32,464 nt of DNA. Source: Eubacteriales bacterium. Lineage in GTDB: Bacteria; Bacillota; Clostridia; Lachnospirales; Lachnospiraceae. The notes beneath the pieces were generated by a model. The model saw only the letters and a list, made by a program, of their open reading frames with translations. It was not told the DNA's origin and searched no databases. The translations under genes and the position numbers were made by a program. This document shows positions 1 through 32,464 of the stretch, one piece after another; positions within the stretch are counted from its first letter, which is position 1, and each line of letters begins with the position of its first letter. The stretch spans positions 1 to 32,464 of the forward strand of contig JAUNDP010000023.1 of the NCBI GenBank assembly GCA_030526005.1, given 5' to 3'.

Positions 1-50
1 TAGATTGATTATATCTTATTAGCCACTCCTGTTACAACTCTATTATAGCA

Positions 51-1088
51 CTACACTTGTTTCTCCAGTTTATATTTCAGGAAATTACGGAACATACCAA
101 ACCCATTATCCTGTTGGTTTTTAGCCAGTTTAAGGCACTGTCCTAACGCACGGAGATCGAGATCTTCCACGCAGACGGCATCATAATCCCGGGCGATATG
201 GTAACTCAGTTTATGTAGCCAGTCCAGACGCTGGTTAGCAATCTTCATCTGTAATTTGCTGACTTTGAGTTTTTGCTTCTTCCACCGGTTGGAACCTATT
301 TCGCGGCGAGACAATATGCGTTGTTCTTTTGCCAGTTTTTCTTCGGATTTTCGGTAGTAATGAGGATAGTTGGCTTTCCTGCCCTCACTGTCTGCATAGA
401 AATCTGCCTGCGAATAATCCAGCCCAAGGACTTTTTCAGACACTTTCTGTTCCACATGGATTGTATATTGCGCACACAAAGACACATGGAAATTGCCTCG
501 GCAATCCATGGAAATGGTGGCATTTTTGATAATAGCATCCTCCGGAAGAGGACGGTGTTGCTTCACCTTAACAGGTGTTTTCAGTTTTGGAATGGATAAC
601 ATTCCATTCTTCAAAGTAATGAAATGCCAATCCTTCTCCTTTCCAGCCTGGTTATTGGTTGTGTAGGAAAAATCGTTGTTTTTCTTACTTTTGAAACGAG
701 GCATTCCTTTTAAGTCACGAAAAGTGGGTTCTATGTTTAATGTCCGTTTCCGTTTTAAGCTGCCTTTCGTAAAAGATTTTTTGTCGGATTTTTCGTTGAA
801 TCGGTTTACGGCAGCTTTGAAGTTCAAACCCACATTACATAATGCCAGGCTATCGGTATCTTTCAGGAATGGATAGACTTTCTTCATTTCTGCCGGAGAA
901 TCCAATGGAATCTCCTTTAGGTTGATATAACCGTTTTCATAACCGATGGAATTCAAATACGTATAAAGGGTGTCAACATAGTGGTTGTACAGTTTCCGGG
1001 CACAGCCAAAAGCCTGCAGAAAGTATTGTTTCTGTTCTGCAGTCGGAATAATTTTGAATTTGTAGCCTTTGTTGATGATTGTTTCCAC
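51..1088 (-). pseudogene. tnpB: Truncated TnpB (IS605 OrfB) RNA-guided nuclease homologue
   Basis: TnpB proteins are RNA-guided DNA nucleases of IS200/IS605 elements, usually about 370-420 residues. This frame encodes 345. Visible are the N-terminal OrfB helix-turn-helix region (about 1-110), the RuvC-I aspartate in GLDYSQ (D224) and the RuvC-II glutamate in VCVEDLDL (E308). The frame ends right after FRNFLKYKLEKQV, where relatives continue into a CxxC...CxxC zinc ribbon and the RuvC-III aspartate, so both are absent and nuclease activity is not expected. The start is GTG, eight bases after a GAAAGGAG ribosome site at 1098-1105. That site follows the stop of the AbrB-like gene at once, suggesting translational coupling. 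Truncation by a secondary insertion or deletion is inferred; the missing part may lie outside the window. Confidence 0.85.
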
Positions 1089-1105
1089 TATGCTGACTCC
1101 TTTCG

Positions 1106-1291
1106 TTAAGATGGATCCGTTTCAATGATAATCCGTTTGTTCTCATAAGAGATTTTTACATCACGCGCTTCCCTTGAAATGCCCATATCCCGAGCCCATA
1201 CTGTCGGTATATTGAGACGGAAACCCTCGGCATTTTTACTTGAGGTTCCTCCGGGTGATGTAATAATCATTTTGACTTTTCTAGTTTCCAT
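1106..1291 (-). CDS. Small AbrB/SpoVT-like DNA-binding protein inside the IS
   Basis: This 61-residue protein starts at an ATG seven bases after a GGAGGG site (1299-1304). An upstream extension of the same frame would overlap tnpA and has no better start. The pattern VKMIITSPGG...FRLNIPTVWARDMGI...VKISYENKRIIIE resembles the swapped-hairpin AbrB/SpoVT/MazE fold (residues about 6-57): a beta strand, an IP-x-x-W/R-x-x-x-GI turn, then a strand pair ending in hydrophobics. Such proteins bind DNA as dimers. The gene sits 53 nt after tnpA and 17 nt before tnpB, so it belongs to the element. A role as a regulator of the IS is inference; an antitoxin is less likely because no toxin is adjacent. Confidence 0.65.
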   Translation of the reverse strand: METRKVKMIITSPGGTSSKNAEGFRLNIPTVWARDMGISREARDVKISYENKRIIIETDPS

Positions 1292-1344
1292 ACAAAAACC
1301 TCCCTGTAGGTATATATTACCATGTTGGGAACGAATTATCAAGA

Positions 1345-1755
1345 TTATCCTTGGTTTTCGATATATTCTTTGAGGATTTTCTCGCTGACATTGCCAGCCG
1401 AACAGATGAAGTAACCATTGGTCCAAAAGGTGTGTTCCTTCCAGAAACACTTTTTGAGATAGGCAGGATGCAGTTTCCAGATGTGGTAGGCGGTATAACT
1501 TTTCATCAGCTTGATGATATCGGACAGGGATTTTTTGGTGTCGGTTTCGATCATGTAGTGGATATGGTCTTTGTCAGTTTCCATGTATCGGATGAGAATG
1601 TGGTGCTTGTCGCAGATTTTCTGGGAGAGGCGTTTGATATCCGAGGCAATACGTGGGGAAGCCAGAAGTTTTTTGCGGTATTTGCAAACAAAAATCACGT
1701 GGTATTGAAGCAGATATTTACGGCGGTTATTGCCGTTCCAAGAATTATTTGTCAT
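1345..1755 (-). CDS. tnpA: IS200-type Y1 HUH transposase TnpA
   Basis: This is a 136-residue single-strand transposase of the Y1_Tnp (IS200) family, about 130-155 residues in relatives, so full length. The HUH metal-binding pair is in DHIHYMIE (H64 and H66). The C-terminal helix carries the catalytic tyrosine in the pattern YIENQ (Y131 with Q135), matching the family's YxxxQ signature. Proteins of this type act as dimers, cutting and joining single-stranded ends next to subterminal hairpins without duplicating target DNA. The ATG at 1753-1755 follows a purine-rich GGAAGGTG site. All key residues are present, so the enzyme looks functional even though the tnpB partner is broken. It could in principle mobilise any segment between compatible ends. 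Confidence 0.93.
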   Translation of the reverse strand: MTNNSWNGNNRRKYLLQYHVIFVCKYRKKLLASPRIASDIKRLSQKICDKHHILIRYMETDKDHIHYMIETDTKKSLSDIIKLMKSYTAYHIWKLHPAYLKKCFWKEHTFWTNGYFICSAGNVSEKILKEYIENQG

Positions 1756-1791
1756 AGAATCACCTTCCTTTGAAGGTATTATAAGGCGGAC

Positions 1792-1853
1792 GCATCTTAG
1801 GATGCTAGTAGTTTTTTTTTGCTATCCATCCCATCAGCTAAAGCGAATGGGAT
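1792..1853 (-). repeat. Subterminal hairpins of the IS200/IS605 end upstream of tnpA
   Basis: Two inverted repeats lie between the tnpA start and the ecfT terminator. The inner is GCATC-TTAG-GATGC at 1792-1805. The outer pairs ATCCCAT (1828-1834) with ATGGGAT (1847-1853) around a 12-base loop in which a further GC/GC step can pair. Y1 transposases recognise such imperfect hairpins near element tips. The outer one lies about 12 bases from the inferred tip. Assignment as the left end is inference from position. Confidence 0.6.
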
Positions 1854-1867
1854 TTTCGCACGAGAAT

Positions 1868-1914
1868 TTAAAAAACAGTCTGCCTCACATCAAAAATACT
1901 ATGGAGCAGACTGT
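1868..1914 (-). terminator. Rho-independent terminator of ecfA1-ecfA2-ecfT
   Basis: A perfect 9-bp stem pairs ACAGTCTGC (1875-1883) with GCAGACTGT (1906-1914). On the minus strand it is followed directly by a run of T. It begins 7 nt past the ecfT stop codon and ends transcription of the ECF transporter operon before the insertion sequence. Confidence 0.85.
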
Positions 1915-1921
1915 CTTATTT

Positions 1922-2722
1922 TTATACAAATTTTACGACACAGATCATCATTACAAGGTACAGAGCAATGATGCCATATGCGATTTTATCCCTGTTTTTG
2001 TAAACCAGGGGCTTCATTTTCGTTCTTCCATCGCCTCCGCGATATCCCCTTGCTTCCATCGCCATCGCCAGATCATTAGAACGGCGGAATGCCGAGATAA
2101 ACAAAGGCACTAAAAGCGGCACAAGACTCTTTGCCTTTTTAATCAATCCGCCGCTTTCAAAATCAGCGCCTCTTGCCATCTGCGCTTTCATAATTTTATC
2201 TGTCTCCTCCAGTAAGATCGGAATAAAACGCAGAGCAATCGACATAATCATCGAAATCTCATGAACAGGAACTTTTATTTTTTTCAAAGGATTCAGTCCC
2301 TTTTCCAGACCATCTGTCAGATGATTCGGCGTTGTCGTCAGTGTCAGCACAGACGAACCGATAATCAGATACATCAGTCGAAAAATCATAAAGACTGCAG
2401 TCACGACTCCTTCTTTCGTGATTCTCAGCTTCCAGATCTGTATCAACGTCTCTCCCGGTGTCAGAAACAAGTTAAAGATTACCGTGATCAAAAGCAGAAT
2501 CACGATAGACTTCAGACCTCTGATCATAAATTTAAACGGTACTTTAGAAATTTTAATCACTGCTGCCAACACGAAAGTTGCCAGCACATATCCAACCCAT
2601 GAGCGAAATACAAACAGGGATATAATAAAGACAATCGTCCCCACTAATTTTACTCTTGGATCTAATTTATGGATGACGGAATCCGTCGGATAATATTGAC
2701 CTATTGTAATATCTCTTATCAT
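1922..2722 (-). CDS. ecfT: Energy-coupling factor transporter membrane subunit EcfT
   Basis: EcfT is the integral membrane scaffold of group II ECF vitamin and micronutrient transporters. It couples two ATPases (EcfA1, EcfA2) to exchangeable substrate-binding S components. The 266 residues fit the family. Hydrophobic segments are seen near residues 27-57, 70-88, 106-130 and 245-264. The two coupling-helix Ala-Arg-Gly motifs that dock into the ATPases are present, in QMARGADF (183-185) and MEARGYRG (224-226). The gene is last in the operon, 7 nt after ecfA2, and ends 7 nt before a strong terminator. No S component gene is in the window, as expected for group II systems whose S proteins are encoded elsewhere. 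Substrate therefore cannot be assigned. Confidence 0.95.
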   Translation of the reverse strand: MIRDITIGQYYPTDSVIHKLDPRVKLVGTIVFIISLFVFRSWVGYVLATFVLAAVIKISKVPFKFMIRGLKSIVILLLITVIFNLFLTPGETLIQIWKLRITKEGVVTAVFMIFRLMYLIIGSSVLTLTTTPNHLTDGLEKGLNPLKKIKVPVHEISMIMSIALRFIPILLEETDKIMKAQMARGADFESGGLIKKAKSLVPLLVPLFISAFRRSNDLAMAMEARGYRGGDGRTKMKPLVYKNRDKIAYGIIALYLVMMICVVKFV

Positions 2723-2729
2723 ACGCTCT

Positions 2730-3578
2730 CTACTTTCCCAATGACTTTAAAATCGCATTTTTTGCTTCCTCTACCGTTGTGACATCTGCATTGATTTTCC
2801 ATCCTTTTTCTTCCAGTTCTTTTACCACATAAGTCACTTTCGGTGCAGCAAGCCCGATCTGTTCCAGCTCCTTGTAATGCAAAAATACCTCTTTCGGAGT
2901 CCCATCCAGCATAACCTTTCCCTTGTTCATCACAATAATTCGATCCACATAATTTGCGACATCTTCCATACTGTGAGAGACTAAAATCACAGTAATCTTT
3001 CTCTCTTCGTGTAATTTTGCAACCTGATCTAAAATCTCATCTCTTCCTTTTGGGTCAAGTCCTGCCGTCGGCTCATCCAGAACAAGCACTTCAGGGTGCA
3101 TTGCAAGAATCCCCGCAATCGCCACACGTCTTTTCTGTCCGCCTGACAGCTCAAATGGAGATTTTTGATAATACTCTTCTGACAGTCCAACCTGTCTCAG
3201 AGCTTCCTCTGCTCTTTGTTTTACTTCTTCTTCCGAAAGTCCTTCATTTTTCGGTCCAAAGCAGACATCGTCAAACACCGTAGCCTCAAACAGCTGATAT
3301 TCCGGATATTGAAATACAAGACCTACTTTTTCCCGAAGCTTTCTCATTTCAAATTTTTCATCGTAGATGCACTGGTCATTGTAAAAAATCTTTCCTGATG
3401 TTCCTTTTAACAGCCCGTTCAGATGTTGAATCAACGTCGATTTTCCCGATCCGGTATGCCCGATAATCCCGATAAACTGTCCATCCGGAATCATCAGATG
3501 AATGTGATCCAAAGCTCTTTTTTCAAAGGCATCTCCTTCACTGTACACATAAGACAGATCTTCTATTTTAATTGCCAT
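2730..3578 (-). CDS. ecfA2: ECF transporter ATPase EcfA2
   Basis: This is the second ABC ATPase of the ECF module, 282 residues from the chosen ATG at 3576-3578. That start has an AAAGGGG site and overlaps the end of ecfA1 by 11 nt, a typical coupled arrangement; an upstream in-frame extension of 14 residues lies wholly inside ecfA1 and is rejected. Walker A is GHTGSGKST (40-48), the Q-loop is [11 protein letters not shown] (88-98), the signature is LSGGQKRR (144-151) and Walker B is VLVLDEP (164-170), with a switch histidine in SHSMED. The YPEYQLFE Q-loop is typical of EcfA2 rather than EcfA1. It heterodimerises with EcfA1 to power EcfT-bound S components. Confidence 0.95.
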
Positions 3579-4446
3579 ACTGTGCCCCTTTCTGTTTTCG
3601 AATGTTCTCAAGCTCCTCAATTAATTCTTCTGTCGTCAGAACACAGTCCGGTAAAGGCAGCCCTGCCACCCGAAGCTCGTATGCAAGCAGTGTCACCTGC
3701 GGAACATCAAGCCTGTATTTTTTCAGCTGTTCCACCTCTGCAAATACTTCTCTCGGCGTCCCCTGCATCACAATTTTTCCTTTGTCCATCACGAAGACTT
3801 TATCTGCGCCGATCACCTCTTCCATATAATGGGTAATCAAGATGACCGTCACTCCTTCTTTTTTATTCAATTCCTGTACGGTGCGGATGACTTCTTTTCT
3901 TCCATTTGGGTCTAGCATTGCCGTCGGTTCATCCAGAACAATACATTTCGGCCGCATCGCCACAACCCCTGCGATTGCCACTCTCTGTTTCTGTCCGCCT
4001 GACAATTTATTCGGTGAATTTTTTCGATATTCCCACATACCGACGGATTTCAGACTCTTCTCGACACGTTCCCAGATTTCCGGAGTCGGCACTCCCATAT
4101 TTTCCGGTCCGAATCCCACATCCTCCTCCACGACCGTTCCTATGATCTGGTTATCCGGATTTTGGAATACCATCCCTGCTGTCTGTCGGATCGGCCAGAT
4201 ATTTTCTTCTTTTTTTGTATCTTTTCCGTCCACATACAAAGTACCTTCTGTCGGAGTCAAGATGGCATTCATCTGTTTTGCAAGTGTTGATTTTCCTGAT
4301 CCGTTGTGACCTAAGATTGCAATAAACTGTCCTGGCAGAACATCCAAGTCCACCCCGTCAATCGCACGCACAACCGATTCCACACTTCCTTCTTCACTGT
4401 ATTTGGCATATTCAAATACCAGCTTTGCCGCTTCAATTATTCCCAT
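3568..4446 (-). CDS. ecfA1: ECF transporter ATPase EcfA1
   Basis: This is the first ABC ATPase of the ECF module, 292 residues. Walker A is GHNGSGKST (46-54), the Q-loop is VFQNPDNQ (93-100), the signature is LSGGQKQR (148-155), Walker B is CIVLDEPT (168-175) and the H-loop histidine is in ITHYMEE (H206). The NPDNQ Q-loop and the [12 protein letters not shown] segment are characteristic of EcfA1. The gene is first in the three-gene operon and has its own promoter about 70 nt upstream. In many Firmicutes this operon follows rplQ directly. Here about 15.6 kb of other genes intervene, so it depends on that separate promoter. Confidence 0.95.
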
Positions 4447-4515
4447 TTCTGTTACCTCATCCTTTCAGATTTTCTCCTGTTTTTCGAGTGCAACGAAGGT
4501 TTGCAGTTCTCGTTC

Positions 4516-4544
4516 ATTATACACATTTCCTTTTTTGTGCGCAA
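4516..4544 (-). promoter_or_regulatory. Promoter of the ecfA1-ecfA2-ecfT operon
   Basis: On the minus strand a perfect TATAAT (4516-4521) is preceded by a 17-nt spacer and TTGCGC (4539-4544). A TTGACA lies a few bases further up (4546-4551) but at 24 nt spacing, too far for a normal sigma-A promoter. The inferred start is about 65 nt before ecfA1. The 150-nt gap holds no other gene. Confidence 0.55.
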
Positions 4545-4596
4545 GTGTCAATCCCTGTATCTTCTTCTTTCTTTTTCAGGTACCGTCTTTTCATTT

Positions 4597-5403
4597 TCAT
4601 AAATTTTTTGAGAACCAGCAGACCTTCCCTTCTCTTTTTATTTGAAATCCCAGTTTTTTCGCCAATTCTTTCGATGCTATATTTTCTTTGTCTGTTTTCA
4701 GATAGACACATTTCTCCCCTGTCTCTTCTTTTATATAGTTTAAAATTGCGCTGGCTGCCTCAAAAGCATACCCTTTTCTCTGCCATTGTTTTCCTATGAT
4801 ATATCCGATTTCTAAAACAACCTTTCCCTCCCACTCTTCATTTTCAACACCGACTCTTCCAATCACTCTCCCACTTTTTTTCTCTGTCACTGTCCACATC
4901 CCATACCCGTAAAATCCATAAATTTTCTGAAAATAATCTTTCAGAATTTCTCTTTCTTCTTCGATCTCTTCCGGAAGTTGTTCCAAATATGCTCCATTGC
5001 CATTTCCATAAATCTGATAAAACGCTTTTGCATCCTCTGGAATGGTCTCCCGCACTTGAAGACGCTCGGTCTCTAAAATCACAGCCGGTATCTCATAATG
5101 GCGATTGTATACCGATTCACACAGCTCGCTGTCAACTGCATCCTCTGTGTCTGTCACACAATCTGCCCCATAAATTCGTTTTTCCATTGTCTCAATACCG
5201 ATACACGGATATCCTGACTCCTTGGCAATTTTCATTTCTTCCTCATTGTCTGTTATACACAGAAGGTTCCTCTCTCCCCTCTTCAGTCTGTATAATGTAT
5301 ACCATAAAATGTGATATCCTGCATCCTGCAAATCCGTGATCCAATTCTTTTCTTCTTTTTCTCGCCATTTTTCCTCCAGATTTTTTCCTATCCAAAGATC
5401 CAT
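4597..5403 (-). CDS. GNAT acetyltransferase with an extra N-terminal HAD-like domain
   Basis: The C-terminal part (about residues 108-266) is a RimJ/RimL-like GCN5-related N-acetyltransferase. It opens with LETERLQVRE and carries the acetyl-CoA loop in GKQWQRKGYAFEAA (205-218) and the late KLGFQ motif (250-254). These enzymes transfer acetyl groups from acetyl-CoA to amines of proteins or small molecules; this one's substrate is unknown. The first about 105 residues do not belong to that fold. The stretch LLCITDNEEE...GYPCIGIE...YGADCVTD...VYNRHYEIP resembles the cap and tail of a HAD-type phosphatase, but no DxDx(T/V) nucleophile motif is present, so catalysis by that part is unlikely. Family-level assignment of the N-terminal domain is inference. 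The gene is transcribed alone. Confidence 0.75.
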   Translation of the reverse strand: MDLWIGKNLEEKWREKEEKNWITDLQDAGYHILWYTLYRLKRGERNLLCITDNEEEMKIAKESGYPCIGIETMEKRIYGADCVTDTEDAVDSELCESVYNRHYEIPAVILETERLQVRETIPEDAKAFYQIYGNGNGAYLEQLPEEIEEEREILKDYFQKIYGFYGYGMWTVTEKKSGRVIGRVGVENEEWEGKVVLEIGYIIGKQWQRKGYAFEAASAILNYIKEETGEKCVYLKTDKENIASKELAKKLGFQIKREGKVCWFSKNL

Positions 5404-5435
5404 GCAGCCCGCTCACCTTTCTCTTCTTTTTTCCC

Positions 5436-5464
5436 ATTGTATTCATTTTTTTCTTTTTACACAA
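5436..5464 (-). promoter_or_regulatory. Promoter of the GNAT gene
   Basis: On the minus strand, TTGTGT (5459-5464) and TACAAT (5436-5441) are separated by 17 nt. The inferred start lies about 25 nt before the ATG, leaving room for the GGTGAG-like ribosome site near 5410. Confidence 0.5.
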
Positions 5465-5554
5465 CCTGTTTCTATCTTTTTTGACATACTTCTCTGTACT
5501 TCCTTTCCTTGCCTGTTTTTTTCTCTCCTGTTTCTTTATACCGAAATATAAGAC

Positions 5555-5607
5555 AAAAACCTCCCCGGCTGAAAGTATTTTTCTTTCATCCGGAGAGGTT
5601 TTTTTAA
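5555..5607 (-). terminator. Terminator after the sigma/anti-sigma operon
   Basis: A long hairpin pairs AACCTC...CCGG with CCGG...GAGGTT, with an additional GAAAG/CTTTC helix inside. It has A/T runs on both sides, so it can act in either direction. It lies about 70 nt beyond the stop of the 469-residue membrane protein. The surrounding 5404-5674 stretch has only this terminator and the GNAT promoter. Confidence 0.8.
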
Positions 5608-5674
5608 TCTTTATACCTATGATCCTTCAACAACGAGTATTTTTATTTTTTATTTCTTATCTTATTTCTTCTTG

Positions 5675-7084
5675 TTATTTACTGAGTCCCAGATCTACAA
5701 AATATTGATTTCCTTCCATATACTCCGCCGGTATTCTCAGATACGTCCGATCCATCTGATCTTTATCTACCAGAAACAGCATCGTAAAATTCAATTCCTC
5801 ATCTGCCTTTATATTTCTCCACAGCGCCTGCTTTTGTCCGGTGATCCCTTCAAAATTCTGCCGTGCGTCGAAATAAACCTGAAATTCATTCAAGATATAA
5901 TCTGCCACCGGATAGTATGTCGTTCTTGGCATTCTATATTCTTCTCCCACCTTTTCCAATGACTGCATTCCAAAATAAAATGGGCTGTACAAATCTTTCT
6001 CTGAAATATTCTTTGCACGCATCTTCACTTCCAAAAAGATCTGCTCTGCCTGCTCTTCATCGGAAGAATCTGGATTCTCTCCCTCATAGACAGGCTGTCT
6101 CCAGTAAGGCTTCACCGTTCCGTCTTCATTTAAATATGGCAGGACTTCTTCTTCATAATTTACAAAAAATTGGGGATCGTATTCTTTGCACGAAGCGACA
6201 TACTTTGCAGATTCCACTGTAAATTCAATCTCGCCTTCCTCCACTTTCGCACAGAATGGTTCTTGCAGTTTCAGGATGCTTCCCTCCGGAAGAACATCGC
6301 CATTGCTTAGAGCTTCCCCTTCTTCTGTCTCAACGGAATCTACATTATAGGCGATCATCTGAATCAGATCTTTCGTTTCATACTGATGCTGTTCCCATCC
6401 ATATTCCTTCTCCCCTGTGTTTGTCACTTTCAATCCTTCTGCAATCTTTTTTGCCTCATCCGTTGAAATATCATCTGTCGTAAATAATGAGATTACATAT
6501 CCCTCTTCCATATTGAATAAGAACATTGGATTAAAATAGGAACCATGGCTGGCTTTTTTCGTAAAGATATACGCGTCCATCCCATTGATCGTCGTCTCTT
6601 CTATGGTCTCAACATTCCAGATCTCTGTCACTCCTCCATTTTTTGAAGCCCATACAGCTGTATTTTCTACAAACGGTGTGATGACGCTTTCTATTCCTGG
6701 CTTTGGCCCATCTTTACGATATTTTCCGCCCACTTCTTCATATCCTTCTGGCAGATACGTCACTTCCAGATCAAAGATATCATAGCATGGCTCATATCCT
6801 TCCAGATTGAATACGCCCAGAATCTCTTCATCATTTTTTGTAAATGAAAAAAACTGATTCGATGCCACGGTCCCGATCGTCGTTCCCATGACCAGCATTG
6901 CTGCTGCCGCAATGACAGCAAATCTTCTCTTTCTTCGCTTTATGAAAGTAAAATCCGGCTGTTCCGATTTTTTTCTCATGCTTTCTTCCCTCACCTTCTG
7001 ATAAGCGCCCTGAATCTTTGTCTCCACCTGTTCGGAAAGTACAATGTCAGAACGCAGTCCTTTTTTTATTTCCTTCTCGTTCAT
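5675..7084 (-). CDS. Membrane partner of the ECF sigma factor (putative anti-sigma, DUF4367-like)
   Basis: This 469-residue protein has a soluble N-terminus (1-52), a basic patch KRRKRR, one transmembrane helix (about 55-75) and a large extracytoplasmic part. The first outer region, with LPEGYEE...VTEIWNVE...NGMDAYIF...GYVISLFTTDDIS, resembles DUF4367, common behind sigma factor genes in Clostridia. The second (about 260-465) has an Ig-like pattern resembling DUF4352/DUF5067 proteins. Its ATG lies 5 nt after the sigma gene's stop, and its GGGAGG site overlaps the last sigma codons, so translation is coupled. By analogy with sigma-V/RsiV-type pairs the short cytoplasmic N-terminus would hold the sigma factor until an external signal arrives. 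That role is inference; no classic zinc anti-sigma motif is seen. Confidence 0.7.
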   Translation of the reverse strand: MNEKEIKKGLRSDIVLSEQVETKIQGAYQKVREESMRKKSEQPDFTFIKRRKRRFAVIAAAAMLVMGTTIGTVASNQFFSFTKNDEEILGVFNLEGYEPCYDIFDLEVTYLPEGYEEVGGKYRKDGPKPGIESVITPFVENTAVWASKNGGVTEIWNVETIEETTINGMDAYIFTKKASHGSYFNPMFLFNMEEGYVISLFTTDDISTDEAKKIAEGLKVTNTGEKEYGWEQHQYETKDLIQMIAYNVDSVETEEGEALSNGDVLPEGSILKLQEPFCAKVEEGEIEFTVESAKYVASCKEYDPQFFVNYEEEVLPYLNEDGTVKPYWRQPVYEGENPDSSDEEQAEQIFLEVKMRAKNISEKDLYSPFYFGMQSLEKVGEEYRMPRTTYYPVADYILNEFQVYFDARQNFEGITGQKQALWRNIKADEELNFTMLFLVDKDQMDRTYLRIPAEYMEGNQYFVDLGLSK

Positions 7085-7089
7085 CTGTT

Positions 7090-7605
7090 TTACCTCCCCG
7101 CGTACATAATTTTCATATCCAGCTGCTCTGCATATCGCTTTCTTCCTCTTTGCAGTCTGGCCTTGACCGTCACTTCTTTCATATCCAGCATTTTTGCAAT
7201 CTCCTTAATGGAAAATCCCTCCACATAGTAGAGGATCAGAACAACCTGATATTTTTCTCCCACCTTTTTTAATGTCTCTAAAAATTCTACATTCTGTCTC
7301 TCTTTATCTTCTGTCGGAATCTCAGTATATTCCTCCATCGGACAGTTTCTGCTCCTCTGTTTCAGCATATCATTGCAGGTATTGATTAAAATTCGGATCA
7401 TCCACGTTTTAAAATATTTTGGCTCTCTCAAATCCTGAATTTTTTCAAAACATGTCAAAATTGTGTCTGCCACCGCATCTGCAGTGTCTTCTTCATTGTG
7501 CAGATATGCTTTTGCGACTTTGTACATATTTACTTTGTGTAATTCTATCAGCTGAATAAACGCTTCTGCATCATTTTCCTGGGCCCTCTTCACTAGTTTT
7601 ATCAA
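7090..7605 (-). CDS. ECF-type RNA polymerase sigma factor
   Basis: This is a 171-residue sigma-70 family factor of the extracytoplasmic function group. Region 2 spans about residues 12-75 (the core-binding and -10 recognition helices, including NEEDTADAVADTIL and KYFKTWMIRILINTC). Region 4 spans about 110-165 with the helix-turn-helix in EGFSIKEIAKMLDMKEVTVK. Region 3 is absent, as expected. The start is TTG at 7603-7605, supported by a strong GGGGGGAG site at 7611-7617; no ATG is near. The downstream gene encodes its membrane partner. A candidate self-promoter lies 50-80 nt upstream. Targets are unknown. Confidence 0.9.
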   Translation of the reverse strand: MIKLVKRAQENDAEAFIQLIELHKVNMYKVAKAYLHNEEDTADAVADTILTCFEKIQDLREPKYFKTWMIRILINTCNDMLKQRSRNCPMEEYTEIPTEDKERQNVEFLETLKKVGEKYQVVLILYYVEGFSIKEIAKMLDMKEVTVKARLQRGRKRYAEQLDMKIMYAGR

Positions 7606-7653
7606 AATGTCTCCCCCCTCTCAAGACCGATCGGATCTTTTGTCTTTTATCTA

Positions 7654-7683
7654 TTAGACGGTTCCTATTATTGAAAAGATACA
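7654..7683 (-). promoter_or_regulatory. Candidate ECF-sigma-dependent autoregulatory promoter
   Basis: On the minus strand CGTCTAA (7654-7660) fits the -10 element seen at many ECF promoters. TGTATC (7678-7683), 17 nt upstream, is a partial match to the TGAAAC -35 type. The spacing to the TTG start is about 49 nt. Autoregulation is common for such factors, but this assignment rests on pattern alone. Confidence 0.35.
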
Positions 7684-7752
7684 TAAAAAATCTGGAATTT
7701 ATAAAACAGCCTTTTCATTTTCTTCCTGTCTTATTTTTATTATACATTATCG

Positions 7753-7787
7753 TCAAAAAAAAGACAGATTCCGAAGAACCTGTCTTT
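7753..7787 (-). terminator. Terminator of adhE
   Basis: AAAGACAG (7760-7767) pairs with CTGTCTTT (7780-7787) around a short loop, followed on the minus strand by eight T residues. It is 40 nt past the adhE stop codon and separates adhE from the sigma factor promoter. Confidence 0.85.
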
Positions 7788-7826
7788 CCTGTCATTGTAT
7801 AAGCTATTTTTATTTATAGTCTGTTT

Positions 7827-10484
7827 TTATTTCTGACCTTCTGTTCCCTTGTATTCTGTTCCATAGTATGCTGCAAGATAGATCTCTTTGATTTCAGACA
7901 TCAATGGATATCTTGGGTTTGCGCCTGTACACTGATCGTCAAATGCCTTTTCCACCATCTCGTCCAATGTATCCAGGAAGTATTTTTCATCAATGCCATA
8001 ATCTTTGATACATTTCTTGATTCCGATTCTGGCAATCAGATCATCGAGCGCCTTTACTAACAGCTCAAATGTCTCTCTGTCATCTTTTCCGCAGATGCCT
8101 GCAAAACGAGCTGCTTCTGCATATCTTGCCAGAGCGTGCGGATACTGGTACTGTGAGAATGTTCCCATCTTTGTCGGAACTTCTGCCGCATTGTAGCGCA
8201 TTACCTTTGTCAGCAGCAGAGCGTTTGCCACACCGTGAGGCAGGTGATGGAATGCACCTAATTTGTGAGCCATGGAGTGGTTCAGACCGAGGAACGCATT
8301 TGCGAATGCCATACCAGCCATACAAGCGGCATTTGCCATTTTTTCACGGGCAATCGGATCATTTGCTCCATTTTCATATGCAGACGGCAGATACTCAAAT
8401 ACTGCTTTGATTGCCTTGAGGGCAAATCCGTCTGTGTATTCTGTTGCCATGATGGAAACGTATGCTTCCAGCGCATGTGTCATAACGTCGATACCAGATG
8501 CGCTTGTCAGTCCTTTTGGCTGATTCATCATATTGTCTGCGTCTACGATTGCCATATTTGGAAGCAGTTCGTAGTCTGCCAGAGGATATTTTGTTCCTGT
8601 CGTCTCGTCTGTGATGATCGCAAACGGAGTCACCTCAGAACCTGTTCCAGAAGATGTTGGGATTGCTACGAAATAAGCTTTCTCGCCCATCTTAGGGAAT
8701 GTATATACTCTCTTGCGGATATCCATGAAGTCCATAGCCATCTGCATGAAGTCAGCTTCTGGATGTTCATACAGAACCCACATGATTTTTGCAGCATCCA
8801 TAGCAGATCCGCCACCCAGTGCAATAATCACATCAGGCTCAAAGGATCTCATCTGTTCTGCACCTGCTTTTGCGCATCCCAGTGTCGGGTCTGGAGCCAC
8901 TTCATAGAAGCAGGTATGCTGGATTCCCATGCTGTCCAGTTTATCTTCAATCGCTTTTGTGTAGCCGTTTTTGTATAAGAATGTATCCGTAACGATAAAT
9001 GCTTTTTTCTTGTGCATGATCGTTCCCAATTCATCCAATGCTACTGGCATACAGCCTTTCTTAAAGTAAACTTTTTCCGGAGCTCTAAACCACAGCATAT
9101 TCTCTCTCCTTTCAGCTACCGTCTTAATGTTTAACAGATGTTTCACTCCAACGTTCTCGGAGATGGAATTTCCGCCCCAGGAACCACATCCCAGTGTCAG
9201 TGACGGCGCCAGCTTAAAGTTGTATAAGTCACCGATTCCTCCGTGGGAAGAAGGTGTGTTGATCAGAACACGGCAGGTCTTCATTGCTGCTGCGTGTTTT
9301 GCAATTTTTTCTTTCTGTGCCGGATGAATATATAAGGAAGAGGTATGACCGTATCCGCCGTCTGCGACAAGTCTCTCTGCTTTTGCGATTGCCTCGTCAA
9401 AGTTGGCTGCCTTGTACATTGCAAGTACAGGGGACAGTTTCTCGTGAGCAAATTCTTCTGAGATATCTACGGATTCCACTTCACCGATCAGAATCTTTGT
9501 GGACTTTGGAACATCCACACCGGCTAACGCTGCGATTGTATGAGCAGACTGTCCTACGATTTTTGCATTTAATGCGCCGTTGATGATGATCGTCTTGCGC
9601 ACTTTTTCCAGTTCTTCCTCATTTAAGAAATAGCATCCGCGGTATGCAAATTCTTTCTTTACTTCATCATAGATATCGCCTACCACTGTGACAGACTGCT
9701 CGGAAGCACAGATCATACCATTGTCAAATGTCTTGGAATGGATGATGGAGTTTACAGCCAGTTTGATATCTGCTGTATCGTCGATGATAACAGGTGTATT
9801 TCCAGCTCCAACGCCGAGCGCCGGTTTTCCTGAAGAATAAGCTGCTTTTACCATTCCAGGTCCTCCTGTTGCCAGGATGCAGTCTGCTTCTCTCATTACT
9901 TCGTTTGTCAGCTCGATGGAAGGAACATCAATCCATCCGATGATTTCTTCTGGAGCTCCTGCTTTTACTGCTGCGTCCAGTACTGTTTTTGCCGCTGCGA
10001 TTGTGCAGGCTTTTGCACGAGGATGCGGGCTGATGATGATCGCATTTCTTGTCTTTAAAGCGATCAGCGTCTTAAAGATTGCTGTGGAGGTCGGGTTTGT
10101 TGTAGGAATAACAGCTGCAATCAGTCCCAGAGGCTCTGCCACTTTTTTGATTCCGTATGCTGGATCTTCTTCAATTACGCCGCATGTCTTTGTGTTTTTG
10201 TACGCATTGTAAATGTACTCTGCCGCATAATGATTTTTGATGATTTTATCTTCTACAATTCCCATACCAGTCTCGGCAACTGCCTGTTTTGCAAGCGGAA
10301 TACGCGCCATATTTGCAGCCATAGCAGCTTCAAAGAAAATCTTGTCTACCTGCTCCTGTGTATAGGTCGCAAATTTTTTCTGTGCTTCACGCATAACAGC
10401 CAGCTTTGCTCTCAGGGAATCTACACTATCTACTAAGTTTGAGGTGGTATTGACAGTTTCATTTTTTGCTGTTTCTTTTGCCAT
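7827..10484 (-). CDS. adhE: Bifunctional acetaldehyde-CoA/alcohol dehydrogenase AdhE
   Basis: AdhE reduces acetyl-CoA to acetaldehyde and then ethanol using two NADH, regenerating NAD+ in fermentation, and forms cytoplasmic helical filaments (spirosomes). From the chosen ATG it has 885 residues, normal for the family. The start is set by an AAGGAGGA site at 10491-10498; a 29-residue upstream extension lacks one. The aldehyde dehydrogenase half (about 20-450) has its catalytic cysteine in NGMICASEQ (C259). The iron-dependent alcohol dehydrogenase half (about 470-880) has the nucleotide loop GGGSAMDAAK (557-566) and iron ligands D666, H670, H736 and H750. The gene is monocistronic with its own promoter, overlapped by two Rex-like boxes, and a terminator, so redox-responsive repression is expected. 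Confidence 0.97.
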   Translation of the reverse strand: MAKETAKNETVNTTSNLVDSVDSLRAKLAVMREAQKKFATYTQEQVDKIFFEAAMAANMARIPLAKQAVAETGMGIVEDKIIKNHYAAEYIYNAYKNTKTCGVIEEDPAYGIKKVAEPLGLIAAVIPTTNPTSTAIFKTLIALKTRNAIIISPHPRAKACTIAAAKTVLDAAVKAGAPEEIIGWIDVPSIELTNEVMREADCILATGGPGMVKAAYSSGKPALGVGAGNTPVIIDDTADIKLAVNSIIHSKTFDNGMICASEQSVTVVGDIYDEVKKEFAYRGCYFLNEEELEKVRKTIIINGALNAKIVGQSAHTIAALAGVDVPKSTKILIGEVESVDISEEFAHEKLSPVLAMYKAANFDEAIAKAERLVADGGYGHTSSLYIHPAQKEKIAKHAAAMKTCRVLINTPSSHGGIGDLYNFKLAPSLTLGCGSWGGNSISENVGVKHLLNIKTVAERRENMLWFRAPEKVYFKKGCMPVALDELGTIMHKKKAFIVTDTFLYKNGYTKAIEDKLDSMGIQHTCFYEVAPDPTLGCAKAGAEQMRSFEPDVIIALGGGSAMDAAKIMWVLYEHPEADFMQMAMDFMDIRKRVYTFPKMGEKAYFVAIPTSSGTGSEVTPFAIITDETTGTKYPLADYELLPNMAIVDADNMMNQPKGLTSASGIDVMTHALEAYVSIMATEYTDGFALKAIKAVFEYLPSAYENGANDPIAREKMANAACMAGMAFANAFLGLNHSMAHKLGAFHHLPHGVANALLLTKVMRYNAAEVPTKMGTFSQYQYPHALARYAEAARFAGICGKDDRETFELLVKALDDLIARIGIKKCIKDYGIDEKYFLDTLDEMVEKAFDDQCTGANPRYPLMSEIKEIYLAAYYGTEYKGTEGQK

Positions 10485-10587
10485 CTTCGTTCCTCCTTTA
10501 TAATCCGCGGTTTCAGACAATGTCTGTTTCGTCCGCATCGTTTCTATTTGTCTGTATGGAGAGTTCTCCATTTCTTGCCTTCGTTAT

Positions 10588-10605
10588 TTGTTAATCATTT
10601 AACGA
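10588..10605 (-). promoter_or_regulatory. Rex-like operator 1 at the adhE start region
   Basis: On the plus strand the site reads TTGTTAA-N4-TTAACGA, one base from the perfect Rex palindrome TTGTTAA-N4-TTAACAA known from Firmicutes. It covers the predicted transcription start, so a bound repressor would block initiation. Rex releases DNA at high NADH/NAD+. Confidence 0.7.
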
Positions 10606-10609
10606 TCTC

Positions 10610-10638
10610 AGAATATCACATTGTTAAATGTTTGTCAA
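10610..10638 (-). promoter_or_regulatory. adhE promoter overlapped by Rex-like operator 2
   Basis: On the minus strand a perfect TTGACA (10633-10638), a 17-nt spacer and TATTCT (10610-10615), with an upstream TG extension of the -10, form a good sigma-A promoter. A second Rex-like box (10621-10638) reads TTGACAA-N4-TTAACAA on the minus strand and overlaps the -35 and spacer. No terminator was found between ppiB and this promoter. Confidence 0.75.
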
Positions 10639-10668
10639 TATAATTTTTCAAAATCATTCTAAAATTTT

Positions 10669-11190
10669 TTAGCACTTTTCCGGTTCCGGATATTCTTCCC
10701 CGAATGTTTCTACCGTCATAGAGCTGATTTTCTGCGGAACCAGAGGGCGATCAGAATAATCCGTGTCTGCCTGCGCAATTTTATCCACAATGTCCATGCC
10801 TTCAATTACTTTTCCGAATGCCGCATAGGCCCCGTCCAGATGAGGCGCCGCCTTGTGCATGATAAAGAACTGAGAGCCTGCGGAATCCGGGTGCATTGCT
10901 CTTGCCATAGATAAAACGCCCGGCGTATGTTTAAACTGATTTGTAAATCCATTCTGGCTGAATTCTCCTTTGATGCTGTATCCTGGATCTCCCATTCCGT
11001 TTCCGTTCGGACATCCTCCCTGAATCATAAATCCTTCTATTACTCTGTGAAAGATCAATCCGTCATAAAAACCTTTTTTTACAAGACTGATAAAATTATT
11101 TACTGTATTTGGAGCTACATTTGGATACAGCTCTGCTTTCATGATATCACCATTCTCCATAGTGATCGTTACGATTGGATTCTGTGCCAT
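10669..11190 (-). CDS. ppiB: Cyclophilin-type peptidyl-prolyl cis-trans isomerase
   Basis: This single-domain cyclophilin of 173 residues accelerates cis-trans isomerisation of proline peptide bonds during folding. The active-site block FHRVIEGFMIQGG (47-59) carries the catalytic arginine and the conserved glutamine, and AGSQFFIM (residues about 103-110) completes the binding pocket. There is no signal peptide, so it is probably cytoplasmic. It lies between topB and adhE in the same direction but has its own promoter about 105 nt upstream. The C-terminal extension after the fold (EEYPEPEKC) is short and of unknown use. Confidence 0.95.
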   Translation of the reverse strand: MAQNPIVTITMENGDIMKAELYPNVAPNTVNNFISLVKKGFYDGLIFHRVIEGFMIQGGCPNGNGMGDPGYSIKGEFSQNGFTNQFKHTPGVLSMARAMHPDSAGSQFFIMHKAAPHLDGAYAAFGKVIEGMDIVDKIAQADTDYSDRPLVPQKISSMTVETFGEEYPEPEKC

Positions 11191-11293
11191 AATCTTTTTC
11201 CTTTCTTTTCATCAGATGCTTTTTATTCTGTATCATTCAGAAAAGGGGACTGTAAAACATTCTTTTGTTGTTGGCTCCTTTTCTGCTGTGTTT

Positions 11294-11322
11294 ATTATAA
11301 TATGCCCCGCATGGCGTTGCAA
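11294..11322 (-). promoter_or_regulatory. Promoter of ppiB
   Basis: On the minus strand TTGCAA (11317-11322), a 17-nt spacer and a perfect TATAAT (11294-11299) form a sigma-A promoter about 100 nt before the ppiB ATG. The topB-ppiB gap has no clear terminator hairpin. Confidence 0.65.
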
Positions 11323-11372
11323 GAAAATTCCTGTGTTTCTATGTTTTATTCCAAAATCTTTTCTTTGCTTTT

Positions 11373-13556
11373 TTATTTTTCCTGCAATTTCTGAAGTGCA
11401 ATCGCAAATGCATTGTTTAAAGGTTCTTCTTCTTTTTTCATTTTATTCAGATAGCGGTTTACATCTTTTTTGGAAACACCGGCGCCCTCTTTCTTTCTGC
11501 GTTCCTGGAAAGAGGTCAGCTTTTCTTTATATCCGCAGGCACAGACGAAAATCTGAGCTTCTCCCTTTCCTCTTAATTCCATCTTTTTATGACATTTTGG
11601 ACATCGCGCATTTGATGTGCGTGAAATCGTCTCCCGATGGCCGCATTCTCTGTCCTGGCAAACCAGCATCGTACTGTTTTTTCCTTTTACCAGCAGCATC
11701 GGTTTTCCGCAGTCCGGACATTTTTTATTCGTCATATTGTCGTGGCGGAATTTTCCTTCTCCCGTCTTAATTTCCTCTGTGATTTCATCCGTATACTGTT
11801 CAATCTCTTTCATAAACGCATCCCGACGCAGTTTTCCTTCGGAGATCTGTGCCAGTTTTCGCTCCCATTTTGCTGTCAGCTCCGGTTTTCTCAGATCTTC
11901 CGGAACAAGCTGCAGCAACTGTTTTGCTTTCGATGTCAGATAGATATCTTTTCCTCTTTTTTCCAGAAGGAAGCTGTGAAACAGCTTTTCAATGATATCC
12001 GCTCTCGTGGCTACGGTTCCCAATCCTCCTGTCTCTCCCAATGTTTTGATATCTTCTTTTTTATTGCTTTCCATATATTTGACAGGATTCTCCATCGCAG
12101 ACAGCAGAGTTGCCTCATTAAACGGAGCCGGAGGAGTTGTCTTGCCTTCCGTCATCGTCAGAGAGACAATCGGATATGCACTGCCTTTTTTCAAGTCCGG
12201 CATTATCATCGTCTCTGCCTCATTTTCCTCCTCTTCATCTGTCTCGTTTTCATAAATTTCTTTCCAGCCCAGGTTTTTCACAATCTTGCCTTTCACCGTA
12301 AACAATTCTGTTCCGATTTTCATCTGAATTGTCGTCTGCTCATATTCAAACGGAGGATACATCACAGCCAAAAATCTTCTGACAACGAGATCGTAAATCT
12401 TTCTCTCTTCATTTGTCATATGATCCAGCTGTACGAACTGTTCTGTCGGAATGATTGCATGGTGATCGCTCACCTTGCTGTTGTCAACAAATGGCTGTTT
12501 TCCCTCAAATTTTTTTCTCATCAAAGGGGCTGCCAGCTTTCTGTACGGCCCCACGCTGCATGCTTGCAGTCTCTCATGGAGCGTTCCGACGACATCGCTC
12601 GTCAGGTATCTGGAATCTGTCCGAGGATACGTCAGAACTTTATGATTTTCATACAGACGCTGCATGATATTCAATGTCTCTTTTGCTGAATAATTATATC
12701 TTTTATTGGCGTCACGCTGCAGCTCAGTCAGATCATACAGCTGGGGCGCCATCTTCTTTTTCGCCGTCTTTGTAATCTCACTGACAATTCCAGACTTTCC
12801 ATTCAGTTCTTTTATGATCTTTTCGATTCGTTCTCTGTCAAAGGAACGTGTGCTTCCGGACTTTGTATCCTGCCATGTCAGACAGATTCCCTGCGTCCTC
12901 GCCTTAATCCCATAATAAGACTGCGGGCGGAAATTTTTGATTTCCTCTTCCTTTCGTGCAATCATCGCGAGGGTCGGCGTCTGTACACGGCCACATGAAA
13001 GCTGGGCATTATATTTACATGTCAGAGCCCGTGTCGCATTCATTCCCACCAGCCAGTCTGCCTCTGCTCTTGAGACAGCTGCACGGTACAGATTGTCATA
13101 GGAAGATCCTGGCTTCAGATTTGCAAATCCTTCTTTGATCGCTTTGTCTGTCACAGAGGAAATCCAGAGTCGGCGGATCGGTTTTTTGTTTCCGGCTTTC
13201 TCCAGAATCCATCGGGCTACCAACTCTCCTTCTCTTCCCGCATCCGTAGCGATGATGATGTCCTGAACATCGTTTCTGTGAATCTGTGTCTTAACTGCCT
13301 GAAACTGCTTTCCTGTCTGCCGGATCACTTCCAGTTTCATCGGTTTTGGCATCATCGGCAGATCTTCCATCTTCCACTCTTTATACCGGTTGTTGTACTG
13401 TTCCGGTTCTGCCAGTGTGACAAGGTGGCCCAGCCCCCATGTCACAATATATTGATTGCCTTCCAGCATTCCATTTCCATTTTTTGTGCATTTGAGCACA
13501 CGCGCGATATCTCTTCCGACGGAAGGTTTTTCTGCTATCACTAAAGTTTTTCCCAT
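11373..13556 (-). CDS. topB: DNA topoisomerase III (type IA)
   Basis: Type IA topoisomerases cut one DNA strand through a tyrosine, pass another, and reseal; topoisomerase III mainly decatenates replication and recombination intermediates. The 727-residue protein opens with a TOPRIM domain (LVIAEKPSVGRDIA, then ATDAGREGE at 103-111 for metal binding). The catalytic tyrosine is in LTYPRTDSRYL (Y310). The C-terminus has zinc-ribbon motifs, CPDCGKP...CQDRECG and CPKCHKK...CACG. The ATG at 13554-13556 has an AAGGAG site; a 22-residue TTG-initiated extension is rejected for lack of one. It is transcribed alone from an extended -10 promoter upstream. Full-length copies also occur on plasmids and conjugative elements, but nothing mobile is adjacent here. 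Confidence 0.95.
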   Translation of the reverse strand: MGKTLVIAEKPSVGRDIARVLKCTKNGNGMLEGNQYIVTWGLGHLVTLAEPEQYNNRYKEWKMEDLPMMPKPMKLEVIRQTGKQFQAVKTQIHRNDVQDIIIATDAGREGELVARWILEKAGNKKPIRRLWISSVTDKAIKEGFANLKPGSSYDNLYRAAVSRAEADWLVGMNATRALTCKYNAQLSCGRVQTPTLAMIARKEEEIKNFRPQSYYGIKARTQGICLTWQDTKSGSTRSFDRERIEKIIKELNGKSGIVSEITKTAKKKMAPQLYDLTELQRDANKRYNYSAKETLNIMQRLYENHKVLTYPRTDSRYLTSDVVGTLHERLQACSVGPYRKLAAPLMRKKFEGKQPFVDNSKVSDHHAIIPTEQFVQLDHMTNEERKIYDLVVRRFLAVMYPPFEYEQTTIQMKIGTELFTVKGKIVKNLGWKEIYENETDEEEENEAETMIMPDLKKGSAYPIVSLTMTEGKTTPPAPFNEATLLSAMENPVKYMESNKKEDIKTLGETGGLGTVATRADIIEKLFHSFLLEKRGKDIYLTSKAKQLLQLVPEDLRKPELTAKWERKLAQISEGKLRRDAFMKEIEQYTDEITEEIKTGEGKFRHDNMTNKKCPDCGKPMLLVKGKNSTMLVCQDRECGHRETISRTSNARCPKCHKKMELRGKGEAQIFVCACGYKEKLTSFQERRKKEGAGVSKKDVNRYLNKMKKEEEPLNNAFAIALQKLQEK

Positions 13557-13687
13557 TGTTTTACTCCTTTTCTGCTGCACTTTGACACTCCCTGCCGTTA
13601 AAACCGGGAATTCTAAGGGCAATTTAATAAATAGATCCCTATAATAATGATTTTCTCTATTTCATCCATTTTTCTGATACTTTTTTG

Positions 13688-13696
13688 ATTATATCA
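13688..13696 (-). promoter_or_regulatory. Extended -10 promoter of topB
   Basis: The minus strand reads TGA-TATAAT (TATAAT at 13688-13693), an extended -10 with no good -35. It gives a leader of about 125 nt before topB. The whole 13557-13908 gap (352 nt) between topB and the divergent membrane protein gene holds this promoter, the promoter of the other gene and an inverted repeat. No further gene was seen. Confidence 0.5.
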
Positions 13697-13745
13697 TAAT
13701 TTTACTGCTGCCAGTTCATTTTTTCTTCTTTCCCTAAAAGCCCCC

Positions 13746-13774
13746 TTGCACTTCTTTCTATCGTCGTTTAAAAT
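13746..13774 (+). promoter_or_regulatory. Promoter of the 13909 membrane protein gene
   Basis: TTGCAC (13746-13751), a 17-nt spacer and TAAAAT (13769-13774) make a plausible sigma-A promoter on the plus strand. The inferred start near 13781 falls just before an inverted repeat. Confidence 0.5.
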
Positions 13775-13783
13775 AAAAATAAA

Positions 13784-13820
13784 GCATATGATTCCGATTC
13801 GTTTTTTATGTGTCATATGC
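13784..13820 (+). repeat. Inverted repeat downstream of the 13746 promoter
   Basis: GCATATGA (13784-13791) and TCATATGC (13813-13820) are perfect 8-base inverted repeats 21 nt apart, starting at about +3 of the predicted transcript. They could be an operator for a dimeric repressor or a leader hairpin. No T run follows on the plus strand, so it is not a terminator in that direction. Confidence 0.5.
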
Positions 13821-13908
13821 CCTAATGAAAGAATGTAATGCAAAGTCCTGCTTCAGGATAGCTGATAATTTTTAATATATAATCTAATGTATGAAAGGGG
13901 TTTTTTTT

Positions 13909-14592
13909 ATGAGTACAAAACAACATCATTCTCAAAGCGGCAGAAAAATTATTCCGTACAACTATGCTTCTGCCGATCCTTCCTCACAGCGCAGAAAAAA
14001 TCTAAGAAAATCCCGCAGCTCTCTCACTGTCCGTGAGCAGCAAACGATACGGCTTCTCTTATTCGGAACAGGCGCTCTTGTGATTCTTGCGGCTGTCATT
14101 TTTTTTATCTTTTATTCGCGTTCCAGATTGGTACCCTATCCTATCATTGAAAACCTCGCTCCGGAATCCCCACTGTTTGAGGAGTCTGCCTCCAGTCTTT
14201 ACCGGCTTCCGGAATCACTTTCTGAATATGAAACCCGCGTCAATCAAAATTTATCCTCATTGATCCCCAATTACGACTGTTCTGAGGCTCATATTTCGAT
14301 CTTTTACTATCCAAACTGGGATGAAAAAGGAGATCTGGGCAGAATCACCTATACGTCTAAAAAACATTCTGCATTCCTCTCCATCTCAAAAACTGCCTCA
14401 CCGGCTCCAGCAGAGTTATTTTCCTCTGCCGGAAAGTCTGTGATTGGTTCCACAGATGTTTATTTTGGATATACGCAAAGTCCTGAAACCTTTTATGCCG
14501 CCTGGGAAAAAGATGACATTTACTATTGTCTTTCTCAGCAGGATGTATCCCATGCCAGCTTTTCTGATCTTGTCGAATCCATTCTGGCATAA
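13909..14592 (+). CDS. Single-pass membrane protein of unknown function (weak DUF4367 likeness)
   Basis: This 227-residue protein starts at the ATG at 13909, after an AAAGGGG site; an ATG six codons earlier overlaps that site and is rejected. It has a basic, Ser-rich cytoplasmic N-terminus (1-45, with RRKNLRKSR), one transmembrane helix (about 48-69) and an extracytoplasmic domain. The end of that domain, with VYFGYTQSPETFYAAWEKDDIYYCLSQQDV split over residues about 182-212, resembles the last part of DUF4367 domains. I do not recognise a named family with certainty. It is the only plus-strand gene for several kb, stands alone between its own promoter and a bidirectional terminator, and has no sigma factor partner. 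Confidence 0.75.
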   Translation: MSTKQHHSQSGRKIIPYNYASADPSSQRRKNLRKSRSSLTVREQQTIRLLLFGTGALVILAAVIFFIFYSRSRLVPYPIIENLAPESPLFEESASSLYRLPESLSEYETRVNQNLSSLIPNYDCSEAHISIFYYPNWDEKGDLGRITYTSKKHSAFLSISKTASPAPAELFSSAGKSVIGSTDVYFGYTQSPETFYAAWEKDDIYYCLSQQDVSHASFSDLVESILA

Positions 14593-14622
14593 AAAAAACA
14601 TCGCGTTTGCGAGATTCTCCAT

Positions 14623-14669
14623 AAAAAAAGAATTCTGATACCTTTTTCGGCGTCAGAATTCTTTTTTAT
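14623..14669. terminator. Bidirectional terminator between convergent genes
   Basis: A perfect stem pairs an A-rich arm ending GAATTCTGA (14630-14638) with TCAGAATTC (14653-14661), flanked by seven A on the left and six T on the right. It serves both the plus-strand membrane protein gene and the minus-strand DUF3783-ftsW-DUF1292 operon. Confidence 0.9.
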
Positions 14670-14674
14670 TTTCT

Positions 14675-14989
14675 TTAATCTACTTTTGTGAAGTCACTCT
14701 CGTCCATTTCTTCCTCTTCCAGACCTTCTTCCATTCCTTTCTCTACTTCTGAAAGAATTTCTTCCATCATCTTCCATTCTTCTTCTGTCTCCAGCGGATA
14801 CAATTCTTCTGTTCCTTTTTCTGCGTCAAAGAAAGACGCGTATACATTGACATATCCTTCCTCGCTGAGAGAATTATCTGTGTATAACACATAACTTCTT
14901 CCATTGTCTTCATTGTCAATCGTAAACAATGCCTCAAAGTTTCCTGTTGAGCTGCTTTCTTTTACATCTGCTAATTTCCACTTTTTCAT
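14675..14989 (-). CDS. DUF1292 family protein
   Basis: This is a 104-residue acidic protein of the DUF1292 (YrzB-like) family. Recognisable family stretches are EALFTIDNEDNGRSYVLYTD (19-38), the VNVYASFFD segment (47-55) and the LETEEEWKMMEEIL end (66-79). After the fold comes an acidic tail rich in Glu and Asp (about 80-104). The function of the family is unknown. The gene is last in the operon, 19 nt after ftsW. In many Clostridia DUF1292 genes instead sit beside the Holliday-junction resolvase RuvX gene, so this is probably a second, operon-specific copy (inference). Confidence 0.85.
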   Translation of the reverse strand: MKKWKLADVKESSSTGNFEALFTIDNEDNGRSYVLYTDNSLSEEGYVNVYASFFDAEKGTEELYPLETEEEWKMMEEILSEVEKGMEEGLEEEEMDESDFTKVD

Positions 14990-15008
14990 TTTTCTTTTTT
15001 CCTTTCTC

Positions 15009-16220
15009 TTATCTTATTCCTTTTCTCTTCTGTTTTACCTCTTTTTCAAAATCCCGCAGCATCCTGTACCGTCTCACAGACAAGACAAGCCCGATTTCCG
15101 AAAACATGATTAAAAGCGCACTTCCTCCATAACTGATAAATGGAAGGCTGACGCCAGTATTGGGAAACACATTCAGAGAAACCGCTACATTGACAATCGT
15201 CTGAAAACTGAGATGAAGCGCCACACCAGTAGCAATCATTGCTCCGTACAAGTCTTTTGCCGAGATGGCAACACGCACAATCTGAAGAATCAGATATCCC
15301 AGTAAAATCAGAACAATCATTCCTCCAAAAATTCCAAGCTCTTCACAGATAATTGCGAAGATCATATCATTTTGCGGCTCTGGAATTTTTCCCAGCTTCT
15401 GCATACTTTTTCCAAGTCCTTTTCCAAACAGCCCCCCTGAACCAACTGCATACAGAGACTGTAAAATCTGGTCACTGAAAACATCTTTATATTTCTCAGG
15501 GTCCATCCATCCTAAAATTCGTTTTGCCTGATATCCCATCTGATTCGCTGTCTCCGGGTCCGGCAGGTTATAGTACATATAAATTAAAAGTGTGCTGACC
15601 AGCACTGCTGCTGCCGCTCCGACAACAAGATGAAATTTTTGCGTGTTTGACCAAATAAATGTCATTCCATATGTGATCATCAGCATAATCAGACACGATG
15701 ACAGGTTACTGGAAATTCTCAAAATTAAAAGTGCAAGGACTCCTGCGTACAGCCATATTTTAAAAACATTTTTCCAGTCTTTTGTCGGTTTTCCATACTG
15801 AGCCATGATAAATGCCAGAAATAGAATCAGCAGCAGCTTTGATGTTTCTCCGACGTGCAGCTGAAAGACAATCAGGTCAAGCCACCGCACGGCTCCGTTT
15901 GCTTCCACTCCAAGCGGAGTCTTCAGTAAAAGAATCAAGATCACATTGATCACGAAGACTCCCCAGCCCATCCAGTAGAAAATGTGATAGTCCAGATGCA
16001 CAAGGACAACAATCGCAATGACTCCAAGTCCAATGAACAGGAGCTGTTTCTTCAGCAGATTCATATCATCATAGTTAAAATCTGCACTTGTCGCACACAC
16101 ATAGCTGGATGCCGAATAGACCATCATACATCCAAACAGACATAAGAATATGAGCGCTATTATAATTTTCAGATCTACTCGTTCTGTATTATTCAAAAAT
16201 TCTTTAAATCGTTTTCTCAT
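15009..16220 (-). CDS. ftsW: SEDS-family peptidoglycan polymerase (FtsW/RodA/SpoVE type)
   Basis: SEDS proteins polymerise glycan strands from lipid II together with a class B penicillin-binding protein. This one has 403 residues and about ten hydrophobic helices. Family motifs present are YSASSY (35-40), NGAVRW (108-113), SGGLFGKGLGKS (261-272) and, in the extracellular loop, PEPQNDMIFAIICEE with the catalytic-position aspartate D285. The end has FISYGGSALL. The usual PDxGS/T motif after the fifth helix is replaced by SSNLSS (170-175), a divergence I associate with clostridial paralogues. Whether it acts in division, elongation or sporulation cannot be told: no penicillin-binding protein is adjacent. 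It lies between DUF3783 and DUF1292 genes with 18-19 nt gaps. Confidence 0.88.
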   Translation of the reverse strand: MRKRFKEFLNNTERVDLKIIIALIFLCLFGCMMVYSASSYVCATSADFNYDDMNLLKKQLLFIGLGVIAIVVLVHLDYHIFYWMGWGVFVINVILILLLKTPLGVEANGAVRWLDLIVFQLHVGETSKLLLILFLAFIMAQYGKPTKDWKNVFKIWLYAGVLALLILRISSNLSSCLIMLMITYGMTFIWSNTQKFHLVVGAAAAVLVSTLLIYMYYNLPDPETANQMGYQAKRILGWMDPEKYKDVFSDQILQSLYAVGSGGLFGKGLGKSMQKLGKIPEPQNDMIFAIICEELGIFGGMIVLILLGYLILQIVRVAISAKDLYGAMIATGVALHLSFQTIVNVAVSLNVFPNTGVSLPFISYGGSALLIMFSEIGLVLSVRRYRMLRDFEKEVKQKRKGIR

Positions 16221-16238
16221 CTGCCCTCTCCTAACCGT

Positions 16239-16649
16239 TTACTGCAGCGACTTGTTTTCTGAAACGGTACGGCCTGCCTGAAAACTGTTTCTCTCTTTCT
16301 GAAGTTCTTCATACAGCTGTCTGGAATTCCAGAAAATATTATATGGAGTCAGAACAGCTTTCAGCTCCACAGGAGAGATCCCCATATTTTTATAATCATT
16401 TAAAAATAAATCCATCTCATTTGTATCCATCCCTGAAAAGACCATCATCTCTTCCCCCAGCAATGTGCCTGTATCTTTCCTTCCATTCTGGGGAATTCCG
16501 CTGATTCGCGCCAGGCTTCCCAGAGACTGTGCATATTCTAAGGGCTGTATTTTCTTGACCGTAATCTGTCTTTTTCTGCAGATTGCCAATACTTTCTCTT
16601 CTTTTTCTCTCTTCATCTCATAGACCAGAATTGTTTTTTGGGACTTCAT
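16239..16649 (-). CDS. DUF3783 family protein
   Basis: This is a 136-residue soluble protein. The C-terminal half, with MMVFSGMDTNEMDLFLNDYK (68-87) and VELKAVLTPYNIFWN (94-108), matches the DUF3783 pattern (two aspartates, then a lysine and the LTPYN block). The N-terminal half reads like a degenerate alpha/beta fold (TILVYEM...RQITVKKIQPLEY). Function is unknown; the family is mostly clostridial. It is first in the operon with ftsW 18 nt downstream, so a link with wall synthesis is possible but untested. The ATG follows an AAGGAATGG site. Confidence 0.8.
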   Translation of the reverse strand: MKSQKTILVYEMKREKEEKVLAICRKRQITVKKIQPLEYAQSLGSLARISGIPQNGRKDTGTLLGEEMMVFSGMDTNEMDLFLNDYKNMGISPVELKAVLTPYNIFWNSRQLYEELQKERNSFQAGRTVSENKSLQ

Positions 16650-16750
16650 TATGCCATTCCTTTCTGAAATTTCTTGTGCGATGCCTGTTCCCTGCTTTTT
16701 TGCATTCCAGCTGACATCCCGAATCTTTTTTCTTTTTACATTTGTTCTCT

Positions 16751-16779
16751 ATCGTACCACAAAATGCAGAATCTTACAA
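16751..16779 (-). promoter_or_regulatory. Promoter of the DUF3783-ftsW-DUF1292 operon
   Basis: On the minus strand TTGTAA (16774-16779), a 17-nt spacer and TACGAT (16751-16756) give a moderate sigma-A promoter about 100 nt before the DUF3783 gene and just downstream of the galE terminator. Confidence 0.45.
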
Positions 16780-16791
16780 TCTTTCTGAATC

Positions 16792-16828
16792 AAAAACAGT
16801 CCCCTGAAGCAAACTGCCTCAGGGGACT
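16792..16828 (-). terminator. Terminator of galE
   Basis: AGTCCCCTGA (16798-16807) pairs perfectly with TCAGGGGACT (16819-16828), with a further GC/GC step inside, and is followed on the minus strand by a T-rich tract after one G. It lies 31 nt past the galE stop. Confidence 0.88.
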
Positions 16829-16858
16829 TTCTCTCTTCTCTCTTGAGAATGCTGATTT

Positions 16859-17881
16859 TTATTCCTGATCTCCGTATCCGTTTGGATTGTTGGACTGCCA
16901 TCTCCAGGAATCTTCGCACATTTCATCAATGCCATATTTTGCTTCCCAGCCTAATTCTGCTTTTGCTTTTGCCGGATCTGCGTAGCATGTTGCGATATCG
17001 CCAGGTCTTCTCGCTTTGATTTCATAATTGATCTTCTTGCCGCAAGCTTTCTCGAAAGCATGTACTACATCGAGAACGCTGTATCCTTTTCCTGTTCCCA
17101 GATTGTAAATCAGAACGCCTTTGTTCTCTTTGATTTTTTCAATCGCTTTCACATGGCCCTGTGCCAGGTCTACAACATGGATGTAGTCACGCACACCTGT
17201 GCCGTCCGGTGTATCATAGTCGTTTCCGAAAACTCCAAGGCACTGCAGTTTTCCAACAGCTACCTGTGCTACATATGGAAGCAGGTTGTTCGGGATTCCT
17301 TTTGGATCTTCTCCGATTTTTCCTGATTTGTGTGCTCCGATCGGGTTGAAGTAGCGAAGCAGAATAACATTCCATTCCGGATCTGCTGTGTGGATATCTG
17401 TCAGAATCTGCTCCAGCATGGATTTTGTCTGTCCATATGGATTTGTGATTTTTCCCTTCGGGCATTCTTCTGTGATCGGAACGAAAGCCGGATCGCCATA
17501 AACCGTTGCGGAAGAGCTGAATACAATATTCTTTACTCCGTGTTTTCTCATCACATCACACAGGATCAGAGTTCCTGTGATATTATTGTAGTAATATTCG
17601 ATTGGTTTTGCTACAGATTCTCCGACTGCTTTCAGTCCTGCAAAGTGGATAACGGAATCAATGTCTTCTTTCTCGAAGATCTTTTCCATTGCATCTCTGT
17701 CAAGCAGGTCTGCTTCGTAGAAAGTCAGTTTCTTTCCTGTGATCTCTTCTACTCTTTCCAGAGATTTTTTGCTGGAATTTGCCAGATTGTCAACTACGAC
17801 AACATCATATCCCTGATTTAACAGTTCTACACAAGTATGGCTTCCAATATAACCTGCTCCGCCTGTAACTAAAATTGACAT
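16859..17881 (-). CDS. galE: UDP-glucose 4-epimerase GalE
   Basis: GalE interconverts UDP-glucose and UDP-galactose with bound NAD+, serving the Leloir pathway and supplying UDP-galactose for cell-surface glycans. The 340 residues fit the short-chain dehydrogenase family. The NAD loop is GGAGYIGSH (7-15), and the catalytic set is S124 in SSSAT with Y149 and K153 in PYGQTKSM. The substrate segment YFNPIGAH is present. The gene is alone: no galK or galT neighbours, so it is likely a housekeeping copy. An AraC regulator is transcribed divergently 269 nt away, but control of galE by it is only a possibility. An AGGAGG site precedes the ATG. Confidence 0.96.
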
Positions 17882-17948
17882 ATCATTTTCCTCCTCTGAT
17901 TTCTCACGTCATGCCTGTCTTGTCTGACTGGCTCCTGTTTTCTTTACG

Positions 17949-17977
17949 TCTATAGTGTAACACTGTTCTTTTCAAAA
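17949..17977 (-). promoter_or_regulatory. Candidate promoter of galE
   Basis: On the minus strand TATAGA (17949-17954) serves as -10. TTGAAA stands at 15 nt or TTTTGA at 17 nt upstream, neither ideal. A short inverted repeat, AGTGT-A-ACACT (17955-17965), lies directly upstream of the -10. Confidence 0.35.
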
Positions 17978-18013
17978 TGGAAGACAGAAACCGTTCAATT
18001 TTATGTAATTTTG

Positions 18014-18042
18014 TTGCATTATTAAAAAATTCTCTTTATACT
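18014..18042 (+). promoter_or_regulatory. Promoter of the AraC regulator gene
   Basis: TTGCAT (18014-18019), a 17-nt spacer and TATACT (18037-18042) make a good sigma-A promoter on the plus strand. The leader to the ATG at 18151 is about 100 nt. Confidence 0.6.
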
Positions 18043-18150
18043 GTCTTTAATATACTTTTTTCCATGAAAAAACTGTTCTCCAAATTTTTTCATGGCAGTT
18101 TGCTGTCTGAAAAAGCAGCGTTTTATCTATTTTATTTAGGAGGTTTCCCT

Positions 18151-18993
18151 ATGAGTGATCTGTTTAAAAATTCTTATATTGCCCCTGAAAAAGATCTTGT
18201 CTCTCTCTCTGTCTGCAATGTCGGCTGTCAGAAATGTGAGCCTCTCTACACCTGGGGGCCCGGAATCAGAAATCATTATCTGATCCATTATGTCATCACC
18301 GGAAAAGGATATTTTAAGGTTCAGGGAAAACTGTATGAACTGGGGGCCGGCGACTGTTTTCTCGTCTATCCCAATCAGGAAATTTTATATTATGCCGATC
18401 AGAAAGATCCCTGGGTTTACTGCTGGATCGGATTTTCCGGAAGCGATGCCCCTTCTATCCTGCGCGCCACTGATTTTTCCCCTGAGTCGCCTGTTCTCTT
18501 TGGCTGTCCTTTCGGAGATGAAATTCAAAAATATTTTCTGCAGATCTATGCCCTGCGCGGCAGTGCTTTTAAGAACGCTGTCGCAATGACAGGCGTCCTG
18601 TATACAGCGCTTGCTCTTTTTATGCGTGATACAGGACGACAGAAAGGAACGTACGACGAATATGTCCAGAAAAGTATTGAATATATTTCTTCTCAGTATT
18701 CCTACCATATCACGGTGGAGGAAATTGCACAGTATGTCGGCGTCAGCCGCAGTCATCTGTTTCGGGCTTTTCAAAATTGTCTTGGGCAGTCTCCAAAAGA
18801 ATATCTGACCGCTTTCCGTCTGAAACAGGCGTGTCTTTTGCTGAAGACCTCGAATCTTTCGATTACTTCGATTGCTAATTCAGTCGGTTTTGACAACAGC
18901 CTTTACTTTTCCAAAGCTTTTCATAAAGTAAAAGGGATGTCTCCGACTGAATATCAGAAAAAACACAATTCCGCATCAAAGCTGCTCTCCTAA
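18151..18993 (+). CDS. AraC family transcriptional regulator with cupin sensor domain
   Basis: This 280-residue regulator starts at an ATG with an AGGAGG site at 18138-18143; a longer frame beginning at 17977 has no ribosome site and would include the promoter. The N-terminal cupin (about 20-120; NHYLIHYVITGKGYF, GDCFLVYPNQ) is the AraC_binding type that senses sugars in related proteins. The C-terminal double helix-turn-helix (about 175-275) includes VEEIAQYVGVSRSHLFRAF and the second motif SITSIANSVGFDNSLYFSKA, ending MSPTEYQ. No sugar transport or glycosidase gene is next to it, so its regulon and ligand are unknown. It may control a distant locus or itself. Confidence 0.92.
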   Translation: MSDLFKNSYIAPEKDLVSLSVCNVGCQKCEPLYTWGPGIRNHYLIHYVITGKGYFKVQGKLYELGAGDCFLVYPNQEILYYADQKDPWVYCWIGFSGSDAPSILRATDFSPESPVLFGCPFGDEIQKYFLQIYALRGSAFKNAVAMTGVLYTALALFMRDTGRQKGTYDEYVQKSIEYISSQYSYHITVEEIAQYVGVSRSHLFRAFQNCLGQSPKEYLTAFRLKQACLLLKTSNLSITSIANSVGFDNSLYFSKAFHKVKGMSPTEYQKKHNSASKLLS

Positions 18994-19060
18994 TTTCCTT
19001 CTTCTTTTTGGAGATGCGAATTTCTTTTCCATCGGCAAAAACAGGGGATGACTCTGAGCT

Positions 19061-19993
19061 TTATTTTCTGGCGGGGAGGATTCCTTCCCCGTCAAAAGCT
19101 GGAATAAAACTTTCTTTTGCCGTCTCTCCTTCCTGAATAAAGCCGTTCTCGATTCCGAGATCGAGCGCATAGTCAATCATCCATTCATATTCTCTGGCTG
19201 TAATCTTTCGATTCAGCTCCGGATAGTTCGCAATCCCCGGCATCGGCGTATACTGATTCATCAAACTGATATAGATTTGATCTCCATACGTCTCCCTCAG
19301 ATAGCGCAGAACTGCTTTGCTGTCTTTTCTGCATCCAGGGAGAAGCAGATGACGCACAATCACTCCTTTTTTCATCATCCCGTCATCGTCAAACTGTGCC
19401 AGAGGAACTTGGCGCACCATCTCTTCCAGCGCCTGCTTTGCCCAGAAACTGTAATCTGCGGCGTGAGAATATCGTTTTGAAATCTGGCTGTCCATATATT
19501 TAAAATCCGGCAGATAAATATCAATCAGTCCCTCCAGCATGTTTAACGTCTCTTTTTTTTCATAGGAACTGCTGTTGTAGACAACCGGAATCACCAGTCC
19601 TCTCTCCTTTGCCATCCGAAGCGCATCCGCAATCTGAGGCACATAGTGGGTCGGCGTCACTAAGTTGATATTATGAGCATTCTCCTGGTTTTGCAGTTTC
19701 AGAAAAATCTTAGCCAGACGCTCCACAGAAATTTCTTCCCCTGTCTTCCCATGGGAAATCATCTCATTCTGACAGAATACGCATCCCATAGAACACCCTG
19801 AAAAAAAGACAGCTCCCGATCCTCTCTCCCCCGAAATACATGGTTCTTCCCAAAAATGGAGCGCTGCGCGGGCTGCCTGAATCTGCCCTGTGACACCGCA
19901 GACTCCTCTCTTTCCTTCCAGTCGGTTTACTTTACAGTTTCTCGGACAGAGCGTACACGATTCCATCCATCTTTTCCATGACTCTCTTTCCAT
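19061..19993 (-). CDS. PflX-type radical SAM protein (pyruvate formate-lyase activase homologue)
   Basis: This 310-residue radical SAM protein resembles the PflX branch of pyruvate formate-lyase activating enzymes. The radical SAM cluster motif is GCSMGCVFCQN (C67, C71, C74). An N-terminal CTLCPRNC...GVC group (C13, C16, C20, C32) may bind a second cluster. NLVTPTHYVPQ and DIYLPDFKYMD are further family stretches. The ATG at 19991-19993 has an AGGAG site; a 15-residue extension lacks one. The substrate of this branch is not established and no pfl gene lies nearby, so glycyl-radical activation is only one option. The AGGAG site overlaps the tail of the rplQ terminator. Confidence 0.82.
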   Translation of the reverse strand: MERESWKRWMESCTLCPRNCKVNRLEGKRGVCGVTGQIQAARAALHFWEEPCISGERGSGAVFFSGCSMGCVFCQNEMISHGKTGEEISVERLAKIFLKLQNQENAHNINLVTPTHYVPQIADALRMAKERGLVIPVVYNSSSYEKKETLNMLEGLIDIYLPDFKYMDSQISKRYSHAADYSFWAKQALEEMVRQVPLAQFDDDGMMKKGVIVRHLLLPGCRKDSKAVLRYLRETYGDQIYISLMNQYTPMPGIANYPELNRKITAREYEWMIDYALDLGIENGFIQEGETAKESFIPAFDGEGILPARK

Positions 19994-20003
19994 TTTTTCT
20001 CCT

Positions 20004-20045
20004 ATAATAAAAACTGCCGCGGAATCCTCAGATCCCACAGCAGTC
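20004..20045 (-). terminator. Terminator closing the spc-alpha ribosomal block
   Basis: On the minus strand ACTGC...GTGG pairs with CCGC...GCAGT (with G-U pairs), a GATC/GATT step extends it, and five T follow. It lies 20-60 nt past the rplQ stop codon. Confidence 0.75.
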
Positions 20046-20065
20046 TTTTATATTTCGGTTTTCTA

Positions 20066-20602
20066 TTATACTAACTCTAACAGAACTTCCATTGCAGCAT
20101 CACCTTTACGCTGGCCAATCTTTACGATTCTTGTATATCCACCGTTGCGGTTTACATATTTTGGAGCGATTTCGTCGAATAATTTCTGAACTAAATCAAC
20201 TTCTTTTGTGTTTTTCTTCTTTCCTGCTGCTTCAGTTGGAACAACTTTTACCGGATACAGAACTTTTAACATTTTTCTCCTTGCATTCAGTCTGGAAGCG
20301 TTGTCTTTTTTGATTTCTTTCTGTACTTCGTCGTATACAGTTACTTTCTTTCCGTCTACAACTTCTTTCACTCTCTTGCCGTCTTTGTCTTTGCGAGCTA
20401 CTTTTGCTGTAACAGTAACTGTTTCGTAGTTATCTTTTTCTTTTACAGCCAGTGCGATCAGACCTTCTGCAACTTTACGGATTTCTTTTGCTTTTGCTTC
20501 TGTTGTAACGATTTTGCCGTTGTGAAGCAGTGCTGTTACCTGGTTTCTGATCAGCGCTTTTCTCTGATCTGAAGTTCTTGAAAGTTTTCTATAACCTGCC
20601 AT
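20066..20602 (-). CDS. rplQ: 50S ribosomal protein L17, enlarged
   Basis: L17 binds 23S rRNA near the peptide exit tunnel rim. The start is the ATG at 20600-20602 with a GGAGG site; a nine-residue extension is rejected. The core is clear: MAGYRKLSR...[13 protein letters not shown] at the front and [17 protein letters not shown]...LELV at the end. At 178 residues it is about 50 longer than standard L17 (113-128). The extra material is Lys-rich and sits in the middle (about residues 62-115, with [15 protein letters not shown]). I associate this insert with Lachnospiraceae L17. It is the last gene of the block; a 190-nt structured gap separates it from rpoA. Confidence 0.95.
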
Positions 20603-20626
20603 TTTAAATTTCCTCCATTTGTGGAA

Positions 20627-20731
20627 CATTGCGTCATGCTCTTACGGTCTTACTGCCGCAATGCTTTTCTTTTCCATATAATGTGTCACACCAGCTCCTC
20701 TTCGGATGCTGGCTGATCAGAGACTTCTCTG
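20627..20731 (-). other. Structured rpoA-rplQ intergenic RNA
   Basis: Three helices lie in the 190-nt gap. CATTGCG (20627-20633) pairs perfectly with CGCAATG (20657-20663), its base about 10 nt above the rplQ ribosome site. CCAGC (20691-20695) pairs with GCTGG (20708-20712), with a TCC/GGA step inside. CAGAG (20718-20722) pairs with CTCTG (20727-20731). No terminator T-run and no coding frame were seen. A role in rplQ expression or mRNA processing is inference. Confidence 0.45.
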
Positions 20732-20792
20732 CCCTAAGCTGAAAATATCTCCGCTCTTTTCTCTATCAAAAAATGCCTGCGCACTTTTGATC

Positions 20793-21752
20793 TTATTCAT
20801 CGCTTGGATTTAACTGTAATCCCAGCTCTTTTAATTTTCCTAATACTTCTTCTAAGGATTTGCGTCCCAGATTTCTGACTTTCATCATATCCTCTGAAGT
20901 TCTGTTGCACAGTTCTTCCACTGTATTGATTCCGGCTCTCTTCAAGCAGTTGTAGGAACGAACAGACAGCTCTAACTCATCAATGTTCATCTCCAGCACT
21001 TTTTCTTTTTCATTGTCTTCTTTTTCTACCATAATCTCTGCAGATTTTGCATTTTCAGACAGATCAATGAACAGGCTCAGATGCTCGCTGAGCACCTTTG
21101 CAGCCAGGCTGACTGCTTCATCCGGAGCCAGTGTACCGTTTGTATAAACATCAAGTGTCAGTTTATCATAGTCTGTAATCTGACCCACACGCGTATTCTG
21201 TACGGTCAGATTCACACGCTCTACCGGTGTGTAGATGGAATCAACTGCAATCACACCGATTGGCATATCTTCGCTTTTCCCTTTTTCAGCACTCACATAG
21301 CCGCGTCCTTTTGTGATCGTCAGTTCCATGTACAGCTTGCTGTCCGGTCCGCCGTTTAAGGTAGCGATAATCTGATCTGGATTCATGATCTCAATGTCCT
21401 GATCCACTTGAATATCAGCAGCTGTCACAACTCCTTCGCCTTCAAACTCAATGTAAGCAACTTTTGCTTCATTTGTCTCACTCTTGTTCTGAATTGCCAG
21501 AGATTTGATGTTCATGATAATCTCAGTCACATCTTCTTTTACACCTGGAATGGAACTGAATTCATGCAGCACACCTTCAATCTTCACCTGGCTTACAGCA
21601 GCACCCGGCAAAGAAGAAAGCATAATTCTTCTTAAAGAATTACCCAGAGTCGTTCCATAGCCTCTTTCCAGCGGCTCCACAACAAATCTGCCGTATTTCT
21701 TATCTTCTGATATCTCAGCTATCTCAATTTTTGGTTTATTAAAATCGAACAC
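20793..21752 (-). CDS. rpoA: DNA-directed RNA polymerase subunit alpha
   Basis: The alpha subunit dimerises to nucleate RNA polymerase assembly and contacts upstream promoter DNA and activators through its C-terminal domain. The 319 residues are full length. The N-terminal domain (about 1-230) carries [20 protein letters not shown], and the C-terminal domain (about 248-315) has the helix-hairpin-helix [14 protein letters not shown]...[11 protein letters not shown]. The start codon is GTG (21750-21752) after an AAGGAGGGG site. That site can pair with an upstream CCCTC (see the intergenic entry), which could reduce initiation. Neighbours are rpsD (229 nt upstream) and rplQ (190 nt downstream). 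Confidence 0.98.
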
Positions 21753-21761
21753 TAGAAAAGC

Positions 21762-21960
21762 CCCTCCTTTTGGGTAATCATTATTTTGAGGGTAACAAAG
21801 TCATGTATGCCTATAGTAATTGAACGCCTCTGCGTTTCCAAGCACACGTTTCTCAGCTCTGCTGGCATCGCGGCATCAGTCCCGTCGGAGGCACTACATT
21901 CATCTCCTATAATGCAACAAGACGAATTGCCAGATTCTGTCATTCAGAATCCAGACAATT
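21762..21960 (-). other. Structured rpsD-rpoA intergenic RNA
   Basis: The gap holds a strong hairpin: GATTCTG (21933-21939) pairs with CAGAATC (21945-21951), extended by AATTG/CAATT (21925-21929 with 21956-21960). A longer fold closes with GCCTC (21826-21830) and GAGGC (21888-21892). Near rpoA, GAGGG of its ribosome site (complement of 21762-21766) can pair with CCCTC (complement of 21788-21792). No T-run follows the first hairpin. Control of rpoA translation is inference. Confidence 0.45.
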
Positions 21961-21981
21961 CTTCTTATCATCCATAATTTA

Positions 21982-22575
21982 TTATTTAGAATATAACTCG
22001 ACGATCAGCATCTCATCTACTGGAACATCGATTACTTCTCTGGATGGCAGTTCTTTTACAGTTGCTTTTAAAGCTTCTGCATCTGCTTCTACCCATTCTG
22101 GAACAAGTCTTCCAGATGTTGCATCCAGAATATCTTTATATCTCTGAGAACCTTTGCATTTCTCTTTTACTTCAATCACATCTCCGGCTTTTACCAGGTA
22201 AGATGGAATGTTTACCTGTTTTCCGTTTACTAAGATATGTTTGTGATCAACGATCTGTCTTGCTTCTTTTCTTGTTCTTGCAAAACCAGCTCTGAATACT
22301 ACGTTGTCCAGTCTGGATTCCAGCATGATCATCAGGTTTTCACCTGTCATGCCTGGCATTCTTTCAGCTTTTTCATAGTAGTTTCTGAAAGGTTTTTCCA
22401 GAACACCGTAGATAAATTTTGCTTTCTGTTTTTCTCTCAGCTGTAAACCGTATTCACTCATCTTACGGTTTGCTCTTTTTAATTCCCTGTTAGATTTTTT
22501 ATCTATTCCTAAATACATTGGCTCTAAACCAAGGGATCTACATCTTTTCAGTACAGGAACTCTGTTAATAGCCAT
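21982..22575 (-). CDS. rpsD: 30S ribosomal protein S4, zinc-independent form
   Basis: S4 is a primary 16S rRNA binder that starts 30S assembly, and in several bacteria it represses its own synthesis. The 197 residues carry the S4 RNA-binding domain (about 90-155; [20 protein letters not shown], then [15 protein letters not shown]). The N-terminal zinc-binding cysteines of the C+ form are absent: only KRCRSLG has a cysteine, so it is the C- form. The ATG follows an AGGAGG site 12 nt upstream. It lies 19 nt after rpsK, before a long structured gap to rpoA. Confidence 0.97.
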
Positions 22576-22594
22576 CTCGATCGATACCTCCTAA

Positions 22595-22990
22595 TTAGAC
22601 TCTTCTGCGTTTTGGTGGACGACATCCGTTATGTGGTACCGGAGTTACGTCTGTAATACTTGTTACTTCAAGACCACAAGCCTGAAGAGCACGGATTGCT
22701 GCTTCACGTCCTGATCCTGGACCTTTTACCATAACGTCTACTGTCTTAAGACCGTGAACTAACGCTGCCTTTGTTGCAGTTTCTGCTGCCATCTGAGCTG
22801 CATAAGGAGTAGATTTTCTTGAACCTCTAAATCCAAGACCACCAGCACTTGCCCATGATAAAGCATTTCCTTCTGCATCTGTCAATGTTACGATTGTATT
22901 ATTAAAAGATGACTGAATATGTGCCTGTCCGCGTTCAACGTTTTTCTTAACACGCTTTTTTGTCACTTTTTTTGTAACTTTTTTAGCCAT
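22595..22990 (-). CDS. rpsK: 30S ribosomal protein S11
   Basis: S11 lies on the 30S platform, near the E-site mRNA path. The 131 residues show a very Lys-rich N-terminus ([16 protein letters not shown]) followed by the conserved [13 protein letters not shown] and the end [11 protein letters not shown]. The N-terminal basic tail repeats VTKK twice. The ribosome site is weak (GTAGGT), unlike most genes of the block, and the 35-nt spacing from rpsM suggests some dependence on translation of rpsM (inference). Confidence 0.97.
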
Positions 22991-23025
22991 TTTTAAACTA
23001 ACCTACTTTCTCAATTATTCAATGA

Positions 23026-23394
23026 TTATTTCTTCTTATTCGCTACTGTTCTCTTTGGACCTTTTCTTGTTCTGGCATTTGTCTTTGTCTTCTGTCCACG
23101 AACCGGAAGTCCTTTTCTATGACGGATTCCTCTATAGCATCCGATTTCCTGTAATCTCTTAATGTTAAGAGCGATTTCTCTTCTTAAATCACCTTCAACA
23201 GTGTGTTCTGCATCGATCACGTCACGGATTCTGGATACTTCTTCATCTGTCAGGTCTCTGACACGAGTATCAGGATTTACGTTTGCTTTCTCCAGAATTT
23301 TCGTTGCGCTTACTCTACCGATTCCGTAGATGTAAGTTAAACCAATCTCTACACGTTTTTCTCTTGGTAAGTCTACACCAGCAATACGAGCCAT
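23026..23394 (-). CDS. rpsM: 30S ribosomal protein S13
   Basis: S13 sits in the 30S head and forms inter-subunit bridges while touching the P-site tRNA. All family landmarks are present in 122 residues: [20 protein letters not shown] at the start, [12 protein letters not shown], and the basic C-terminal tail [15 protein letters not shown]. It begins the alpha part of the block after a 311-nt gap that contains a folded element ending about 10 nt above its GGAGG ribosome site, a configuration that suits translational control. Confidence 0.98.
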
Positions 23395-23419
23395 GTAATA
23401 TTTCCTCCATTTTCTTCCA

Positions 23420-23485
23420 AGATTATGTCATTACGCAGCCCACCGCCATGCAGTGTCTGAAATGTCGTGCGCATTACCATAATCT
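23420..23485 (-). ncRNA. Candidate rpsM leader RNA element
   Basis: The 23395-23705 gap (311 nt) has no gene. Its rpsM-proximal part folds as one tapered stem. The outer 8-bp helix pairs AGATTATG (23420-23427) with CATAATCT (23478-23485). A symmetric 6+6 internal loop follows, then CGCA (23434-23437) with TGCG (23468-23471), and an apical CACTGC/GCGGTG helix (minus-strand sense; 23441-23446 with 23450-23455, one G-U pair) closes on a 3-nt loop. It sits directly upstream of the rpsM ribosome site (cctcc at 23404-23408). The rest of the gap has only small hairpins (23627-23638, 23583-23591) and no convincing promoter. A ribosomal-protein autoregulatory function is inference. Confidence 0.5.
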
Positions 23486-23705
23486 ATTTCATATTGTTCC
23501 TAATTGAGGCATTCCTGCGAACGCCCAGCCGCAAAACTACGACCTTTCCGATACTACTTTTCTCGGTATTAAAAAGCAATATCCCAATGGGGTTTCCACT
23601 GTTTTATAAAATATCAGTACAAACAACACCGCCTGGTGGTTCATACTGCAGCCGCACAAAAAATTGTTCTGCGCATCTTAAAAAAAGCGCGCAAAGGGAC
23701 TTCAA

Positions 23706-23819
23706 TCAACCCTGTCTCTGTTTGTGTTTAGGATTTTCACAGATAACTCTGATGCTTCCTTTTCTTTTAATGATTTTGCATTTTTCGCAAATAGGTTTTA
23801 CTGATGATCTAACCTTCAT
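23706..23819 (-). CDS. rpmJ: 50S ribosomal protein L36, zinc form
   Basis: L36 is a 37-residue zinc protein that stabilises 23S rRNA near the L7/L12 stalk base. Residues C11, C14, C27 and H32 form the zinc site (C+ form). The start MKVRSSVKP follows an AAAGGAGG site near 23829. Longer reading of the same frame upstream runs through the leader hairpin and is not coding. It stands apart: 181 nt after infA with its own promoter, and 311 nt before rpsM. Confidence 0.97.
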
Positions 23820-23876
23820 TTGGTTAATCCTCCTTTCACAGCTATCGAATCCGTCCATTTTTATTCCGGACAATCT

Positions 23877-23894
23877 GGCGTTACAAGTAACGCC
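23877..23894 (-). other. Tight leader hairpin upstream of rpmJ
   Basis: GGCGTTAC (23877-23884) and GTAACGCC (23887-23894) form a perfect 8-bp inverted repeat with a 2-base centre. It starts about 15 nt into the transcript predicted from the promoter just upstream and ends about 60 nt before rpmJ. No T-run follows. It may be a leader regulatory hairpin, a 5' stabiliser, or a protein-binding palindrome. Confidence 0.5.
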
Positions 23895-23915
23895 TCCACA
23901 AAAAGTTCGCTTCAA

Positions 23916-23951
23916 ATTATACCACCTGCTCTTAAAAAAAGCAAGTGGTAT
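23916..23951 (-). promoter_or_regulatory. Internal promoter for rpmJ-rpsM..., embedded in an inverted repeat
   Basis: On the minus strand TTGCTT (23939-23944), a 17-nt spacer and a perfect TATAAT (23916-23921) form a strong sigma-A promoter. The same bases make an inverted repeat: ATACCAC (23919-23925) with GTGGTAT (23945-23951), continuing TGC/GCA after one mismatch. A bound dimer would mask both promoter elements. Alternatively it is a hairpin in the read-through transcript from infA. Confidence 0.6.
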
Positions 23952-24000
23952 TTTGCCAAATTTTCTTGATTTTTCGCCTTTTTCTGCGATTCTGTCTATT

Positions 24001-24219
24001 TTATTTATCTCTCCATGTAATTCTGCCTTTTGACAGATCATATGGTGAAAGTTCAATTTTTACTTTATCTCCCGGAAGAATTCTGATAAAATTCATTCTC
24101 AGTTTTCCACTGATATGTGCAAGCACAACGTGCTTATTTTCCAGCTCCACACGAAACATCGCGTTCGGCAGTTTTTCCAGCACTGTTCCTTCTACTTCAA
24201 TAACATCTGCTCTTGACAT
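24001..24219 (-). CDS. infA: Translation initiation factor IF-1
   Basis: IF-1 is a 72-residue OB-fold protein that blocks the ribosomal A site during initiation and helps IF-2 and IF-3. The sequence is standard: [20 protein letters not shown] at the start, [14 protein letters not shown], and [20 protein letters not shown] at the end. It is 25 nt after the KOW gene with a strong AGGAGG site. Downstream, 181 nt hold a new promoter before rpmJ, so infA may be the last gene mainly served by upstream promoters. Confidence 0.98.
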
Positions 24220-24244
24220 TTGATTTTAAACCTCCTGAAATTTT

Positions 24245-24532
24245 TCATTTTTCTTTTGCAGCGTCTCTTTCTCTCCGATAACATTTCAGCACATACTTAA
24301 TCTGTTCATCCGTAATCTTCTGATTGTCAGAGATTTGCATTTGCCATTCTTCCCGAATTTTTCGGATAATCTGTATATGCTTTTTGTTTTTCTTCTTTGG
24401 CTTTGACAGCGGTCTGAGTTCCCCGTCCGTCAAAAAGACGGTATCCCTCTCTTCTTTCCAGACAACATAAATACTTCCTCTGTCATGCCCTGCCATGGAG
24501 ACAGCCAACATTCCTCTTTTTTCACATTCCAT
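24245..24532 (-). CDS. KOW-domain RNA-binding protein (L14e-like)
   Basis: This 95-residue basic protein occurs in clostridial genomes between map and infA. The first half (GMLAVSMAGHDRGSIYVVWKE, FLTDGELRPLSKPKKKNKKH split at about residues 8-50) has the KOW/L14e pattern: a V-x-S-x-A-GxDxG turn followed by beta strands and a PLxxPKxKxxKH basic stretch. The second half (50-95) is helical and charged. Archaeal and eukaryotic L14e bind rRNA; binding of rRNA or mRNA here is inference. Its fixed place in the block suggests a translation-related role. The ATG follows a GAGGGATC site, 62 nt after map. Confidence 0.8.
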   Translation of the reverse strand: MECEKRGMLAVSMAGHDRGSIYVVWKEERDTVFLTDGELRPLSKPKKKNKKHIQIIRKIREEWQMQISDNQKITDEQIKYVLKCYRRERDAAKEK

Positions 24533-24594
24533 TCTGATCCCTCGCTCTGTTTTTTCAAAACGTTTTTTCCGCTTTTCAGACTGGCAGCTCGCCG

Positions 24595-25356
24595 CTATCT
24601 TTCTTCATATAAAGTCAGTAATTCCGGCTCCCCTTCTGTGATCAGAACAGTATTCTCATAATGTGCCGATAAAGACCCATCCTCTGTCACAACCGTCCAG
24701 TCGTCATCCAGCCATGCAACGTCCGGACGTCCTGCATTGATCATAGGCTCGATGGCAAGCGTCATACCCGGCATCAGTTTGATTCCCTTTCTTCTCTGCG
24801 GGAAATTTGGAATCTGCGGATCTTCATGCAGATGCGTTCCGATTCCATGGCCCACAAGGTCTTCCACTACGCCATATCCGAAAGAATGGGCATATTCCCA
24901 GATCGCCCGTGAGATGTCAAACAGATAACATCCCGCTTTTGCGAACTTAATCCCTTCAAAAAAGCTCTGGCGTGTCACATCAATCAATTTCTGCGCTTCC
25001 GGCGCAATCGCGCCTACTGCGTGGGTTCTGGCGGCATCGGAATGGTATCCTTTATAAATCAGCCCCGCATCGAGGCTGACAATATCGCCCTCCTGCAGAA
25101 TACGGTGTTTTGATGGAATTCCATGAACCACTTCATCATTGACCGATACGCAGATGGAAGCCGGATAACCGTTATAATTTAAAAAGTTCGGCACACATCC
25201 CATACTGCGAATCAGCTGTTCTCCCAAACGATCAATTTCTTTTGTGGAGATTCCCGGTTTGATTGCTTTTTCCAGCTCTCTGTGAACAATGCCAAGCAGT
25301 CTTCCCGATTCTCTCATCAATTCAATTTCTTTTGCAGACTTTATTGTTACTGACAT
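24595..25356 (-). CDS. map: Type I methionine aminopeptidase
   Basis: This enzyme removes the initiator methionine from new proteins using two divalent metals. All five metal ligands are visible: D96 in SLDAG, D107 in HSDAA, H170 in GHGIG, E203 in AIEPM and E234 in HYENT; H79 (VVHGIP) is the conserved substrate-side histidine. Length is 253 residues, normal for the short type Ia form without an N-terminal zinc extension. It follows adk by 5 nt, with its GGAGCG ribosome site inside the last adk codons, so the two are translated in a coupled way. Confidence 0.97.
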   Translation of the reverse strand: MSVTIKSAKEIELMRESGRLLGIVHRELEKAIKPGISTKEIDRLGEQLIRSMGCVPNFLNYNGYPASICVSVNDEVVHGIPSKHRILQEGDIVSLDAGLIYKGYHSDAARTHAVGAIAPEAQKLIDVTRQSFFEGIKFAKAGCYLFDISRAIWEYAHSFGYGVVEDLVGHGIGTHLHEDPQIPNFPQRRKGIKLMPGMTLAIEPMINAGRPDVAWLDDDWTVVTEDGSLSAHYENTVLITEGEPELLTLYEER

Positions 25357-25361
25357 ATCAT

Positions 25362-26006
25362 TTACGCTCCTAAGATATCAACGATTGCAGCAAAAACGTC
25401 GTCCATGTCAACCGTACCGTCTACGTCTCTGAGCACGCCTGATTTCTTATAATAATCAATCAGAGGCTGTGTCTGATCGTGGTATACCGTCAGACGTTTC
25501 TGTACTGTCTCAGGCTTGTCATCGTCGCGCAGAATCAGTTTTTCGCCGCACGCGTCACATACTCCTTCTACTTTTGTCGGGTTGTATACAACGTGATAAG
25601 TGGCTCCGCATCCTACACATGCTCTTCTTCCGCCCATACGGTTGATGATGTTCTCATCCGGAACTTCCACATTTACTGCATAATCAATTTTTTCACCTAA
25701 TTTTTCCAACGCTGCGTCAAGGCTTTCTGCCTGCGGAATGGTTCTTGGGAATCCATCCAGAACATATCCGTTTTTGCAGTCTTCCTGCTGAACTCTGTCA
25801 ACCACAAGATCAACTACAAGTTCATCCGGAACGAGCAGTCCCTGATCCATGTAAGTCTTTGCTTTCTTTCCAAGCTCTGTTCCGTTTTTAATGTTGGCAC
25901 GGAAGATATCTCCTGTTGAGATATGCGGAATCTCATATTTTGCCGCAATTTTCTTTGCCTGTGTTCCTTTTCCTGCGCCTGGCGCTCCTAACATAATAAT
26001 TTTCAT
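25362..26006 (-). CDS. adk: Adenylate kinase, zinc-LID form
   Basis: Adenylate kinase equilibrates ATP + AMP with two ADP. The phosphate-binding loop is GAPGAGKGT (7-15), and the AMP site includes STGDIFR and LDGFPRT (83-89). The LID domain has four cysteines (C130, C133, C150, C153), the zinc-binding Gram-positive type. Length is 214 residues. A 269-nt gap separates it from secY and contains a good promoter, so adk-map-KOW-infA can be transcribed independently of the spc operon. The ATG follows a GGGGG-rich ribosome site. Confidence 0.98.
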
Positions 26007-26080
26007 ATGATTACCCCCGTTTCTGAAAGTACTTTTTTAAACAGGCAGACAAATTTGCCCCTGTATTGCTCTTCCTTTTC

Positions 26081-26109
26081 ATTCTATTACAGAATACGCG
26101 TATTATCAA
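26081..26109 (-). promoter_or_regulatory. Internal promoter of adk with a palindrome in the spacer
   Basis: On the minus strand TTGATA (26104-26109), a 17-nt spacer and TAGAAT (26081-26086) form a good sigma-A promoter 75 nt before adk. A perfect 12-bp palindrome, AATACGCGTATT (26093-26104), fills the -35-proximal part of the spacer. The rest of the secY-adk gap holds a possible weak terminator near 26130-26175 with a T-run, and nothing else recognised. Confidence 0.6.
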
Positions 26110-26275
26110 CGTTATTTTAAGCAGAAATGAAAAAATGAGCCCGCTGCCGTCTTTTACAGATGCCAGAAGGCCCCTTTCGATAAATTTGCCTATAATAGCA
26201 TTTTAGTGCACCCACACCCCTGTCACCTTCCGACTGTCTCCAGTCAGATGATGACAAACGTGATGAGCACACTGA

Positions 26276-27613
26276 TTAATTGCTTAAGAAGCCTTTGTAG
26301 TTTCGTACAACCAGCTGAGATTCAATCTGTTTTAATGTATCCAGAATAACACCTACAATGATGATGATGGACGTTCCTCCGAAAGAAACGTACGCTCCGA
26401 ATACACCGTTAAAGAAGATCGGAATTACAGCCACGATTGTCAGACCAATCGCTCCTATAAAAATAATATAATTTAATAACTTTTCCAAGTACTCCTGTGT
26501 AGGTTTTCCAGGACGAATACCAGGGATAAAGCCGCCTTGCTTTTTCATATTATCTGCAACTTCAATCGGGTTGAATGTGATGGAAGTGTAGAAATATGCA
26601 AAGAACATAATCATCGCGATGTAAACGATCAATCCGACAGAGTAAATCGGATTATCCGGATCACACCAGTTCTGCTGGCTGCACATGCCAAGCAGCGTAG
26701 CTCCGATTCCTGTTCCGCCTTTATATCCTGCAAAACTTGCAATCATATTCGGCATGGATAAAATCGAAGATGCAAAGATAACAGGGATCACACCTGCAGT
26801 GTTGATCTTCAGCGGAATATGTGTGGACTGTCCGCCCACCATTTTTCTGCCCTGCATTTTCTTTGCGTACTGTACAGGAATTCTTCTCTGTGCGTCATTC
26901 AGCAGAATAACAAGGACAACAGTTGCAAGAATGACAGCGAGAATGATCACGCCTGCCAGCATACTCTTTGCAATCGTTTTTCCCTTCATGAATGTATCAT
27001 AAAGAGAAGCGATGTCTGCCGGTATACGAGACAGAATATTGATGGTCAGGACGATAGAAATACCGTTTCCGACACCATGTTCTGTGATACGTTCACCGAT
27101 CCACATTAAGATAGCGGAACCTGCTGTCAGCGTCAACACAACAAGTGTTGCTGCTCCAACCACTACGAACATATTATCTGAGTTCATAGCAGGGATCAGA
27201 CCCTGACGTCCAAATCCGATTGCCATTGCAAGAGATTCTACAACTGCCAGTCCAATCGTCACATAACGTGTGATTGCTGTTATTTTCTTTCTTCCGTCTT
27301 CTCCGTCTTTCTGCATCTCTTCCAGTTTTGGAATAGCGATCGTCAGAAGCTGGATGATGATGGAAGATGTGATATATGGGCTGATATTCAAAGCGAATAT
27401 TGACATTCTCTCGAATGATCCTCCCGTAAAAGCATCGAAGAAGTTAAACGCATCGCTGGTCTGCTGTGCAAACCAGTCTGCGAAAAAGCTTCTGTCTACG
27501 CCCGGCACAGGAAGCTGAGATCCAAGTCGAACGACGATCAGCATCAAAAATGTAAACCACAATTTTCTTCTGATGTCTTTCACTTTTAAAGCATTGCGAA
27601 GTGTTGATAACAT
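26276..27613 (-). CDS. secY: Protein translocase channel subunit SecY
   Basis: SecY forms the membrane channel for protein export and insertion, with SecE and SecG, driven by SecA or the ribosome. The 445 residues show about ten membrane helices, starting RNALKVKDIRRKLWFTFLML. The plug and pore region follows (ALNISPYITSSIIIQLL), and the cytoplasmic loops include RRIPVQYAKKM and GGFIPGIRPGKPT. The ATG overlaps the rplO stop by one base (TAATG), so it is translationally coupled to L15. It is the last gene before a 269-nt gap and a new promoter. Confidence 0.98.
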   Translation of the reverse strand: MLSTLRNALKVKDIRRKLWFTFLMLIVVRLGSQLPVPGVDRSFFADWFAQQTSDAFNFFDAFTGGSFERMSIFALNISPYITSSIIIQLLTIAIPKLEEMQKDGEDGRKKITAITRYVTIGLAVVESLAMAIGFGRQGLIPAMNSDNMFVVVGAATLVVLTLTAGSAILMWIGERITEHGVGNGISIVLTINILSRIPADIASLYDTFMKGKTIAKSMLAGVIILAVILATVVLVILLNDAQRRIPVQYAKKMQGRKMVGGQSTHIPLKINTAGVIPVIFASSILSMPNMIASFAGYKGGTGIGATLLGMCSQQNWCDPDNPIYSVGLIVYIAMIMFFAYFYTSITFNPIEVADNMKKQGGFIPGIRPGKPTQEYLEKLLNYIIFIGAIGLTIVAVIPIFFNGVFGAYVSFGGTSIIIIVGVILDTLKQIESQLVVRNYKGFLSN

Positions 27614-28053
27614 TAGATCACCTCAGCTTTTCCACCGAGTGCTTCAATTTTTGCCTTGGCACCTTCACTGAAGGCGTTTGCTTCTACAGTCAGTTTTTTT
27701 GTCAGTTCACCATTTCCAAGGATTTTAACGCCGTCTTTTGCGCTTTTGATAATACCTGTTTCCATTAATAATTCAATAGTAACAACGGTATCATTGTCAA
27801 ATCTTTCCAGTTCACTTACATTGATTGCTTCAATATCCAGAGTATTTCTGTTTGTGAATCCTCTCTTAGGAAGTCTTCTGTATAAAGGCATCTGACCACC
27901 TTCGAATCCAATTCTTGGTGCTCCGGAACGAGCTTTCTGTCCCTTATGTCCTTTGCCGGCTGTTTTGCCGTTTCCTGAACCATGTCCGCGTCCTCTTCTG
28001 AAGTTATCACTGTGTGTTGAACCTTCTGCAGGTCTTAAGTTTGATAAATCCAT
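27613..28053 (-). CDS. rplO: 50S ribosomal protein L15
   Basis: L15 is a late-assembling 23S rRNA binder near the peptidyl transferase region. The start is placed at the ATG of [12 protein letters not shown], 8 nt after a GGAGG site; a GTG three codons earlier overlaps that spacing and is less likely. The result is 146 residues. The Gly/Arg-rich unfolded N-terminal arm ([20 protein letters not shown]) and the globular end ([20 protein letters not shown]) are typical. The stop codon shares one base with the secY start. Confidence 0.96.
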
Positions 28054-28082
28054 TCTCGACACCTCCTATCAAATTATTCTAT

Positions 28083-28265
28083 TTAAATTTCTTCAACTTT
28101 TACTAAATGCTGTACCTGTGCAATCATGCCTCTGACTGCAGCGTTGTCTGGCATTTCAACTGTCTTATTCAGTTTTTTCAGTCCTAAAGCTGCAACTGTT
28201 GCACGATGTTTTGGAATTGCACCGATTGTAGATTTCACTAATGTGATTTTTAATTTGTCTGCCAT
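28083..28265 (-). CDS. rpmD: 50S ribosomal protein L30
   Basis: L30 is a small 60-residue protein of the large subunit, absent from some bacteria. The core LKITLVKSTIGAIPKHRATV and the conserved LGLKKLNKTVEMPDNAAVRG are intact, ending VQHLVKVEEI. It has an AAGGAGG site and lies 14 nt after rpsE and 29 nt before rplO. Confidence 0.97.
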   Translation of the reverse strand: MADKLKITLVKSTIGAIPKHRATVAALGLKKLNKTVEMPDNAAVRGMIAQVQHLVKVEEI

Positions 28266-28279
28266 TGTCCGAATCCTCC

Positions 28280-28789
28280 TTAGGCAAGAATCTCTTCAAC
28301 AGATTTTCCACGAAGTCTTGCAACTTCTTCTGGGGATTTCAGTTTCTTTAATCCTTCGATTGTTGCCAGAACTACGTTCTGTTTGTTGTTTGATCCTAAA
28401 GATTTTGTACGGATGTTTTTGATTCCGGCCATCTCTAATACGTTACGCACAGGACCTCCGGCGATAACACCAGTACCTTCAGGAGCTCTCTTTAATAATA
28501 CGCTTGCTCCGCCGAATTTTCCCTGAAAATCGTGTGGGATACTTGCGTTCTCATCCATAGCAACTTCAATGAGTTTCTTTGCAGCATCTTCTTTTCCTTT
28601 GCGGATTGCTTCTGGAATTTCTGCAGCTTTTCCAAGACCAGCGCCAACGTGTCCATTGCCGTCACCGACTACTACTAAAGCTGTGAAACGGAAGTTACGT
28701 CCACCTTTAACAACTTTAGTTACACGTTTAATTGATACTACTTTTTCCGTTAACTCATACTGATTAGCATCAATAATAGTATGTTTCAT
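28280..28789 (-). CDS. rpsE: 30S ribosomal protein S5
   Basis: S5 helps hold the mRNA entry tunnel and influences decoding accuracy. The 169 residues show the double-stranded RNA-binding-like N-terminal domain ([19 protein letters not shown]) and the C-terminal domain ([30 protein letters not shown]). The [10 protein letters not shown] stretch includes the spectinomycin-loop region and has the usual sequence. It has an AAGGAGG site; rplR ends 17 nt upstream. Confidence 0.98.
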
Positions 28790-28806
28790 CTGTTCTTCCT
28801 CCTTGA

Positions 28807-29175
28807 CTAGAATTCCAGACCAGCTTCTCTTGCTGCATCTGCTAACGCTTTGATTTTACCCTGATATATAAAGCCGCCTCTATCAAAGACAACAGTGGTA
28901 ATACCTTTTTCTAAAGCTTTCTTTGCGATAACTGTACCTAAGTATGCTGCTGCATCAACGTTATTTGTCTTCTCTAATTCCGCTTTTACTTCTTTCTGAA
29001 GTGTAGAAGCTGCAACTAAAGTATTTCCAACTGTATCGTCAATAATTTGAGCATACATATGATTATTACTTCTAAACACAGCTAAACGTGGTCTCTCAGC
29101 AGTGCCACTGAAACGATTGCGTAATTTTCTATGTTTATTTACACGAACTTTTGTTCTGGACTCTTTGCTAACCAT
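28807..29175 (-). CDS. rplR: 50S ribosomal protein L18
   Basis: L18 binds 5S rRNA and anchors it in the central protuberance with L5. The start is the ATG at 29173-29175, 9 nt after AAGGAG; a GTG two codons earlier is only 3 nt from that site and is rejected. The 122 residues run from an Arg-rich RNA-binding start ([18 protein letters not shown]) through [20 protein letters not shown] to the end [19 protein letters not shown]. Confidence 0.96.
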
Positions 29176-29192
29176 TTTCACACTCTCCTTAA

Positions 29193-29732
29193 TTATTTTT
29201 TACCAGTCTTACCAACTTTACGTCTAATAACTTCATCAGCATATTTGATACCTTTGCCTTTATAAGGTTCTGGAGCTCTTTTTTCTCTGATTTCAGCTGC
29301 GTATTGGCCTACTTTTTCTTTGTTGATACCTTTTACGATAATCTTGTTTCCTTCAACGGTAGTTTCGATTCCTTCTGGATCTTCCATTTCTACCGGATGA
29401 GAGTATCCAAGGGATAATGTCAGTTTCTTTCCAGCTTTTGCTGCTTTGTAACCAACACCGTTTACTTCCAGCACTTTCTGATATCCTTCACTTACACCTA
29501 CAACCATGTTGTGGATTAAAGTTCTGGTCAGTCCGTGTAAAGATTTCATTCTCTTTAAGTCGTTTGGTCTTGTAACAACTACCTGACCATCTCCTACTTT
29601 GATTTCCATTTCTGCTGATAATACTCTTTCCAGAGTACCTTTTGCACCTTTTACAGTGACTTTATTGTTCTCTGCGACTTCCACAGTAACGCCTGCTGGA
29701 ATCGCTACTGGCATTCTTCCGATACGTGACAT
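29193..29732 (-). CDS. rplF: 50S ribosomal protein L6
   Basis: L6 lies near the factor-binding site of the large subunit and helps position EF-G and EF-Tu. The 179 residues contain two repeated domains, with [14 protein letters not shown] at the start and the conserved [20 protein letters not shown] plus [18 protein letters not shown] at the end. It follows rpsH after 150 nt (29733-29882), which hold weak helices (AGATC/GATCT at 29764-29778) but no promoter, gene or terminator that I can support. Confidence 0.98.
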
Positions 29733-29882
29733 GCCTGTTTCCTCCTTACTTAGATTTTCGGAAAGATCTTTCTGATCTCTCTGTTTTCAGTAACTCAAAT
29801 TATCTGATATTGAAAAGGAGATTCCTCTCACAACAAAAGTCATGAGTGTTCTCGCCTTGTTCTTATTTATAAAGCGCAGGTA

Positions 29883-30284
29883 TTACCATACAAATGCTAA
29901 TACTTCTCCGCCTACCTGTAATCTTCTTGCTTCTTTGTCTGTGATTACACCCTGGTTTGTGGACAGGATTGCAATTCCTAAACCGCCAAGTACTTTTGGC
30001 AGATTGTCTTTTCCTGCATGAACACGCAGCCCTGGTTTGGAGATTCTCTTGATACCAGAGATAATTTTTTCATTCTTATCTGCACCATATTTTAATGTGA
30101 TGCGGATTGTTTTGAAGTTTCCTTCGTCAACGAGATCGTATTTTTTGATATATCCTTCATCTAACAAAATGTTTGCGATAGCAAGTTTCATCTTAGAAGA
30201 CGGAACATCAACTGTATCATGTTTAGCAGTATTTGCATTACGGATTCTTGTAAGCATATCTGCGATTGGATCGCTCATTGTCAT
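29883..30284 (-). CDS. rpsH: 30S ribosomal protein S8
   Basis: S8 binds the 16S rRNA central domain early in assembly and in E. coli represses the spc operon by binding its mRNA. The 133 residues include [27 protein letters not shown] and the end [22 protein letters not shown]. The first ATG, 9 nt after AAGGAGG (30294-30300), is chosen; a second ATG two codons later is possible. The gene is isolated by long gaps: 213 structured nt upstream and 150 nt downstream, unusual for this operon and suggestive of cis control. Confidence 0.97.
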
Positions 30285-30344
30285 TTAAAGTTGCCTCCTT
30301 TTACTAAATCTCTTTATCGGAATAACTGGTCTCCTGATGGACGA

Positions 30345-30482
30345 AAAGCAGACTGTCTGCTTTCTTCAACCATGAAGAATGGTTCCGTCCTCCCATATCT
30401 TACAACACATCCTGGTGTATTGCAATGGGTCAGAGACGGAACTTCCTATCTCACATTAACTTCAAGCTGCGCTCTCAGCTTG
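30345..30482 (-). ncRNA. Candidate structured RNA between rpsN and rpsH
   Basis: Four strong helices occupy this 213-nt gap, which has no gene. In transcription order: CAAGCTG/CAGCTTG (30463-30469 with 30476-30482); a nested element with outer 8-bp GTTCCGTC/GACGGAAC (30382-30389 with 30435-30442), inner CCCAT/ATGGG (30392-30396 with 30425-30429) and cap ACAC/GTGT (30405-30408 with 30415-30418); AACCAT/ATGGTT (30368-30373 with 30379-30384), which shares three bases with the outer helix and so competes with it; and AAAGCAGA/TCTGCTTT (30345-30352 with 30356-30363). The rpsH ribosome site follows at 30294-30300. Competing helices before a ribosomal gene suggest a cis-regulatory RNA; that function is inference. 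Confidence 0.55.
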
Positions 30483-30497
30483 CTTAATGATCAATGA

Positions 30498-30683
30498 TTA
30501 CCAGCTTGCTTTCTTTACTCCTGGGATCTGTCCTTTGTATGCTAATTCACGGAAGCAGATTCTGCAGATTCCGTATTTTCTTAAGTAAGCGTGTGGACGA
30601 CCACAGATTCTGCAGCGATTGTATTCTCTTGTGGAGAATTTCTGCGGACGCTGCTGTTTAATCTTCATTGCTGTCTTAGCCAT
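30498..30683 (-). CDS. rpsN: 30S ribosomal protein S14, type Z
   Basis: S14 completes the head of the 30S subunit. At 61 residues this is the short zinc form, with C24, C27, C40 and C43 in CRICGRP and CRICFREL. Many Firmicutes carry a second, zinc-free S14 elsewhere for zinc starvation; that cannot be checked here. It lies 17 nt after rplE with an AGGAGG site. After its stop the long structured gap to rpsH begins. Confidence 0.97.
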
Positions 30684-30700
30684 GAAATTTCCCTCCTATA

Positions 30701-31240
30701 CTATTTGGCGAATGGCATGTTGAACTGTTTTAATAATTCACGAGCTTCTTCGTCTGTCTTTGCAGTTGTAACGAAGATAACATCCATACCTCTGACTTTG
30801 TCTACTTTGTCATATTCAACTTCAGGGAAAATTAACTGTTCTTTGATACCAAGAGCATAGTTTCCTCTTCCATCAAATGCGTTTGGATTTACTCCTCTAA
30901 AGTCACGAACTCGTGGCAGTGCAAGGCTGATCAGACGATCAACGAACTCGTACATTTTTTCTCCACGCAGTGTTACTTTACATCCGATTGGCATACCTTC
31001 TCTGATTTTGAAGTTAGCGATGGAATTTTTTGCTCTTGTCAGGACTGCTTTCTGTCCTGTGATCAGTTCCATATCTTTGACAGCTGTCTCCAAAAGTTTT
31101 GCGTTTTCTTTTGCTTCTCCGACACCCATGTTGACAACTACTTTGTCAAGCTTCGGAACTTCCATAATATTTTTATATCCAAATTTTTTGACCATATTGT
31201 CTACGATCTCATTTTTGTATAACTCTTTCAGTCTACTCAA
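30701..31240 (-). CDS. rplE: 50S ribosomal protein L5, TTG start
   Basis: L5 binds 5S rRNA in the central protuberance and contacts P-site tRNA. The 179 residues are standard: [20 protein letters not shown] at the start, [30 protein letters not shown] and the end [16 protein letters not shown]. The start codon is TTG (31238-31240), 9 nt after GGAGG; no ATG or GTG is available at a suitable distance. A TTG start is unusual for such an abundant protein and could lower its initiation rate. Confidence 0.96.
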
Positions 31241-31264
31241 CTTGTGCGGCCTCCTCTCTTATAA

Positions 31265-31585
31265 TTAATCGATGACTTCGCGTTCAGCACCTTTAACTTT
31301 TGCTGTACGGACTTTTTTATCTCCAACTGTTGTGAAACCGATTCTTGCCGGTTTTCCGTTGTGAAGATACATAACATTAGAAGCGTTGATGTATGCTTCT
31401 TTTGTGATGATTCCGCCCTGCTGGTTTGTTGCTGATGGTTTTGTATGCTTTGTTACCATGTTAACACCTTCTACCAGAACAGTGTTATCTTTAGTATTTA
31501 CAGCAAGTACTTTACCTTCTTTATCTACATCTTTTCCAGCGATTACTTTTACTGTATCACCTTTTTTGATCTTTAAAGCTGACAT
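31265..31585 (-). CDS. rplX: 50S ribosomal protein L24
   Basis: L24 starts assembly of the large subunit by binding the 5' domain of 23S rRNA. The 106 residues open with a KOW motif ([20 protein letters not shown], 5-24) and include [18 protein letters not shown], typical of the bacterial protein, ending with the zinc-free tail [16 protein letters not shown]. It has a GGAGG site 8 nt before the ATG and lies 12 nt after rplN. Confidence 0.97.
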
Positions 31586-31597
31586 TTTGGTACCTCC

Positions 31598-31966
31598 TTA
31601 TAATACTTCAGGAGCCAGGGAAGCAATTTTCATAAACTGCTTGTCACGAAGCTCTCTGGCTACTGGTCCAAAAATACGGGTTCCTTTTGGAGTCTTATCA
31701 TCTTTGATGATGACAGCAGCATTTTCATCGAATTTAATATAAGAACCGTCTTTACGACGTGTGCCTCTTACTGTACGAACAACTACAGCTTTTACAACAT
31801 CACCTTTTTTAACAACACCGCCTGGTGTTGCATCTTTGACGCTGGCAATGATGATGTCACCAATGTTTGCATATCTTCTGGTAGATCCGCCCATAACTCT
31901 GATGCAGAGCAGTTCTTTCGCACCAGTATTGTCAGCGACTCTCAGTCTGGTTTCCTGTTGAATCAT
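31598..31966 (-). CDS. rplN: 50S ribosomal protein L14
   Basis: L14 sits at the subunit interface and forms bridges to 16S rRNA; it is also the docking site of silencing factor RsfS. The 122 residues run from [20 protein letters not shown] through [20 protein letters not shown] to [20 protein letters not shown], a full-length match to the family. It has a GGAGG site and lies 21 nt after rpsQ. Confidence 0.98.
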
Positions 31967-31987
31967 GCCGATATACCTCCCACTCTA

Positions 31988-32242
31988 TTATTTAACCTTT
32001 TCGATAATCTCAACGAGTCTCCATCTCTTGTCTTTGGATAACGGTCTGGTTTCCATAACTTTTACGGTATCACCGATATTGCACTCATTGTTTTCATCAT
32101 GCGCTTTTAATTTATATGTTCTCTTTACGATCTTGTTGTAAAGAGGATGTTTTACATGGTTCTCTACAGCTACAACGATTGTTTTATCCATTTTATCGCT
32201 GATTACTTTACCTGTACGAGTTTTTCTAAGATTTCTTTCCAC
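31988..32242 (-). CDS. rpsQ: 30S ribosomal protein S17, GTG start
   Basis: S17 is an OB-fold protein that binds 16S rRNA helix 11 early in assembly. The 84 residues show [20 protein letters not shown] and [19 protein letters not shown], ending [20 protein letters not shown]. The start is GTG (32240-32242), supported by an AAAGGAGA site upstream. It follows rpmC after 68 nt. Confidence 0.97.
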
Positions 32243-32310
32243 AGTGGTAATCTCCTTTCTATGAAATAACTAAGAAATACGGACTTATGCGGTTTTCCGC
32301 GTCTGCCTGA

Positions 32311-32464
32311 TTAGTTAGCAGCGTTAGTCTTCTCAGCGATAACGGTCTGAATTCTTGCGATGTTCCTGCGAACTTCTTTGATTCTGCTTGTATTATCTAA
32401 CTGATTTGTTGCGTTCTGGAATCTTAAGTTGAAAAGTTCCTTTTTAGCAGCTACTAATTCTTCG
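32311..32464 (-). CDS. rpmC: 50S ribosomal protein L29, partial
   Basis: This is the C-terminal part of L29, cut by the window edge. The readable 50 residues include [20 protein letters not shown] and [19 protein letters not shown], the two-helix signature of this protein, which binds at the peptide exit. The stop is TAA at 32311-32313. Its place before rpsQ is the universal order. Confidence 0.95.

Follow-up and report, generated by a model that had tools for sequence, protein, structure and literature searches.

The spc operon of many Clostridia may be regulated by L6 and not by S8, through an undescribed rplF leader that copies helix 97 of 23S rRNA with its loop split around a variable stem, while a folded rpsN-rpsH spacer would isolate rpsH from the preceding genes so that the S8 cistron could be tuned separately; we regard this scheme as a whole as evenly poised. 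Judged from its sequence, the element before rplF is probably an autoregulatory leader of L6. It is apparently a previously undescribed RNA element and is more widely conserved than the rpsN-rpsH fold, and its structure, covariation, position, single copy and resemblance to rRNA were established by computation. If the L6 assignment is true, it would give a testable answer on spc control for part of the Clostridia, and L6 would join the autoregulating ribosomal proteins. The features discussed below lie in the window, i.e. the whole stretch of 32,464 nucleotides that was analysed (contig JAUNDP010000023.1, Lachnospiraceae), and are as follows.

29193..29732, minus strand: rplF (L6), the presumed regulator and target
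29733..29882, minus strand: rpsH-rplF spacer, the second expanded spacer, 150 nt
29741..29796, minus strand: candidate L6 leader before rplF, (N)ACU-GAAAACA-(variable stem)-CCGANAAUYUA-AGU-AAGGAGG; model R1, 70.9 bits
29883..30284, minus strand: rpsH (S8)
30285..30497, minus strand: rpsN-rpsH spacer, 213 nt, which contains the structures reported originally
30294..30299, minus strand: Shine-Dalgarno sequence of rpsH, AGGAGG, with predicted pairing to the rpsN codons UGCUUCC
30307..30442, minus strand: genus-specific folded core, 136 nt, present once per genome in all three members of the genus
30316..30338, minus strand: possible P3 hairpin, AUC-A-GGA/UCC-GAU around CCAGUU, from pair counts
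30345..30363, minus strand: P2 hairpin, arms differing among the three species and stem partly kept, from pair counts
30382..30442, minus strand: P1 domain, closing helix of 8-9 bp with nested middle and apical stems, from pair counts
30451..30497, minus strand: first hairpin, a probable decayed class A dispersed palindromic repeat of Lachnospiraceae; model R3

The spacing of the spc genes was compared in 85 Lachnospiraceae loci, comprising the window, L009, L010, L013, L104 and the best 80 from an S8 search. Spacers of at least 60 nt occur between rpsN and rpsH in 36/85 loci and between rpsH and rplF in 62/85. The corresponding counts are 0/82 for rplN-rplX, 0/83 for rplX-rplE, 1/83 for rplE-rpsN, 0/83 for rplF-rplR and 0/80 for rplR-rpsE. 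The length of the rpsN-rpsH gap varies between 13 and 323 nt, with 49/85 loci below 60 nt. In the measured loci, the two spacers that flank rpsH are essentially the sole expanded, flexible points of an otherwise tight operon. We also note a gap of 269 nt between secY and adk (26007-26275) inside the operon of the window.

The element before rplF sits at the 3' end of the rpsH-rplF spacer and takes the form (N)ACUGAAAACA-(stem)-CCGANAAUYUAAG(U), followed by a Shine-Dalgarno sequence. In the window it is 56 nt long and ends 3 nt before the GGAGG of rplF; this copy was itself part of the R1 model, which has to be borne in mind for its 70.9-bit match. R1 identifies the element in 28/85 loci with E of 2.3e-7 or better, in 28/28 of them in the rpsH-rplF spacer, and only two other matches in the 85 loci fall below E 5 (E 3.1 and 4.7). 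Among the genomes of 116 relatives, 23 have one copy each, located directly before rplF in 22/23; the copy away from spc genes, L137, is the weakest of the 23 matches (E 0.0076). A wider search of 391 genomes of the class gave 10 matches, eight before rplF and two weak ones (L176 and L180) not near spc genes. Five of the eight rplF matches come from genomes of another bacterial family and have a different stem, ACUGAAAAC-CUGCC..GGCAG-AGAGAAUUUAAGU. Because any search that covered more than 40 genomes was run with stricter filters and with few scored candidates per genome (48 for R1 in the 116 genomes, 28 for R2 in the same genomes, and 14 class-wide), the negatives of these searches are soft, above all the class-wide ones.

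The remaining 57/85 loci are without the R1 element. The heptamer UACGGGC is found directly before the rplF start in 55 of these 57 (e.g. L020 and L099) and in 0/28 loci with R1, and L136 (G027) has both. The complementary GCCCGTA does not occur in the gaps that bear UACGGGC, and UACGGGC at the rplF start showed no covariation with codon 3.

The structure of the element was assessed by covariation in 27 of the 28 sequences (alignment A2), L096 being omitted because, by eye, its element is one letter away from that of L043. The alignment contains 54 double-change cells vs 17.3 in shuffles, a count reached in 0/500 of them, and versions of the structure slid along the alignment gave at most 19. 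The number of pairs with a double change, 8 vs 6.5, is not above shuffling (68/500). Further elements were aligned by letters (alignment A6); these are 14 of 21, the other seven being copies of A2 sequences. Here 96.1% of the cells are paired, with 35 double-change cells vs 10.0 in shuffles (0/500) and a number of pairs with a double change that 11/500 shuffles reach, figures that lean towards the model structure because the sequences were found with the model. The excess is to be read with the caveat that related sequences can exceed shuffles without structure.

The element was then compared with rRNA. A looser comparison, which was made first, was not significant (47/150 random sequences as good). 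The letters common to both families, CUGAAAAC and AUYUAAG set side by side, which were chosen after the match had been noticed, agree at 14/15 with E. coli 23S rRNA at position 2739 (CUGAAAGC-AUCUAAG), the best place in 23S, 16S and 5S rRNA. None of 400 random first-order Markov sequences of 4.4 kb, the size of 23S plus 16S, reaches 14/15. Position 2739 belongs to what we take to be helix 97. The likeness consists of a CUGAAARC-AUYUAAG loop closed by C-G and U-A pairs; the difference is that in the mRNA the two halves are separated by a variable stem of ~5-8 bp plus a few letters. In all 27 leaders the closing pairs are C-G and U-A, as they are in 23S rRNA, and the next pair covaries. The phrase UAA/GAN, presumably the name of such a loop motif, was not found among the literature matches listed. 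The N-terminus of L6 contacts helix 97, as stated in a passage of PMC4199504.

These features suggest a mechanism in which the conserved ACUGAAAAC ... AAUYUAAGU would act as a likeness of the helix 97 loop with a variable stem inserted. Free L6 would bind this mRNA copy of its own rRNA site, and the bound protein would block initiation at rplF and, by coupling, at rplR-rpsE and beyond; L6 binding and repression are what we infer from the features above. The distance from the end of the AAG to GGAGG is -1 to 6 nt in 28/28 loci, and a protein on the loop would therefore be expected to hinder initiation.

The element could instead be bound by another ligand, either S8 or a protein that recognises the 23S position-191 site, which we consider unlikely. 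It directly follows rpsH, and position 191 of 23S rRNA, the second-best rRNA place, has a similar loop (13/15; with a junction shift of one allowed, 10/400 random sequences reach 13). Against this, the cistron that follows encodes L6, whose own site gives the better rRNA match. In the S8 core, which we take to be an AAG(U) strand facing an A-N-(N)-ACU strand, the 642/598 pair would not covary as a standard pair. The equivalent pair of the element covaries as exactly such a pair (AU, GU, UG, CG); the S8 core is disfavoured in the rplF element because of this covariation, and S8 mimicry was rejected there. L6 remains the preferred ligand.

Rfam yielded no match to the element at E <= 2 in the four loci compared and none at E <= 5 on the minus strand between window positions 29600 and 30800. 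Among the literature matches listed, mostly non-subscription, the titles and abstract beginnings describe no rplF or L6 leader. The main text of a 2024 review mentions uL6 once, as an encoded gene, and rplF is absent from that text (PMC10931766). The window also contains a known element, the S4-Clostridia leader RF03140, at 23499-23548 on the minus strand (44.4 bits). The two share the character of a Clostridia ribosomal-protein leader, presumptive for the rplF element, and the same gene cluster; they differ in that the S4-Clostridia leader has an Rfam family, whereas the rplF element matches none.

The spacer on the other side of rpsH was the subject of the original prediction. The end of rpsN lies at 30498 and the start of rpsH at 30284, both on the minus strand, which bears out the predicted gap of 213 nt. 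All four structures named for it are present on that strand: a 7-bp hairpin (30476-30482/30463-30469), a nested stem closed by a perfect 8-bp helix (30435-30442/30382-30389), a 6-bp hairpin (30379-30384/30368-30373) that shares the three bases 30382-30384 with this helix, and an 8-bp hairpin (30356-30363/30345-30352). The dense folding claimed for the gap was likewise confirmed. Folded alone, the spacer 30285-30497 has a z of -3.3, with 0/200 shuffles as good, and the minus-strand fold of 30270-30510 reaches -71.5 kcal/mol (z -3.2, 1/200 shuffles as good). Its counterparts in the other two members of the genus score z -2.8 (2/200 shuffles) and z -3.8 (0/200). The plus strand of the gap region folds as well (z -3.7, 0/200 shuffles), so the fold alone cannot tell which strand matters.

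The helices had further been described as competing, and as a conserved feature this did not hold. The 6-bp alternative is complete in the window alone, both relatives keeping only its CAU/AUG (alignment, by eye), and the folding model assigns it a pairing probability of 0.02-0.03. The 8-bp P1 helix reaches a probability of only ~0.55-0.6 in the window once flanking sequence from rpsN and rpsH is included, compared with at least 0.9 in both relatives. A search of Rfam gave no family in the gap at gathering score, in agreement with the statement that no leader had been described at this position; up to E 5 across window positions 29600-30800 its two matches were weak and fell on the plus strand at 29750-29942, outside the gap.

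The gap is single-copy in its own genome, seven other matches there all having E of 1.6 or worse. Extended matches in 98 genomes were confined to G001 and G002 of the same genus, with identities to the window gap of 81% and 75% over gap positions 54/56-213, and six further genomes of the 98 gave matches of 24-37 nt. Short BLAST matches of the window or L010 gap elsewhere were taken for chance at the ten places whose surroundings were inspected (L012, L014, L015, L103, L105, L106, L107, L109, L110 and L113); 13/99 loci are without a nearby rpsN or rpsH. The genus comprises three genomes in the collection, and all three have the gap, at 213, 178 and 185 nt. A covariance model of the 136-nt core, R2, matches these genomes (G000, G001 and G002) at E 4.2e-34 or better, and in the other 113/116 its sole match up to E 0.1 is one at about 0.099, a soft negative as above. 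Conservation in relatives, by which the prediction could be judged, is thus divided: a folded gap is present in 3/3 genomes of the genus, but the core was not found in the 113 others. The folded stretch before rpsH is real and so far genus-specific.

Pair counts over the three sequences describe the core in more depth. Paired cells make up 88.6% vs 37-51% for slid versions. The P1 closing helix is paired in 27/27 cells with two G-U changes, the P1 middle helix in 13/15 with one double change and both failures in L009, and the P1 apical helix in 21/24 with three failures in L010. P2 is paired in 19/21 cells with one double change, 2/7 modelled pairs failing in the window. For P3, the count of 13/18 cells with one double change is too low in L009 because this sequence is shifted in P3 of alignment A1; if L009 is aligned by hand, P3 should be drawable in all three species. 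The covariation proposed as a check on the fold gave three double changes, which is not above shuffling (68/500 shuffles reach as much), three sequences being too small a sample. We also rejected the possibility that the conserved core is coding or encodes a leader peptide: inspected by eye, the frames tried run into stops in L009 or L010, and third positions are not where the changes fall.

The spacer's first hairpin differs from the core. In the alignment it is truncated in G002 and unrecognisable in G001. Similar hairpins, for instance CACTTAGCGAAAGCAAGCCGAAGGCGCAGCTTGAGGTTAGTGCGA, occupy this spacer in L013, L018/L019 and L061. A covariance model of 14 such hairpins, R3, from which the window copy was excluded, finds 30451-30497 at 24.9 bits, a weak match (E 6.9e-5 in 87 kb). 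R3 matches 11/41 genomes, with two or more copies in 9/41 (13 in G004 and 7 in G015); in the three genomes of the genus it gave no match at E <= 0.001, the window copy included. Because a multi-copy family built without the window matches it, we consider the first hairpin to be, in all probability, what is left of a dispersed palindromic repeat after decay, and the rpsN-rpsH spacer of the window is a composite of this probable decayed repeat and the genus-specific folded core. REP/BIME-like dispersed bacterial palindromic repeats are, we presume, the fitting comparison: the first hairpin likewise matches a palindromic element that is multi-copy in 9/41 genomes, the difference being that the rest of the window gap is single-copy and so far genus-specific.

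This invites the reading that the folded spacers around rpsH were left behind by mobile palindromes at a site that tolerates insertion, the genus core being one functionless remnant, a reading that falls somewhat short of probable. It accords with the occurrence of class A repeats in 11/41 genomes, with their presence in both rpsH-flanking spacers of some loci and with the probable origin of the window's first hairpin. Unrelated gaps also fold strongly: among spacers of at least 60 nt, z is below -2 (60 shuffles each) in 24/36 between rpsN and rpsH and in 31/62 between rpsH and rplF. Two observations speak against it. The core is single-copy, and its helices are mostly retained across changes in some arms, a weak argument from three sequences. 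Palindrome remains also cannot explain the second spacer, because the R1 element is single-copy, position-locked and covarying. In our main reading the core would most likely insulate rpsH translation or tune it locally, and any such effect of the fold is again something that we infer.

The original prediction had named S8 response and attenuation as plausible functions of the gap, and neither found support, because half of the S8 core and a coding-strand terminator are both absent. The A-N(1-2)-ACU half, in the letters assumed above for the core, does not occur in the window gap, for which S8 mimicry in the rpsN-rpsH gap was rejected; it occurs once each in the L009 and L010 gaps, at unrelated, non-equivalent places. 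On the coding strand of 29600-31600 no intrinsic terminator or terminator-like site was found, both terminator-like sites detected being on the plus strand, and attenuation was rejected on this ground.

In E. coli, S8 acts at the start of rplE, at a site very similar to the S8 site of 16S rRNA, as described in a section of the 2024 review (PMC10931766). The spc operator of E. coli and the folds described here are alike in being RNA folds inside the spc operon that are thought to serve feedback by a product. They differ in position, the E. coli operator being at the rplE start and the window folds flanking rpsH. They differ also in what they resemble: the E. coli operator resembles the 16S S8 site, whereas the rpsN-rpsH fold of the window is without the S8 core and the rplF element resembles the 23S L6 site. 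The E. coli-type position is not occupied by the fold, which precedes rpsH, and in 83 loci no rplX-rplE gap exceeds 26 nt.

In our estimate it is very improbable that the rpsN-rpsH fold is a new type of operator that responds to S8 without mimicry. The idea is attractive in that the S8 gene follows the fold immediately and that the fold is strong in 3/3 genomes of the genus, and the review describes spc regulation as unknown for B. subtilis or other species (PMC10931766). It is countered by the missing core half, with only single unrelated occurrences in L009 and L010, and by the confinement of the core to one genus although S8 is universal.

Translational coupling offers a further function for the fold. 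The 3' codons of rpsN would hold the Shine-Dalgarno sequence of rpsH and the CCAGUUAUUCC strand until the ribosome finishes rpsN. The folding model predicts pairing of the Shine-Dalgarno sequence with rpsN at 0.97, 0.98 and 0.85 in the three species. For CCAGUU, predicted pairing to the end of rpsN is 0.5-0.99, and the AUUCC part of the strand takes part in 2/3 species. Shuffled gaps, against this, hold the Shine-Dalgarno sequence as well in 9, 18 and 22 of 60 cases and equal its degree of pairing with rpsN in 35, 15 and 47 of 60. The Shine-Dalgarno partner TGCTTCC is the string of CFR codons in 66/85 loci, the GGAGGC flank shows no clear dependence on the codon (21/71 with TGC, 2/14 with TGT), and blocking the rpsN end in the folding model did not free the Shine-Dalgarno sequence. 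We consider such coupling doubtful. The same calculations concern P3, whose 3' half is predicted to pair instead with the end of rpsN: its probability is 0 in all three species with rpsN free, and with the rpsN end blocked it is 0.37-0.82 in the window, 0.01-0.54 in L009 and at most 0.01 in L010. Local insulation or tuning of rpsH remains the function that we favour for the core.

Several other features of the rpsH-flanking spacers were observed. The rpsH-rplF spacer of L098 (618 nt) carries several class A hairpins and shows the accumulation of repeats next to rpsH at its extreme. A long hairpin of a second type, with the motif CTAAGAA, is found in the rpsN-rpsH spacers of L044, L045, L076 and L079. 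It consists of an outer stem, TTCTAAGA...TCTAAGAA, and then a terminator-like hairpin, with arms that differ per locus, and it looks like another palindromic element. By eye, a similar hairpin of this kind is seen in the rpsN-rpsH spacers of L030, L039 and L047, and the CTAAGAA motif recurs in the rpsH-rplF spacers of L036, L038, L039, L076, L079 and L087. Finally, a motif CAUG(U/A)(A/C)AAGUCU starts 31-40 nt before rpsH in 12/85 loci (L013, L021, L034, L053, L057, L058, L061, L064, L081, L084, L090 and L091), all 12 of which have the rplF element.
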